DNA of 57,527 bases from Caldilineales bacterium (lineage in GTDB: Bacteria; Chloroflexota; Anaerolineae; JAAEKA01), in the NCBI GenBank assembly GCA_025055015.1, contig JANWYQ010000114.1, forward strand, positions 1 to 57,527, read 5' to 3'. A program made the translations under genes and the position numbers. Numbering within the stretch: the stretch's first letter is position 1; each line of letters begins with the position of its first letter. Below the pieces are notes generated by a model. The model was not told the DNA's origin. It ran no database searches and saw nothing but the letters and a program-made list of their open reading frames with translations. Below are positions 1-57,527 of the stretch, in pieces.

Positions 1-1058
1 GCAGCGTCGCCCACCACCTCCGGCAGCGAGGCGGCGTGGGAGCAGATCACCGGCGAGCCGCAGGCCATGGCCTCCAGGGGCGGCAGGCCGAAGCCCTCGT
101 AGAGGGAGGGGTAGACGAAGGCGATGGCCCCGCTGTACAGCGCCGGCAGGTCCGCGTCGGCCACGTAGCCGGGGAAGAGCACCCGGTCGGCCAGGCCGGC
201 GGCGTCCACCGCGCGGAAGATCTCGCTCTCCCGCCACTGGGCCTTGCCGGCGATCACCAACAGGGGTGCGTGCGAGCCGTCCCGGCCGGCGGCCTGCCGA
301 CTCGCCACCAGCCGTCGGAAGGCCTCCACCAGGCGCACCATGTTCTTGCGCGGCTGCAGGTTGCCCAGGGCCAGCACGTAGGGCCGGTCGCCGATGCCGT
401 AGCGCTGCCGCACGGCAGCCAGCGCGGCCGGGTCGGTCACGGGGCGGAACTGGTCGGCGGCCGCCTCGTAGGTGACCACCACCTTCTCCGGCGGCAGGCC
501 GTAGCAGTCCAGGAGCTCCTGGCGGGCGTGGCGGCTGACGGTGATGACGCGCGCGGCCCGCCGCGCGCTGAGCGGCACCAGGGCCTTGAGGATGCGCAGG
601 TCGCGCGGGGAGAAGAACTCGGGGTAGCGCTCGAAGGCGATGTCGTGCACCGTGACCACGGTGGGACAGGGGGAGAGGGGCGGCGCGTTGTACTGCACGT
701 GCAGCAGATCCACGTGCTGGGCGAAGGAGGCCCAGGGCAGGCCCAGGGGGATGCGCAACAACGAGTGGGCCGGCCGCACGCGCACGATGCTGGCGTGGGG
801 CGGCAGGGGGGGCAGGGCCGCGGCCAGCCGCTCCGGGTAAGGGGTGAGCAGGCGGAAGCGGGGCACCGCGCCCCACCGCCGCGGCCGGCGGGGATTGGGG
901 GCCTCGACGCTGGGGGGACCGCCGGGCGCAGCGTCCCACGAGAAGCCCTTGGGGTCGAGGCCGGTGATCTCCAGCAGCCCGCGGATCAGGTTGACCGCGT
1001 AGGTCTCGTTGCCGGTTTCCCGCTCGCCCACCATGTGGGCGTCAATGGCGATGTCCAT
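1..1058 (-). CDS. Glycosyltransferase family 4 (3' end cut by window edge)
   Basis: Transfers a sugar from an activated donor to a growing glycan; cytosolic or membrane-associated. The frame is open from the ATG at 1058 to the window edge (about 352 codons). The N-terminus begins [20 protein letters not shown], typical of GT-B enzymes that bind the acceptor with a Gly-rich first loop. Near the end the E-x7-E donor motif is visible in [18 protein letters not shown]. The middle has [11 protein letters not shown], the usual start of the second Rossmann domain. It is last of a four-gene (-) operon, 9 bases after the GT2 gene. Family assignment is firm; donor and acceptor sugars cannot be read from the sequence. 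The true C-terminus lies outside the window. Confidence 0.93.
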
Positions 1059-1067
1059 GGCGTGGCC

Positions 1068-2108
1068 CTACGGCTGCGGCGTCGAGCCCTCAAGGAGGTG
1101 TGTCGTAGCCTGCGCCCCAGGGGTCCTGAAGCGCAGGGCCTCCCGCATCACGCCGGTGTAGGCGCGCCAGTTCTCCTGCCAGCGGCGCCGCTCGCTGCCC
1201 CGTGTCACGGCTATCATGCCGGCGCTGATCAAAGCTCGCAGGCCCATCTGCAGCAGGGTGATCAAGCGCACAGCCAGCTCGGTGGACCGGCCGTCGAACT
1301 TGCGAAAGTAACGGAAATGGGAGCGAAAGCCCAGCGGCAACACGGCCGCGCGCGCTCGCGCCACCGCCCGCTTGCCCAGGTGCACCACCTGCGCGTCGGG
1401 GGTGAAGAAGACGCGGTAGCCCATGCCCTTGGCCCGGCGGCACCAGTCCAGCTCCTCCACGTACATCCAGTACCCCTCGTCGAAGGGACCCACGGCGTCC
1501 CACGCGCTGCGGCGAATGGCCATGGCGCAGCCCTGGACCCAGTCCACCTCCCGCACGGCGTCGCGCTGGAAGCCTCCCAGCTCGCGGCGCGCAAACAAAG
1601 GGCTGCGAGGCCACAGCACGCTCAGGAACACCGCCTCGCAGAACAGGTCCCACAGGGTGGGGAAGCGGAAGGCGGCCGCCTGCCAGGTGCCGTTGGGGTT
1701 GAGGACGTTGGGCCCGGCCACAGCGGCCTCGGGATGGGCGTCTAGGAAGCGCTTCAGCCCCTGCAGCGCGCCGGGCAGGAGATAGGCGTCCGGGTTGAGG
1801 AGGAAGAGCACCTCCCCGCGGGCCAGGCGGATGGCCTGGTTGTTGGCGGCGGCAAACCCGGCGTTGACGGGGTTGGCGACCAACCGGACCTGGGGGAACT
1901 CGGCCTGGACCATGGCCGCGCTGCCGTCGGACGAGGCGTTGTCCACCACGATGATCTCCACGGTGAGCCCGGCGGGGGCCTCGGGGGGCTCAGCCTCCGG
2001 CGGGACCACCACGGCGGCCGGCTCGTCGCACACGGAGCGGAGGCACTGGCGCAGCAGGTCGCGCGTGTTCCAGCTCACCACCACCACGGTGAAGTCAACG
2101 GAGGGCAT
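1068..2108 (-). CDS. Glycosyltransferase family 2 (rhamnosyltransferase-like)
   Basis: 346-residue inverting GT-A glycosyltransferase, probably adding a sugar during surface polysaccharide or O-antigen synthesis. The N-terminal fold is VVVVSWNTRDLL followed by VVDNASSDGS (nucleotide-binding aspartates) and FLLNPDAYLLPG (metal/donor site). The block VGPFDEGYWMYVEELDWC followed by RVFFTPDAQVVHLG is typical of WbbL-like rhamnosyltransferases. It starts 6 bases after the O-antigen-ligase-like gene. The ATG has no clear Shine-Dalgarno sequence, so it may depend on translation of the upstream gene. Substrate is inferred only. Confidence 0.93.
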   Translation of the reverse strand: MPSVDFTVVVVSWNTRDLLRQCLRSVCDEPAAVVVPPEAEPPEAPAGLTVEIIVVDNASSDGSAAMVQAEFPQVRLVANPVNAGFAAANNQAIRLARGEVLFLLNPDAYLLPGALQGLKRFLDAHPEAAVAGPNVLNPNGTWQAAAFRFPTLWDLFCEAVFLSVLWPRSPLFARRELGGFQRDAVREVDWVQGCAMAIRRSAWDAVGPFDEGYWMYVEELDWCRRAKGMGYRVFFTPDAQVVHLGKRAVARARAAVLPLGFRSHFRYFRKFDGRSTELAVRLITLLQMGLRALISAGMIAVTRGSERRRWQENWRAYTGVMREALRFRTPGAQATTHLLEGSTPQP

Positions 2109-2114
2109 CGAGGT

Positions 2115-3611
2115 CTAGGAGGTCGCTCGGCGACTCGCATCCTGGGCAAAGGCCAGGCCGGCGATGGTCCACAGGTGGCCGGCAGCCAGCAGGTTCTGCA
2201 ACAAGGGCGTTACGACGAAGTCCACGAGCGCACCCGCCCAGTAGACGATGGCCAGCTCGGCCAGGAACAGGGCCCACAGCCGACCGTCGGCCTGCGCACG
2301 GCCCCGCATGCGCCACAAGGTGAGCATCAGCGAGGTCAGGGCCAGCAACAGCAGGACCATGCCGAAGACGCCGGTCTCCATGCCGAACTGGAAGTAGGTG
2401 CTCTCGGTGTGCTGGATGGGCGCCTCGCCGGAGAACTTCAGCGCCCGCTCCCCCACCATGCCCATGCCGATGCCCATGGGGTGCTGGGTCAGGAAGCCCA
2501 GGGAGTAGGCCATAGAGCTCACGTGGGCGTCGGCGGCCGGGTCGCGGCCGGTGAGCCCGCGCACGACGCGGGTGACGAAGCCGGAGGCCACCAGCCCCCA
2601 CACCAACAGCGCAGCCGCGCCGATCAGCCCCACCAGCGCCAGCCGGTTGCCCAGCAGCTCGGCCAGGGTGCGCCGCACGCCCCGCTCCTTGACCCAGATG
2701 CCAACCCAGGCGGCTAAGGAGACCATCAGCGCCAGAAAGCCCCCACGGCTAAAGGTGAGCAGCAGGCACGCGGTGAACAGGGCCAGCAGGCCGGCCAACA
2801 GGGCCCGACGCAGCGGCGACCGCCAGCGCACGAAGGCCATCAGGCACAGGAGGATGAAGAAGTTCAGGTAGAGGGCCAGCTGGTTGGGGCCCGTGGCGGT
2901 GGAGATGGCCCGCGGGATGGGCATGCCGTCCCGCAGCGCAGTCTTGAACGCGAAGGGCAGCGCGCCGTTCTCATCCACGTAGCCCATGCGCACCATGGTG
3001 GGGAAGTCTATGAAGCGGGCCTGGTAGATGCCGAAGGCGGCCACGCCTGCGGCCACCAACGTCCACAGCGCCAGGGCGACGGTCAGCTCCCGCCGCGAGG
3101 GGGCCAGCAGCCGGGCCAGGAAGAAGAGCGCCAGCGGCACCAGGTAGTTGCGCAGGCCGTACACGCCGATGCCCAGCCGTGTGGCCACCGGGATGTAGGC
3201 CGCGGCCAGCGCCACCACCGCCACCAGCCAGAGGTCGAACTGGTACAGCCGCCAGGTCAGCCGGCGCCGGCCGCTCAGGTGCAGCACGGCCAGCGCGACG
3301 AACAGCAGCAGGATGGCCCCCTCCTTCCACAGGGAGAGCAGGCGGATGTACTGGTCGGGCCAGCGCCACTGCCACGTCACCACCCGCAGCAGGCCGTCGT
3401 ACAGGGGCACAAAGGCCATCACCCCGGCGAAGAGCCAAAAGGGGCGCAGCCAGGCCAGGGCCACGGCCACGACGGCGACGGCCAGAGCGGCCGCCAGCAG
3501 CGGCTGGGCCCGGAACAGCAGCCACAGCGCCAGCAAGGCTAGCAGGACGGCCGTGGGCAGGAGGGGAAGGGCGCGACGGCCGCCGGAGGGGGAAAGGGTC
3601 TCGGTGGTCAC
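2115..3611 (-). CDS. O-antigen ligase/polymerase-like integral membrane protein
   Basis: 498 residues with about ten to twelve hydrophobic segments. It belongs by pattern to the Wzy/WaaL (O-antigen ligase) superfamily, which joins or polymerises lipid-linked glycans at the outer face of the membrane. Visible family signs are TFSRGGFLALMVSLAAW in the middle and a large loop containing GEAPIQHTESTYFQFGME before the last membrane spans. The start is a GTG at 3611 with AGGAG nine bases upstream. It lies 12 bases after the phosphodiesterase gene and 6 bases before the GT2 gene, so the four genes are probably one transcript. Ligase versus polymerase activity cannot be told apart here. Confidence 0.88.
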   Translation of the reverse strand: MTTETLSPSGGRRALPLLPTAVLLALLALWLLFRAQPLLAAALAVAVVAVALAWLRPFWLFAGVMAFVPLYDGLLRVVTWQWRWPDQYIRLLSLWKEGAILLLFVALAVLHLSGRRRLTWRLYQFDLWLVAVVALAAAYIPVATRLGIGVYGLRNYLVPLALFFLARLLAPSRRELTVALALWTLVAAGVAAFGIYQARFIDFPTMVRMGYVDENGALPFAFKTALRDGMPIPRAISTATGPNQLALYLNFFILLCLMAFVRWRSPLRRALLAGLLALFTACLLLTFSRGGFLALMVSLAAWVGIWVKERGVRRTLAELLGNRLALVGLIGAAALLVWGLVASGFVTRVVRGLTGRDPAADAHVSSMAYSLGFLTQHPMGIGMGMVGERALKFSGEAPIQHTESTYFQFGMETGVFGMVLLLLALTSLMLTLWRMRGRAQADGRLWALFLAELAIVYWAGALVDFVVTPLLQNLLAAGHLWTIAGLAFAQDASRRATS

Positions 3612-3623
3612 GGCGATACGCTC

Positions 3624-5351
3624 CTACTGCACGTAGCCCAGCCCGCGCAGGCGGCCCTCGATGATCGCCTCTTCGTCGGGGCTGTAGTCGGCGCCGCGGG
3701 AGGGGTCGGCGCCGTCGGGGGCGGCGGAGGCGCCGGCTGTGGCTGCCAGTTGCACCGGCCGCCGGCTCAGCCACTCCTCGGTGAAGGCGGCGACCAGCAC
3801 TCGGCCGTCCATGTCGTCGGGCACCGGCAGGCCCAGGTAGTGCAGGATGGTGGGCGCCAGGTCCCACAGCACTGCGCCGTCGAAGGTGTGGCCCGCGCGC
3901 ACCCCTGGGCCAGCCATGATGAAGATGCCGTGCAGCCGGTGGCCGCCGTTGTTGAAGCTGGGCTGGAAGGGAGGCGGCGGGGGCGGCGGCTGTCCGGGCT
4001 GGGGCAGGTAGATGCCGCGGATCACCCGCGTCGTGCGCCAGCGGATCAGGATGTCGGGCGCCTTGTGCAGGTAGGGCCCATGGTAGACCGCCTCGCGCGG
4101 CAGCGCCTCCTCCACCACCGGCTCGTGGTCCACCACGTCGCGGCTGGCGTAGAGCTTGGCGATGATCTCCTCGCGCAGGGCACGGTACTCCGACGGCGGC
4201 ACGATGCCCTGGGGCTCGCGGCCCTGCAGGTTGATCCACAGGTCGTCGCGCGCGCCGTAGGCGTAGGCCTTGGTGCGGCGCCAGTCAATGTTGCCGAAGG
4301 TGATCATGGTCTCCACCCGCTCGCGCAGGCCGGGAAAGAGGCGCACCAGGCGCAGCTTGCCCTCGCGCGACAGGTGGTGGTCGGCCAGGTCGTAGGCCCA
4401 CTTCAGCGGCGCGGCCATGGCCTGCTTGAGCCGCGCTGCGGCCGGCATCGGCCCCTCGTCCAGGGTGTGCAGCAGGCCCAGGCTGGCCAGCCAGCCGTTG
4501 AGGTACTCTGCGCCCCGCTGGTTGAACCCGCCGCCGTGGTCGCTCATCACCATCACCGCAGCGTCGGGCGCCAGGGCCGTCAGCTCGCCCACGATGGCGT
4601 CCGCCTGTTGGTACACCCGCAGGATGGTGTCGCCGTAGCGCTGCGCCTCGACCGGGTCGTGCTCCGGGTGGGAGGGGTCCATGTCCTTCCAGAAGAAGTG
4701 ATGGGCCGCGTCGGTGGAGGTGAAGGTGACGTGGAAGACGTCCCACGGCCGGGTGGTCAGGAGATAGCGCACGTAGGCCAGGCGCTTCTCCTCCGCCTCG
4801 AAGATCGCCCGCTCGGCCAGGTCGCGGCGGCCCATCTTGATGTAGCTGGGCACCCCCGGCTCGATGACGTAGTCGCCCACCCGCGCCTGCAGCTCCTTGA
4901 TCAGCTCCGGCGGGTGGCTGAAGCCGGGGCTGTCCACGCCGGGCGCGTCCAGGCCAGCCAGCATCACGCCGTTCACCGGGTCGGCCGGGTAGCTCAGGGG
5001 CACGTTGACCACGCCCACCCGCAGCCCGGCGCGGCTGGCGATGGTCCACCAGGCGTCCCCGCGGCGAAAGCTGGCGTTGAGGTAGCGGGTCTTGTAGGAG
5101 CCCTCGATGCGCTCGTCGAAGTAGAAGATGCCGTGCTTGCCGGGGTTCTTGCCGGTGGCGTAGGAGCTCCAGGCAGGCGCGCTGTTCTGGTTGGGCACCG
5201 AGCGCAGCGGTGCGCTGGCGCCCTCGGCCAGCAGCCGGGCCAGGTTCGGCAGCCTGCCGGCCGCAGCCCACGGGCGGATCAGGTCGAAAGTGGCGCCGTC
5301 CAGGCCGATGATCAACAGGCGAGGTCGGTGGTCGGAGGTCGGTTCGCGCAT
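3624..5351 (-). CDS. Alkaline phosphatase superfamily / type I phosphodiesterase-nucleotide pyrophosphatase
   Basis: 575-residue metal-dependent phospho-ester hydrolase of the PF01663 type. LLIIGLDGATFD holds the first metal aspartate (D18). APAWSSYATGKNPGKHG carries the likely nucleophile serine near 62-63. TSTDAAHHFF, VMVMSDHGGGFNQ and NNGGHRLHGIF give the remaining metal ligands. No signal peptide or membrane span is seen, so it is probably cytosolic. I chose the ATG at 5351, because the reading frame starts further upstream but GGAGGG lies just before this ATG and homology begins here. A TTGTGC-N17-TATAAT promoter ends only 10 bases before the ATG, so the mRNA may be almost leaderless. 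First gene of the glycan operon; the natural substrate is unknown. Confidence 0.9.
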   Translation of the reverse strand: MREPTSDHRPRLLIIGLDGATFDLIRPWAAAGRLPNLARLLAEGASAPLRSVPNQNSAPAWSSYATGKNPGKHGIFYFDERIEGSYKTRYLNASFRRGDAWWTIASRAGLRVGVVNVPLSYPADPVNGVMLAGLDAPGVDSPGFSHPPELIKELQARVGDYVIEPGVPSYIKMGRRDLAERAIFEAEEKRLAYVRYLLTTRPWDVFHVTFTSTDAAHHFFWKDMDPSHPEHDPVEAQRYGDTILRVYQQADAIVGELTALAPDAAVMVMSDHGGGFNQRGAEYLNGWLASLGLLHTLDEGPMPAAARLKQAMAAPLKWAYDLADHHLSREGKLRLVRLFPGLRERVETMITFGNIDWRRTKAYAYGARDDLWINLQGREPQGIVPPSEYRALREEIIAKLYASRDVVDHEPVVEEALPREAVYHGPYLHKAPDILIRWRTTRVIRGIYLPQPGQPPPPPPPFQPSFNNGGHRLHGIFIMAGPGVRAGHTFDGAVLWDLAPTILHYLGLPVPDDMDGRVLVAAFTEEWLSRRPVQLAATAGASAAPDGADPSRGADYSPDEEAIIEGRLRGLGYVQ

Positions 5352-5361
5352 AGCGCCCTCC

Positions 5362-5390
5362 ATTATAGCGAGGCCGGGGGGGATGCACAA
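5362..5390 (-). promoter_or_regulatory. Sigma-70-type promoter of the glycan operon
   Basis: Read on the minus strand: TTGTGC (5390-5385), a 17-base spacer and a perfect TATAAT (5367-5362). The -10 box ends 10 bases before the ATG at 5351, so the predicted transcript starts 3-4 bases before the start codon. Confidence 0.75.
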
Positions 5391-5409
5391 GCAAGGCCGC
5401 AGGGCAATC

Positions 5410-5438
5410 TTGTCGCGGCCGGGGGCGTGGGCTACAAT
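5410..5438 (+). promoter_or_regulatory. Sigma-70-type promoter for the RNA methyltransferase
   Basis: TTGTCG (5410-5415), a 17-base spacer and TACAAT (5433-5438). It is divergent from the glycan operon promoter and would give a leader of about 140 bases before the ATG at 5588. Confidence 0.6.
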
Positions 5439-5587
5439 GGAGCCTGCGCCTCGGTGGGCGCCGATGTCATGATCCAGATCTGCGCAGACAGCGCGAGTGG
5501 ACACGGACTGAAGACATCCGTGACAGCCCGATCCGTGCGTGCTGCCCAGAGGCCTATCTCCATCGCGTAGGGTATCCTGGCGCTGTT

Positions 5588-7024
5588 ATGTCGCGCTCCA
5601 TTGGCCTCCCCCTCACCTTCCTGGCCCGCATGGCCGACCTGCTGGACGAGGAGTTCCCCACCTTCCTGGCCGCGCTCAGCCGACCGCCGGTGGCCGGCCT
5701 GCGGGTCAACACCCTGAAGCTCAGCGTGGCGGAGTTCCTGGCCCTCTGCCCGTGGGAGCTCAAACCCGTGCCCTGGTGCGACACAGGGTTCCTGCTGCCG
5801 CCCACCCACACCGCCAGCACCTACCCGCTCTACGACGCGGGCCTCTACTACCTGCAGGAGCCCAGCACCATGGCCGTGGCCACGCTGCTGGCCCCTCGGC
5901 CGGGCGAGCGGGTGCTGGACCTCTGCGCCGCGCCCGGCGGCAAGGCCACCCACATCGCTGCGCTGATGGCGGACCAGGGGGTGCTGGTGGCCAACGAGGT
6001 CGAGCCGGACCGCGCGGCCATTCTGGCGCGCAACCTGGAGACCTGGGGCGCGCGCCACGCCTTGGTGCTCAGCGAGACGCCGGAACGACTAGCCGAGCGC
6101 TGGCCGGAGGCCTTCGACCGGGTGCTGGTGGACGCGCCCTGCTCCGGCGAGGGGATGTTCCGCAAGAGCGAGCAGGCGCGCTACCACTGGAGCGAGGCCC
6201 ATGTGGCCGGCTGCGCCTTGCGCCAGCAGGACATCCTGGACGCAGCCGCGGCCCTGGTGCGGCCAGGCGGGTTGCTGGCCTACGCCACCTGCACCTTTGC
6301 GCCGGAGGAGAACGAGGGGGTGGTGTGGCGTTTCCTGCAGAGCCACCCTGACTTCGACCTCGAGGAGCCGGCGCCGCTGCCCGGCCTGGACCGCGGCCGG
6401 CCGGCGTGGGCGTTCTGGCCGCCGACGCAGGAGGAGGTGGCTCCTGCGGCGCTGCCGGACGCGCGCGCCGAGGCCCTGAGCCGCACCGCGCGGCTATGGC
6501 CACACCGGACGGAGGGGGAAGGGCACTTCGTGGCGCTGTTGCGCCGCCGAGACGGCGCGCCGCGCCGCGAGTGGCGTTCGGCCGCGGCCTCGGAGTTGAC
6601 CAGCCGGGAGCGCGCGGCGCTGGCTGCCTTCTGGGAGCCTACCGTGGGCTTGCCCCTGCCGGAGCGGCTCCTGGTGCGGTCGAGCGGGGAGGAGAGCGAG
6701 GTCTACGCGCTAGCCGAGGACGCGCCGGACGTGCGTGGGCTGCGGGCGCTGCGTCCCGGCTGGCTCCTGGGCACGCTGCGCAAGGGTCGGTTTATCCCCG
6801 CCCACGCCCTGGCCCTGGGGCTGCGGCGCTGCGAGGCGCTGCAGCGGTTGGACCTCCCGCTGGGCAGCGAGGAGGTGGCCCGCTACCTGCGGGGAGAGCC
6901 GCTGCCCTCGTCCGGCGCCGACGGCTGGGTTGTGGTGTGCGTCGAAGGGTTCCCCCTGGGGTGGGGCAAGCGGGTGAGCGGCCTGGTCAAGAACCACTAC
7001 CCCAAGGCGCTGCGCTGGCCGTGA
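5588..7024 (+). CDS. RsmF-like rRNA cytosine-C5 methyltransferase (NOL1/NOP2/Sun family)
   Basis: 478 residues. Uses S-adenosylmethionine to methylate C5 of a cytosine in RNA, usually 16S rRNA. The SAM-binding motif VLDLCAAPGGKATHIAA lies near residues 110-125. The two functional cysteines are present: DAPCSGEGMF (C185) and ATCTFAPEENE (C235). The C-terminal part (about 300-478), with GTLRKGRFIPAHALALGL and a final KNHYPKALRWP, matches the extra domain found in RsmF/YebU-type enzymes rather than RsmB. Monocistronic, reading away from the glycan operon and converging on the small lipoprotein gene. Exact target base is not deducible. Confidence 0.92.
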   Translation: MSRSIGLPLTFLARMADLLDEEFPTFLAALSRPPVAGLRVNTLKLSVAEFLALCPWELKPVPWCDTGFLLPPTHTASTYPLYDAGLYYLQEPSTMAVATLLAPRPGERVLDLCAAPGGKATHIAALMADQGVLVANEVEPDRAAILARNLETWGARHALVLSETPERLAERWPEAFDRVLVDAPCSGEGMFRKSEQARYHWSEAHVAGCALRQQDILDAAAALVRPGGLLAYATCTFAPEENEGVVWRFLQSHPDFDLEEPAPLPGLDRGRPAWAFWPPTQEEVAPAALPDARAEALSRTARLWPHRTEGEGHFVALLRRRDGAPRREWRSAAASELTSRERAALAAFWEPTVGLPLPERLLVRSSGEESEVYALAEDAPDVRGLRALRPGWLLGTLRKGRFIPAHALALGLRRCEALQRLDLPLGSEEVARYLRGEPLPSSGADGWVVVCVEGFPLGWGKRVSGLVKNHYPKALRWP

Positions 7025-7062
7025 CGCCCGGCGCCGACCGAGGACGTGCAAGCCGCCGCCGG

Positions 7063-7557
7063 TTAGGCAGGCTGCTTGCCGTCGGCGTCCCCCTTGCCGG
7101 CGGAGGTCCGGCGACGTCGGCCCAGCCACCAGCCGAGCAGGCCCGCCGCCAGAACCACCGCCCCTGCCGCAACCACCCACTGCGTGTCCACCAGGGTAGC
7201 CCGCACCTCGATGGGGCCGTAGACGTTCACGTGGCCGCCCAGCTCGATCTCGTGCAGCTGGTAGTAGTAGGTGCGGCCGGCCTTGGTGGTGCGATCCACG
7301 TAGCTGTACTGGCCGCCGGCCAAGGGGTCAGGCGACGCAGGGATGGGCGCGTCGTTGACCTTGTAGTCGAAGGGGCCGTCGGGCGACTCGGCGCGGTACA
7401 GGTCGAAGCCGGCGGTGTTCATCTCCACCTCGGTGGACCACTCCACCCGCACCGGCGCCGTGCAGGCCGCCAGCAGCGCCATGCACGCCGCCAACAGCGC
7501 CGCGCGCAGCGTCACCGCCCACCGCCGGGTGGCTCCCTTCGTCTTGCCGATGCCCAT
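7063..7557 (-). CDS. Small lipoprotein with fibronectin-III-like fold and C-terminal membrane tail
   Basis: 164 residues, unknown function. An N-terminal signal peptide ends in a lipobox (ALLAAC, Cys near 31). The middle, including FDLYRAESPDGPFDY and YYYQLHEIELGG, looks like a fibronectin type III or Ig-like beta domain. The C-terminus has one hydrophobic span (VVAAGAVVLAAGLLGWWLG) followed by RRRR, which resembles sortase- or exosortase-type tails, although no sorting motif is recognised. Start chosen at 7557 because AGGAGG lies nine bases upstream. It appears to be a single-gene unit with its own promoter. Confidence 0.8.
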   Translation of the reverse strand: MGIGKTKGATRRWAVTLRAALLAACMALLAACTAPVRVEWSTEVEMNTAGFDLYRAESPDGPFDYKVNDAPIPASPDPLAGGQYSYVDRTTKAGRTYYYQLHEIELGGHVNVYGPIEVRATLVDTQWVVAAGAVVLAAGLLGWWLGRRRRTSAGKGDADGKQPA

Positions 7558-7618
7558 GGACTGCGTCCTCCTGACCTGGTTAGCTTCACGGCCGCCGCAC
7601 GTGCCGCCGTGCGCGTCC

Positions 7619-7647
7619 ATTTTACCCCACGGCCCGAAATCCCCCAA
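7619..7647 (-). promoter_or_regulatory. Candidate promoter of the small lipoprotein gene
   Basis: On the minus strand TTGGGG (7647-7642), a 17-base spacer and TAAAAT (7624-7619), about 60 bases before the start at 7557. Confidence 0.5.
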
Positions 7648-7660
7648 GGCTTGAGAGGCG

Positions 7661-7705
7661 GTGAACTGCGAACGGTCGACGGCGAACGGCGAACCGATCA
7701 CCGAT
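7661..7705 (-). repeat. 8-base CGGTGAAC-type tandem repeat array, copy A
   Basis: Degenerate tandem units of about 8 bases (CGGTGATC, CGGTTCGC, CGTTCGCC and similar) read on the minus strand. The array starts inside the end of the DUF429-like gene: its GAT CGG TGA codons (Asp-Arg-stop) are the first repeat unit. Four relatives lie at 9168, 39668, 50384 and 57236. Confidence 0.7.
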
Positions 7706-8660
7706 CGCCGCTCACCTGCCCCAGGATCCAGCCCTCGATGCGGCGCACCGCCGGGTCGTCCGGCTCGCCGGTGGGGCAGCGGCCGGCGACCACCTCCACC
7801 AGGCCGCACAGGCCGACCACCGCATCGAAGCGATCCTCGCCGGCGGCGTCCGCGCCGAAGCCGTCCCGGATGGCCGCCACCAGCGGCTCGGCCAGGTCCA
7901 CGCCGGCGGCCGCAGCCCACGCTTGCAGCGCAGCCCCGTTGGCCCGCCGCTGCGCCTGGGAGCCCTTGCCGCCGCCCAACGCCCGGTCAAAGCGCACGCC
8001 CAAACGCCGGTAGCCGTTGCGCGGGTAAGCCTCCGCCACCACGACCCGGCCGGGCTGCACCAGCTCCGCCAGCGGGCCGTGGAAGGGCCACAGCGCCACC
8101 GGCGGCGACCCACGGCGCAGGGCAGGCCCCAGCAGATCTCGCCAGCCGGCGATGGCCGCCTTGCCGACCTGCTGCGCGCCCAGGGTCCAGAAGAGGGGCG
8201 CTGCGGCCGGCCGGTCGGGCTGCGCCCGGTCGCAGCGCCGCAGCAGCGCCTCGGCCGAGGGCAGGCCTAGGGCGTCCACCAGATGTTGGCGCCGCGCGGC
8301 CCCCGGCCGTTTCGGATAGAAGGGACGGCGCAGGCTGATCTGCTCCGGCGCCTCGGCCACGGCGTAGAAGTCGGCCCACTCCCCTCGGCCCAGCTGGGGC
8401 AGCAGGGCGACGAAGTCGTCCGCGCCGACCCGGTGTGCGTAGGCCTGGGGCAGGCCGATGGGGAAGTCCACCCCCAGCAGCACAGCCGTGTCGGGCCCGG
8501 CCAGGTGCAGCAGGCGAGACAGCAGCGTGTCCAGCTCGCCCACCGGCTGGGGCGGCTGCGCGGTCCACCCCTGGCCCTTGGGGAGCGCCAGGGCCAGCCA
8601 GCGCTTGGCCGGCGCTGCGCTCCAGTCGGCGTGCGCGATCAGGACCTCTCCTCTTGCCAT
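7698..8660 (-). CDS. DUF429-like predicted RNase H-fold protein
   Basis: 320 residues. It resembles the DUF429 family, which is predicted to have a ribonuclease-H-like nuclease fold; the biochemical role is unknown. Matching features are an early acidic strand (LIAHADWSAAPAKRW), LLGVDFPIGLPQAY near 80-93, VVVAEAYPRNGY near 200, and a late GEDRFDAVVGLCGLVE supplying further acidic residues, followed by EGWILG. The start at 8660 has only a weak ribosome site. It follows the YaeQ-like gene by 27 bases, so the two are probably cotranscribed. Its stop codon is formed by a CGGTGA repeat unit. Confidence 0.6.
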   Translation of the reverse strand: MARGEVLIAHADWSAAPAKRWLALALPKGQGWTAQPPQPVGELDTLLSRLLHLAGPDTAVLLGVDFPIGLPQAYAHRVGADDFVALLPQLGRGEWADFYAVAEAPEQISLRRPFYPKRPGAARRQHLVDALGLPSAEALLRRCDRAQPDRPAAAPLFWTLGAQQVGKAAIAGWRDLLGPALRRGSPPVALWPFHGPLAELVQPGRVVVAEAYPRNGYRRLGVRFDRALGGGKGSQAQRRANGAALQAWAAAAGVDLAEPLVAAIRDGFGADAAGEDRFDAVVGLCGLVEVVAGRCPTGEPDDPAVRRIEGWILGQVSGDR

Positions 8661-8687
8661 GTTGGTGTCTTCGGAGGGTGCGGAGAG

Positions 8688-9170
8688 CTAGCGAAGCCGC
8701 AGCCAGCGCAGGTCGGCCAGGGCCACGCGGATCGAGCCGTCGTCGCCGATGAAGCGCTCCACGCTGTCCGACGGAAAGCTGATCAGGTCGAAGGGCGCGG
8801 TTCGCCCCAGGCCGTCCAGAGCTCTGGCCACGATGGCCTGCACCGGCTCCAGGCTGGCGTTCCAGCGGCCCCAGGCGAAGTGGGTGTGGCGGTAGCGGCG
8901 GGCCAGCGAGCGCACCTTGGCCACGCTCACCTCCCCCGCCTCGGCCCAGAAGATGGGCTGGCCGTCCGGCCCTAGGGCCACCACGTCCGGCTTGTAGCGG
9001 TCGCCCACCGAGATCTCCACCGTCAAGGCGGGGTATTGGGGCAGGTAGAGGGCCCACAGCAGCGCTTTCATCACCACGTGTTCGCTGCTCTCGTTGGGTC
9101 GCTTGACGAACACCACCTGCCGGCCATAGGCGCGCAGGGTCCATTTGCGGGGGAGATGGTCGGGGGGCAT
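8688..9170 (-). CDS. YaeQ-like protein (PD-(D/E)XK nuclease superfamily)
   Basis: 160 residues, close to the usual YaeQ length of about 180. Seen: NESSEHVVMKALLWALYLPQ near 29-48, then the candidate nuclease core YKPDVVALGPDGQ with FWAEAGEVSVAK about ten residues on, matching the D-x(n)-E-x(n)-K pattern. YaeQ is structurally a PD-(D/E)XK fold protein of unclear function; the assignment is by pattern and moderate. The start at 9170 abuts a repeat array and has no Shine-Dalgarno sequence. It precedes the DUF429-like gene in the same direction, giving a pair of predicted nuclease-fold proteins. Confidence 0.55.
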   Translation of the reverse strand: MPPDHLPRKWTLRAYGRQVVFVKRPNESSEHVVMKALLWALYLPQYPALTVEISVGDRYKPDVVALGPDGQPIFWAEAGEVSVAKVRSLARRYRHTHFAWGRWNASLEPVQAIVARALDGLGRTAPFDLISFPSDSVERFIGDDGSIRVALADLRWLRLR

Positions 9171-9213
9171 CGGTGAACGGTAGACGGTGAACGGTGAACG
9201 GTGAACGGTAGCC
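9168..9213 (+). repeat. 8-base CGGTGAAC tandem repeat array, copy B
   Basis: At least five near-perfect CGGTGAAC/CGGTAGAC units in tandem. The array begins as ATCGGTGAACGG exactly at the start codon of the YaeQ-like gene, which reads the other way. Palindromic elements follow immediately. Confidence 0.85.
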
Positions 9214-9223
9214 GATACGCGGA

Positions 9224-9405
9224 GTTCGCACCCCCAGGTGCGAACCCGCCGCGCCGGGAGGACGGACGGCGCCTGGGGGCGCCTCGCTCCGCTGACATGT
9301 TGGCTGTCAAGCCGTGGAGTTCGCACCCCCAGGTGCGAACGGCCACGCCGTCAGCCGCGGAGTTCGCACCCCCAGGTGCGAACGGCCGCACCCCTAGGTG
9401 CGAAC
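9224..9405. repeat. Cluster of GTTCGCACC/GGTGCGAAC palindromes
   Basis: Three perfect copies of a 22-base palindrome (arms GTTCGCACC and GGTGCGAAC, four-base loop) at 9224-9245, 9319-9340 and 9362-9383, plus a half copy at 9388-9405 whose left arm is damaged. A related copy is at 57319. Spacing between copies is irregular (73, 21 and 4 bases). Confidence 0.9.
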
Positions 9406-9481
9406 CCGCCGCGCCGTCGCCTAGTGTATCACCGGGACAAGAGAGTCGTCCAAAACAGCGCGCTCCTCGCACCCTATTCGC

Positions 9482-9527
9482 GCCTTCGCGGCCCTTCGTG
9501 CCTTCGCGATACCTTGTGCCTTCGCGA
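9482..9527. repeat. 18-base-period repeat (GCCTTCGCG)
   Basis: GCCTTCGCG occurs at 9482, 9500 and 9518, exactly 18 bases apart, just downstream of the stop codon of the kinase gene. Confidence 0.75.
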
Positions 9528-9545
9528 TCATCCGTCCCCACCCCT

Positions 9546-12092
9546 TTAGAAGTTGGCCAGATAGAACAGCGCGTGCAGCGCCATGGGCAACGCGGCCAGC
9601 GCCAGGCCGACCGCCATACGCCCGGCGCCCGCCAGGCCCAGCCGCCGGCCAACGGCCATCCCCATGCCCAGGGCCAACAGGGCCAGGCTGCCGAAGGCCA
9701 GCGCCACGGCCAGGTGGATCACCACCACAAACAGGTAGTCCAGAAAGGACGTGGCCCCGGCGGTGATGTCTCCGGGCGCCAGCGCCCAGGCCGGCGGCAA
9801 CCAAAGCGCCACGGCCAGCAGCAGCCCGATCAGCGGACCGTAGGTCGGCAGCAGGGGATCGCTCGATCGTCGCCCCAGCCAGAGGGTGTACCAATCGGTC
9901 AGGAGCACAGCCACCAGCGCCAGCGCCAACAGCAGGCCGAGTCGAGAGACGGGCGCCGGATAGGCCAGTCCCAGCAGCAGGACGAGCGCCAGCCAAGCGG
10001 GCCAGTAGCGGGCCACGGCGGTGCGCACGACGGCCTGCAGCCGACCGAGCCCCCGGCGCCAGGCGGGTGCGTCCTGGAATGCCGGCTGGGTCGGCATCAC
10101 GGCCGTCCACGCGCGACGGAACTCCTCCGCCGTGGCGTAGCGCTGCGCGGGCTCACGCGCCCGCGCCCTGGCCAGCACGATCTCCAGCGCAGGGGTTACG
10201 CCCGGCGCCAGCTCGTCCACGGGTCGGTAGGCGCCCTGGCCCGGGTTGACGCCGGTCAGCAGCTCGTAAGCCAGCGTGCCCAGCGCGTACACGTCCGTGC
10301 GGGCGTCCACCGGGCCGCCCATCGCCTGCTCCGGCGCCAAGTAGGCGGCAGTGCCGGCCGGCAGCTCCACCGCCGACGGCTGCCCGGCCGCCAGGTCCAC
10401 GGCCAGGCCGAAGTCAATCAGCTTGACCTCCCCCTCCACCAGGAAGACGTTGGACGGCTTCAGGTCCCGGTGCACGATGCCCTGGCCGTGGGCAAAGCTG
10501 AGCGCGTCGCAGGCCTGCTGTACGATGCGGTCCACCTCGTCCAGGCCCAGCCGGCCCCGCTCGGCCAGGACCGCGGCCAGGCTGTGAGGGCCCAGGTACT
10601 CCATGGCCAGGAAGTAGCGCCCCTGGTGCTGCTGAAAGTCCAGGTAGCGCACGATGTGGGGGTGGTCCAGGCGCTGCAGCAGCTCCGCCTCGCGGCGGAA
10701 GCGGCGCAGTGCGGCCTCCGTGCGCATCAGGCTGCGGTCCAGCAGCTTGACCGCCACCGGCCGGCCGGCCAGGGTGTCGGCTGCGCGGTAGACCACCCCC
10801 ACGCCCCCCCGGCCCAGCACGCCGTCAATCCGATAGCGCGCGGGCAGCATGGCCAGGTCCGGGCGCAGCGCCGCCGCCCGCTGATAGGCTTCCAGCGCGG
10901 CCTCCCACTCTCCCAGCTGCAGGTGGACATGGTGGAGGTTGTAGTGGGCTTCGGCCATTGCGGGCTCCACGGCCAGAGCCTGCTGGTAGAGGCGGCGGGC
11001 GGCGTCGTAGTTGCGGCGGGCGAACTCCACGTTGCCCTGGCGCAGCCACACCTGGGCAGAGCCCGGCTCCGGCGGCAGCGCCGCGGCCAGGCGCTCGTAG
11101 GCCCCGCGCACCGCTTCCACGTCCCGCACCTGGTCCGGCGTCAGCAGCAGTACGTCGCTCCCTTCCACCAGCTCGCCGATGCCCAACCGGTCGTAGACCG
11201 CGGCCACCGCCTGCGCCAGCGCGGCCAGGTCCGCAGGCGTGGCGCGCGGGGCCTGGGAGATGTGCTCCACCGGCGGCAGCGCGAGCTTGCGCCCCTCCGC
11301 CTCGGCCACTGCCGTCGCCAGCGCGTAGAGGAAAGCCACCGGCTTCGCCCCTACCGGCTGGAAGCCGCGCGCCTCCCACTGGGCTGCGTCTTGGGGCCGA
11401 CTGACTGCGCCGACCACGAAGGCGGGCATGCGGTGGTCCCGCAGCTCGTGGCGGATCTCGTGGTAGATGCGCACCAGCACCGAGTCGTAGTCCGCGGCGT
11501 AGCCGACCAGCAGCAGCGCGTTGTGGGCCACCAGGTCGGCCAGGCGCCGCTTCAACCCCTGGAGCTGGTAGAACACGTCCAGCTGATCGTCCTCGGTGAT
11601 CACCATGGCGTCGGGCCGGTCCACGTCGCCGTAGGGCTTGTAGACGATCAGCCGGCCGTCGGCGGGCTGGTGCAGGGCCTCCACCGCCGAGTAGACCACG
11701 CTGTAGGCTGCGCCGTGGCGGTCCAGGCACTGCTCCAGCAGCCGATCCCACCCCGCCTGCACCACTGTGCGGAAGGGGATGCGCGCCGTCAGCTCGTGGA
11801 CGGGCAAGGGGCGGTAGATGGGCTGGTCCAGCCGCTGCCGTAGGTAGCTCACCAGGCTATGGCGCCCCTGGCTGTGCGTGTAGATCTGCGCGATCTGGGG
11901 CAGGGGCTTGTAGCCTCCGCGGTGGCCGCAGCGCTCCGCCAGCTCCAGGGCAAGCTGGCCGCTGGTGGGCAGCCCCAGGTAGCCGTCGGCGGTCTCCGCA
12001 GCGTCCGGCCCCAGGAAGAGGACGCAGCGCCGCCGCACGATGCTCTCCACCAGCGTCGGAGGCAGCGCGACAGCGTCGGTAGCCATGACCAT
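9546..12092 (-). CDS. SIR2-like / TPR / serine-threonine kinase / multi-span membrane fusion protein
   Basis: 848 residues with four parts. (1) Residues about 1-280 resemble the SIR2-like fold: RRRCVLFLGPDAAE at the start and ALLLVGYAADYDSVLVRIYH later. (2) About 325-410 are two TPR units (WLRQGNVEFARRNYDAARRL, AHYNLHHVHLQLGEWEAALE). (3) About 420-680 are a Hanks-type kinase: GRGGVGVVYRA loop, AVKLL lysine K449, HRDLKPSNV with D543, KLIDFGLAV, and TAAYLAPEQA, so all catalytic residues are present. (4) From about 700 on there are four to five membrane spans. The kinase probably faces the cytosol. The start overlaps the stop of the upstream gene (TGATG), indicating translational coupling. The order SIR2-TPR-kinase is unusual; NAD use and targets are unknown. 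Confidence 0.9.
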   Translation of the reverse strand: MVMATDAVALPPTLVESIVRRRCVLFLGPDAAETADGYLGLPTSGQLALELAERCGHRGGYKPLPQIAQIYTHSQGRHSLVSYLRQRLDQPIYRPLPVHELTARIPFRTVVQAGWDRLLEQCLDRHGAAYSVVYSAVEALHQPADGRLIVYKPYGDVDRPDAMVITEDDQLDVFYQLQGLKRRLADLVAHNALLLVGYAADYDSVLVRIYHEIRHELRDHRMPAFVVGAVSRPQDAAQWEARGFQPVGAKPVAFLYALATAVAEAEGRKLALPPVEHISQAPRATPADLAALAQAVAAVYDRLGIGELVEGSDVLLLTPDQVRDVEAVRGAYERLAAALPPEPGSAQVWLRQGNVEFARRNYDAARRLYQQALAVEPAMAEAHYNLHHVHLQLGEWEAALEAYQRAAALRPDLAMLPARYRIDGVLGRGGVGVVYRAADTLAGRPVAVKLLDRSLMRTEAALRRFRREAELLQRLDHPHIVRYLDFQQHQGRYFLAMEYLGPHSLAAVLAERGRLGLDEVDRIVQQACDALSFAHGQGIVHRDLKPSNVFLVEGEVKLIDFGLAVDLAAGQPSAVELPAGTAAYLAPEQAMGGPVDARTDVYALGTLAYELLTGVNPGQGAYRPVDELAPGVTPALEIVLARARAREPAQRYATAEEFRRAWTAVMPTQPAFQDAPAWRRGLGRLQAVVRTAVARYWPAWLALVLLLGLAYPAPVSRLGLLLALALVAVLLTDWYTLWLGRRSSDPLLPTYGPLIGLLLAVALWLPPAWALAPGDITAGATSFLDYLFVVVIHLAVALAFGSLALLALGMGMAVGRRLGLAGAGRMAVGLALAALPMALHALFYLANF

Positions 12093-13615
12093 CAGCACCA
12101 CCGTCCGCTGTTGATGCAGTAGTCGCGCTTGCCGCAGCCGGAGCGGCACCACAGAGCCGTGCAGGGCGACCCCCCGCCAGTGCGACAGGGCCGGACAATA
12201 AAGCTTCCTTCCACCACGTCGCACGGCGTGGGCTGCTCCTGGCCGGCGACCGGCTCTCCCAGCGTCGTCACCTCCTCGGCCGCCGCGTAGGCGTAGCGGT
12301 TGAGCCCTTCGTCCAACCACATGAACTGGGTCAGCCAGCGGCCCTGGTGGTGCACCCACAGCAGGTCAACCCGGTAATCGGCCGGGGCCAAGTCCATGGG
12401 GTTGCCGTTCCAGTCGAAGACATCGCCGGGCAGCGGCTGCAGCACGCGCATCACGGCGATGGGCGCAGCCGTCTCGGTGATGGTCACCGCCGGCTGCCAG
12501 GGGACGGCGGCGGTGGTCCGGGCCAGCCCATGCACTGCGGCGGTCTTCTTGATCACCTCCAGCTCTAGGCGGTCGGCCGGGTAGGGCTCCGTTGCGGCGA
12601 TCACCAGGTCCGGGTAGCAGTCGGCCGGGCTATCTTTCTCCAGGGCCGCAGCGCATTTGCTGATGGCCTCGGAGCTCACCACGGCGGCCACGGCGGTCTC
12701 GGTGAAGACGATCGCATCCGACGGCAGCAGATTGGCCCCGCCCAAACTCTTGACAGTGGCCGAGATCATTGCTTCATTCGCCGGGTGGCCGAAGGCGGCG
12801 GTGCGCACGTTGAGACAAGCCTGGTAGACCTGCTGGCTGAAGCAGAGCTGATTGGGCGCGATGAAGCTGCGCGGCGGCTGCTTAGAAGCGTATTGCGTCT
12901 GGGAGGCCTCGTCCTTCGGCCAGAGCGAGCGCAGCTGCCAGGTGCCCTCCAGGGCAGCCGTGCCGGCTTCCGCGCGGAGCTGGAACTTCAGGCTGGAGAG
13001 GTCCGGTGTGCGGTAGAGCAGCACCAGGTAGTTGCCGGCCGGCAACCAGGCTTGCTCACCGCCGAGCGCTCCGCTGGGGCCGCCGATCTCCACGGACTGT
13101 CCTTGATACACCAGCAGGCCGCCGACAACCAAGGCCTGATCTCCCCAGGGGTAGTCGGGGCTGAGCAAAACATCCTCTGCCTCGGTTGGGGAAACGACCT
13201 GCAACAGGCCTCCCTCCCCCGGGATGGCTTGCGTGGTGGCAGCGTCGCGGTTGAAGACCATGTGGTCGGCCAAGTTGACGATCTCTCCCCGCTCCCGCAG
13301 CCTGCCGTACAGCGCCTCGAGCTGCTCTACGCGGGGCGACGGCGGCGGCACGTGGGACTGGCGCCGCTCGACCTGTTCCGTTGCTTTCAGGATCGCCTCC
13401 AACTGCGAAGCGTTGGGCGCCTGCAGCACAAAGGGGGGCGTTTTAGGAGTTGGCGTTTGCGAAGGGGACACGGGTGGTTGGGGTGTCGGGCTCCCCATTG
13501 ACGCAAGCGCTGCGCAGCGGGCCGCCGACAGGGCCACGAGGAGCAGCAGGAGGGCCACGGTAGCTATGGGAACCCAAGGGGGCAGCCGATCGGGGATGGG
13601 GGCGTTGGTTTTCAT
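12092..13615 (-). CDS. Secreted or membrane-anchored protein of unknown function with Cys-rich tail
   Basis: 507 residues, not recognised. A single hydrophobic segment near 14-34 (WVPIATVALLLLLVALSA) is a signal anchor or signal peptide. A Pro/Thr-rich stretch (TPQPPVSPSQTPTPKTPP) follows, then a predicted coiled region near 75-115, a beta-rich centre, and a final 45 residues with about seven cysteines (CRTGGGSPCTALWC and after). The tail suggests disulfide cross-linking outside the cell or a metal site. Start chosen at 13615 because GAGGAG lies about ten bases upstream. Its stop overlaps the kinase start, so the two proteins are probably made together; sensor and kinase partner is a fair guess only. 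Confidence 0.75.
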   Translation of the reverse strand: MKTNAPIPDRLPPWVPIATVALLLLLVALSAARCAALASMGSPTPQPPVSPSQTPTPKTPPFVLQAPNASQLEAILKATEQVERRQSHVPPPSPRVEQLEALYGRLRERGEIVNLADHMVFNRDAATTQAIPGEGGLLQVVSPTEAEDVLLSPDYPWGDQALVVGGLLVYQGQSVEIGGPSGALGGEQAWLPAGNYLVLLYRTPDLSSLKFQLRAEAGTAALEGTWQLRSLWPKDEASQTQYASKQPPRSFIAPNQLCFSQQVYQACLNVRTAAFGHPANEAMISATVKSLGGANLLPSDAIVFTETAVAAVVSSEAISKCAAALEKDSPADCYPDLVIAATEPYPADRLELEVIKKTAAVHGLARTTAAVPWQPAVTITETAAPIAVMRVLQPLPGDVFDWNGNPMDLAPADYRVDLLWVHHQGRWLTQFMWLDEGLNRYAYAAAEEVTTLGEPVAGQEQPTPCDVVEGSFIVRPCRTGGGSPCTALWCRSGCGKRDYCINSGRWC

Positions 13616-13967
13616 GGCGGGTATCTCCTCGGGCCACGAAAGGCAGGGCCAACCGATCGAAGTAAGCGTAGCGGTCGTCAAATTCAGCCCGGCTAAAGGG
13701 ATCGAGCGGAGAGGCTCGATCGCTTGTAAGAAACATCCGTACGCTGTCGTGTCATTCTAATAAACGAGACTTGGTGGCCCATTGCATGGGCAGACCTGCG
13801 CCGCTGCGCATTTCATGGCTGGCGCAGACCCTGCGGGTTGTGCGCGGTCGTACGGTGGGAACGGCTCGGGCGCAGCTGGCGGCTACCCAGATCGTGCGCG
13901 CAACGCTAGAAGCCGCAAGGCCTTGGTCCGTGTGCCCGGCCTAACCGCACCCACCCGTCAGGTTTTC

Positions 13968-13995
13968 TTGCCAATTCCTGCCAAACGCCTATAAT
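13968..13995 (+). promoter_or_regulatory. Sigma-70-type promoter of ppdK
   Basis: TTGCCA (13968-13973), a 16-base spacer and perfect TATAAT (13990-13995). Predicted transcript start is near 14002, leaving a leader of about 150 bases. Confidence 0.8.
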
Positions 13996-14002
13996 TTTGG
14001 GC

Positions 14003-14154
14003 ATGTGACAGGGAGGGAGATCGCCCCCCCCTGCATAGCCCCACCGCCGGGGTCCAGTGTTCCGGCCACGTCACAGAGCGCTTTTTCCGCCGGCTCCGAC
14101 CGGCGGTTTGTATGCCTACTCCATTCCAATTCAAGCTTACAGGAGTCAACGATT
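14003..14154 (+). promoter_or_regulatory. Structured 5' leader of ppdK
   Basis: About 150 untranslated bases. GTGAC at its start can pair with GTCAC about 65 bases later, closing a GC-rich domain. After this come CCGCCGG (14087-14093) and CCGGCGG (14100-14106) with a six-base loop and a short T-rich stretch, an attenuator-like hairpin. AGGAG before the ATG could be exposed or hidden by folding. No known riboswitch class is recognised. Confidence 0.4.
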
Positions 14155-16869
14155 ATGGCTAAGAAATGGGTCTACCTGTTCAGCGAGGTTGACGAGGCTG
14201 AAAGGTACGCGGGCGACTGGGAGGGTGTGCGCGGCCTGTTGGGTGGCAAGGGGGCCGGCCTGGCCGATATGAACCGCGCCAAGCTGCCGGTGCCGCCCGG
14301 CTTCACCGTCACCACCGAGGCGTGCAACGCCTACCTGGCCGCCGGGGAGAAGTTCCCCGAGGGCATGTGGGAGCAGGAGCTAGAGGCGTTGAAGCAGGTG
14401 GAAGCTGTCACCGGCAAGCGCTTCGGCGATCCCAAGAACCCGCTGCTGGTCTCCTGCCGCTCCGGCGCCAAGTTCTCCATGCCCGGCATGATGGACACGG
14501 TGCTCAACATCGGCCTGAACGACGAGACCGCGCAGGGGATGATCGAGCTCACCGGCAACCCGCGCTTCGTCTACGACTCCTATCGCCGCCTGGTGCAGAT
14601 GTTTGGCTCGGTGGTGATGGGCGTGTCCAAGGAAGCCTTCGAGAAGGTGTTGGAGGAGTACCGCCACAAGCGCGGGGTGACCAGCGACTCCGACCTGCCC
14701 GTGGAGGACCTGCAGGAGATCACCGCCAAGTTCAAGCAGATCGTGCGGGAGCACACCGGCCGCGACTTCCCCACCGACGTCTACGAGCAGCTTCGCCTCG
14801 CCACCGAGGCGGTGTTCAAGTCGTGGAACGGCAAGCGTGCGGTGGACTACCGCAACGCGGCCAAGATCCCCCACAACCTGGGCACGGCGGTCAACATCGT
14901 CACCATGGTCTTCGGCAACATGGGCGCGGATAGCGGCACCGGCGTGCTCACCACCCGCAACGTGTCCGACGGCTCCAAGCACATCGAGGGCGACTTCCTG
15001 ATCAACGCCCAGGGCGAGGACGTGGTGTCCGGCACCCGCCAGGCCGAGCGCATCGAGGCCATGAAGGAGAAGATGCCGGAGCTCTACGCCCAGCTGGAGC
15101 AGATCTGCCAGCAGCTGGAGACCTACTACCGCGATGTCCAGGACATCGAGTTCACCGTGGAGCGGGGCAAGCTGTGGATGCTGCAGACCCGGGTGGCCAA
15201 GCGCACCGCCCGTGCCGCCATCCGCATCGCCGTGGACATGGCCGAGGAGGGGCTGATCAGCAAGGAGGAGGCGGTGTTGCGGGTGTCCCCCGACCACGTG
15301 GACTTCTACCTGCATCCCCAGTTCGACGACGCCGCCAAGCGCCAGGCCATTCGGAACGGCAGCCTGATCGCCACCGGCCTCAACGTCTCGCCGGGCGCGG
15401 CCGTGGGCCAGATCACCTTCGACGCGGACACCGCCGAGCGCTGGGGCAAGGAGGAGAAGCGGCCGGTGATCATGGTGCGGCCGGAGACCACCCCCAACGA
15501 CGTGCACGGCATGCTGGCGGCCAAGGGCATCATCACCAGCCGCGGCGGCCGCACCAGCCACGCCGCCTTGGTGGCCCGGCAGTTCGGCATCCCGGCCGTG
15601 GTGGGCGTGGCCGCGCTGGACGTGGACGTGGATGCGCGCAAGTTCTCCGTCAACGGCCGAGAGTACAAGGAGGGCGACTGGGTCTCCCTGGACGGCACCA
15701 CCGGCGAGATCTTCGACGGCAGGATCCCCACCAAGGAGCCGGAGATTGACGACCCCTACCTGCTGAAGCTGCTGAGCTGGGCCGACGAGTTCCGCCGCCT
15801 GGAGGTGTGGGCCAACGCCGACTACCCGCGCGACGCCGCTCGCGCCCGCAAGTTCGGCGCCCAGGGCATCGGCCTCACCCGCACCGAGCACATGTTCTTC
15901 GAGACGGAGCGCCTGCCCATCGTGCAGAAGATGATCCTGGCCCGCAGCGAGGAGGAGCGGGAGAAGTACCTGGCCCAGCTCCTGCCCTTCCAGCGGGAGG
16001 ACTTCGAGGGCCTCTTCCGGGTGATGGACGGCCTGCCCGTCACCATCCGCCTGATTGACCCGCCCATGCACGAGTTCCTGCCCTCCCTGGAGGCCCTGTT
16101 GGTGGAGGTGACGGAGCTGCGCCTGACCAAGCCCGGCTCGCCGGAGCTGGCGGAGAAGGAGGCGTTGCTGGACGCGGTGAAGGCCATGCACGAGGCCAAC
16201 CCCATGCTGGGCCTGCGCGGGGTGCGCCTGGGCATCCACTTCCCCGGCCTGACCAAGATGCAGGTGCGCGCCATCTTCGAGGCGGCGTGCAACTGCGCCA
16301 AGGAGGGGATTGACGTCCATCCCAAGGTGATGATCCCTCTCACCGCGCACATCAACGAGCTGCGGGTGCAGCAGTCTGCCCTGGAGGCCGAGGCCAAGAC
16401 GGTGATGGCGGAGAAGGGCATCACCGTGAACTACGAGTTCGGCACCATGATCGAGATCCCGCGCGCGGCCCTCACCGCCGGCCAGATCGCCGAGATGGCC
16501 CAGTTCTTCTCCTTCGGCACCAACGACCTGACCCAGATGACCTACGGCATCTCCCGCGACGACGCGGAGAAGGGCTTCCTGATCGAGTACATCGAGAAGA
16601 AGATCCTGCCGGAGAACCCCTTCGCCACCCTGGACCGGGACGGCGTGGGCCGGCTGATGCGCATGGCCATTGAGGAGGGCCGCAAGGTGCGCCCCGACCT
16701 GGAGGTGGGCATCTGCGGCGAGCACGGCGGCGACCCGGCCTCCGTGGAGTTCTGCCACATCATCGGCAACAACTACGTGAGCTGCTCCCCCTTCCGCGTG
16801 CCCATCGCGCGGCTGGCTGCAGCCCATGCGGCCCTGAAGGAGCGCATGTCCATCCGCGAGGAGAAGTAA
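14155..16869 (+). CDS. ppdK: Pyruvate, phosphate dikinase
   Basis: 904 residues, normal PPDK length. Interconverts pyruvate + ATP + phosphate with PEP + AMP + pyrophosphate in the cytosol, linking glycolysis and gluconeogenesis. N-terminal ATP-grasp region begins KWVYLFSEVDEA with LLGGKGAGLADM and SCRSGAKFSMPGMMDT. The swivelling phospho-histidine is H469 in SRGGRTSHAALVAR. The C-terminal PEP/pyruvate barrel has FFSFGTNDLTQMTYG and GICGEHGGDPASVEF with catalytic C854. Start at 14155 is chosen because AGGAG precedes it and homology begins here. Single-gene unit with a strong promoter, structured leader and hairpin terminator, which fits a heavily expressed central enzyme. Confidence 0.98.
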   Translation: MAKKWVYLFSEVDEAERYAGDWEGVRGLLGGKGAGLADMNRAKLPVPPGFTVTTEACNAYLAAGEKFPEGMWEQELEALKQVEAVTGKRFGDPKNPLLVSCRSGAKFSMPGMMDTVLNIGLNDETAQGMIELTGNPRFVYDSYRRLVQMFGSVVMGVSKEAFEKVLEEYRHKRGVTSDSDLPVEDLQEITAKFKQIVREHTGRDFPTDVYEQLRLATEAVFKSWNGKRAVDYRNAAKIPHNLGTAVNIVTMVFGNMGADSGTGVLTTRNVSDGSKHIEGDFLINAQGEDVVSGTRQAERIEAMKEKMPELYAQLEQICQQLETYYRDVQDIEFTVERGKLWMLQTRVAKRTARAAIRIAVDMAEEGLISKEEAVLRVSPDHVDFYLHPQFDDAAKRQAIRNGSLIATGLNVSPGAAVGQITFDADTAERWGKEEKRPVIMVRPETTPNDVHGMLAAKGIITSRGGRTSHAALVARQFGIPAVVGVAALDVDVDARKFSVNGREYKEGDWVSLDGTTGEIFDGRIPTKEPEIDDPYLLKLLSWADEFRRLEVWANADYPRDAARARKFGAQGIGLTRTEHMFFETERLPIVQKMILARSEEEREKYLAQLLPFQREDFEGLFRVMDGLPVTIRLIDPPMHEFLPSLEALLVEVTELRLTKPGSPELAEKEALLDAVKAMHEANPMLGLRGVRLGIHFPGLTKMQVRAIFEAACNCAKEGIDVHPKVMIPLTAHINELRVQQSALEAEAKTVMAEKGITVNYEFGTMIEIPRAALTAGQIAEMAQFFSFGTNDLTQMTYGISRDDAEKGFLIEYIEKKILPENPFATLDRDGVGRLMRMAIEEGRKVRPDLEVGICGEHGGDPASVEFCHIIGNNYVSCSPFRVPIARLAAAHAALKERMSIREEK

Positions 16870-16894
16870 CCCTCGCCGTCGGTGAACGCCGAGA

Positions 16895-16934
16895 CGCCGG
16901 GACCTTCATGCGCAGGAGGTCCCGGCGCTTTTTT
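16895..16934 (+). terminator. Rho-independent terminator after ppdK
   Basis: Perfect 11-bp stem, CGCCGGGACCT (16895-16905) with AGGTCCCGGCG (16917-16927), followed by CTTTTTT. Confidence 0.92.
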
Positions 16935-17031
16935 GGTGAAGTGGGTGGAGAACCCGCCGCAACGCGACGGGGTGGCGAGGTCGGTGGGACGGAGGCATGG
17001 GCCAACCAGACCCCCGCCCTGGCCGCGCCCT

Positions 17032-17061
17032 TTGACATCGCCGCCCCAGCGGCCTTATAAT
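17032..17061 (+). promoter_or_regulatory. Consensus sigma-70 promoter
   Basis: TTGACA (17032-17037), an 18-base spacer and TATAAT (17056-17061): both boxes perfect. Drives the lipoprotein gene at 17138 with a leader of about 70 bases. Confidence 0.85.
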
Positions 17062-17137
17062 CGGCCCCAGCGGGGCCTGTCCTTGCCGAGTCGTAAAAAG
17101 AGGGAGGACACACCACCTTCCCGAAAGGTGTGAGCCG

Positions 17138-19024
17138 ATGTTCAAACAACCCCATACCCTGGTGCTCCTGTTGTTAGCCCTTGCCCTGCTGGCCGGCTGT
17201 GGCGGCGCACCCAGCACGCCCACGCCCGAGCCCCCGACGCCGACCCCCACCTCGCCCCCCACCGCCACGCCGACCCCTCGGCCGACAGCCACCCCAACCC
17301 CAGAGCCCACCGCCACCCCGACGCCGGAGCCCACGCCGACGCCCACCCCGGAGCCCACCGCCACTCCAACGCCGACCCCGCTGCCGCCCATCAGCCTGAC
17401 CGAGGCGGAGTACCGCAACGACACCTTGGAGCTCCTCTGGCAGCGCCCCGACGATCAATGGGACATGTTGGACGCCTCCGACCTAGAGGGGATGTTCGGC
17501 CAGCTCATTCCTCTGGTCACCCTGGCCCACAAGACCGAGGAGCTGTACATCACCCTCCTGACCATTGACCTGCCCGCCGTTCAGGTGCGCGCCCTGGCCA
17601 ACCTGATGGTCACCAACCCGGAGCAAGCGTTGGCCGCCATGGCCGGCGGCATGGGCGAGCTCGGCCAAAATGCCATCCTTAGCGAAGTCGGCGGGGCGCG
17701 CGCCGTCCTGGTGCCCGTGCCCGTCGAGTCGGGCGGCACCAACTTCATGTGGATTGTGCCGCGCTCGCCGGGGGTGATCTACTTGCTGGCCGAGGGGTTC
17801 GCAGACGCCGAGGCCGCGGCGGCGCCCTTCGCCAAGCTGACCTTCCGCAAGGCGGCCGCTGCCGCTGACCTGACCCCGGAGGAACAGCGCAGCCGGCTGA
17901 TGGCACAGGTGGAGGAGCTGCGCGGCCTGGAGGCCAAAGAGCCGGTGAACTTCGCCTTCCTGACGCGCGAGGAGCTGCGCCAGCGGCTAGAGGAGAGGAT
18001 GGAAAAGGAGCTGGTCCGCCCCCGCATGGCGGCCTCGGAGCAGATGCTCAAGCTGTTGGGCCTGATCCCCGCCGACCTGGACCTGGCCCAGACGGTGTTG
18101 GAGGTCCAGGCCGCCGATGTCCTCGGCTTCTACAACCCAGACGACCGCACTTTCTACCTGGTGGACGACACCCAGGCCGAGCCCATGACGGCGGTGGAGC
18201 AGGCCACCTTCGTCCACGAGTACGTGCACGCGCTCCAGGACCAGCACTTCGGCCTGGGCCGGCTCACCGCCGAGGACACCCAGCTCAACGAGGACCAGAA
18301 AGGCGCCCTGCGCGCCCTGGCCGAGGGAGACGCGACCCTGCTGATGGGCTTCTGGGCGGCCACCACCCTCAGCCCTGACCAGCTTCAGGAGATCGCCGAC
18401 CAGGGCGCCGAGCTCAACGCCACGGCCCTGGACGCCGCCCCGCCCTATCTGCGGGCCGGGTTCATGTTCCCCTACCAGCACGGCTCCCAGTTCGCCCGGG
18501 CCGTGGTGAGCGCCGACGGCTGGCAGGCGCTGGACGAGCTCTGGGGCGGCGCGCTGACCTCCACCGAGCAGATCCTGCACCCGGAGAAGGTGGGCGAGGA
18601 CGAGCCCACCGCGGTGACGCTGCCCGCGGACCTGGCCCAGGCCCTGGGCACCGGCTGGCAGGAAGCCTGGCGAGACGTGTGGGGCGAGATAGACCTGGTG
18701 CTGTGGACCCAGGAGGCCCTAGGCGACGACGCCTTCGACGTGGCCGCCGGCTGGGACGGCTCGCAGTACGTCTTCCTGAGCAACGCCGCCGGCCGCGGGC
18801 TGTTCGCCATCGAGATCGCCTGGGACGGCGCGGCCGACGCCAAGGAGGGGAGCGACGGCCTGGCCCGCTGGCTGAAGGCCAACGGCTTCACCGGCACCGG
18901 CGCCAACTGGACCGCCGCGGACGGCCGAGCGGCCTTCCTGCGCGCCTCCGGCGACCGGGTCTACTTTGCCCTGGGCAACGCCGCCGGCGACCTCAAGGCG
19001 CTGGTGACAGCGCTCCGGTGGTAG
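17138..19024 (+). CDS. Lipoprotein with HEXXH metallopeptidase-like domain
   Basis: 628 residues. Signal peptide with lipobox LALLAGC (Cys near 21), then about 60 residues of Pro-Thr repeats ([12 protein letters not shown]) as a cell-surface stalk. The middle contains FVHEYVHALQDQHFG with H360-E361-x-x-H364, and RALAEGDATLL with E396, a spacing that fits a zinc gluzincin-type site. It therefore may be a surface zinc protease or an inactive relative; the family is not one I can name. The strong promoter suggests steady expression. No operon partner. Linker codons are highly repetitive. Confidence 0.78.
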   Translation: MFKQPHTLVLLLLALALLAGCGGAPSTPTPEPPTPTPTSPPTATPTPRPTATPTPEPTATPTPEPTPTPTPEPTATPTPTPLPPISLTEAEYRNDTLELLWQRPDDQWDMLDASDLEGMFGQLIPLVTLAHKTEELYITLLTIDLPAVQVRALANLMVTNPEQALAAMAGGMGELGQNAILSEVGGARAVLVPVPVESGGTNFMWIVPRSPGVIYLLAEGFADAEAAAAPFAKLTFRKAAAAADLTPEEQRSRLMAQVEELRGLEAKEPVNFAFLTREELRQRLEERMEKELVRPRMAASEQMLKLLGLIPADLDLAQTVLEVQAADVLGFYNPDDRTFYLVDDTQAEPMTAVEQATFVHEYVHALQDQHFGLGRLTAEDTQLNEDQKGALRALAEGDATLLMGFWAATTLSPDQLQEIADQGAELNATALDAAPPYLRAGFMFPYQHGSQFARAVVSADGWQALDELWGGALTSTEQILHPEKVGEDEPTAVTLPADLAQALGTGWQEAWRDVWGEIDLVLWTQEALGDDAFDVAAGWDGSQYVFLSNAAGRGLFAIEIAWDGAADAKEGSDGLARWLKANGFTGTGANWTAADGRAAFLRASGDRVYFALGNAAGDLKALVTALRW

Positions 19025-19054
19025 GTCGTTCCCTCGTTTTTTTCCGCTGCGAGG

Positions 19055-19085
19055 TTTCCAGAAAACGGAGGAGATAAGCTATAAT
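19055..19085 (+). promoter_or_regulatory. Candidate promoter of inositol-3-phosphate synthase
   Basis: Perfect TATAAT at 19080-19085; the best -35 is TTTCCA at 19055, with a long 19-base spacer, so this is weaker than the others. The leader would be about 125 bases. Confidence 0.45.
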
Positions 19086-19139
19086 GGCCGCCGGGCGCCT
19101 GCCGATCGGGCGTCCAATCGCATAGCAACCACGCCTGCG

Positions 19140-19177
19140 CCAGGGGCGAACATTGCGCTTAGCCCCTGGTCTTTTTG
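19140..19177 (+). promoter_or_regulatory. ino1: Attenuator-like hairpin in the ino1 leader
   Basis: CCAGGGGC (19140-19147) pairs with GCCCCTGG (19162-19169), followed by TCTTTTTG. It has the form of an intrinsic terminator but lies after the TATAAT and 40 bases before the start codon. It might instead be the terminator of the preceding lipoprotein gene. Confidence 0.5.
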
Positions 19178-19216
19178 TAGGCGATCAATCCTCGCAAGAA
19201 ACGGAGAGCCTAAGCA

Positions 19217-20314
19217 GTGTCCAACCAGAACAAGAAGGTTCGAGTTGCCATTCTCGGCGTGGGCAACTGCGCGTCTGCGCTGGTCCAGGGCGTCTACTAC
19301 TACCGCAACGCTCCGGAGGACGCCGAGATCCCCGGCCTGATGCACGCCAACCTGGGCGGCTACCACGTCCGCGACATCGAGTTCTCCGCCGCCTTTGACG
19401 TGGTAGAGGGCAAGGTGGGACTGGATCTCAGCGAGGCCATCTGGGCCTACCCCAACAACACCATCAAGTTCGCCGAGGTCCCCAAGCTCAACGTGCCCGT
19501 CAGCCGCGGCATGACCCACGACGGCCTGGGCAAATACCTCAGCACCATGGTGCGCAAGACCAAGCAGTCCACCGACGACGTGATCGGCATCCTGCGCGAT
19601 ACCGGGACCGACGTGGTGGTCAACTTCCTGCCGGTGGGCTCGGAGATGGCCACCAAGTGGTACGTGGAGCAGGTGCTGGAGGCAGGCTGCGCGTTCGTCA
19701 ACGGCATCCCGGTGTTCATCGCCAGCTCCCCCTACTGGTCGCGGCGCTTCGCCGAGCGCAACCTGCCCGTCATCGGCGACGACGTCAAGAGCCAGGTGGG
19801 CGCTACCATCACCCACCGCGTGCTGACCAACCTGTTCAAGGACCGGGGCGTGCACCTGGACCGCACCTACCAGCTCAACTTCGGCGGCAACACCGACTTC
19901 TTCAACATGCTGGAGCGAGAGCGGCTGGAGAGCAAGAAGATCTCCAAGACCAACGCCGTCACCAGCCAGCTCCCCTACGAGATCCCGCCGGAGAACATCC
20001 ACGTGGGCCCCAGCGACTACGTGCCCTGGCTCACCGACCGCAAGTGGTGCTACATCCGCATGGAGGGCCGCGCGTTCGGCGACGTCCCCCTGAACCTGGA
20101 GCTGAAGCTGGAGGTGTGGGACTCCCCCAACTCGGCCGGGGTGGTGATTGACGCCGTCCGCTGCGCCAAGCTGGCTCTAGACCGCGGCATCGGTGGCCCC
20201 ATCCTGGGCCCCTCGGCCTATTTCATGAAGTCCCCACCCAAGCAGTTCACCGACGACGAGGCCCGGCGCCTGACCGAGGAGTTCATCTGGGGCTCCGGCG
20301 GCCGAGCCGAGTAG
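19217..20314 (+). CDS. ino1: Inositol-3-phosphate synthase (myo-inositol-1-phosphate synthase)
   Basis: 365 residues, the short prokaryotic length (eukaryotic enzymes exceed 500). Converts glucose-6-phosphate to inositol-3-phosphate using bound NAD, first step to inositol lipids or inositol solutes. The NAD-binding loop [16 protein letters not shown] is at the N-terminus. [26 protein letters not shown] and the active-site lysine region [14 protein letters not shown] are all present. The start is GTG at 19217 with GGAG about 12 bases upstream. Monocistronic: terminator 13 bases after the stop. Inositol lipids or di-myo-inositol-phosphate as end product is inference. Confidence 0.96.
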
Positions 20315-20326
20315 AGGCAGCGCAAG

Positions 20327-20361
20327 AAGTAGAGCAACTCCTGCGGAGTTGCTCTACTTTG
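20327..20361. terminator. Bidirectional terminator hairpin
   Basis: Perfect 15-bp stem: left arm 20327-20341 ends GCAACTCC, three-base loop TGC, right arm GGAGTTGC... 20345-20359, then TGTTT. Lies between convergent ino1 and M50 protease genes. A relative with the same core is at 50477. Confidence 0.88.
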
Positions 20362-20362
20362 T

Positions 20363-21496
20363 TTAGCGGAAGGGCACGGGCACGAAGGTCAGCGCAAACA
20401 GCAGCAGCGCGCCAAGCGCAACGACCTGTCGGGCCGGGTCTAGGGGGGTGATGTCGTTGAGAGGGGCCGGCCGCCGCAGGCCGGAGAAGAGGGCCAGCAG
20501 CGCCCACACCAGCCACCCCTGCCACAGGAAAAGCCCCATGAACACCATGGCCGTCAGCGAGAAGAGCGCCACCGGCTGCGCCCATCGCCCCAGGGCGGCG
20601 TAGGCCACGTGGCCGCCGTCCAGCTGGCCCACCGGCACCAGGTTCAGGCCGGTGAGGAGGATGCCGAAGTAGGCAGCGACCGCTACTGGATGGAGCTGCA
20701 CGGCGTAGCCGGGGCCGTGGGGCTTGAGCAACGCAACGAGGAGCTCGATCAGCAGGGGCCGGCCCAGGTTGGGCGTCCCCATCCGCACCTCGGACAGGAC
20801 CAGACCGATGATCAACAGCGGCAGAGCGACCAGGAAGCCGGCTATGGGGCCGCCGAAGCCCACGTCGAACAGGGTGGCCCGGTTGCGCGTGGGACTACGC
20901 ATGATCACCACCGCGCCCAGGGTGCCGATGAAGGGGGGCGGCATGGGGATGAAGTAGGGCAGGGTGGCGCTCATGCCGTGCCAACGGGCCATCAGGTAGT
21001 GCCCCATCTCGTGGATCCCCAGGATGGCCAGCAGGGTGAGCGAGAAGGGCAACCCACTGAGCCAGCCGCGCAGCGTGCCCAGGGAACCGGCGCCGAACAG
21101 CAGCGCGCCGACCATGGTGGTGGTGACCAAGGTGAGCAGGAACAGGCCCACGTGTACCCACACGCGGCTTCTCACAGCTTCTTGGATGCCCGGCACCGCC
21201 GCCACCAGGTCCACCTTGCCCTCCCGGCGCAGCAGAGGAGTGTAGTTCAGGCTGCGGAAGCGCGGCAACAGGCGGGTGAGGGCCGTCTCGGCGTCGGTTA
21301 ACAGCCGGCCGCGGAATAGGATCACCGGCTCATCCCCCGGCTCGACCCTGACCTCGCTAGCGGCGAAGACGTCGGCTAAGGCCGCGTGGAGCTGTCTCGC
21401 CGTGGCCTCGGCCTGGGCAGCGCGGTTCACGATGGCCGGCTCCGGCCGCGGCGGCTCGCCGGGGGAGACGGAAGCTGGGGAAAGGTTTGTCGTCAT
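20363..21496 (-). CDS. Site-2-protease-like M50 metalloprotease
   Basis: 377 residues with about seven membrane spans. Cuts substrates inside the membrane, often in regulated proteolysis of anti-sigma factors or lipid-metabolism regulators. The zinc site is ILGIHEMGHYLMA (H162-E-x-x-H166), with the distant aspartate in LVPVGQLDGGH (D293). The N-terminal 90 residues are a soluble domain. I prefer the ATG at 21496; a GTG eight codons upstream (21520) is also possible, and neither has a strong ribosome site. The window also holds two anti-sigma factors, but no direct link to this protease is shown. Confidence 0.93.
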   Translation of the reverse strand: MTTNLSPASVSPGEPPRPEPAIVNRAAQAEATARQLHAALADVFAASEVRVEPGDEPVILFRGRLLTDAETALTRLLPRFRSLNYTPLLRREGKVDLVAAVPGIQEAVRSRVWVHVGLFLLTLVTTTMVGALLFGAGSLGTLRGWLSGLPFSLTLLAILGIHEMGHYLMARWHGMSATLPYFIPMPPPFIGTLGAVVIMRSPTRNRATLFDVGFGGPIAGFLVALPLLIIGLVLSEVRMGTPNLGRPLLIELLVALLKPHGPGYAVQLHPVAVAAYFGILLTGLNLVPVGQLDGGHVAYAALGRWAQPVALFSLTAMVFMGLFLWQGWLVWALLALFSGLRRPAPLNDITPLDPARQVVALGALLLFALTFVPVPFR

Positions 21497-21607
21497 ATAG
21501 GTGGTTCTTTCATGGTGCACCGGTCGGTCCTCGCCCTGGTGAAGACAGAGGCTGGACCGGCTCGGCCCTTCTCCACGGCGACGCCAGCGCAGCGCAGGCT
21601 GGTTCGC

Positions 21608-22768
21608 CTACTCGCTGTAGGTGACAACCATGTCCAGCGGCACCAGCTGGATCCACACCTTGCCCGGCTTGAGTGGCAACGGCTGGCCGGCGGCGTCCAC
21701 GAAGAGCAGGGGGTCCTCACGGTTGGGCCTCACCCACAGCCCTTCCAGCACCACGCCATTGCGGAAGAGCTGCGCGCGGCCCTGTCCCCAGAGCTGAATC
21801 TGCACCGACCGTGAGCCCAACAGGTTCTCCACGATGGGCGTCTCCACGTGGTTGACGTACAGCACTACCACGTTGGCCACGGCGATCTGCTCGCCGGTGA
21901 GCTCGTCCACGTGGACCTGGCCGGTGATCCAGCGCCGATAGGCGCCGATCTCAGGGTCGTACTGGTAGCGCACGTCGGCGTAGTCTGCGCTGTAGGGGAT
22001 CTCGACGGTGCGGGCTGGAGCGGCGCCGGCCGGCGGCTCCGCGCTCCAGGTCCAGCCCCGGTGCCGCGGCCGCTGGGTCCAGCCTTGGGCCGCTGCCACC
22101 TGCTGCAACAGTTGGGAGTCGGTGAACAGCGTGTGCTCGTAGGCGCGGCCGGGGATGTCCAGCCGGTAGAAGCCGGCGTCCCCACGGTCGTCGCACAGGG
22201 TGCGGTCGGCGAAGTCGGAGCTTTCGATCAGGCGGGTCACCTCGCCGTGCGCGCCGGAGTAGACTAGGAAGGCGTCGAACAGCACCGGCAGCTCCAGGTC
22301 AATCAGCCGGGCGCTGCGCACCGAGCCGATGCGCTCGGCGTCCTCGCTGTGAAAGATAGCGGTAAAGCGGGTAATGCCGCCCTCGGCCAGGTGCTCCACC
22401 ACGATGTCGGCGCGGCTGAGGCCGGACTGCGGCCGCGCGATGGGCGAGTTGGAGATCTTCACTGCCGCCGGCATGCGGTTGAGTACGGCAGGGTCGGCCA
22501 CCTCCAGCCCGGTGAAGGGTGAGACGTTGTCCGGCAGCGGGGTCGGCTGGACCGTGGGCGTGAGCCGGCTGAGGTCAGGCGTTGGCGTGGCGGTCGGCGT
22601 GGGGGAAGGGGTGGGGGTCGGCGTGGCGGTAGGAGGCAGCGGCGTGGGCGTGGACGTCGGAGCGGTCGCCCGGCGCGACAGGGAGGGCGATTGGCCGCAG
22701 CCCGCGATGAGAGCCATCAACGCCAGCAGCAACGCTAGGGGACGAAGCCGGGAGGTAGAACAGGACAT
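21608..22768 (-). CDS. DUF3048 lipoprotein (YerB-like)
   Basis: 386 residues. Signal peptide and lipobox (LMALIAGC, Cys near 23), a Thr-Pro linker, then the DUF3048 region: VSPFTGLEVADPAVLNRM, PAAVKISNSPIARPQSGLS, EHLAEGGITRFTAIFHS, and a C-terminal QIAVANVVVLYVNHVE. YerB-type proteins are lipoproteins of unknown enzymatic role in Gram-positive bacteria and relatives. Start at 22768 fits the signal peptide and has GGAG about 11 bases upstream. It has its own TATAAT promoter. Not obviously in an operon with its neighbours. Confidence 0.92.
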   Translation of the reverse strand: MSCSTSRLRPLALLLALMALIAGCGQSPSLSRRATAPTSTPTPLPPTATPTPTPSPTPTATPTPDLSRLTPTVQPTPLPDNVSPFTGLEVADPAVLNRMPAAVKISNSPIARPQSGLSRADIVVEHLAEGGITRFTAIFHSEDAERIGSVRSARLIDLELPVLFDAFLVYSGAHGEVTRLIESSDFADRTLCDDRGDAGFYRLDIPGRAYEHTLFTDSQLLQQVAAAQGWTQRPRHRGWTWSAEPPAGAAPARTVEIPYSADYADVRYQYDPEIGAYRRWITGQVHVDELTGEQIAVANVVVLYVNHVETPIVENLLGSRSVQIQLWGQGRAQLFRNGVVLEGLWVRPNREDPLLFVDAAGQPLPLKPGKVWIQLVPLDMVVTYSE

Positions 22769-22877
22769 CGAGGTAAGCGCTCCGCAGCGACCGCCGCCAA
22801 AGCAAGGAGAGGGTTTCCACCCCCGCAGGCGACCAACAGCAAAGGATGACGGCCGGCTCGCCAACGCAAGCAGCGAG

Positions 22878-22906
22878 ATTATAGCACAGGAGAGAGGCCT
22901 GCACAA
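22878..22906 (-). promoter_or_regulatory. Sigma-70-type promoter of the DUF3048 gene
   Basis: Minus strand TTGTGC (22906-22901), a 17-base spacer and TATAAT (22883-22878). The leader is about 100 bases. The same TTGTGC-N17-TATAAT layout is found at 5362. Confidence 0.75.
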
Positions 22907-22949
22907 AGAGCCGCTTTCTCAAAGACCGGACCGGCCTATGCCCCTAAAG

Positions 22950-22983
22950 AGACTGGACCAGCCTGTGGAGGCTGGTCCAGTCT
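22950..22983 (-). terminator. Terminator hairpin after the 4xCNB gene
   Basis: Perfect 15-bp inverted repeat: arms 22950-22964 (AGACTGGACCAGCCT) and 22969-22983, four-base loop, followed on the minus strand by CTTTAG. Located 26 bases after the stop codon at 23009. Confidence 0.8.
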
Positions 22984-23008
22984 TCCTCTCTATCCGCGAC
23001 GCACCGCC

Positions 23009-25684
23009 TCAGCGGGTGCGCTTGAAGATCACGCTAAAGGAGTTGTGGAAGAGGGTGTTGCCGCCGCCGCCGTCCTCGCAGTTGGCCTCGTCGGGGAAGG
23101 CGGAGTGCAGGTCGTTGGCGATCTGCGTGCTGGCCGGCGAGCCGTCGGGGTTGGCGATGAACACGCTGTACACGCCGCCCTTCCACATCACGAAGTCCAA
23201 CATGCCCGTGCCTGGCCCGCTGGCGCCGCTCGTCTTCCGGTCAATCACGTTGCCGGGGTCGCCGGAGACGCTCTGCACCACGGTGATGCCGTCCAGCGGG
23301 TTGCCCGCCGCGTCCAGCACCTTGACGAAGATGTGGTGCTTGCCGCGGTTCTCGCACGGGGTCAGCCGGCGCACCTCCACCAGGATCCACTCCACCGAGG
23401 GGGTAGGCGTGGGAGCCGGCGCCGCAGCCGCCAGGGCGCGCGGCTGCGCTGCAGCCACAGCGCTGAAGCGCACGATGACCGGCGTGGGCGTGGGGAGCGG
23501 CGTGGGCGTGGCCGTGGGCAGGGGCGTGGGCGTGTCGGTGGGTGTGGGGGTGTTGGTGGGCGTCGGGGTGATCGTCGGCGTGGGCGTGGGGATGGGCGTG
23601 TTGGTGGGCCACGGCGTGTAGGTCGGCGTGGGCTCCACGGCGGCCAAGTTGGCCATGGCCAGCCGCTGGCCGCCCAAGGCCACCGCCGGCGTGGGGGTCT
23701 CCACCACCTCCAGCCCGCCGCGCGCAGGCAGCTGGGCTGCCAGCTCCACCTCGCGCACAGCCGCTTCGGCCGCCGACACGGACTGGATGAGCAGGGAGGG
23801 CAGCGCCACGCCGCACAAGTACACCGCCAACAGCACCAGCAACACCAGCTGCACCTTCACCAAGGTGCTCTGGCCCTGGAACCAGGCGGCTGCGCTGTCC
23901 AGCCGCCCGCGCAGGCCCCCGTGCGCCGGCTCGGCCGCCGCCGACCGGACGGCCGGCGCTGCGGCGGGTTGCGATCGGGCAGCGGGCGGAGGAGGCGCAG
24001 GGGCGGCCGCCGGCCTGCCGCGCGTAGGCGGTGCTGCCGCCGCGGCCGGCGCCGCGTGGTGGATGGCGTGGGCGTAGCCCCGGGTAGTCTGCCGCAGGCG
24101 CTGCTCCAGCACCCGGCTCAGGTTGATGGCCAGGCTGGGGTACTGGAGCAGGAGCGCCTCGAAGTCCTCGCGGCGCAGCAGCCACAGGTCCACGTCGGTC
24201 AGCGCCCACACCGACGAGCCGCGCGGCTCGTCCAGCAGCAGAGCGCCCTCGCCGAAAATCTCCCCCTCGCCCAGGGTGGCCAGGGGCGTCAGCCCTTCAG
24301 CGTCGGCCACCTCCACCTGGACCTGGCCCTTCTCGATCATGTAGAGGCCGTCGGCGGGGTCGCCCTGGCGGTAGATGTGCTCCCCGCGACGGAAGCGCAC
24401 GGCCTCGAGGCGCTGACGCACGGCCTCCAGCTGGGGCCGGGAGAGGCCGGCCAGCAGGGAGATCTTGCGCAGGTGCTGGTTCAGGAAGGCCTCGTCGGCC
24501 GCGGCCAGGCGCTGGGCCACGGTCTCGGCCATGGCCGCCTGCGCGGCCGGGTAGCGGGCCTGCACCCGCTCGAACTCGCCCCGGTACAACACCCACAGGT
24601 TGGTGTCCGCCGTGGCGATGGCGTCCGAGGCCCGGGGGCGGCCGGTGAGCAGGGCCATCTCGCCGAACTCGTTGCCGTCGGTGAGCCGGGCCAGGGTCTC
24701 GCCGTTGGCCCGCAGCTCCACCCGGCCGGAGTCGACGATGTACATGGCGTCGCCCCGCGCGCCCTGGGTGAAGATGGTGGCGCCGGCCGGCACGTGCTGC
24801 AACAGCAGCACGCTGGCCAGCTCCCGCAGGGCCTCGTCCGGCCAACGGGCGAAGGTAGCCAGGTTGCGCAGCCGCTGCACCGCCAGCTTCTGGTCGGCGG
24901 CGCTGAGGGGCATGTGCACCTCGCGGCTCAGGGCCTCCCGCAGCTCGGGGTGCTGGGCCGTCACCTCGGCGAAGGCGGCCGGGTCCAACTTCCAGAGGAG
25001 GCTGGGCTCCACGGCCACTGCCGTGGCCGGGTTGGGCTTTCCGGTGAGCAGGGCCGGCTCGCCCAACACGCCGCCGGCACCCAGGGTGACCTCCTGGCCG
25101 CCGGGCTCGCTGAGGCGCACCTGACCGCGCTCGACGATGAACAGCCCGGCCGGTGGATCGCCGGCTGCGAACAGCCGCATGCCCGGGGCCGCGTCCACCA
25201 GCGTCAGTCGCTGAACGGCGGCCTGCAGGGCGGCCCGGCTGGCCCGCCGCCAGCCCGGCACCAGCTGCAGCCGGCTGCGCGCGTAGTTCATCAAGGCCGC
25301 GATGGGCATGCCGGCGGCCTGGCTGAGCGCAATGCCCAGCTCGACGTTCCCCTGCACCGCGCGTTCCAGGTCGTCGGCGGTTAGGGCGTAGCCGGTGACG
25401 GTGCCGACGGCCTGGGCGCCGGTGGCGTGGGGCCTGCCCTGCAGCAGGTCCACGTCGCCCAGCGCGCTGCCGGGCCCCAGGGTCGCCAGCACGACGCCGC
25501 CCGGACCGGTCAGGCGCACCCAGCCGCTCTCCACGAGGACCATGCGCACGGCCGGCTCGCCCAGGCGGAACAGCGTCTCGCCCGCTGCGAACTGCACCGG
25601 CTGCAGGCGCTGCGCCAGCGCTGCCTTGTGCGGTGGCCCGAGGTCCGCAAGCAGCGGCGCTCGGTCAAGAAGTTGAGATGTCAC
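23009..25684 (-). CDS. Transmembrane protein with four cyclic-nucleotide-binding domains and extracellular Ig-like domain
   Basis: 891 residues. Four CNB beta-roll domains lie at about 8-125, 150-260, 270-400 and 408-530. Each has the GE...L.G phosphate-cassette pattern (FGEMALLTGRPRAS, FGEGALLLDEPRGS, and weaker ones), and these probably sit in the cytosol. An Ala-Pro linker precedes one membrane span (about 605-632, LVLLVLLAVYLCGVALPSLL). Outside follow a Thr-Pro stalk (about 658-740) and a C-terminal Ig-like domain (763-891) shared with the next gene. There is no kinase, cyclase or channel part. Start: GTG at 25684 has AAGGAG nine bases upstream; the ATG at 25693 touches that site. Ligand identity is unknown. 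Confidence 0.88.
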   Translation of the reverse strand: MTSQLLDRAPLLADLGPPHKAALAQRLQPVQFAAGETLFRLGEPAVRMVLVESGWVRLTGPGGVVLATLGPGSALGDVDLLQGRPHATGAQAVGTVTGYALTADDLERAVQGNVELGIALSQAAGMPIAALMNYARSRLQLVPGWRRASRAALQAAVQRLTLVDAAPGMRLFAAGDPPAGLFIVERGQVRLSEPGGQEVTLGAGGVLGEPALLTGKPNPATAVAVEPSLLWKLDPAAFAEVTAQHPELREALSREVHMPLSAADQKLAVQRLRNLATFARWPDEALRELASVLLLQHVPAGATIFTQGARGDAMYIVDSGRVELRANGETLARLTDGNEFGEMALLTGRPRASDAIATADTNLWVLYRGEFERVQARYPAAQAAMAETVAQRLAAADEAFLNQHLRKISLLAGLSRPQLEAVRQRLEAVRFRRGEHIYRQGDPADGLYMIEKGQVQVEVADAEGLTPLATLGEGEIFGEGALLLDEPRGSSVWALTDVDLWLLRREDFEALLLQYPSLAINLSRVLEQRLRQTTRGYAHAIHHAAPAAAAAPPTRGRPAAAPAPPPPAARSQPAAAPAVRSAAAEPAHGGLRGRLDSAAAWFQGQSTLVKVQLVLLVLLAVYLCGVALPSLLIQSVSAAEAAVREVELAAQLPARGGLEVVETPTPAVALGGQRLAMANLAAVEPTPTYTPWPTNTPIPTPTPTITPTPTNTPTPTDTPTPLPTATPTPLPTPTPVIVRFSAVAAAQPRALAAAAPAPTPTPSVEWILVEVRRLTPCENRGKHHIFVKVLDAAGNPLDGITVVQSVSGDPGNVIDRKTSGASGPGTGMLDFVMWKGGVYSVFIANPDGSPASTQIANDLHSAFPDEANCEDGGGGNTLFHNSFSVIFKRTR

Positions 25685-25802
25685 GGGGTGCATCTCCTTT
25701 GCAGTGAAGTGGTCCGTCGGAGGAACACGTTGATCGCTCATCGGACCGGCGGACCTGGGGATCGAAACCTCCGTGCTCCAGCAAGGAAGGGGGAAAGGCG
25801 CG

Positions 25803-27152
25803 CTAGAAACTGCGGCGGAACACCACCTCGTAGACGTAGTGCCCCACAGCAAAGAAGTACGTCTTGTTCTCCAGCTCGGCCCGACAGCTTTCAGGGTCGG
25901 GATGCGGCTTGCAGTTGCAGTAGCCGGCAGCCAGCATCAGGTCGAACGGCGGCCAGTCGGCGCTCATGCCGGGGGACTGCGGGCTCAGGGGGTTGTTGGC
26001 GTCGTCCACGACTTGGACCACCCCGCCACCCCCGCGGTAGATGTCGAAGTGGACCAGGCCGGGGCCGCTCTGGCCGGTGACGTACACCTGGCCGGTGTAG
26101 ATCTCCCGCACCCGCACGCCGTCCAGGGGGTTGCCGGCGGCGTCCACCACCTTGACCCAGATGGCGTGCTCGCCGGCGTTACAGCGCTGGGAGTGCTCGC
26201 CCACCGAGCGCAGCCGGTAACTCACGAAAGCATAGGGGGGCCCTGCGGGCTGGGGCGCCGGCTGGGTGGGCCGGGCGGCCGGCGGCTGGGTAGGCCGCGG
26301 GGCAGGGGCTGGCGGCGGCGTAGGGATCACCGCAGCGACCTCCACGGCGTCCACCGGGCCGATGGTGCTCACCAGCGAGGCACTGATCCACCCCTCCTCG
26401 CCGGAGGCCAGGGCCACCTGCCACCAAGCGCCGCTCGGGTCGCGGCCGACCAGGTCCATCGTCTCTCCCTGGCGCAGCCGGGCGACCACGGGATGGCCGG
26501 TGCCGGGTCCGCGGCGCACGTTGGCCTCCTGGGCCGTGACGATCGCCTGGGGCTTGGGCAACGGCGTGAAGGTGGGGGTGGGCGTCGGCTCGGACGTAGG
26601 GGTGGCGGTGGGCGTCTCGGTGGGCGGGACGGGGGTAGGCGTCTCGGTGGGCGGGACAGGCGTGGGCGTCGGCGGCGGGAGCTGGGCCGCTGCCACGGCC
26701 TGGCCGCTCTCGCCCGTTCTCGCCAGGTACTCGCCTGCCAGCCGGCTCAAGGGGCCCAGGGCCTCCGCCAACCTTACCAGGTTACGGGTCTGCTGCGGGT
26801 CGGCGTTCTGGACGATGTAGGCCTCGGCCAGCGCCAACACCGCCTGGGCCGGGTCGGCCAGGCCGAGCTCTTGCAGCCGAGCGGTCGCCGCGGCCAAGTC
26901 GCCGGACGCAGCGTACTGGTCGGCGATGGAGACGATACGAGCGTTTTGCTCGGCAGGGGAGAGAAGCGGAGTTTCGTTGGAGCGCCCACGACCACAGCCG
27001 GTGAGCACGGTTGCGCTCACCAGCGTCGCCGCCACGACAAGCCACCACGCAACGCTACAACGCACCCGAGGCAGGCCTCGTCGTGGGCGCCGGGGATCAC
27101 AGTGGTCGGTCAAGGTCCGTTCAGACAAGGAAATGGGCCGTGTTCGGCCCAT
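25803..27152 (-). CDS. SH3b-domain lipoprotein with Thr-Pro stalk and the same Ig-like C-terminal domain
   Basis: 449 residues. Arg-rich n-region, hydrophobic core and lipobox VLTGC (Cys near 53), an alpha-helical (TPR-like) part to about 145, a Thr-Pro stalk, a bacterial SH3 domain at about 204-262 (ANVRRGPGTGHPVVARLRQG, WWQVALASGEEGWISASLV), then a Pro linker and the C-terminal Ig-like domain (305-449). The latter shares VKVVDAAGNPLDGVRV with the 4xCNB protein. SH3b domains usually bind cell-wall peptides or sugars. Start at 27152 has AAGGAGG nine bases upstream; a later start closer to the signal core is possible. It probably precedes the 4xCNB gene in one unit (118-base gap). Confidence 0.85.
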   Translation of the reverse strand: MGRTRPISLSERTLTDHCDPRRPRRGLPRVRCSVAWWLVVAATLVSATVLTGCGRGRSNETPLLSPAEQNARIVSIADQYAASGDLAAATARLQELGLADPAQAVLALAEAYIVQNADPQQTRNLVRLAEALGPLSRLAGEYLARTGESGQAVAAAQLPPPTPTPVPPTETPTPVPPTETPTATPTSEPTPTPTFTPLPKPQAIVTAQEANVRRGPGTGHPVVARLRQGETMDLVGRDPSGAWWQVALASGEEGWISASLVSTIGPVDAVEVAAVIPTPPPAPAPRPTQPPAARPTQPAPQPAGPPYAFVSYRLRSVGEHSQRCNAGEHAIWVKVVDAAGNPLDGVRVREIYTGQVYVTGQSGPGLVHFDIYRGGGGVVQVVDDANNPLSPQSPGMSADWPPFDLMLAAGYCNCKPHPDPESCRAELENKTYFFAVGHYVYEVVFRRSF

Positions 27153-27281
27153 CCCTCGCATCCTCCTTGTTGAGTCATTATGCGACGGCCAGAAGAGGCC
27201 ATCCTTGGCGGCGGTAGCGTGATGACTGGCGAGAATTCACCACCGCTGCTATAATGCCTCAGCTTTTGTATAAGACCAGGT

Positions 27282-27366
27282 GCCGAAGGTGGGACTCGAA
27301 CCCACATGAGCGCTGATGCTCAGCGGTTTTTGAGACCGCCGCGTCTGCCTGTTCCGCCACTTCGGC
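27282..27366 (-). tRNA. tRNA-Leu (anticodon CAA)
   Basis: 85 bases. Acceptor GCCGAAG pairs with CTTCGGC; discriminator A at 27282. Anticodon stem GCGGT/ACCGC encloses the loop CTCAAAA with anticodon CAA, which reads UUG. A long variable arm (GAGCATCAGCGCTC) marks a class II tRNA, as expected for Leu. T loop GTTCGAGTCCC is normal. CCA is not encoded. Confidence 0.95.
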
Positions 27367-27380
27367 GCGATTTCGCCCGC

Positions 27381-27409
27381 AGTATAGCCGATCAGGGATG
27401 ATTCGTCAA
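27381..27409 (-). promoter_or_regulatory. Promoter of tRNA-Leu
   Basis: Minus strand TTGACG (27409-27404), a 17-base spacer, TATACT (27386-27381), 14 bases before the tRNA 5' end. Confidence 0.85.
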
Positions 27410-27449
27410 ACTCGCCTTTCTCGGCGTTCCTTGCGCTCTTTTGCACGAC

Positions 27450-28049
27450 ATGGATGAACAGGCTTTGATCCAGGCTGCCTGTCGCGGGGACCTGGCCGCC
27501 TTCAACCAGCTCGTCCTGCTCTACCAGGGGATGGCCTACAACCTGGCCTTTCGGATGCTGGGCGACACCGAGGCGGCGGCCGACGCCACCCAGGAGGCGT
27601 TTATCAAGGCCTACCGCAACCTCGGGCAGTACCGTGGGGGGGCGTTTCGAGCCTGGGTGCTGCGCATCGTCACCAACGTGTGCTACGACCACCTGCGCAA
27701 CCTGCGCCGCCGGCCGGCCAGCTCCCTAGAGGACATGGCGGTGGACGCCGAACACGTGGGGGAGCTGGTGGACCCGGCCGAGGCGCCCAGCGACTACGCC
27801 CTCCGCCAGGAGCTGGGGCGGGTGATCCAACAGGCGATCGCCCGGCTGCCCTCGCCGCAGCGCACCGTCCTGATCCTCTCCGACATCGAGGGGCTGAGCT
27901 ACGAGGAGATCGCGGAGGTGATGCAGACCTCCCTGGGCACCGTGAAGTCCAGGCTGAGCCGCGCGCGGGCCAAGGTGCGCGACTATCTGATGGAGCACCA
28001 GGAACTGTTGCCCGGTCGCTATCGTCTACAGGACGACCACGAACCGTGA
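27450..28049 (+). CDS. ECF-family RNA polymerase sigma factor (first copy)
   Basis: 199 residues. Region 2 has LVLLYQGMAYNLAFRMLGD and ADATQEAFIKAYRNLGQYRG with the conserved WVLRIVTNVCYDHLRN. Region 4 has RLPSPQRTVLILSDIEGLSY and IAEVMQTSLGTVKSRLSRAR. Directs RNA polymerase to its own set of promoters. The ATG at 27450 is preferred over a TTG at 27441. The next gene, 12 bases downstream, is its probable anti-sigma factor. Target genes cannot be read here. Confidence 0.95.
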   Translation: MDEQALIQAACRGDLAAFNQLVLLYQGMAYNLAFRMLGDTEAAADATQEAFIKAYRNLGQYRGGAFRAWVLRIVTNVCYDHLRNLRRRPASSLEDMAVDAEHVGELVDPAEAPSDYALRQELGRVIQQAIARLPSPQRTVLILSDIEGLSYEEIAEVMQTSLGTVKSRLSRARAKVRDYLMEHQELLPGRYRLQDDHEP

Positions 28050-28061
28050 GGCAATCGTTCT

Positions 28062-28628
28062 ATGAGCATCTTCCGTCCCAATCCCTCCCTGTCCGATGAG
28101 CTCCTCTCCGCCTACCTGGACGGCCGGCTCAGCCACGAGCAGCGACGGCGAGTGGAGGAGCGGCTGGCTGCCGACCCAGAGGCTGCGCGCCGGCTGCGGG
28201 AGCTGCGCTACACCGTGCAGACGCTGAGGGCCGCGCCCAGGGCGCCGGTGCCGCGCGCGTTCACCCTGCGCGAGGCGGCGGCTCAACGACCCCGGCGGCG
28301 GGGCTGGCCGGCGTGGCTGCAGCCCGTGCATCTGCGCGGCGCGGCGGCGGCGCTGGCCATGGCGCTGGTCCTGCTGTTGGTCGGCAGCTTGGCGCTGCCC
28401 GGCAGTGGGCCGGCGGTGGACCAGGGCGGCCCGGTCACCGCCCAGGAGGACGCCAGCGCGGTCTCCGCCAAGGGGCCGGCCGTGCAAGAGGCAGCAGAGC
28501 TCGCGCCAACGTCGCCGGCCGACGGCCTGGGCCTGGCGCAGCCGACGCTGTGGGCCGTGGCGGCGACGCTGGGGGTCGCCGTCGTGGTGCTGCTGCTCTT
28601 GGCCTGGCGCATGGACCGTCCGGTGTAA
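28062..28628 (+). CDS. Membrane anti-sigma factor (zinc-finger-like N-terminus without cysteines)
   Basis: 188 residues. The N-terminal helix pair (LSDELLSAYLDGRLSHEQRR, VEERLAADPEAARRLREL) is the typical anti-sigma domain that clamps the sigma factor, but the H-x3-C-x2-C zinc residues are missing. Two hydrophobic segments follow (about 91-110 and 160-182) with an Ala/Pro-rich loop between them. Lies directly after the sigma gene, so the pair should be co-regulated. Functional assignment rests on position and the N-terminal pattern. Confidence 0.85.
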   Translation: MSIFRPNPSLSDELLSAYLDGRLSHEQRRRVEERLAADPEAARRLRELRYTVQTLRAAPRAPVPRAFTLREAAAQRPRRRGWPAWLQPVHLRGAAAALAMALVLLLVGSLALPGSGPAVDQGGPVTAQEDASAVSAKGPAVQEAAELAPTSPADGLGLAQPTLWAVAATLGVAVVVLLLLAWRMDRPV

Positions 28629-28713
28629 GCCGTCGGCCGCCTGATCACCGGCGCTGCGAGCACGCCTCTGGCTCTTCGGGCCTGTGGCGTGCTCGCGCCG
28701 GGGGCAACGCAGG

Positions 28714-28742
28714 TTGTGCGCCGGGGCAAAGCGCAGTATACT
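28714..28742 (+). promoter_or_regulatory. mutM: Candidate promoter of mutM
   Basis: TTGTGC (28714-28719), a 17-base spacer and TATACT (28737-28742), about 65 bases before the mutM start. Confidence 0.6.
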
Positions 28743-28808
28743 GCCTCGGAGCCTGGGGATCCCCGGGGCTCCACCTCCTGACCATTCCACCCCTTGAGCG
28801 TTGCTGCC

Positions 28809-29675
28809 ATGCCGGAGCTGCCTGAGGTCGAGAACTACGCCCGCGACTTGAAGCCACTGCTGGTCGGCCGCCGCATCGAGGCCGTTGACGTCCACTGGCC
28901 GCGCGCCGTGGCCAACCTGTCCGTCGAGGAGTTCAGGCGGGGCCTGCTGGGCCGCCAGATCGTCAACACCGATCGCCGCGGCAAGTACCTGCTCTTCCCC
29001 CTCGACAACCGCTGGACGCTGGTGCTCCACCTGCGCATGACGGGCAAGCTGCGCCTGGCGCCGGCCAACGCCGAGCCGGACTCAGACCCGTACACGCGGG
29101 TGGTCCTGCGCCTGAGCGGTGGGCAGGTCTTGCTGTTTCGAGACCAGCGCAAGTTCGGCCGGTTCTATCTGGTGGAGGATCCCGCCCAGGTGCTGAAGGG
29201 GCTGGGGCCGGAGCCCTTGCAGGACAGCTTCACTCCCCTGGACCTCTTCCACGCCGTGCAGGGCCGGCGGGCGGCCATCAAGGCCCTGCTGCTGGACCAG
29301 CACATCGTGGCCGGCGTGGGCAACATCTACGCCGACGAGGCGCTGTTCCTGGCCGGCATTGACCCCCGGCGGCCAGGCGCATCCCTAACGCTGGCCGACT
29401 GCAGTCGGCTGCACACCTGTCTGCGCCAGGTGCTGGCCGAGGCCATCCGTGAGGGGGGCAGCACCTTGGGCGGCAGCAGCCTGGGCAACTACCAACGCCC
29501 CCTAGGCATTCCGGGCCGCTACCAGCTCCGCCACCGGGTGTACGGCCGGGCCGGCCAGCCCTGCCCGAGCTGCGGCACGCCCATCCAGCGGGTGAAGGTG
29601 GCGCAGCGCAGCACGCACTTTTGCCCCCGATGCCAGCTCAGCGGCCCTGTAGCCTCCGATGGCTCGCCGCGTTGA
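28809..29675 (+). CDS. mutM: Formamidopyrimidine-DNA glycosylase
   Basis: 288 residues. Removes 8-oxoguanine and ring-opened purines from DNA and cuts the strand by beta/delta elimination. Start MPELPEVENYARDL places catalytic Pro2 and Glu3 at the N-terminus. LHLRMTGKLRL carries the conserved lysine loop, GNIYADEALFLAGIDP is the helix-two-turn-helix, and the C-terminal zinc finger has C252-x2-C255 and C272-x2-C275 (CPSCGTP, FCPRCQ). The ATG at 28809 is certain because Pro must be residue 2. Confidence 0.97.
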   Translation: MPELPEVENYARDLKPLLVGRRIEAVDVHWPRAVANLSVEEFRRGLLGRQIVNTDRRGKYLLFPLDNRWTLVLHLRMTGKLRLAPANAEPDSDPYTRVVLRLSGGQVLLFRDQRKFGRFYLVEDPAQVLKGLGPEPLQDSFTPLDLFHAVQGRRAAIKALLLDQHIVAGVGNIYADEALFLAGIDPRRPGASLTLADCSRLHTCLRQVLAEAIREGGSTLGGSSLGNYQRPLGIPGRYQLRHRVYGRAGQPCPSCGTPIQRVKVAQRSTHFCPRCQLSGPVASDGSPR

Positions 29676-29743
29676 GGGGCGGCGGATCCAGCCCCGGCCG
29701 GCGCCCCGCGGCCAAGTGGCCTTGGGCCTGTTCGCCGCCCGTC

Positions 29744-29989
29744 TCACCCCGAAACCGTTCCATCGTACGAACGGCTGCGGAGGCGCTTGGCCTGGGCCAG
29801 GCGGCTCTCCAGCTCGATGCGGCGCTGCTCCTCCGCTTCCTTGCCCGCCTGGATCACCTCATCGCGGTAGTCGCGAATACCCTGCACGATCTCCTCGCCG
29901 CTGGCCGGCGCCAAGAGACGCGCCGCCACTAAACCCACCGCCGCGCCCAGGGCCACGCCCAACGTGAACTGAAACAATCCTTTGAGCAT
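29744..29989 (-). CDS. YtxH-like small membrane protein
   Basis: 81 residues. One N-terminal membrane span (FTLGVALGAAVGLVAARLLA) followed by APASGEEIVQGIRDY and a charged helix, the usual YtxH pattern. YtxH proteins are small general-stress-associated proteins of unknown mechanism. GGAG precedes the ATG. Converges with mutM. Confidence 0.78.
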   Translation of the reverse strand: MLKGLFQFTLGVALGAAVGLVAARLLAPASGEEIVQGIRDYRDEVIQAGKEAEEQRRIELESRLAQAKRLRSRSYDGTVSG

Positions 29990-30080
29990 TTATCGGTCTC
30001 CTTTGCACATGGAGCTAGCCGGGATTATACTCCACCTCAGCGCCTGCGCCAACAGCGGCGACTCGCCGGCTGCAGCCCCC

Positions 30081-30797
30081 TCAGTCCTGGGCCGAAGCAG
30101 CCGGCAACACCAGCGCCGCCGCCACGTAGAGCAGGACGCCCACCACGCCCAGGACCACCACGGTGAGCACGCCCCACGCCAGCCGCACCAGCAGCGGGTC
30201 CACCCTCAGCTGCTCGGCCAGGCCGCCGCACACCCCGGCCACCAGGCGCTGGCGCCGTGAGCGGCGCAGGGGCAACCCGCGGCCGATCCGCTGCAGGCGC
30301 TCCCACGGGATGCGGCGGCGGTTGATCCAGGCCAACAAGCCCAGGCCCAGCCCCGCCAGCGACAGGGGCCAGGCCAGGCTCCACAGCCGGCGCCCTGCCT
30401 CGCTCACCCGCAGCGGCAGCAGGCCGAGGCTCTCGATGGTCAACAGGAGGCCGGCCAGCAGGAGGATCAACGCTGCCGTGAGCACCCGGCTTTGCTGGGC
30501 CCGCTGCCACGAGTCCCCGCGCCGAACCGGCGCCGCCGCGCGGTCCGCCGGCGTCTCCTCCGGCAGGGCGGCTGCCAGCACCAGGTACAGCAGCAGCGTC
30601 AGGCCGCCGGTGAGGGGCACCGACAGCAGCCAGGGGATCCGCACCAGCGCGGAGTCCACGCCCAGGCGCTCGGCCAGGCCGCCGCACACCCCCGCCAAGC
30701 TGCGGTTGGCGGCGGAGCGGTAGAGGCGCCGTCGCTTCGGTGCGCCGGGCAGCTCCGACCGGCGGTCGGCGGCGGAGATCGGTTCACGCTCGGCCAT
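30081..30797 (-). CDS. Membrane protein with two PspC domains
   Basis: 238 residues. PspC motifs occur twice: NRSLAGVCGGLAERLGVDSA near 28-47, and QRLVAGVCGGLAEQLRVDPL near 175-194. Each is followed by hydrophobic spans, with two more spans between them. PspC proteins respond to envelope stress by binding other membrane proteins. AGGAGG lies about 12 bases before the ATG. A 90-base gap separates it from the downstream YtxH-like gene on the same strand. Confidence 0.88.
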   Translation of the reverse strand: MAEREPISAADRRSELPGAPKRRRLYRSAANRSLAGVCGGLAERLGVDSALVRIPWLLSVPLTGGLTLLLYLVLAAALPEETPADRAAAPVRRGDSWQRAQQSRVLTAALILLLAGLLLTIESLGLLPLRVSEAGRRLWSLAWPLSLAGLGLGLLAWINRRRIPWERLQRIGRGLPLRRSRRQRLVAGVCGGLAEQLRVDPLLVRLAWGVLTVVVLGVVGVLLYVAAALVLPAASAQD

Positions 30798-30882
30798 CGA
30801 GTTCGAGACCTCCTATGGATATGCCGTCACTGCTCTCTACGGTCGCCGACGCTCCACGTTGCGACGGCCGCCCTTTTCGGCC

Positions 30883-31509
30883 ATGACCTCGCCCGACCGA
30901 CAGACGGCTCTCCAAGCCATCCTGCGCGCCAAGGTCCACGTGCAAAAGGGCACCCTTGCGGCGCTGCCCACCGCAGAGGCGGACCGCCTGCGCAGCCCCC
31001 TGGACCTGGGCCGGCGGGCCCTTTGGCCGCTGCGCCGGTGCCCGGCGGCCCTGCTCTGGTTCTGGGCCGAGCACCCGCGCGGCCACCTGGTGATCGGCCC
31101 ACGACAGGAGGGATACCGGCCGGGGCTGCAGCCGGTGGGACGCCAGCCTCTGGACGGGGTGGCCTGGGTGCCGGCTCGCGCGCTGACGGCGCAGGAGGTG
31201 CAGCTCCCCTTGCCCGTGGCGCACCTGCTGGACCACCTGCTGGGCAGCGACGGCGCCCCTGAGGGCCCCTGGCTCAGCGAGGGCGGCGGCCGCAGCCCGG
31301 CGTGGCAGGAGGTGGGCCGGCGCTTGCAGCGGCAGTTCAGCCTGGGCTACGCGCCGGCGGAGGCGACCGCGGAGCCGCGCGCCTACTTTGCCTGGGGGCT
31401 GCGCAGCTTCCTGGCCGATCCCATGGCCCTGAACACGGTGGACCCCGGCCTGGAGCGGCTGCTGCGCACTACCCTGTGCAGCGACGAGTTTTGGGCCCGC
31501 AGCCCATGA
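30883..31509 (+). CDS. Conserved-looking protein of unknown function
   Basis: 208 residues, soluble, no signal peptide or membrane span, not recognised. It is coding by codon use, and its TGA overlaps the ATG of the next gene (ATGA), so it is translated with the first GT39-like protein. Visible: helical N-terminus (RQTALQAILRAKVHVQKGT), a segment with LLWFWAEHPRGHLVIGPRQE, and a C-terminus ending LCSDEFWARSP. The start could be 24 bases upstream (30859); neither has a good ribosome site. Confidence 0.65.
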   Translation: MTSPDRQTALQAILRAKVHVQKGTLAALPTAEADRLRSPLDLGRRALWPLRRCPAALLWFWAEHPRGHLVIGPRQEGYRPGLQPVGRQPLDGVAWVPARALTAQEVQLPLPVAHLLDHLLGSDGAPEGPWLSEGGGRSPAWQEVGRRLQRQFSLGYAPAEATAEPRAYFAWGLRSFLADPMALNTVDPGLERLLRTTLCSDEFWARSP

Positions 31510-33929
31510 CTATGACCCAGCCCTCACCCTCGCCGAGCCCATCGGACCGCGCTGACAGCTCGTCCAACGTTGCCAGCGCTCCATCTGGCCTAGGCAAGGT
31601 CCTATCCGCCCTGGGGCTGTTAGCGGCCCTGGGGCTGGCCGTCCTCAGCCAGGCCATCGCGAGCAGCGCGCCCCTGCCCGGAGCGCTGGCCGAGCGAGGC
31701 TGGCTGTTGGCCCTGCCCGCAGCCCTGGCGGCCGCCGTGCTGGCCGCTTCGCTGGCGCCCCCCCGCCGCGACGGCATGGGCCTGTGGCCGCCAGCGGGGA
31801 GGGATGGGGCTCCGGCGACCTCCACCGCTGTTGCCGCTGCGGCGGCGCCTTCGCCCCACCCCGACGAGAGCCGGTCCGCCGCGTCGCACGTCGAAGGGGC
31901 AGCCGCTCGGCCCTTGGCCGGCGCAGCGAAGGCGCCTGGCCGAGCCGAAGCTCTGCTGCGGGGCTTTGGCGTGGCGCTGGGCATCGCCCTGGCCGTCCTG
32001 GCGCAGCTGGCCTTTTTGGGCGTCGTGGGGCCGGCCTGGGACGAGGGGAGTCGCCTGGGCCGCGGCGCCGGCCTGCTGCTGGTGGGCATGGCGCTGTTCG
32101 CTTTGGCAGCGCCGGCGCCCGGCGCCGCCTTCGGCCGGCTCGCTCCCTTGGCAGCCCCCGCCGGGCAGGCGTGGCCCCGCCTGCTGGAGCCCTGGGGCAT
32201 AGCCTGGCTGACGGCGAGCCTGGCCGCGGCCGCCTTTGCCCTGGGCCGCTTCCTGCGCAGCGGCGAGACGTCGGCGGTGCTCGCGGCCTGGGTGGTCAGC
32301 CTGGTCGCCGTGGCCCTGGCGGGATGGCGGCCGGCGCGGCCGGCCTTGGGGCGGCTGCGCCCCTCCCTGGCCGACCTACCGGCGCCGTTGGTGCTGACGG
32401 CCCTGCTCCTGGTGGCCCTGGTGATGCGGGTCTACCGCCTCACCACGCTGCCCTACGACCTGGACGGGGACTTCGCCTCCCACGGCCTGCAGGCCCGCGC
32501 CCTGGCCACGGGCGTGGAGACGGGGCTCTTTCGCCTGGGCTGGGCCAACATCCCCATGCTGGGCTTTGCGCCGTCGGCTCTGACCATGAAGCTCTTCGGC
32601 ACGGGGCTGGCGGGGCTGAACATGGCCGGCGTGGTCGAGGGGCTGCTGATCCTGGTGGGGGTGTGGTGGCTGGGGAGGATGCTATTCAACCAGCGGGTGG
32701 GGCTGCTGGCCGCCGGCCTGCTGGCCGCCGGCTACGTCCACCTCCACTTCAGCCGCACATCGGAGTACATTGACCCCGTCTTCTTCCTGGTCTACAGCGT
32801 GGGCTTCCTGGTGCTGGGGCTGAGCCGGGGAAGCGGTTGGGCCTTTGCCCTCAGCGGCCTCTGCAGCGCGTTCGCCTTTCTCATGTACTACTCCGGCCGC
32901 ATTGTGATCTTTATCGTCCTGTTCGCCGTGGGCTACCTGCTGGCGACGGACCGCGCGCGGCTGTGGCAGCGGCGCCAGGGGCTGGTGCTTTGGGCAGCAG
33001 CCCTGCTGGTGGGCCTGGGGCCGATGCTGGCGGTGTTTGCCCAGGATTGGGAGGGCTTCAACGAGCGGTCGCAGGCCGTCTTCCTCTTCTACCCGCCGGT
33101 GATCGAGCACCTCCAGAACAAGTACGGCGTGGCGACCGTGTCGGCCATCGTGTGGGAGCAGATCAAGCGCACCCTGCTGATGTTCCACTACTACCACGAC
33201 ACCAGCACGCAGTTCGGCCTGCTCAAGCCCTTCCTGGACCCCTACACGGCCACCGCCTTCGCGCTGGGCCTGGCCTATGCGCTGGCCCACGGGCGGCGCT
33301 TCGGCCTGGCGCTGCTGGCGGGATGGACCGGACTGATCCTGGCCATCGGCGGCGTGCTCACCAACAACGCGCCCTTCTGGCCCCGCCTGCTGGGGTTGTT
33401 GCCGCCCACGGCGCTGCTGGCCGCCATCGCCGTGGACCGAGTGGTCGAGCCGATCCTCGTCCAGGCGGACCGTCGCGGCCGGCGCTGGGCCGCGCCCGCG
33501 CTGGCCGTGGCCCTCGTGGCCGCTGTGGCCCTGCTCGGCTGGCGCAACTGGAACGTGTACGTGGAGGCCAAAGGGAGCTGGGCCACCACCCGCACCCGCA
33601 TCGGCCGATACCTGGCCGATCTGCCGCCCGGCGCCGCCGCCTACCTGGTCTCCACCGAGTACCACTACCTGGACCGCGAGTTCGAGTTCCTGGCGCCCGG
33701 CCGCCTGGCCGCCAGCCTGCCGCCGGAGGACGTGCGCGCAGGCGCGCTCCCCGCGGACCCCAACAGGCCTACCGTGGTGGTGATCACCGCCGAGCTGGCC
33801 GACCTGTTGACTGCGCTGCAGGCACAGTTCCCGGCCGGCAGGGTTCAGCCCTGGCCCGACAACGACCCCGGGTCGGTCGGCTTCTACACCTTCACGGTGC
33901 CGCCGACGGCCACCGCCCCGCCGCCATAG
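31506..33929 (+). CDS. GT39-like polytopic glycosyltransferase, first of a tandem pair
   Basis: 807 residues, about twelve or more membrane spans. Resembles PMT/ArnT-type glycosyltransferases that use polyprenyl-phosphate sugars at the outer face of the membrane. YDLDGDFASHGLQARALATG near 316-336 corresponds to the acidic first-loop motif. The repeated block FNQRVGLLAAGLLAAGY with HLHFSRTSEYIDP is shared with the following paralogue (FDRRVGLLSAGLLALSY). The first 280 residues are an extra Ala/Pro-rich region with several spans absent from the paralogue. Start coupled to the upstream gene by ATGA. Confidence 0.87.
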   Translation: MTMTQPSPSPSPSDRADSSSNVASAPSGLGKVLSALGLLAALGLAVLSQAIASSAPLPGALAERGWLLALPAALAAAVLAASLAPPRRDGMGLWPPAGRDGAPATSTAVAAAAAPSPHPDESRSAASHVEGAAARPLAGAAKAPGRAEALLRGFGVALGIALAVLAQLAFLGVVGPAWDEGSRLGRGAGLLLVGMALFALAAPAPGAAFGRLAPLAAPAGQAWPRLLEPWGIAWLTASLAAAAFALGRFLRSGETSAVLAAWVVSLVAVALAGWRPARPALGRLRPSLADLPAPLVLTALLLVALVMRVYRLTTLPYDLDGDFASHGLQARALATGVETGLFRLGWANIPMLGFAPSALTMKLFGTGLAGLNMAGVVEGLLILVGVWWLGRMLFNQRVGLLAAGLLAAGYVHLHFSRTSEYIDPVFFLVYSVGFLVLGLSRGSGWAFALSGLCSAFAFLMYYSGRIVIFIVLFAVGYLLATDRARLWQRRQGLVLWAAALLVGLGPMLAVFAQDWEGFNERSQAVFLFYPPVIEHLQNKYGVATVSAIVWEQIKRTLLMFHYYHDTSTQFGLLKPFLDPYTATAFALGLAYALAHGRRFGLALLAGWTGLILAIGGVLTNNAPFWPRLLGLLPPTALLAAIAVDRVVEPILVQADRRGRRWAAPALAVALVAAVALLGWRNWNVYVEAKGSWATTRTRIGRYLADLPPGAAAYLVSTEYHYLDREFEFLAPGRLAASLPPEDVRAGALPADPNRPTVVVITAELADLLTALQAQFPAGRVQPWPDNDPGSVGFYTFTVPPTATAPPP

Positions 33930-33945
33930 CGTCCAAACCCCGTTC

Positions 33946-36162
33946 ATGACCACGCCCCTTCCCCCTGACGCCCCGACGCCGACCATCCCGGCTCGGCAGC
34001 CTATCCCCTCCGCCGCGTCCCGGCCCAGAGAGGAGCCGTGGCGCGTCGGCCTGGCCGGCCTGGCCGCAGCCCTGGCAGCCGCCGCTTTCGTGCAGGTGCT
34101 GGTGGCCCAGGAGACGGCCCTCACCCGAGGCCTGTGGGCGGCCGGCATGGCGGCGCTGATCGCCGCGCAGGTCCGGCGGCCGGCCCGCGCAGACCTAGCC
34201 GCATGGCCGCTGCTGCTCATCTTGGCGGCCGCGGCCTGGATGCGCCTCTTCCGCCTGGGCGAGGTCCCCGACCAGTTCCACGGGGACATGGCGTCCTGGG
34301 GCCTGGCCGCGCGCGAGTACCTGGACGGCGTCCGGCAGAACCTCTTCACCACCCTGTGGGCTGACATCCCGGCGCTGGTGTTCTGGCAGACCAGCCTGGC
34401 CATGCGCGCGTTCGGTGACAACCTATACGGCCTCTCGATGCACTCCGCCATCCACGGCGTGCTGTCGGTGCTGGGCACCTACCTGTTGGCCAACGAGCTG
34501 TTCGACCGCCGGGTGGGGCTGCTGTCCGCCGGCCTGTTGGCCCTCAGCTATGCGCACATCCACTTCAGCCGGGTGGCCGGGTCCATCGCGCCCCTCACCA
34601 CCGCTGCCTTCACCTTCTACTTCCTGGCCCGTGGGCTGCGCACCGGCAGCCGGCTTTGCTTGGTGCTCTCCGGGCTGGCGCTGGGGGTGGGGTTGCAGGA
34701 CTACTTCAACGTGCGCATCGTGCCGCTGCTGGTCCTCCTCTTCCTGGGATGGACGGCGTGGCGGCAGCCCGACCTGTGGCGGCTGCGGCGGAAGGACCTG
34801 GCGTGGCTGGGCCTAGGCTTCTTCGTGGCCATCGCGCCCTTTCTGGGCTTTGCCCTGCGCTCGCCGGCCCAGCTCATGGGCCGGGGCAGCGTGGTGACCC
34901 TGTTCAACCCCACGGTGATGGCGCACCTGCAGGCCAAGTACGGCGTGGACACTGCAGCAGCCGTCTGGCTGGAGAACCTGAAGCGCACGCTGCTGATGTT
35001 CAGCGTGTACGGCGACACCAGCGGCCACTCGCCCCTGGGGAACGTGCCGTTGGTGGACCCCGCCACGGCAGCCCTGTTGTTGCTGGGCGTGGCCATGGCC
35101 CTGCGCTGGATCGGCCAGCCCCGCTTTGCCCTGCTGGTGGCATGGCTGGGCGGCGTGATGCTGCTGGGCGGCGTGGTCACCAACGATCCCCCCTTCTGGC
35201 CGCACCTAACCATCCTGCTGATCCCCGTGGCTATCCTGGCGGCTACGGCGGTGGACCGCATCTGGCAGGCGGTGGCCGACGCCTTCGGCGAGACGGGCGA
35301 CCACATCGCGGCCACCCTGATCGTCGGCGGGCTGATCTACCTGGGCATCCAGAACTTCGCCTTCTACGTGGAGCAGACGCGCAACACCGCCACCCCGTTG
35401 GTGCACTTCGCGCGCTACGTGGCCCAGGCCGACCCGCGCTACCGGATCCTGCTGGTGCCGGAGCCCTGGCGTGCGGAGGACCGGGAGATCGCGTTCATGA
35501 GCCGCGGTCGCCAGGTCTTGGAGATCACAGCGGAGGAGCTGCTGGCCGTGGACCCCACGGCCCTGCAGGGTGCCATCGTGGCGCTCACCCCCAACTACGC
35601 TGACCTGTTGCCGGCGCTTCGGCTGCGCCTGCCATCAGCCCAGCTGCGCGAGCACCGCACCGGCGCCGGTGAGCCGGCCTTCAGCACGCTGACGGTGGAG
35701 CAGGAGAAGGCCCTGGGGACGGCCGAGCCGCTGCCGGAGGGCGCCTATCGCTTCTTCGGCAACACCGCCTCGACGGTCTGGGAGGTGGACGTGGACACGG
35801 TGACGGTGGAGGGCGGCAAGCTCACCGTGCGCATTTCCCCGGTGTTCGGCTACGGCGCGGTCTACGACTACGTGCGGCTGGTGGCGGAGGACGGCCGCGA
35901 GGTGCGGGTGGAGGCGGAGAGCGCGGCCACCCAGGGCGACCCGCAGTACGCCGACCGGGAGGGGATGGACGGCCACTGGTGGCTGCAGCGCTTCGAGCCC
36001 TTCAGCGGCGGCGCCGGGCTGGTGGCGCAGCCGCGCGAGCGCGTCCCCCCGCTGACCACGGAGATCGCCGCGGCAGATGGGCGCTACCGGTTGTTGATCG
36101 GCTCCTTCACGGGCGACCCGGCCAACGGTGTGTTCGCCCTGGAGGTGCAAATTGTGAGGTGA
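33946..36162 (+). CDS. GT39-like polytopic glycosyltransferase, second of the tandem pair
   Basis: 738 residues. Paralogue of the preceding protein: DQFHGDMASWGLAAREYLDG, HIHFSRVAGSIAPLTTAAF, NLKRTLLMFSVYGDTSG and VTNDPPFWPHLTILLIP all have counterparts there. About eleven spans, then a soluble C-terminal part; residues about 590-738 form a beta-rich domain (VWEVDVDTVTVEGGKLTVRI, and GMDGHWWLQRFEPFSG) not present in the first copy. Begins 16 bases after it. Likely acts in surface or protein glycosylation; donor and acceptor unknown. Confidence 0.87.
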   Translation: MTTPLPPDAPTPTIPARQPIPSAASRPREEPWRVGLAGLAAALAAAAFVQVLVAQETALTRGLWAAGMAALIAAQVRRPARADLAAWPLLLILAAAAWMRLFRLGEVPDQFHGDMASWGLAAREYLDGVRQNLFTTLWADIPALVFWQTSLAMRAFGDNLYGLSMHSAIHGVLSVLGTYLLANELFDRRVGLLSAGLLALSYAHIHFSRVAGSIAPLTTAAFTFYFLARGLRTGSRLCLVLSGLALGVGLQDYFNVRIVPLLVLLFLGWTAWRQPDLWRLRRKDLAWLGLGFFVAIAPFLGFALRSPAQLMGRGSVVTLFNPTVMAHLQAKYGVDTAAAVWLENLKRTLLMFSVYGDTSGHSPLGNVPLVDPATAALLLLGVAMALRWIGQPRFALLVAWLGGVMLLGGVVTNDPPFWPHLTILLIPVAILAATAVDRIWQAVADAFGETGDHIAATLIVGGLIYLGIQNFAFYVEQTRNTATPLVHFARYVAQADPRYRILLVPEPWRAEDREIAFMSRGRQVLEITAEELLAVDPTALQGAIVALTPNYADLLPALRLRLPSAQLREHRTGAGEPAFSTLTVEQEKALGTAEPLPEGAYRFFGNTASTVWEVDVDTVTVEGGKLTVRISPVFGYGAVYDYVRLVAEDGREVRVEAESAATQGDPQYADREGMDGHWWLQRFEPFSGGAGLVAQPRERVPPLTTEIAAADGRYRLLIGSFTGDPANGVFALEVQIVR

Positions 36163-36216
36163 CGGGCGAGGCGCACGACAGGATCAAGCCGTAGGCGGCG
36201 ACGCCACGAGGGGATC

Positions 36217-36585
36217 TCAGGCCTTGCGCTGGGGCTCCGCCTGTTCGTCGGCGTCGAAGGTCTCGGTCACTGCGGCCAGGTCGTTGCGCATCGGCTTGGC
36301 GAAGGGGATGCCGATGCGATAGGCGGCCGAGGAAAGGGAGTGGGCGGTCACCGGGCCGGCCAACAGCAGGAAGAAGATCAACACGATCCCCTTGCCCGCG
36401 CCCTTGGGCAACACCAGGATAGCCGCCACCAACAGCAGCACGGCGCCGAAGACGCCGATCTTGCCGGTGGCGTGCAGCCGGGTGTAGACGTCCGGCATGC
36501 GCAGCACGCCCAGGATCCCCAACGCCGAGAAGGTGGTTCCGACCACGACGGCCAGGGCGGCCAGCAGCTGAAAAACGCTCTCCAT
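36217..36585 (-). CDS. mrpG: Mrp antiporter subunit G
   Basis: 122 residues, three spans. GILGVLRMPDVYTRLHATGK is the diagnostic MrpG motif. Part of the Na+(or other cation)/H+ antiporter of the membrane that uses proton motive force to expel cations. Last gene of the operon, 24 bases after mrpF, with GGAG before the ATG. Its C-terminal tail is polar and charged. Confidence 0.95.
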   Translation of the reverse strand: MESVFQLLAALAVVVGTTFSALGILGVLRMPDVYTRLHATGKIGVFGAVLLLVAAILVLPKGAGKGIVLIFFLLLAGPVTAHSLSSAAYRIGIPFAKPMRNDLAAVTETFDADEQAEPQRKA

Positions 36586-36609
36586 GTCCGACGCTCCAGG
36601 GTAGTCGGG

Positions 36610-36888
36610 TCAGAACATCTGCTCGTCCGCGATGTACTTGGCCAGCGCAACGGTGGCGACGAAGCCCAGGGCAGCCAGGCCCAAGGCCACGTCCAGGTAG
36701 AGGCTGTTGCGGTTGAGGACGGCCAACAGCACCAGCACGGCGATGGTGAGGGTGGTGGTGATGTCGGCGCCCAACAAGCGGTCCACGATGTTCTCGCCTC
36801 GCCACAGACGGCGCAGCGCCACCACCATCAACACCATGTGGATGACCAGCGAGGCGACCAACACGATGTTCAACACCGATGCCAGCAT
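36610..36888 (-). CDS. mrpF: Mrp antiporter subunit F
   Basis: 92 residues, three spans. RLLGADITTTLTIAVLVLLA is the conserved MrpF core with the functional aspartate. Start chosen at 36888 (MLASVLNIV) with GGAGG nine bases upstream; the reading frame stays open further upstream without homology. 26 bases after mrpE. Confidence 0.94.
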   Translation of the reverse strand: MLASVLNIVLVASLVIHMVLMVVALRRLWRGENIVDRLLGADITTTLTIAVLVLLAVLNRNSLYLDVALGLAALGFVATVALAKYIADEQMF

Positions 36889-36914
36889 GACAAATCCTCC
36901 GCACAAAGGTCGGC

Positions 36915-37397
36915 TCAGGGCTCCGACGCGATCTCCATCAGCAGGTCGCGGCGCCTGGCCTGCATCTCGAAGTACACCTCGTCGGGCACGGTGACGTCCA
37001 GGGTGTGGGTGTACATGGCGCCGTGGTCGCCGATCTCCATCACCATGGCGCCGGGGGACAGGGTGATGGCGTGGGCGCTGAGGGCGGTAGCCATCTCCGA
37101 CTCGGTGCCGGAGGGAATGGCGATAATGGCCGGGTGGATAGGCAGCTTGGGGTCCAGGGTCAGCCGCGCCACCTGCAGGCCGCCCTCGAGGACGTCCTTG
37201 GCCACCACGAACACGTAGCGCACGGCAGCCCACACCGCGGCCGGCACCCGCTGCGGCTCGATGCGGTAGGGCGCCGGGTGCACCAGGGCGGTGATCCCGC
37301 CCGCGATCAGCAGCCCCAGCACCACGTTCCGCAGCTCGAAGTTGGCAGAGAGGGCGAGGTAGACCAGCCAGAGGACCAGAACCATCCACGGTTGCAT
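36915..37397 (-). CDS. mrpE: Mrp antiporter subunit E
   Basis: 160 residues: two N-terminal spans and a soluble C-terminal domain. PSGTESEMATALSAHAITLS and MYTHTLDV are typical of MrpE (the usual form is ...H.LDV). Needed for assembly of the antiporter complex. GGAG precedes the ATG; 31 bases after mrpD. Confidence 0.94.
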   Translation of the reverse strand: MQPWMVLVLWLVYLALSANFELRNVVLGLLIAGGITALVHPAPYRIEPQRVPAAVWAAVRYVFVVAKDVLEGGLQVARLTLDPKLPIHPAIIAIPSGTESEMATALSAHAITLSPGAMVMEIGDHGAMYTHTLDVTVPDEVYFEMQARRRDLLMEIASEP

Positions 37398-37428
37398 AGG
37401 GAACTCCTCAGACCCGGCCCCGGAGGGC

Positions 37429-38961
37429 TCAGCTCCCGAGCACGGCGGCGATGTAGGGCGCAGGGCTGCCCAGCCACCGGCTGACCGCCATGGCCAGGTC
37501 CACCAGGGGCGTCGGCCACAGGCCCAGCGCCAGGACGGCCAGGATCAGCAGCGCCGGCGCCAGCAGCCGGTCCCCGTATGGCTTGGCCTTGATCTCGTCG
37601 GCGGCGAAGGTCTTCCCGGCGTAGGTGAAGCCTACAGGCGGCTGCCACCAGATGCGCATGAACGCGCGCGTCACGTAGATCAAGGTGAAGATGCTGGCCA
37701 CGCCCAGCAGCAGCAGAGCCCACCACTGCTCCGCCTCGACGCCGCTGCGAAAGACCGTCATCTTGCTGATGAAGCCGTTGGTGGGAGGGATGCCGGCCAG
37801 GGCCATGCCGCCGACCAGGAACAGCGCGCCGGCCGCCGGCATCGCCTTGCCCACCCCCTGCACCACGGCGAAGGCCGCCGTCTTCACCGGCGCCCGGCTG
37901 GCCACGAAGCCGGCCAGCATCAGCATAGCCGACTTGACCAGGCTGTGGTTGACGGTGAAGATCACCGCCGCGGCCAGGGCCAGGGGGGTACCCCAGCCGA
38001 TGGCCACCAGAATGAAGCCGATCTGGGCCAGGGTGGAGTAGGCCAGCATGCGCTTGGCGTTGTGGGTGCCGATGGCGCTCAGGCCGCCGTACACCACGCC
38101 CACGATGCCCAGCGCCACCAGCAAGGGAGCGATCTGAGGCCTCTGGGCCGGGAAGAGCAGCGTGGTCATGCGCAGAAAGCCGTACACGCCCAGCTTGACC
38201 ACCACCGACGAGAGCATGGCGCTAACCGCCGTGGGAGCGGCCGCGTGGAAGTCGGGCTGCCAGAAGTGGAAGGGGAAGACGGCGCTCTTGACCATGAAGG
38301 TCACCAGCAGCAAGGCCACCGCCACGCCCAGGAGCGGCTGGTCGGACGTCCCCGCCGGCGACGCTGCGATGCGCGCGGCCAGGTCGGCCATGTTGAGGGT
38401 GCCGTAGGCGACGTAGAGCGAGCCCACGGCCAGGAGGAGGGCGGCCGACGCCAGCAGGCTGATGTAGACGTACTTCAGCGCGGCCTCGGTGCCGTAGGGG
38501 TCGTCGGCGTTGGCGGTCAGGATGGCGCCTGAGAAGACCAGCACCTCGGCGAAAACGAACAGGTTGAACAGGTCGCCGGTGAGGAAGGCGCCGGTCAGGC
38601 CCACAGCCAGGGTCAGGAACAACGGGTAGAAGGTGGGATAGGCCACCACCTTCTCTCGGCTGCCCACGGCGTAGAGGATGCCGGCCAGCAGCACGCTCTG
38701 GGCCATGACCACCATGACGGCGCTCAGCAGGTCGCCCACCAAGACGATGCCGAAGGGCGCCCGCCAGCCGCCCATGGCGAGCACCAGGGGCGGGCCGCTG
38801 CGCCACACGTGGGCCAACAGCAGCGCGCTGCTGACCAGGGAGGTGGCCATGGCGCCGACGGCCCAGCCGGCCTGCCAGCGCGGCCGGGCGCTCAGCAACA
38901 GCGCCACCGGAGCCGCCGCCAGGGGGATCAACACGGGGAGCAAGACAAGGGAGGGGGGCAT
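37429..38961 (-). CDS. mrpD: Mrp antiporter subunit D
   Basis: 510 residues, about fourteen spans; homologous to the NuoL/M/N proton channels of complex I. LFNLFVFAEVLVFSGA has the conserved membrane glutamate, and VKSAVFPFHFWQPDFHAAAP the conserved lysine and His loop. No clear Shine-Dalgarno sequence precedes its ATG, and a 211-base gap with repeats separates it from mrpC, both unusual for this operon. Confidence 0.96.
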   Translation of the reverse strand: MPPSLVLLPVLIPLAAAPVALLLSARPRWQAGWAVGAMATSLVSSALLLAHVWRSGPPLVLAMGGWRAPFGIVLVGDLLSAVMVVMAQSVLLAGILYAVGSREKVVAYPTFYPLFLTLAVGLTGAFLTGDLFNLFVFAEVLVFSGAILTANADDPYGTEAALKYVYISLLASAALLLAVGSLYVAYGTLNMADLAARIAASPAGTSDQPLLGVAVALLLVTFMVKSAVFPFHFWQPDFHAAAPTAVSAMLSSVVVKLGVYGFLRMTTLLFPAQRPQIAPLLVALGIVGVVYGGLSAIGTHNAKRMLAYSTLAQIGFILVAIGWGTPLALAAAVIFTVNHSLVKSAMLMLAGFVASRAPVKTAAFAVVQGVGKAMPAAGALFLVGGMALAGIPPTNGFISKMTVFRSGVEAEQWWALLLLGVASIFTLIYVTRAFMRIWWQPPVGFTYAGKTFAADEIKAKPYGDRLLAPALLILAVLALGLWPTPLVDLAMAVSRWLGSPAPYIAAVLGS

Positions 38962-39062
38962 GGAGGGTGGATCAGACGTCGTAGCTTGCAGCCCGTAGCT
39001 GTTGACAGGGAGCGGTGAAGGGCCATGATCGGTAAACCGCAGCCCTGCGCGTGAGCACCTTC

Positions 39063-39097
39063 GTAGTGACGACTTCGCAGTGACGACTTCAGTCGTC
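39063..39097. repeat. Direct/inverted repeat between mrpC and mrpD
   Basis: AGTGACGACTTC occurs at 39065 and 39079, 14 bases apart. The second copy runs into GACGACT-TC-AGTCGTC (39082-39097), a perfect 7-bp hairpin. It lies in the 211-base gap between mrpC and mrpD. Confidence 0.75.
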
Positions 39098-39172
39098 CCA
39101 TCGGTGTCGAGAGAGCAAAGTCGCTGCTACAAGGGGAGGGGCCATTTTGAAGACAAGCATCTCCCGACCCGC

Positions 39173-39505
39173 TCAGTTGCGCAGGCCGGTCACCTCGTCC
39201 ATGTCGCTGGTCTCGTAGCGGGCCGAGACGATGTAGAGCATGGAGAGCAGGAAGGCGAGGCTGCCCATGCTGATGACTATGGCCGTCAGCACCAGCGCCT
39301 GGGGCAGAGGGTCGCTGCGCGGGGTGGCCAGGTCGGCGTAGGCAGGGTTGGCGCCCCGATAGGCGCCCGTGCTCAGCAGGAACAGGTTGATGGCGTTGCC
39401 CAGCAGGATCACGCCGATGGCCGAGCGGATGACGTTCCGCCGCAGCATCTGGAACACGGCGATGCCGAACAGAGAGCCGATGGCAAGAGCGGTGAGGAGT
39501 TCCAT
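39173..39505 (-). CDS. mrpC: Mrp antiporter subunit C
   Basis: 110 residues, three spans, NuoK-like: GIAVFQMLRRNVIRSAIGVI and LLGNAINLFLLSTGAYRG. Works with MrpD and MrpA in proton transfer. The ATG at 39505 has no ribosome site; a G-rich repeat abuts it directly, so translation may depend on another mechanism. Confidence 0.95.
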   Translation of the reverse strand: MELLTALAIGSLFGIAVFQMLRRNVIRSAIGVILLGNAINLFLLSTGAYRGANPAYADLATPRSDPLPQALVLTAIVISMGSLAFLLSMLYIVSARYETSDMDEVTGLRN

Positions 39506-39582
39506 GGGTTGGTGGGGTGGTGGGTTGGTAGAGTTGGTAGGGTGGTAGAGTGGTAGGTTGGTGGATTGGTAAATCGGTAGGG
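39506..39582. repeat. GGTTGGTA-type tandem repeat before mrpC
   Basis: About nine degenerate 8-base units (GGTTGGTA, GGGTGGTA, GAGTGGTA) on the plus strand, starting right at the mrpC start codon. On the G-rich strand it could form G-quadruplex-type structure. Confidence 0.85.
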
Positions 39583-39667
39583 TGCGGGTTCGGACGACGG
39601 GTCGGCGGTCCGCCGCCGCTCACCGGTTGCCGCCTATGGCGCCCCATTCACGGGTCACCAACTGCTG

Positions 39668-39716
39668 ACGCGGCTTACCGTTCACCTTTCACCGCTTACT
39701 GTTCACCGTTCACCGA
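39668..39716 (-). repeat. 8-base CGGTGAAC tandem repeat array, copy C
   Basis: About six units (CGGTGAAC, AGTAAG, CGGTGAAA, GGTGAACG) on the minus strand. The mrpA stop codon lies inside it: GGG GAT CGG TGA is the beginning of the array. Confidence 0.85.
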
Positions 39717-42601
39717 TCCCCGGGATGCCCCAGGGTGTCCAGCATGAGCGAGGCGCTGCCCAGCACGGTCAGGCCGATGGCCAGCTCAAAGAGAAACGAG
39801 GTGCTGAGGTTCATGCCGGCCGGCAAGGGCAGGCCCAACATCTTGCCGAAGTCCACGGGCGCCATGGGGCTGCCGGCGATCAGGGCTGCCACTGCGGCGT
39901 TCACGATGGCCAGCAGCAGCCCCAGGGCCAGCATGCGGTGCGACTTGAGCCAAGGCAGCCGCGCCTTCGCTTCCTCATACCCAAAGACCACGTACCAAAA
40001 GGCGACGGCTAGGCTGACGATCACCCCGGCCGTGAAGCCGTCGCCCGGTTGGTCGTGGCCGTAGAGCACGTGGGTAACGGCAACGATCATGGCCAGGGGC
40101 AACACCACCAGCGCCAGGGCGTGCACGAAGGGCGAGGTCGGCAGGCCGCCGATGCCCCGGCTGCGCAGGTGGCGGGCCAGGGTGGGGGGCGCCTCGGCCA
40201 CGTGGTCTTCGGCCGTGCGGGCGGTGTAGCGCAGCAAGGTGTAGATGCCCAGGCCGGCGATGGCGAAAACGGTGATCTCCAGCAGGGTGTCGAAGCCACG
40301 GAAGTCCACCACCACGGCGCCGACGATGTCCTTGGCACCGGTGAGCGGCTTGGCGTTGGCCTCAAAGAAGGGCGTGGGCACGCTCAGCCGAGGCCGGCTG
40401 GTCAGGGCGATCAGAGTGAGGCTTGTCACCACCACCCCTACCCCCACGGCCAGCGCTGCGTTGCGGATCAGCGCGGGGCGGCTCTGGACGAAGTTCAGCT
40501 CGTAGGCGCGCTCGCGCTGCTGCCGCGGCAGCCGCGTCAGTGCCAGCACCAGGATCACCGTGGACAGGGTGTCCACCACCACCTGCACCAGGCCCACGTC
40601 GGGCGCTGGCTCCAGCACCATCAGCAGCGCGATGCCCAGGCCGGCCGCCGCCATCACGATGACCGCTGCGAAATCGCGGCGCAGGACGATAGTGGCAGCA
40701 GCGGAGCCGACCACCATCAGCAGCGCCAAGGCCCGCAGCAAGCCGACCTCTTCGTCCACCACGGAGCCCAGGCCGGCTCGCATGGTCTCGGCCGTGATCA
40801 GCGGAACGCCGTGCAAGGAGACCGCGGCCACGATCAACAGCAGCGCGCTGGCCAACATGATGGCGAGATAGGTGCGCAGCTTGCCGCCCTGAAGCTGGGT
40901 GGCCAAGGAAGCCAGGCGGTCAATCCCTCGGAGCACGTCGTTGTAGATGTGCTGAAAGCCCCAGCGGTCGCCGGTCAGGGCCATCATGCCGCGCACGCGC
41001 GTTCGGTTGACGAAGATCAGCAGGCCAACGGCGATGGCCACCAGCGAGAGCGCCAGGGGAACGTTCAGGCCGGTCCACAGCGCCAGCGACACCTTCACCT
41101 TCTCGCCGTAGGCCGCCTGCGCGGCGTTAGCCAGGAAGTCGGCCACCACCCGCGGCCCCGGCGCCAGGCCGAGGACCAGGGAGAAGGCCGCAGGGATGGC
41201 CGGCGCCAGCCACATGCCCGTGGGCGCCTCGTGGCCGTGGACATCGGGGTCGCGCGGCCGGCCCAGGAAGGTGTCTGTCACCAGCAGCCCGGCCTGCACC
41301 AACAGCAGCGCGCCGGCCGTGACGGCCAACAGCGCCATGACGTTGCTCACCGAGGGGGGCACGTTGGGATGGGTGGTGGTGGCCAGCAGGGTCTCCTTGG
41401 CCAGGAAGCCGAACAAAGGCGGGAGGCCGGCCATGGACAGCCCGGCCACGAAAGCCACGGCGAAGGAAGCCGGCATCGCCCTCCGCAGGCCGCCCAGCCG
41501 GCGCAGATCGCGCGTGCCCGTCTCGTGGTCCACAATGCCCGCCACCAGGAAGAGCGCGCTCTTGTACAGCGCGTGGGCCAACACGCTGATCACCAACGCC
41601 TTGAAGGCGATGTCGATGTTCTGGCCGATCATGGCCATCATCACGCCCAGCTGGCTGACGGTGGAGTAGGCCAGCAGCCCCTTGAGGTCGTTCTGTTTCA
41701 GCCCCAGGTAGGCACCGATGAGCATGGTGGCCATGCCGAAGCCGGTGAGCAGTGAGAACCACAGGTCGGTGCCGCCCAAGGCCGGGTTCAGCCGCGCCAT
41801 CAGGAAGATGCCGGCCTTGACCATGGTGGCCGAGTGCAGGAAGGCGCTGGCCGGCGTGGGCGCAGTCATAGCCCGGGGCAGCCAGATGTGGGCCGGGAAC
41901 TGGGCGCTCTTGGTGAACGCACCGAAGGCGATCAACAGCAACAGCGCTGGGTAGAGCGGGCTGGCCCGCAGCGCTTCGCCGCTGGCCAGGATCGTCGCAA
42001 AGCTGGTGTCGCCGGCCACGTGGGCGACCATCAGCAGGCCGGCCAACAGCGCAATGCCGCCGCCGCCGGTGATGAACAGCGCCTGGAAGCCGCCGGCGCG
42101 CGCTTGGGGGTCCTTGGTCTTGTAGGCTACCAACAGGAAGGAGGTGATGCTGGTCCCCTCCCAGAAGATGAAGAGTGTGATCACATCCCCGGCCATCACC
42201 ACCCCCAGCATGGAGGCCATGAACAGCAGCAGGAAGGTCAGGAAGCGCGCGTGGTTGCCGTCGTCTCCCTGGAAGTAGTAGCCGCTGTACCAGACCACCA
42301 GGACGCCGATCCCCGACACGATCAGGGCGAAGAGCGCCGATAGGCCGTCCAGGTACAGACTTAGGCTCAGGCCCAGCGCCGGGATCCAGGGCACGCTCCA
42401 GCTTAGGGACTTGCCGCCGGCGATGGCCGGCTGCATCCACAGCAGAAGCACAAAGGCCGCCAACGGCGCGGCCGCCAGGCCCTGGGCCAGCGGCGTGATA
42501 GCGACTCGCCGATGGAGAGACGTCAACCAGACCGCAGCGCTCACGGCTGCCGCAGCCAACGCCAGGGCAATCGGCAGGGGAAGCAGCGCTGGAGTCATCA
42601 T
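39710..42601 (-). CDS. mrpA: Mrp antiporter subunit A with fused subunit B
   Basis: 963 residues. The N-terminal 700 are MrpA (NuoL-like): TLFIFWEGTSITSFLLVAYK, FTKSAQFPAHIWLPRAM and PTPASAFLHSATMVKAGIFL. The last 150 residues are the MnhB domain (VTHVLYGHDQPGDGFTAGVI). No separate mrpB exists in the operon, so B is fused here. The ATG at 42601 overlaps the stop codon of the Na+/Ca2+ exchanger gene by one base (TGATG). Stop codon lies in a repeat array. Confidence 0.96.
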   Translation of the reverse strand: MMTPALLPLPIALALAAAAVSAAVWLTSLHRRVAITPLAQGLAAAPLAAFVLLLWMQPAIAGGKSLSWSVPWIPALGLSLSLYLDGLSALFALIVSGIGVLVVWYSGYYFQGDDGNHARFLTFLLLFMASMLGVVMAGDVITLFIFWEGTSITSFLLVAYKTKDPQARAGGFQALFITGGGGIALLAGLLMVAHVAGDTSFATILASGEALRASPLYPALLLLIAFGAFTKSAQFPAHIWLPRAMTAPTPASAFLHSATMVKAGIFLMARLNPALGGTDLWFSLLTGFGMATMLIGAYLGLKQNDLKGLLAYSTVSQLGVMMAMIGQNIDIAFKALVISVLAHALYKSALFLVAGIVDHETGTRDLRRLGGLRRAMPASFAVAFVAGLSMAGLPPLFGFLAKETLLATTTHPNVPPSVSNVMALLAVTAGALLLVQAGLLVTDTFLGRPRDPDVHGHEAPTGMWLAPAIPAAFSLVLGLAPGPRVVADFLANAAQAAYGEKVKVSLALWTGLNVPLALSLVAIAVGLLIFVNRTRVRGMMALTGDRWGFQHIYNDVLRGIDRLASLATQLQGGKLRTYLAIMLASALLLIVAAVSLHGVPLITAETMRAGLGSVVDEEVGLLRALALLMVVGSAAATIVLRRDFAAVIVMAAAGLGIALLMVLEPAPDVGLVQVVVDTLSTVILVLALTRLPRQQRERAYELNFVQSRPALIRNAALAVGVGVVVTSLTLIALTSRPRLSVPTPFFEANAKPLTGAKDIVGAVVVDFRGFDTLLEITVFAIAGLGIYTLLRYTARTAEDHVAEAPPTLARHLRSRGIGGLPTSPFVHALALVVLPLAMIVAVTHVLYGHDQPGDGFTAGVIVSLAVAFWYVVFGYEEAKARLPWLKSHRMLALGLLLAIVNAAVAALIAGSPMAPVDFGKMLGLPLPAGMNLSTSFLFELAIGLTVLGSASLMLDTLGHPGDR

Positions 42602-43734
42602 CAGGCGTTAGGTACAGAGGCGTCCTGCGACGCCGGCTGCTGCGCCTGGGCGCGCGCTTGCCGCCGCTTGCGCAGCTCGCCGATCGTGACCAACGTCAAC
42701 GTGAGCCCCACCGGCGGCAGGACGAACAGCAACATCACCGAGGTATAGGCAGAGAGAAAGCGGCTCTGCACCGCGTCCAGGTAGAGGAAGAGGACGTAGC
42801 CGCCGTACAGCAGCAAGAACAGCGCTCCCTCCCAACGTTCGATGGTGTAGCCCGTGAAGAAGACCGGCAGCGCTGCCACGGCCACCGCAATCATCACCGG
42901 GATGTCGAAGCGCAAGGCCGCCGACGACACAGCAATTCCCTCCGGCGCGAGGGCTGCGCTCAGCCCCAACACGCCCAGGATGTTGAAGATGTTGCTGCCG
43001 ACAGCGTTGCCCACCGCGATGTCCCGCTCCCCGCGCACGGCCGCCATCGCCGAGGTGGCCACCTCAGGCGCCGAGGTGCCCGCAGCCACGATGGTAAGGC
43101 TGATCACCAGCTCGCTGACGCCGAAGGCCCGGGCGATGGACGCCGCGCTGTCCACCAACCAATCCGCGCCGACGGCCAGCATGGCCAGCCCGGCTGCAAT
43201 TAGCCCCAGGTTGACCACCCATCGGCGAGGGCTATGGTTGCGTGCGTCGCCGAACTCCTGGACATATTCCGTCTGTACCTCCGCCCCCTCACGGCGGCTG
43301 ATCCATAGCTGAAAGCCCACGTAGGCCAGCAAGCCCAGGAAGAGCAGCAGCCCCTCCACCCGGCCGAGGGTGCCGTTGAGCCCCAACAACAACACCAAAA
43401 GCGAGAGCACTATCACCAGCGGCAGGTCCAGGCGCACCAACTGCTGGTTCACCACCAACGGCACAATAGTTGCCGACAGACCGATGATCACCAGGATGTT
43501 GAAGATGTTGCTGCCGACCACGTTGCCGACCGCCACATCGCCGCTGCCGGCCAAGGCCGCTCGCGCGCCCACGGCCAGCTCCGGGGAGCTGGTGCCGAAC
43601 GCTACGACGGTGAGCCCGATGATCAACGGCGAGACGCCGACCGCAGCGGCCACACGGGAAGCCCCCCTCACCAAGGCCTCAGCGCCGAAGATCAGCAGGG
43701 CTAGCCCAGCAAGAAGAAGAAGCGTCGTGAGCAT
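42601..43734 (-). CDS. Na+/Ca2+ exchanger family (CaCA) cation antiporter
   Basis: 377 residues, ten spans in two inverted halves. Alpha-repeats VAFGTSSPELAVGARAAL with DVAVGNVVGSNIFNILV, and VAAGTSAPEVATSAMAAV with DIAVGNAVGSNIFNILG, carry the ion-binding Glu and Asn residues. Exchanges Ca2+ or K+ for Na+ or H+. The start MLTTLLLL at 43734 is chosen over an upstream ATG because homology begins there. It is first in the mrp unit and its stop overlaps mrpA, so the exchanger and the antiporter are made together. Confidence 0.95.
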   Translation of the reverse strand: MLTTLLLLAGLALLIFGAEALVRGASRVAAAVGVSPLIIGLTVVAFGTSSPELAVGARAALAGSGDVAVGNVVGSNIFNILVIIGLSATIVPLVVNQQLVRLDLPLVIVLSLLVLLLGLNGTLGRVEGLLLFLGLLAYVGFQLWISRREGAEVQTEYVQEFGDARNHSPRRWVVNLGLIAAGLAMLAVGADWLVDSAASIARAFGVSELVISLTIVAAGTSAPEVATSAMAAVRGERDIAVGNAVGSNIFNILGVLGLSAALAPEGIAVSSAALRFDIPVMIAVAVAALPVFFTGYTIERWEGALFLLLYGGYVLFLYLDAVQSRFLSAYTSVMLLFVLPPVGLTLTLVTIGELRKRRQARAQAQQPASQDASVPNA

Positions 43735-43887
43735 ATGGGTGCGCCGATTTCCCTTTCTTCGGTGTCGTCCACCTGGGACGCGGTGGAACAACGCCGCGAG
43801 AGCCGTGTTGTACAGCCCAGCAAGATGCTGTCATTGTATTCACTTGGTATTCACTTGCCAAGACTCGACCAATCTGGAGCCGGCCCC

Positions 43888-43934
43888 CAAAACAAGACTC
43901 CCCGGCCTGCACCTAACTAGCAAGCCGGGGAGTC
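43888..43934 (-). terminator. Terminator after the YugP-type gene
   Basis: Arms GCCGGGGAGTC (43924-43934) and GACTCCCCGGC (43896-43906), 17-base loop, followed on the minus strand by TTGTTTTG. Confidence 0.85.
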
Positions 43935-43985
43935 GCTCCGCGAAAGATCCGAGGCAACGACGGCGTCCGCTCGCCTCACCCTCGC

Positions 43986-44681
43986 TCACTCGCGGCTGCT
44001 GCCCAGCAGCAGCATAGCATAGTACAGCAGAGTGGAGATGGCCTGGACGGCCGCCGCCACATAGGTAAGAGCGGCTGCGTTCAACACGGCGTTCACGCCG
44101 CCCATCTCCTGCGGCACCAGGATGTTCTCGGCCACCAGCAGGCGCTTAGCCCGGCGGCTGGCGTCGAACTCCACCGGCAGGGTGACGACGGCGAAGGCAG
44201 CGACCGCTGCGAACAGGATCAACCCCAGCCACGCCAGCGACGGGCCGATAACGTTGATCATCAGCAGGCCGACGATGAAGATGATCGGTCCCAGCCAGCT
44301 GCCGATCTGCACCGTGGGCACCATGGCCGAGCGCAAGGCCAGCGGCACATAGCCCTGCGCGTGCTGCAGGGCATGGCCCGCCTCGTGGGCCGCCACGCCC
44401 GCGGCCGCCAGGCTGTTGCCGCCGTACACGTCGGGGCTCAGCCGCAGCACCCGGTGGCGGGGGTCGTAGTGGTCGCTCAGAAAGCCGTCCACCCGCTCCA
44501 CCTGCACGTTGTAAAGCCCGTTGGCGTCCAGGATGCGTCGCGCCACCTGGGCGCCGGTCATACCGCTGTAGGTGCGGATCTGGGCGTTTCGGTTGAAAGC
44601 CGATCGCACCTTGAACTGCGCCCACAGGCCCAGGAGCAGGGCCGGCAGGCTAAGCATGAGGTAAAGCCCGTAGCCTTCCAT
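43986..44681 (-). CDS. YugP-type zinc metallopeptidase (Zn_peptidase_2)
   Basis: 231 residues. Membrane protein with N-terminal span, the motif AAHEAGHALQHAQGYVPLAL (zinc ligands H-E-x-x-H) and two to three later spans, with VEFDASRRAKRLL downstream carrying the third ligand region. Family role unknown but probably membrane proteolysis. Start at 44681 has AAGGAG seven bases upstream. Own TTGACA promoter and terminator, so one gene. Confidence 0.93.
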   Translation of the reverse strand: MEGYGLYLMLSLPALLLGLWAQFKVRSAFNRNAQIRTYSGMTGAQVARRILDANGLYNVQVERVDGFLSDHYDPRHRVLRLSPDVYGGNSLAAAGVAAHEAGHALQHAQGYVPLALRSAMVPTVQIGSWLGPIIFIVGLLMINVIGPSLAWLGLILFAAVAAFAVVTLPVEFDASRRAKRLLVAENILVPQEMGGVNAVLNAAALTYVAAAVQAISTLLYYAMLLLGSSRE

Positions 44682-44804
44682 CTTCTCTCTCCTTAAGCTC
44701 AACGCTTCTCGACCGCAAGTTGCCTCCTGGCAGGGAACTTGCTTCAAAGGCCGAACCGCTTGCGGGTTGATCTACCGCCTCGTTGATTTTCGGCTTTTGC
44801 GAAG

Positions 44805-44834
44805 AAGATAGCACGACCGACGGGCCCCTGTCAA
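44805..44834 (-). promoter_or_regulatory. Promoter of the YugP-type gene
   Basis: Minus strand TTGACA (44834-44829), an 18-base spacer and TATCTT (44810-44805). Confidence 0.75.
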
Positions 44835-44889
44835 GAGCTTTGTATAAGCGTTGTGTTTGAGTCGAGAAACGGGTAGAGAGATCACAGGC

Positions 44890-44919
44890 TTGGGCATCCG
44901 TTGCAGGGTGTGGTATAGT
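44890..44919 (+). promoter_or_regulatory. Candidate promoter of the GyrA-CTD-like gene
   Basis: TTGGGC (44890-44895), an 18-base spacer and TATAGT (44914-44919); about 45 bases to the ATG. Divergent from the YugP-type promoter. Confidence 0.55.
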
Positions 44920-44967
44920 AGCCCCTCGGCGGCGGGCGGCCGCTGAGGATCGCTGAACGGAGGATGT

Positions 44968-46113
44968 ATGTCGGACCTGGACGACTTGAAGGACCTACGA
45001 GCTGATCTGGACTACGAGGCGCTGATCGAGAAGGCCACGCCGGCCCTGAGGCTGTACATTCGGGCGCTGGAGCAGGAGAACGCGCGGCTGCGCCAGGAGC
45101 TGTTGGCCCTGCGGGAGAGCTCGGCGCGACGCCAACGCCTAGCCGAGGCGAGGGCCGCTCGCGAGGAGGAGCCGGAGCCTCGGCCGGGGACCCGCCACCC
45201 TGAGGACGTCATGGTGGTGACCGTCAGCCGCCGCGGCCTGGCCAAGCGCACCCCTCTCAACGAGTACACGCCCCAGCGCCGCGGGGGCATCGGCGTCTTC
45301 GACCTGGCCCTGGCCAAGGACGACAGCATCGCACACCTGCTGGTGGCCCGGCAGTCGGCCACCCTCCTGGCGCTGACCAGCCGCGGGCGAGCCTTTCGGG
45401 TGGGCGTGGACACCCTGCCCCTGACCGAGATCCGCGGCCGGGGCCTCTCCCTGGCCGAGCGGCTGCCGCTCACGCCGGACGAGGAGCTGGCAGTGCTGGT
45501 GGCCTTGGACGACGCAGACCCGCGCAGCACGGCGCTGGTGGCAACGGCCAGCGGCTGGGTGCGCAGCTGGCACCGCAACTACCTGGGCCCGCGGCTGCAG
45601 CCGGGCACCCTGCTCTACGAGCCCCAACGAGGAGGCGGCGTGCCTGTGGCGGCGACCCTCTCCGGCGGCGACGGCGACGTGTTGATCGCCCTGCGCAGCG
45701 GCCTGGCCTACCGCTTTCCGGAGAGCCAGGTGCGCCGCGATGGGGTGCGCGGGATCCAGCTGCGACCTGAGGACGCGGTGGTCGGCATCGCCGCGGTGCG
45801 AGAGGAGAGCACCGTGCTGCTAGTGACGGCCGACGGTCAGGGCGCCCGCCGCGAGATGTCCACCTTTGCCGCCAACAAGTCGGCCGGCGGCCAGGGCAAG
45901 GTCATTATGAAGACGGAGCAGCTGGCCGGGGTGGCCGCAGTGAACGAGGAGGACGAGGTGTTGTGCATCAGCGCCTCCGGCAAGATCATCCGCTTCGCAG
46001 CGGCCGAGGTGCCGGTGAAGGCGGGCAGCGTGCAGGGGGTGGCCGTGCTGGATGTCCGCAACGATCGGCTGGCTGCGTTGGCGGTGGCGCCGGCGCCCGG
46101 AGGGGTGGCATGA
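44968..46113 (+). CDS. Stand-alone GyrA C-terminal-domain-like beta-propeller protein
   Basis: 381 residues. About 35-70 is a helical coiled-coil segment (LYIRALEQENARLRQELLAL). From about 85 on are six repeated blades like the DNA-wrapping domain of gyrase A, including the GyrA-box variant QRRGGIGVFDLA (Q103 on) in the first blade and KSAGGQGKVIMK late. The DNA-breaking N-terminal domain with the catalytic tyrosine is absent, so it cannot cut DNA; it may bend or wrap DNA or modulate gyrase. GGAGG before the ATG. Overlaps the dimethylargininase gene by ATGA. Confidence 0.88.
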   Translation: MSDLDDLKDLRADLDYEALIEKATPALRLYIRALEQENARLRQELLALRESSARRQRLAEARAAREEEPEPRPGTRHPEDVMVVTVSRRGLAKRTPLNEYTPQRRGGIGVFDLALAKDDSIAHLLVARQSATLLALTSRGRAFRVGVDTLPLTEIRGRGLSLAERLPLTPDEELAVLVALDDADPRSTALVATASGWVRSWHRNYLGPRLQPGTLLYEPQRGGGVPVAATLSGGDGDVLIALRSGLAYRFPESQVRRDGVRGIQLRPEDAVVGIAAVREESTVLLVTADGQGARREMSTFAANKSAGGQGKVIMKTEQLAGVAAVNEEDEVLCISASGKIIRFAAAEVPVKAGSVQGVAVLDVRNDRLAALAVAPAPGGVA

Positions 46114-46937
46114 GCGCCCGCCGGCGCGCGTGGATGCGCCCCCCCGACGCGAGCTTTGCCGCGGCTTTGGGGCAACGGCCCGGCGCTCCCCCGATTGACG
46201 TGAGCCGCGCCCAGGCCCAGCACCGCCTGGTGGCCGATGCGCTGCGGGCTGCCGGCGCAGAGGTAACGCTGTTGCCGCCGGCGCCGGGCCATCCCGACGC
46301 CTGCTTTGTGCAGGACGTGGCCCTAGTGCTGCCGGAGCTCTCGATCTTGGGCCGACCGGCGGAGCCATCCCGGCAGGGGGAGGTAGCCCTGTTTCGGCCC
46401 CATCTGCCGCCGGATCGGCCAACGGCGAGCATCGAGCCGCCGGGCACCCTCGAGTGGGGCGACGTGCTGCGCGTCGGCCAGACGCTGTACGTCGGCCAGT
46501 CGGCGCGCACCAACGCTGCGGGGACCGCCCAGTTGGCTGCGCTGGTGGCGCCCTTGGGGCTGGTGGTGGAGCCGCTGCCGGTGCTGCGCGGGCTGCACCT
46601 GCTGAGCGGGCTCAGCTACCTGGGGCGTGGGCCGGCTGCGCCCGAGGGGCCGGACGTCTTGGTGGCGTGGCCGGAGTACGCCGGCCTCCCGGCCTTCGCC
46701 GGCATGGACGTGGTCGTGACCCCGCCGGAAGAGGAAGGAGCGGCCAACTGCCTCGCCCTCGGCGCTACCGTCATCGTGCCCGCGGGACACCATCGCACGG
46801 CAGCGGCGATCTGGCATCGCGGGTTTCGCGTGCTGGCCGTGCCCATCGGCGAGTTCGCCAAGGCCGACGGCGGTGTGACCTGCTTGAGCGTGGTGGAGGC
46901 CACTGACCTCGAGGCGGTCGGCTCGGGGGTGACGTGA
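46110..46937 (+). CDS. Dimethylargininase (DDAH family)
   Basis: 275 residues, guanidino-modifying pentein fold. Hydrolyses N-dimethylarginine (or a related substituted arginine) to citrulline and an amine. Catalytic pieces: DACFVQDVAL, GDVLRVGQTL, RGLHLLSGLSYLG with H163, and the final GGVTCLSVVE with Cys258. These positions match known bacterial DDAH (His162/Cys249). The usual Gly before GDVL is Trp here (LEWGDV). Translationally coupled to the GyrA-CTD-like gene. Natural substrate uncertain. Confidence 0.88.
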   Translation: MSARRRAWMRPPDASFAAALGQRPGAPPIDVSRAQAQHRLVADALRAAGAEVTLLPPAPGHPDACFVQDVALVLPELSILGRPAEPSRQGEVALFRPHLPPDRPTASIEPPGTLEWGDVLRVGQTLYVGQSARTNAAGTAQLAALVAPLGLVVEPLPVLRGLHLLSGLSYLGRGPAAPEGPDVLVAWPEYAGLPAFAGMDVVVTPPEEEGAANCLALGATVIVPAGHHRTAAAIWHRGFRVLAVPIGEFAKADGGVTCLSVVEATDLEAVGSGVT

Positions 46938-47243
46938 CGGGGCCGCCGGACAGCGCCGGGCCCTGAAGGCGCACGGCGTTGTGGCATCCGCTCAGCCCCC
47001 TGCGGGGGCGCCATCTCTTGGCCGCGAGACTTCATCCCCCGACGGTAGCCGCCAACGCCCAATTGCCGTCCGGCACGATGGCTGGTTAAAACTTGAAGGC
47101 TTCAGGGAAGCTCCACGTTGGTTACCACGGTCCCCATGTAACCCGCTGCAGGGACTCTGCATCAAGAGGGGTAGAAAAGTTCAGGCCGCCGGCCTTTGGG
47201 TCGTCGGCAGCCTTCCGCCATCGAGCTCTCTTGGAGGTATACC
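46938..47243. other. 306-base intergenic region
   Basis: No gene or known RNA seen. A weak promoter-like TTGCCG-N17-TTAAAA lies at 47063-47091 in front of the DUF2892 gene. CCCCCTGCGGGGG near 46999 can form a short hairpin that might end the DDAH transcript, but no T-run follows it. Confidence 0.5.
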
Positions 47244-47453
47244 ATGGCTGGCCTGGTCAACTTCATGAACAGCGTGGTTGGGCGCATCCTGCGCGTCGTG
47301 TTGGGCCTGGTGCTCATCTGGCTGGGCTTCATGGGGCCCGGCGCCGGTCAGACCTGGGGCACCGTCGTGGGCGTCCTGGGCTTCCTGCCCGTGATCCTGG
47401 GCCTGTGGGGCCGCTGCCTGCTCCAGTTCCTCCCAGGCGTTAAGACCTCATGA
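47244..47453 (+). CDS. DUF2892 (YgaP transmembrane-like) small membrane protein
   Basis: 69 residues, two spans: RILRVVLGLVLIWLGFMG and VGVLGFLPVILGLWGRCLL. Matches the inner-membrane DUF2892 family (often fused to or near rhodanese domains). GGAGG lies five bases before the ATG at 47244. Monocistronic with terminator. Confidence 0.82.
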   Translation: MAGLVNFMNSVVGRILRVVLGLVLIWLGFMGPGAGQTWGTVVGVLGFLPVILGLWGRCLLQFLPGVKTS

Positions 47454-47489
47454 GTGCGGACTGCGGGCTTGGTCTCTCCTGAAGGGGCG

Positions 47490-47525
47490 CAGCGCCTGGC
47501 CGTTTGGCCAGGCGCTGTGTCGTTT
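47490..47525. terminator. Terminator between convergent genes
   Basis: Perfect 12-bp stem CAGCGCCTGGCC (47490-47501) with GGCCAGGCGCTG (47506-47517), four-base loop GTTT, then TGTCGTTT. Best suited to the plus-strand DUF2892 gene. Confidence 0.85.
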
Positions 47526-48330
47526 AATACTCCTGCCCGTACAGCGGTCCCCTCACCACCGCCGAGGTTGTGGGCGCCGGGCTGCCTGTGGCCGGCTCCA
47601 TCGTGATCCCCACCGAGTCGTACTGGCGCATGGGGAGGGGAGCTTGGAACGTGAGCAGGCCACGTCCCTCCTCTGAGACGTGGAACAGGCCGGCGCTGGT
47701 GCGCTCCTCCCCGCGGATCAGCCACACCTGATAGGCCTGGCCGGCCGGCAACGGTGGCATGTTCCTGGCATACACCACCCCCACCGAGCGCTCGGGGTCG
47801 CAGATCACCGTTGCCTCGGCGCCGGCGGCCTCGCCCGCAGGCCCAGCAGGCAAGGTCACCCGCAGGTACGTGCCCTCGCCCACCGCTGCCAACAACGCCG
47901 ACTGACGCTCTACCTGCGCGGCCAGCTCCCGCTGCTGGCTGCGCAGGCCGGCCACCTGAGCCGCCAATAGGCCGCCGGCCAGCAACAGGACCGCCAGGGC
48001 CAGCGCGGCCAGAGCCGGCAGCCGCGACGCGAGCCAACGGCGCTGTGGTCGGTCCACGGCCGGCTCAGGCCTGTGCTGCGCCTGGGCCAACGCAGCCCGC
48101 AGCCGCTCAGCCAGGTAGGCCGGCGGCCGCACTGGCGGCGCGCTGTACAGCATCACCTCGGCCAGCGCGGCGTAGGCCGTCAGCTCCTGTGCCGCCTCAG
48201 GGCAGTCGGCCAGGCGCGACTTGACCCACGTCGCCTCATCGGGATCTGCGGCGCCCAGGCCGAAGGCCGGAAGCAGCTCGCGCAGCTCGTCGCACGCCTC
48301 ACGTTGGGTAGCAGTCTGGAGATCGGACAT
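47524..48330 (-). CDS. RskA-type membrane anti-sigma factor
   Basis: 268 residues. N-terminal anti-sigma helices (CDELRELLPAFGLGAADPDE), one span near 110-130 (ALAALALAVLLLAGGLLAA), then a coiled segment and the RskA extracytoplasmic domain (YQVWLIRGEERTSAGLFHV, VGITMEPATGSPAPT). Keeps the cognate sigma factor inactive until released. Lies directly after the ECF sigma gene on the same strand (89-base gap). The ATG at 48330 has GAGGAC upstream. Confidence 0.92.
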   Translation of the reverse strand: MSDLQTATQREACDELRELLPAFGLGAADPDEATWVKSRLADCPEAAQELTAYAALAEVMLYSAPPVRPPAYLAERLRAALAQAQHRPEPAVDRPQRRWLASRLPALAALALAVLLLAGGLLAAQVAGLRSQQRELAAQVERQSALLAAVGEGTYLRVTLPAGPAGEAAGAEATVICDPERSVGVVYARNMPPLPAGQAYQVWLIRGEERTSAGLFHVSEEGRGLLTFQAPLPMRQYDSVGITMEPATGSPAPTTSAVVRGPLYGQEY

Positions 48331-48419
48331 CTCGCCAAGTCCTCGCAGGACAGGCCACCAAGCGCAGCCCTGCACCCTACTAACGCATCGGCCTGCCGCT
48401 TCAGATTGAGCCATTGCGG

Positions 48420-48998
48420 TCAGCGCTGGGTCGCCTCCTGCCACAGGCTGCGCAGCTTCTGCAGGCCCAGCCGCAGTCGCGTCTTCACCGTGCCCAGCGG
48501 CCATCCTAGATGCTCGGCCAGCTCGCTGTGGGTCATGCCCTGGTAGAACGCCAACTCGATCACCGTTCTTTGCTCGGCGGGAAGCTGCTCCATCAGCGTG
48601 CGCAACACCTGCCCATCCTGCCAACGAGGGGTATCCACACTGGGCAACCTGGCCGAGGCCCAGGGAGCGACCTCCGGCGGCGTGGTGCGGCTGAGAACCT
48701 GGCGTCGCTCACGGCGGAGGTGGTCAATGGCCGTGTAGCGGGCCACGGTGAGCAGCCAGCTGCTGAAAAGCCCTTTGCTCGGCGACCACTGCACCCCCTT
48801 GTGCCACACCTTGAGAAAGGTGTCCTGGGTGGCTTCCTCGGCCAGGGCTGGGTTGCGCAGCACTCGCAGAGCCAGGCTGTACACCTGGCCACCGTAGCGC
48901 TCATACAGGAGCATCAGCGCGCCCTCATCGCTCTGGGTGATGCGGTGCACAAGCTCCTGGTCGGTGGGTGAGCGAGGGTCGCCAACAGGGTCCGTCAT
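48420..48998 (-). CDS. ECF-family RNA polymerase sigma factor (second copy, SigK-like)
   Basis: 192 residues. Region 2: LYERYGGQVYSLALRVLRNP and EEATQDTFLKVWHKG, with SWLLTVARYTAIDHLRRER. Region 4: LPAEQRTVIELAFYQGMTHS and HLGWPLGTVKTRLRLGLQKL. The fusion of region 4 and the neighbouring RskA-type anti-sigma make it SigK/L-like. The start at 48998 lies about 7 bases after the -10 box of its promoter, so the transcript is probably leaderless. YceI lipoprotein gene reads away from it and is a plausible target. Confidence 0.95.
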   Translation of the reverse strand: MTDPVGDPRSPTDQELVHRITQSDEGALMLLYERYGGQVYSLALRVLRNPALAEEATQDTFLKVWHKGVQWSPSKGLFSSWLLTVARYTAIDHLRRERRQVLSRTTPPEVAPWASARLPSVDTPRWQDGQVLRTLMEQLPAEQRTVIELAFYQGMTHSELAEHLGWPLGTVKTRLRLGLQKLRSLWQEATQR

Positions 48999-49005
48999 GG
49001 GCCTC

Positions 49006-49034
49006 AGTGTAGCATAGGTTACAGGCGCCTGCAA
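49006..49034 (-). promoter_or_regulatory. Promoter of the second sigma gene (probably leaderless)
   Basis: Minus strand TTGCAG (49034-49029), a 17-base spacer, TACACT (49011-49006). Only seven bases separate the -10 box from the ATG at 48998. Confidence 0.7.
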
Positions 49035-49050
49035 GCGTTGGTTTTTCGGG

Positions 49051-49079
49051 TTGCCTCTTGGGCGCTTTCCTGCTAAAGT
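49051..49079 (+). promoter_or_regulatory. Candidate promoter of the YceI lipoprotein gene
   Basis: TTGCCT (49051-49056), a 17-base spacer and TAAAGT (49074-49079). Leader about 135 bases, holding a short hairpin GCGG.../...CCGC followed by TTT near 49148-49175. Confidence 0.5.
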
Positions 49080-49222
49080 GGCATCGCGAGCCAATCCAGC
49101 GCATCCCTGCCAGGCGATAGATTAGGTGAAGCTGCGACAGATTGCGCAGCGGGTCCCCGTTTGGGAGTCCGCTTTGATCGGTTCAGTTAGCCAAAGCCAA
49201 CCAGATTGAGGAGATTTCGACT

Positions 49223-50380
49223 ATGGACAACGTTAGCGCCGTGTCAGTACCGGCAAAAGCGCAAGGTAGCCGCAAGGGCGTGCTCCTAGCGATAGCTCTG
49301 CTGGTCGCCCTCAGCCTGGGAGCCTGCCAGGCGCCAGCCGCCCCGGCTCCCGCAGAGGCCCCGCCGGCCGCAGCAACCGAGGCGCCCACCGCTGCGCCCA
49401 CGGCCACGCCAACTCCGCCTCCTTCGCCCACCCCCACTCCGGCTCCCACACCCACCCCCACCGCCGAGCCCACCGCCACGCCGACCCCCCTCCCCACGCC
49501 CAGCGTGACGGTGGCGGACCAGGCGGTAGTGGACGGCAAGGTCACGGTGGCCGAGGTGGTGAGCGTCGGGCCAGGCTGGATCGTCATCCACGCCGACGAC
49601 GGCGGCAAGCCGGGCCCGGTGGTTGGCTACGCTGCCGTGGCCGACGGCGTGAACACTGAGGTAGCGGTGGAGATTGACGTCAAGGCGGCTACCCCCACCC
49701 TCTACGCGATGCTCCACACCGACGCCGGCGCAGTAGGGCAGTACGAGTTCCCCGGCGCCGACGCGCCGGTAGTGGTGGGCGGGGCCATGGTGGCGCCTGC
49801 CTTCGCCGTCACCGGTCTACCTGAGCCGGAGCCGGTCACTCGCACCTTCGTGATCGTGCCTGACAAGACCACGGCCCAGTACTCCATTGACGAGATCTTC
49901 TTCAGCGAGAACAACCGGCTGAACACGGCTATCGGCCGCACCAACCAGGTGCAGGGCAGCCTGGTGCTGAACCTCACCAACCCGGCGGCCAGCCAGCTGG
50001 GCACTTTCACCGTGGACATCAGCACCCTGCGCAGCGACTCGTCTCGCCGCGACAGGGCTATTCGCGAGCGCTGGCTGGAGTCGGCGCGCTACCCCCTGGC
50101 CACCTTTGTGGCGCGCGAGATCCGCAACTTCCCCCCTAACCCCAAGGAGGGCGAGCCGATCTCGTTCCAGATCGTGGGCGACATGACGGTGAAACAGACC
50201 ACGCGCGAGCAGGTGTGGGACGTGACCGCCACCCTGAACGGCGACACCCTCACCGGCAAAGCCACCACCTTCCTGTACCTCGCGGACTACAACATCCCGG
50301 TGCCGGAGCTGTTGGGCATCCTGCGGGTGACCGACGGCCTGACGGCGACGTTGGAGTTCACCATGGTGGCGGCGGAGTGA
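49223..50380 (+). CDS. YceI-family lipoprotein with a DUF7282-like domain
   Basis: 385 residues. Lipobox SLGAC (Cys near 34), a Thr-Pro stalk, a domain at about 90-190 ([40 protein letters not shown]), then YceI (about 210-385, [20 protein letters not shown] ... DITTLRSD-like [18 protein letters not shown], and [20 protein letters not shown]). YceI proteins bind isoprenoid-like molecules in a lipocalin barrel. Stop is followed at once by a repeat array. Divergent from the second sigma factor, so possible SigK-like target. Confidence 0.92.
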
Positions 50381-50383
50381 GCG

Positions 50384-50428
50384 GTACGCGGTGAACGGTG
50401 AACGGTAATCGGTGAACGGTGGAGAAGC
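50384..50428 (+). repeat. 8-base CGGTGAAC tandem repeat array, copy D
   Basis: CGGTACGC, CGGTGAAC (twice), CGGTAAT, CGGTGAAC directly after the YceI gene stop codon. Confidence 0.85.
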
Positions 50429-50476
50429 GCTCGGTCGGGGGTAGCGGCGTGTGTGTGGCAAAAGAACGCTCCTTGT

Positions 50477-50501
50477 AGCGCAACTCCTGGGGAGTTGCGC
50501 T
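50477..50501. terminator. Hairpin related to the one at 20327
   Basis: AGCGCAACTCC (50477-50487), loop TGG, GGAGTTGCGCT (50491-50501). Same core GCAACTCC-TGx-GGAGTTGC as after ino1, again between convergent genes. Confidence 0.7.
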
Positions 50502-50560
50502 GCAGGGCAGTGAGACTCAGGGCAGTTGGACTGGGCGGGCGCCGCCCCCAAGAAGCACGG

Positions 50561-50590
50561 CGGAGCTCGCATCGGGGGATGCGAGCTCCG
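50561..50590. terminator. Palindromic hairpin before the FAD oxidoreductase 3' end
   Basis: Perfect 13-bp stem CGGAGCTCGCATC (50561-50573) with GATGCGAGCTCCG (50578-50590), four-base loop. Its arm resembles the GGAGTTCGCACC palindromes at 9224 and 57319. Confidence 0.75.
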
Positions 50591-50605
50591 CACTCAGCCG
50601 TGCCC

Positions 50606-51760
50606 TCACACCACGTTGTGCTCTCGCACCAGATCCCCCTCCGCAAAGCGGCTCAGGCGGAGCTGGTGGATGTCCAGGCTGCGGGCCTGGCCGTCCAGGA
50701 TCAGCTCTGACGCCAGCAGGCCGGCCACCGGCCCGTGCATGAAGCCGTGGCCGCTGAACCCGGCCACCACCACAAACCCCTCCGGCTCGGCCAGCCGATC
50801 AATCACCGGATGCGCGTCGGGGGTCACCTCGTACAGCCCCGCCCACTCCCGCAGCAGGCCGGCGTGGGCCAGCAACGGCAGCCGCCAAGCGGCCAGCTCC
50901 AGGTGCTGCTCGGTCCAGCGGTGGTCCACCGACTGGTCGAAGCCCGGCTGCTCGTGAGGGTTGGACTGGCCGGTAAGGATGCCCTCGCCCTCGCGGTGAA
51001 AGTAGAGCGCGCGGCTGAAGTCAATCACGAAGGGGAAGTCGGCCGGCAGGCCGCGCAAGGGGGTGGTGACCACGATCTGACGGCGCAGCGGCACGATGGG
51101 GAGGTCCACGCCCGCCATGGCCGCCACCTGGCCGGCCCACGGCCCGGCCGCGTCCACCACGAAGGGGGTCGCGATCGTCCCCTGGGTCGTCTCCACGGCC
51201 GTCACCCGGCCACCCTCGACCCGGATGCCCGTGGCCTCCACGCCGGTGAAGAGCTGAGCGCCCAGCCGCCGCGCCGCGGCTGCGTAGCCCTGCACCACGC
51301 CGTTGGGGTCCGCCAGGCCGTCGCCGGCGTGCCAGGCTGCGGCCAGGATGTCCTCCATCTGCACCAGCGGCGCCAGCGCCTGGGCTTCCTCGCGCGTCAG
51401 GATCTGCGTCGGCACGCCCAGGCGGTTCTGCATGGCCACGTTGCGGCGAAAGGTGGCCACGTCTGCCTCGTTGTCCAGCAGAAACAGGTAGCCGGTGCGG
51501 CGCAGGTCAATGGCTTGGCCGATCTCCTCCTCGAAGCGGTCCAGCATAGGCAGGCTGAGCAGGGACAGGCGCACGTTGATCTCGGTGCTGAACTGGTAGC
51601 GGATGCCGCCGGCGCACTTGCCGGTGGCCTCCATGCCCAGGAACGGATTGCGCTCCAGCAGCACCACGTCGCTGCAGCCGCGGCGGGCCAGATGATAGGC
51701 TGCGCTCACACCCATGACGCCGCCGCCAACGATCACTACCTCAGCAACACGAGGAAGCAT
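50606..51760 (-). CDS. FAD-dependent oxidoreductase (DAO / sarcosine oxidase-beta-like)
   Basis: 384 residues. FAD-binding VVIVGGGVMGVSAAYHLA at the N-terminus, LLERNPFLGMEATGKCAGGI, VVDAAGPWAGQVAAMAGVDL and a C-terminal GFSGHGFMHGPVAG, all typical of D-amino-acid/sarcosine/glycine oxidases and dehydrogenases. Oxidises an amine or amino acid; the substrate cannot be inferred. Start at 51760 has GGAGG five bases upstream; upstream ATG codons are ignored. Single gene, not linked to transport. Confidence 0.93.
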   Translation of the reverse strand: MLPRVAEVVIVGGGVMGVSAAYHLARRGCSDVVLLERNPFLGMEATGKCAGGIRYQFSTEINVRLSLLSLPMLDRFEEEIGQAIDLRRTGYLFLLDNEADVATFRRNVAMQNRLGVPTQILTREEAQALAPLVQMEDILAAAWHAGDGLADPNGVVQGYAAAARRLGAQLFTGVEATGIRVEGGRVTAVETTQGTIATPFVVDAAGPWAGQVAAMAGVDLPIVPLRRQIVVTTPLRGLPADFPFVIDFSRALYFHREGEGILTGQSNPHEQPGFDQSVDHRWTEQHLELAAWRLPLLAHAGLLREWAGLYEVTPDAHPVIDRLAEPEGFVVVAGFSGHGFMHGPVAGLLASELILDGQARSLDIHQLRLSRFAEGDLVREHNVV

Positions 51761-51886
51761 GCACACCTCCATCCAGGGGAACAAGGTCGGCAACGCGCCC
51801 GCCAGGGCGCCAGCGGCATTGTAGCACGGCCGCCTGTGTAGAACAACCGGGGAAAAGCTTAATTTTCTCGTATTTTATTGCGAAAT

Positions 51887-51915
51887 TTGACAAAAACCCC
51901 CTTCATCGTGACAAT
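51887..51915 (+). promoter_or_regulatory. Promoter of the iron-type ABC transporter
   Basis: TTGACA (51887-51892), a 17-base spacer and GACAAT (51910-51915). Just upstream (51858-51887) is an unusually AT-rich imperfect palindrome that could be an operator. Confidence 0.65.
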
Positions 51916-52005
51916 AGCCGCGTGTCGTCGAGGCTCCTCCCAACGGCAGCGAGAAGCGAGCCCGCTCCCGATAACTACCATCCCTCCCAGGAGGTTTTTC
52001 TCTGT

Positions 52006-53094
52006 ATGTTGCCACAGCTGCCCCGTGTTTCCGTCCTACTGCTGTTGAGCGCAGCCCTCAGCGTGTTGGTCGGCTGTACCACGCTGCAGCCGGCTCCCTC
52101 CAACCCGACGGCTGCGGCGGCCACCCCCGTCGAGCAGCCCAGTCCCACCGCTGCAGCCCAGCCGCAGCAGCTCACCGTCTACTCCGGCCGCAACGAAAAC
52201 CTGATCGGCCCCCTGGTGGAGCAATTCCGCCAGGAGACGGGCATTGAGGTCTCCGTCCGCTACGGCGACACGGCGGAGATGGCGGCCACCATTCTGGAGG
52301 AAGGCAAGAACAGCCCCGCCGACGTCTTCTTCGCCCAAGACGCCGGCGCGCTGGGCGCTCTGGCCGCCAAGGGGCGCCTCCAGCCGCTGCCTGCCGAGAT
52401 CCTTCAGCAGGTGGACGCGCGCTTCCGCGACCCCAACGGCCGCTGGGTGGGCGCCTCGGGCCGCGCGCGCGTGGTGGTGTACAACACCGACCGGGTGACC
52501 GAGGCCGACCTGCCCGACTCCATCTTCGGCTTCACCGACCCTGCCTGGCGGGGCCGGGTGGGCTGGGCGCCCACCAACGGCAGCTTCCAGGCCATGGTCA
52601 CTGCTATGCGCCTGCTGCACGGCGAGGACGCGGCCCGGGCCTGGCTGCAGGGCATGATCGCCAACGACGTGAAGGTCTACCCTAACAACAGTGCCATCGT
52701 TGAGGCGGTAGGCAAAGGAGAGGTGGACGTCGGCCTGGTGAACCACTACTACCTCTACCGCTTCCTAGCCGAGCGGGGCGAGAGCTTCCCGGCCCGCAAC
52801 TACTTCACGCGCGCGGTGGACGCCGGCGCGCTGACCAACATCGCCGGCCTAGGCATCGTGGACACGGCGCGCAACCGAGATGCGGCCGAGCGCTTCGTGG
52901 CCTACATGCTCAGCACCGCCGCCCAGAAGTACTTCGCCGAGAAGACCTACGAGTATCCCCTGGTCGCCGGCGTGGCCGCCGATAGCCGTCTGCGGCCGCT
53001 GACGGAGCTCCAAACCCCAAACCTAGACCTGAGCCGGCTGGAGGACCTGGAAGGCACTCTGCGCCTGCTGCAGGAGGTGGGCGCACTCCAGTGA
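52006..53094 (+). CDS. Fe3+-type ABC transporter substrate-binding lipoprotein
   Basis: 362 residues. Lipobox SVLVGC (Cys near 25), then a periplasmic-type ligand-binding domain: LTVYSGRNENLIGPLVEQF, ADVFFAQDAGALGALAAKG, VVVYNTDRVTEADLP, and VDVGLVNHYYLYRF, where Tyr residues (YY) bind iron in FbpA-like proteins. Delivers ferric iron to the permease. AGGAGG about 11 bases before the ATG at 52006. First of the transporter operon; a hairpin follows. Confidence 0.94.
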   Translation: MLPQLPRVSVLLLLSAALSVLVGCTTLQPAPSNPTAAAATPVEQPSPTAAAQPQQLTVYSGRNENLIGPLVEQFRQETGIEVSVRYGDTAEMAATILEEGKNSPADVFFAQDAGALGALAAKGRLQPLPAEILQQVDARFRDPNGRWVGASGRARVVVYNTDRVTEADLPDSIFGFTDPAWRGRVGWAPTNGSFQAMVTAMRLLHGEDAARAWLQGMIANDVKVYPNNSAIVEAVGKGEVDVGLVNHYYLYRFLAERGESFPARNYFTRAVDAGALTNIAGLGIVDTARNRDAAERFVAYMLSTAAQKYFAEKTYEYPLVAGVAADSRLRPLTELQTPNLDLSRLEDLEGTLRLLQEVGALQ

Positions 53095-53107
53095 CCCGGT
53101 TAGCCCA

Positions 53108-53138
53108 GTTTTCCGGAAAGGCTGAGTTTTCGGAAAAC
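53108..53138 (+). promoter_or_regulatory. Intercistronic hairpin between substrate-binding and permease genes
   Basis: GTTTTCCG (53108-53115) pairs with CGGAAAAC (53131-53138), with CCGG/CCGG outside. No T-run follows, so partial termination or RNA protection is more likely than full termination. Confidence 0.5.
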
Positions 53139-53173
53139 CGGGGCCACTCGGTAAGGCATTCCCCTCTCTCGCC

Positions 53174-54862
53174 ATGACGACATCCCGTGAGGTGGCCGGA
53201 CCACAGACGGTCCGCACGATCGGCGACGACGCCGCCCGCTCCGGGGCGGAGCGCGCTTCATCGGTGGCCCAGCTTGACAGGCCCGGCGACCTCGGCTATG
53301 CTCGCGACTCGCTTCCACCAACCTTGACTGCCCTGGCGGTGGGTGTGGTGCTCTTGGCTCTGCTGCCGCTGGCTTATCTGCTGGTGCGCGCAGCCGGCGC
53401 CTCGCCCGCCGCCTGGGGCCTGCTGTTGCAGCCGCGGGTCCTGGCGATTGTCGCCAACAGCGTGCTGCTCACCTTGGCAGTGACGACGGCTTCTATCGCC
53501 CTAGCGCTGCCGCTGGCGTGGTTGACCACCGTCACCGACCTGCCCGGCCGGCGGGCCTGGACGGTGCTGACCGCGCTGCCGCTGGTGATCCCGTCCTACG
53601 TGGGCGCGTTCGCCGTGTTGGCGGTGTTCGGGCCGCGCGGCGCGCTGCAGGAGTTGCTGGCGCCGTTGGGGGTGGAGCGGCTGCCGGAGATCTACGGCTT
53701 CTTCGGCGCCTGGTTCACCCTCACCCTGTTCACCTATCCGTACGTGCTGCTGACCCTGCGCGGGGCCTGGCTCCGCCTGGACGGCAGCTTAGAGGATGCC
53801 GCCCGCATTCTAGGTCACGGCCCGTGGTCGGTTTGGTGGCGGGTGACCCTGCCCCACCTGCGGCCGGCTATTGCCGCCGGCGGCCTGTTGGTGGCGCTGT
53901 ACACCCTCAGTGACTTCGGCGCGGTGTCCCTGATGCGGTTCAACGCCTTTACCCAGGCCATCTTCGTGCAGTATCGCTCCAGCTTCGACCGCAGTTTGGC
54001 TGCGCTGCTAGCACTGGTGTTGGTAGCCTTTACCCTGGCCTTGCTGTGGGCGGAGCAGCGCACCCGCGGGCGGGCGCGCACCAGCCGCGCCGGTAGCGGC
54101 AGCCCCCGTCCCGTGCGGCAGGTGGTGCTGGGCCCGTGGCGATGGCCTGCGCTGGCCCTCGTCGCCGGGGTTGTGGCGCTGGGCGTAGGCTTGCCGGTGG
54201 GCGTGTCGGCGCTCTGGGGCGTGCGCAGCTGGGCCACCGGCGAGAGCCTGACGCCCCTGCTGCGACCGATGGCCCACTCCCTGACGGCAGCAGGCCTAGC
54301 CGCACTGGCCACCACTGCGGCGGCGCTGCCCATCGCCCTGCTGGCCGCCCGCTACCGCCATCCCCTGGTCACCTGGCTGGAGCGGGGCAGCTACGTGGGC
54401 AACGGCCTGCCCGGCATCACCATCGCGCTGTCGTTGGTGTTCTTCGGCGCGCGCTATGCGCCCTTTCTCTACCAGACGCTGCCCCTGTTGATCTTCGGCT
54501 ACGCCGTGCGCTTCTTGCCGGAGGCGGTGGGCAGCAGCCGGGCAAGCCTTTTGCAGGTCAGCCCGCGGCTAGAGGAGGCCGCCCGCGGGCTAGGCCTTTC
54601 CCCGTGGCGCGCCTGGTGGCGGGTGACGTGGCCCCTGGCGCGGCCGGGCATTGCCGCCGGCGCCGCCCTGGTGTTTCTGACCGTGATGAAGGAGCTGCCC
54701 ATCACCCTGTTGCTGGGCCCCACCGGCTTCAAGACCCTAGCCACGGAGATCTGGTCGGCTACGGCCGAGGCCTTCTACGCCCGCGCAGCGGTCCCGGCGC
54801 TGCTGCTGGTGCTGGCTTCTTCTCTCTCGATCGGCCTCTTGCTTAAGGAACACGAGCGATGA
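53174..54862 (+). CDS. Fe3+-type ABC transporter permease (two fused modules)
   Basis: 562 residues, about twelve spans. The binding-protein-dependent permease motif appears twice: EDAARILGHGPWSVWWRVTL near 200-220 and EEAARGLGLSPWRAWWRVTW near 465-485, with DLG..AV segments after each. This is the FbpB form, in which one chain makes both pore halves. First 60 residues are a soluble tail rich in charged residues. Last bases overlap the ATPase gene by ATGA. Confidence 0.95.
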   Translation: MTTSREVAGPQTVRTIGDDAARSGAERASSVAQLDRPGDLGYARDSLPPTLTALAVGVVLLALLPLAYLLVRAAGASPAAWGLLLQPRVLAIVANSVLLTLAVTTASIALALPLAWLTTVTDLPGRRAWTVLTALPLVIPSYVGAFAVLAVFGPRGALQELLAPLGVERLPEIYGFFGAWFTLTLFTYPYVLLTLRGAWLRLDGSLEDAARILGHGPWSVWWRVTLPHLRPAIAAGGLLVALYTLSDFGAVSLMRFNAFTQAIFVQYRSSFDRSLAALLALVLVAFTLALLWAEQRTRGRARTSRAGSGSPRPVRQVVLGPWRWPALALVAGVVALGVGLPVGVSALWGVRSWATGESLTPLLRPMAHSLTAAGLAALATTAAALPIALLAARYRHPLVTWLERGSYVGNGLPGITIALSLVFFGARYAPFLYQTLPLLIFGYAVRFLPEAVGSSRASLLQVSPRLEEAARGLGLSPWRAWWRVTWPLARPGIAAGAALVFLTVMKELPITLLLGPTGFKTLATEIWSATAEAFYARAAVPALLLVLASSLSIGLLLKEHER

Positions 54863-56163
54863 ACCGTCGGTTGTCTCGTCCTTTTGGCGTTTTTGTTCCT
54901 GCGCTGTGTACCAGCGCGCTGCCCGCCGGACGGACCGCGGGCAGCGCAACCAAGGCCTCCGGGGGGCTGCACCGCGCTGAGCTGGGGCAGTCCCCTGCCA
55001 GCAACCCCTCGGCGGCTGCGTCTCGCCCCGGCGCTGCTGCGGGCGAGGAGCGGCCGCCGTACGCGTTCGCGCAGCCCGCGCCCAGCGTGGAACTCCACTG
55101 CGTGGTCAAGCACTTCATCCACGGCCAGCCTCGGCAGCACGGGGAGGTGAAGGGGCTTTCGCTGATGGTGATGCCGGGAGAAATCCTGGTGCTTTTGGGC
55201 CCTAGCGGCTGCGGCAAGACCACTACCCTGCGCCTGATCGCCGGCTTTGAGCAGCCCGACGCGGGCACCGTGCGCATTCAGGGCCGCCTGGTGGCCGACC
55301 GCACACAATCCCTGGCGCCTGAGAAGCGCAACCTGGGCATGGTCTTCCAGGACTACGCCCTCTTTCCTCATCTGACCGTGGCGCAGAACGCCGGCTTTGG
55401 CCTGTACCGCTGGCCACGGCCGGACCGTCGTCGCCGCGTGGCAGAGGTGCTGGAGCTGGTGGGCTTGGCCGAGCTGGCGAACCGCTATCCCCACGAGCTG
55501 TCCGGCGGTCAGCAGCAGCGGGTAGCCTTGGCCCGCGCCCTGGCGCCTCAGCCCGCTGTGATCCTGTTCGACGAGCCCTTTAGCAACCTGGACGCCGACC
55601 TGCGGTTGCAGATGCGCACCGAGGTGCGCCGCATCCTGAAGGAGAGCGGCAGCACGGCGTTGTTCGTCACCCACGACCAGGCCGAGGCCATGGCCCTAGG
55701 CGACCGCATCGCGGTGATGCGTCGCGGCTACATCGAGCAGATAGACACGCCCGAGCGCATCTTCCACATGCCTCACAACCGCTTCGTGGCTGAGTTCTTG
55801 GGCGCGGCCGACTTCTTGCCCGCCATGGTGACCCCGGACGGCCTGGCCAGCGAGATCGGCCTGCTGCCTGCCGCCCATCCCCTGCGCCCCGGCCTGGAGG
55901 TGGACGTCCTGGTGCGGCCCCACGATCTGGTGCTGGAGTCCGACGCAGAAAGCGACCGATCCCTGCCCGGCTGGGGTGTGGTGGATGCGGCTGAGTTCGG
56001 CGGCGAGCGCTGGCTCTACCGTGTGCGCCTGCCCTCCGGCCGCACAGTGCGGAGCCTCATGCCCCACACCGCCGTCTTTCCCCTCGGCTCGCCCGTGCGG
56101 GTGGCGCTGATCGCCGACCACGGCCTGGTGGCGTTCCAGGGGGAGCATAGCGTTAGACGGTAA
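54859..56163 (+). CDS. Fe3+-type ABC transporter ATP-binding protein
   Basis: 434 residues. Walker A GPSGCGKTT starting at G114, signature LSGGQQQR at L214, Walker B VILFDEPF, and FVTHDQAEAMALGDRIAV with the switch His. C-terminal TOBE-like part binds regulators. A 75-residue N-terminal extension (MNRRLSRPFGVFVPALCTS, and Ala/Pro-rich) precedes the ABC core at VELHCVV; it is not seen in FbpC proteins. A perfect hairpin lies inside its DNA (54916-54947). The start by ATGA coupling is likely, but a later start is possible. Confidence 0.93.
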   Translation: MNRRLSRPFGVFVPALCTSALPAGRTAGSATKASGGLHRAELGQSPASNPSAAASRPGAAAGEERPPYAFAQPAPSVELHCVVKHFIHGQPRQHGEVKGLSLMVMPGEILVLLGPSGCGKTTTLRLIAGFEQPDAGTVRIQGRLVADRTQSLAPEKRNLGMVFQDYALFPHLTVAQNAGFGLYRWPRPDRRRRVAEVLELVGLAELANRYPHELSGGQQQRVALARALAPQPAVILFDEPFSNLDADLRLQMRTEVRRILKESGSTALFVTHDQAEAMALGDRIAVMRRGYIEQIDTPERIFHMPHNRFVAEFLGAADFLPAMVTPDGLASEIGLLPAAHPLRPGLEVDVLVRPHDLVLESDAESDRSLPGWGVVDAAEFGGERWLYRVRLPSGRTVRSLMPHTAVFPLGSPVRVALIADHGLVAFQGEHSVRR

Positions 56164-56227
56164 AGCGCGGGGAAGGCTGGCCACCCGCCGTGAGGCGGCA
56201 ATCGGGGTTGGGGAGCGTGGCCGACTT

Positions 56228-56255
56228 TTGAAAAGCAGACGACTCTGGATAGAAT
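56228..56255 (+). promoter_or_regulatory. ppk2: Promoter of ppk2
   Basis: TTGAAA (56228-56233), a 16-base spacer and TAGAAT (56250-56255), about 65 bases before the ATG. Confidence 0.65.
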
Positions 56256-56321
56256 ATTAACACCGGTTTAACGCCAGGCCAGTGGCCTGCTCCCACGGCT
56301 TTCAGCAGGAGGTGGCGCGCT

Positions 56322-57239
56322 ATGGGGAAGAAGAAGGACGCCGAGAAGGCAGCCAAGGCCGCCGACAACAGCCGGGCTAAGAACGGCCAGCAGGCTGCGG
56401 CAGCCGTTGCGGCTGGCGACGGTGCCGCTCCGGGCGACGTGAAGCCCGTTGAGCTGGACATTCCCAAGAAGGAGTACGAGAAGGAGCTGCGCAAGCTGCA
56501 GATCGAGCTGGTGAAGCTCCAGGAGTGGATCAAGCACAAGGGGCTGAAGGTGGTGGTGATCTTCGAGGGCCGCGACGCGGCGGGCAAGGGGGGCGTCATC
56601 AAGCGCATCACCGAGTGCACCAACCCCCGGGTGGTGCGGGTGGTGGCCCTGCCCGCGCCCACCGAGCGCGAGCGCACCCAGTGGTACTTTCAGCGCTACG
56701 TGGCCCACCTGCCTGCAGGCGGCGAGATGGTGCTTTTCGACCGCAGCTGGTACAACCGCGCCGGCGTGGAGCGGGTGATGGGCTTCTGCACCGAGGAGGA
56801 GTACTGGGAGTTCCTGCGCTCCTGCCCCTCCTTTGAGCGCATGTTGATCCGCTCCGGCATCATCTTGATCAAGTACTGGTTCTCGGTGAGCGACGAGGAG
56901 CAGGAGCGCCGCTTCCAGGCGCGCATCAACGACCCCACCAAGCGCTGGAAGCTCAGCCCCATGGACCTGGAGTCGCGCGCCCGATGGGTGGAGTACAGCA
57001 AGGCCAAGGACGAGATGTTCGCCTACACCGACATCAAGGAATGCCCCTGGTGGGTGGTGAACGCGGACAACAAGAAGCTGGCGCGGCTGAACTGCATCCA
57101 CCACCTGCTGAGCCAGATCCCCTACGAGGACCTGACGCCGCCGCCCATCACCCTGCCCCCGCGTCAGAGCAACAAGGGCTACGTGCGGCCGCCGTTGAGC
57201 AGCATGAATTTCGTGCCGCAGGTGTACCCGAAGCGGTGA
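56322..57239 (+). CDS. ppk2: Polyphosphate kinase 2
   Basis: 305 residues. Transfers phosphate between polyphosphate and nucleotides. Walker A FEGRDAAGKGGVIKR with D/K residues near 82-92, Walker B LFDRSWYNRAGVERVMGF (D140), and RFQARINDPTKRWKLSPMDL lid motif. About 45 residues of Lys/Ala-rich tail precede the core. Class I PPK2-type (ADP) is likely but not proven. Stop TGA is part of a repeat unit (AAG CGG TGA). Confidence 0.95.
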   Translation: MGKKKDAEKAAKAADNSRAKNGQQAAAAVAAGDGAAPGDVKPVELDIPKKEYEKELRKLQIELVKLQEWIKHKGLKVVVIFEGRDAAGKGGVIKRITECTNPRVVRVVALPAPTERERTQWYFQRYVAHLPAGGEMVLFDRSWYNRAGVERVMGFCTEEEYWEFLRSCPSFERMLIRSGIILIKYWFSVSDEEQERRFQARINDPTKRWKLSPMDLESRARWVEYSKAKDEMFAYTDIKECPWWVVNADNKKLARLNCIHHLLSQIPYEDLTPPPITLPPRQSNKGYVRPPLSSMNFVPQVYPKR

Positions 57240-57290
57240 CCGCGGAGCGGTAAACGGTGATCGGTGGTCGGTAAACGGTGGTCCGCCGAG
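57236..57290 (+). repeat. 8-base CGGTGAAC-type tandem repeat array, copy E
   Basis: CGGTGACC, CGGTAAAC, CGGTGATC, CGGTGGTC, CGGTAAAC, CGGTGGTC. It starts inside the ppk2 stop codon. Confidence 0.8.
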
Positions 57291-57318
57291 CGGAGCTCGC
57301 CCTGACCCGCCAAGCGGA

Positions 57319-57340
57319 GTTCGCACCCGCAGGTGCGATC
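57319..57340. repeat. Single GTTCGCACC palindrome (relative of 9224 cluster)
   Basis: GTTCGCACC-CGCA-GGTGCGATC: same element as at 9224-9383 with one arm mismatch, about 30 bases after array E. Confidence 0.8.
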
Positions 57341-57382
57341 GGCCTCTTGGTTGCGCGCCCGACATGCGGCGACATCGCGCGT

Positions 57383-57411
57383 TTGGCATTTTGCGCAACC
57401 TGTGCTATTCT
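57383..57411 (+). promoter_or_regulatory. Sigma-70-type promoter with no gene behind it
   Basis: TTGGCA (57383-57388), a 17-base spacer and TATTCT (57406-57411). No plus-strand reading frame follows; see the candidate small RNA. Confidence 0.6.
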
Positions 57412-57417
57412 GTAATT

Positions 57418-57475
57418 ACCAGCGCCCTCCTGGGAAACCTCCCCCCAAGCCCAGGCGGGCGTTGTTGCTTTTCGC
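57418..57475 (+). ncRNA. Candidate small RNA with C-rich loop
   Basis: Predicted transcript from the promoter at 57383. GCCCTCCTGGG (57423-57433) pairs with CCCAGGCGGGC (57450-57460) with one mismatch, presenting the loop AACCTCCCCCCA, complementary to a Shine-Dalgarno sequence; GTTGTTGCTTTT follows and could end it. It may instead be only a terminator for the convergent minus-strand gene, though that strand has no T-run. Confidence 0.3.
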
Positions 57476-57476
57476 G

Positions 57477-57527
57477 CTAGGCCAGCGCTTCGATCACGTC
57501 CCGGGCGTCCCGCCCCGGCTGCAGCAC
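57477..57527 (-). CDS. 3' end of an unidentified gene entering from the right edge
   Basis: Only 16 codons and a TAG are inside the window (...PGRDARDVIEALA). It has an open frame to the edge and codon use like its neighbours. Family cannot be told. Confidence 0.5.
   Translation of the reverse strand: MLQPGRDARDVIEALA

Follow-up and report, generated by a model that had tools for sequence, protein, structure and literature searches.

A SIR2_2 domain is generally taken to be a weapon that depletes NAD, and SIR2 NADases need an Asn and a His, among them N112 of ThsA and H146 of KomC. In DSR2, both N133 and H171 are required for full NADase activity (PMC10981675), and in Avs5 the N110A substitution abolishes immunity (PMC12931631). 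Here, we analyzed a gene pair from a Caldilineales bacterium, located in a stretch of 57,527 nucleotides of contig JANWYQ010000114.1 (the window), in which such a domain is joined to tetratricopeptide repeats (TPRs), a Ser/Thr kinase and a membrane tail. Our results show that the gene pair is a real and rare unit, conserved and unusual, and, as judged from its sequence, a membrane Ser/Thr kinase of a new variety, in which the head is a pseudo-SIR2 and the external partner is a protein of its own. No published description of a SIR2-TPR-kinase-membrane fusion was found in the literature searched.

Both genes are open frames on the reverse strand. The downstream gene (9546..12092) codes for P0001, a fusion protein of 848 aa, and the upstream gene (12092..13615) for P0002, a predicted anchored extracytoplasmic protein of 507 aa; the stop of one and the start of the other overlap in a TGATG (12090..12094, reverse strand), with base 12092 shared by the two translations. 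A preliminary description of this DNA had given the fusion the order SIR2-like region, two TPRs, Hanks-type kinase with intact catalytic residues and four to five membrane spans, and had coupled it through this overlap to a membrane-anchored protein with a seven-Cys tail. Pfam, motifs and hydropathy agree with that account throughout. From the N-terminus, a SIR2_2 domain at about residues 10-268 (11289..12065) is followed by two TPRs at residues 346-412 (10857..11057, Pfam TPR_11 and TPR_16) and by the kinase domain at residues 415-672 (10077..10850). Pfam Pkinase matches residues 420-619 with 162 bits, and all the motifs are intact: GRGGVGVVY at 427, VAVK at 446-449, HRDLKPSN at 541, DFG at 560 and APE at 586. 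The closest NCBIfam match of this domain, below cut-off, is PknB_PASTA.

Behind the kinase, simple hydropathy predicts five hydrophobic helices in residues 692-845 (9558..10019), at 692-710, 713-731, 754-772, 787-805 and 827-845. The inner loops are positive, in keeping with the positive-inside rule, and the modelled external loops have just 2, 14 and 3 residues, so that by hydropathy no extracellular sensor domain is found in the P0001 chain. The full-length orthologue P0005, from genome G393 of another family (40% identity overall), has the same helix count and loop charge pattern. In both orthologues, the topology modelled from hydropathy places the kinase inside, next to five membrane segments, and the C-terminus outside.

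The N-terminal part of P0001 was proposed to have a SIR2-like fold, and this is confirmed by sequence comparison and by modelling. Pfam SIR2_2 (PF13289) matches residues 113-246 with 54.5 bits against a cut-off of 24.5, and P0001 alone matches ThsA at 8e-9; a two-sequence profile searched against the PDB found ThsA (1.2e-10), KomC (8e-9) and DSR2 (5e-6). An AlphaFold model whose alignment drew on 26 relatives from viral contigs reached a mean pLDDT of 86 and a pTM of 0.85, and was preferred to a single-sequence model with a pLDDT of 37. Foldseek placed ThsA, KomC and DSR2 on it at probability 1.00 with TM-scores of about 0.7 to 0.8 (0.75/0.79 for KomC), an agreement partly dependent on the sequence match, since the model alignment itself consisted of other SIR2 proteins. 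The modelling did not give the non-SIR2 fold that would have spoken against the preliminary description.

The residues that carry the chemistry have been lost from this fold. In the alignment with ThsA, the catalytic Asn is replaced by Gly114 (11751..11753; TTN-D to AGWD) and the catalytic His by Tyr154 (11631..11633; K-HGD to KPYGD). P0005 has Gly and Tyr at the same two sites, and a third fusion, P0006 of genome G041, has Ala and Tyr. The preliminary description had overlooked the absence of the two residues from P0001. The preliminary description pointed to NAD depletion by SIR2-like domains and suggested an NAD-dependent kinase; the first idea is unsupported because the catalytic Asn and His are replaced in both orthologues, and the second meets a GAG nucleotide motif that has also drifted, to GPD in P0001. 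The loss of Asn and His led us to reject an NADase effector. That the protein could still deplete NAD upon infection, as an active SIR2 NADase-kinase using non-canonical residues, seems to us highly improbable: SIR2_2 membership and the fact that its closest solved relatives are NADases speak for it, but both residues are replaced in all three fusions, and in DSR2 and Avs5 alanine substitutions here weaken or eliminate activity or immunity (PMC10981675, PMC12931631).

Identity between P0001 and P0005 is 46.5% in the SIR2 domain, 48.6% in the TPRs, 45.0% in the kinase and 28.7% in the membrane part. Since the SIR2 domain is conserved as well as the adjoining kinase, whereas a domain in decay should have drifted further, we read it as a conserved functional pseudo-enzyme, which would be kept for something besides NAD cleavage. 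One such use would be metabolic sensing, in which the kinase would be gated by a SIR2 fold that still takes up NAD, ADP-ribose or a similar nucleotide but does not cleave it. The strong conservation of the domain, the high model confidence of the fold, and the retention of D116 of the TTNxD motif and of the leading Gly of GAG fit this possibility, but the change of GAG to GPD, together with the loss of Asn and His, makes it unlikely.

A wider context for the domain comes from SIR2 relatives in the host's class. Of 47 SIR2 domains retrieved from it, only 6 keep both catalytic residues, a figure that is no census because the sample was gathered with a query itself lacking both residues. Most of the SIR2_2 domains in this query-biased sample are without one or both of them. 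The replacements are lineage-specific, with Arg/Gln in a branch of SIR2-nSTAND1-membrane proteins, Trp/Tyr in another and Ala/Tyr elsewhere. Because the losses follow lineage, they suggest stable non-enzymatic versions of the domain and not decay. An association between a membrane tail and loss of the catalytic pair was dropped (0/16 versus 6/32, Fisher p 0.16).

Some of these relatives are fused to nSTAND1, together either with HEAT repeats and membrane helices or with an FGE-sulfatase domain; others are fused to NACHT, caspase, CHAT, EAD7 or, along with TPRs, NB-ARC. In genome G374 (G374:C12, L077 1-2564), a SIR2_2 gene with altered N- and H-sites is directly preceded by a kinase gene with the degenerate catalytic loop HLNVHPRT and passes into a PP2C-like stretch where the contig ends; the 61-residue fragment of this stretch had no Pfam match and a PDB phmmer E of 0.0025, so we call it PP2C-like and no more. 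In G041 (G041:C23, L041 3440-5050), a SIR2-caspase fusion gene lies directly after the gene of the third SIR2-TPR-kinase fusion. The SIR2 module thus sits among signalling and conflict proteins, with two links to Ser/Thr phosphorylation.

These relatives bring up a role in biological conflict, either anti-phage or cell suicide, in which the pseudo-SIR2 would be a decoy or adaptor that also occurs in STAND, caspase and CHAT proteins, with the kinase as the signalling output of a receptor. Fusions to conflict domains across the class, the SIR2-caspase gene adjoining the third fusion and the altered SIR2 gene beside a degenerate kinase gene in G374 all fit such a role, as does the use of inactive enzyme domains, a known theme of these systems (PMC7159879). 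However, the setting of the pair does not favor a defence island, because its neighbours in the window are housekeeping genes (RsmF, PPDK, inositol phosphate synthase), and no defence gene was recognised beside it there. P0001 gave no whole-protein match to a known anti-phage system; its PADLOC matches are generic and confined to the kinase domain. An external sensor would also be untypical of conflict systems. The defence role raised in the preliminary description is thus left without backing from the neighbourhood, and we regard a conflict receptor as doubtful, though less so than a metabolic sensor.

Two further features of the window lie on the 3' side of the kinase gene. Just beyond it, positions 9224-9405 hold four copies, one of them cut short, of the 22-nt near-palindrome GTTCGCACCCCCAGGTGCGAAC. 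Some 70 exact-pattern copies occur in the genome in small clusters and a reversed control pattern gave none; the repeat looks like a REP-type intergenic element. A small gene follows at 8688-9173, with a weak YaeQ match of 17 bits against a cut-off of 25.

The upstream protein P0002 has near its start a hydrophobic signal anchor at residues 14-32 (13520..13576, hydropathy 2.36), which is followed by a Pro-rich stretch, and seven Cys are found in its final 43 residues (465-507; 12095..12223). It matched no Pfam, NCBIfam or PADLOC family, and no known sensor fold or family was matched. In G393, its homologue P0003 (BLASTP E 2e-17) is encoded directly upstream of P0005. The two G393 genes are about 95 nt apart, or an alternative start lies near the upstream stop, whereas those of the window overlap. 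P0003 has a LAAGC lipobox where P0002 has its anchor, and a shorter tail with four Cys; four core Cys are conserved between the two proteins.

The third fusion also has a P0002-like gene directly upstream, coding for P0007, which is cut by the contig end, with 268 residues present and two Cys at its end. P0007 matched the upstream protein at an hhalign E of 7e-4 in a single comparison, with Smith-Waterman z of 4 against P0002 and 1 against P0003, and a HMMER sequence-profile test alone was not significant; its homology to P0002 is marginal. Its fusion partner P0006 differs from P0001 and P0005, both of which have the glycine loop, Lys, HRD, DFG and APE, in that its kinase is degenerate (HLDLRPEN, NYG and loss of the VAVK lysine). 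Catalysis is therefore not needed in every fusion.

Among 396 class genomes, with the fusion judged from the SIR2 matches examined, the P0002-like gene occurred in the same three genomes as the fusion and always immediately upstream; this co-occurrence is circular in part, as rows from G393 and G041 were in the search profile, and its non-circular part is that the partner was found in no fusion-less genome and that P0003 was matched by sequence alone. Two other matches to P0002 were discarded, one weak and with internal stops (G024) and one in an antisense low-complexity frame (G049). In the order to which G393 belongs, 45 further genomes were searched and none has the pair; a search of genome contigs with the whole of P0001 gave matches in the kinase or TPR region and no SIR2 fusion, and query A3 had no match in viral contigs. 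A single origin of the fusion was not retained, since the three fall on one side of a branch with a support of only 43. In total, two full pairs were recovered, plus one with a truncated and marginal partner. These searches, which the preliminary description had proposed, indicate that the pairing of P0001 and P0002 is genuine and that it recurs in one other genome and probably in a third.

Because hardly any of the kinase is predicted to lie outside, and a co-conserved, overlapping gene supplies an anchored external domain, we propose with moderate confidence that the pair forms a transmembrane Ser/Thr receptor kinase split over two genes, with its external sensor on P0002 and a pseudo-SIR2-TPR control head. 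Against this reading stand the small number of pairs, the degenerate kinase of P0006, the gap between the two genes in G393 and the failure of P0002 to match any known sensor. P0002 is probably the external sensor that P0001 is missing, and the signal-controlled kinase with an outside partner put forward in the preliminary description is the best reading of the pair. In such a receptor, P0002 would be anchored at the membrane with a disulphide-type domain outside, where it would detect a signal, and would contact the five-helix membrane tail of P0001; the cytoplasmic kinase would then phosphorylate its targets. The pseudo-SIR2 and the TPRs may act as a control module for docking, oligomerisation or, less surely, ligand binding. 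It is also possible, but more tentative, that the dead SIR2 module is what gates the split receptor kinase, perhaps in response to an NAD metabolite, with the sensor on a separate, co-translated gene.

If this is true, Ser/Thr phosphorylation would be under the control of a SIR2 fold used non-enzymatically. A dead SIR2 domain conserved as strongly as the intact kinase fused to it points to a non-enzymatic signalling life of the fold. A split receptor kinase would also be a small and testable system, made of an outside protein, a membrane tail, a kinase and a dead-enzyme control module.

Inactive enzyme domains, inactive kinases included, also serve as modules in the VMAP and iSTAND conflict systems (Kaur 2020, PMC7159879; SIR2 is not named there); unlike these systems, the window has no recognised MoxR, vWA or STAND component. 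The SIR2_2 NADases of defence systems, namely ThsA, DSR2, Avs5 and KomC, are the best matches in sequence and fold, and like P0001 they have a SIR2 fold without the zinc module that is fused or coupled to signalling parts. However, P0001 lacks the catalytic Asn and His, and what follows its SIR2 domain is TPRs, a kinase and membrane helices, where those NADases have SLOG, STAND or repeat domains. With the pseudo-SIR2 STAND proteins of the class (SIR2-nSTAND1-HEAT-TM, for example G000:C142), it has in common an altered N-terminal SIR2 domain and a multi-helix membrane tail, but in the middle TPRs and a kinase stand in place of the STAND ATPase. As in PknB-type membrane Ser/Thr kinases, a Hanks-type kinase is predicted at the cytoplasmic face of the membrane; unlike those proteins, which have one helix, P0001 has five predicted helices, a SIR2-TPR head and no extracellular domain of its own, and its extracellular part probably comes from a separate gene.
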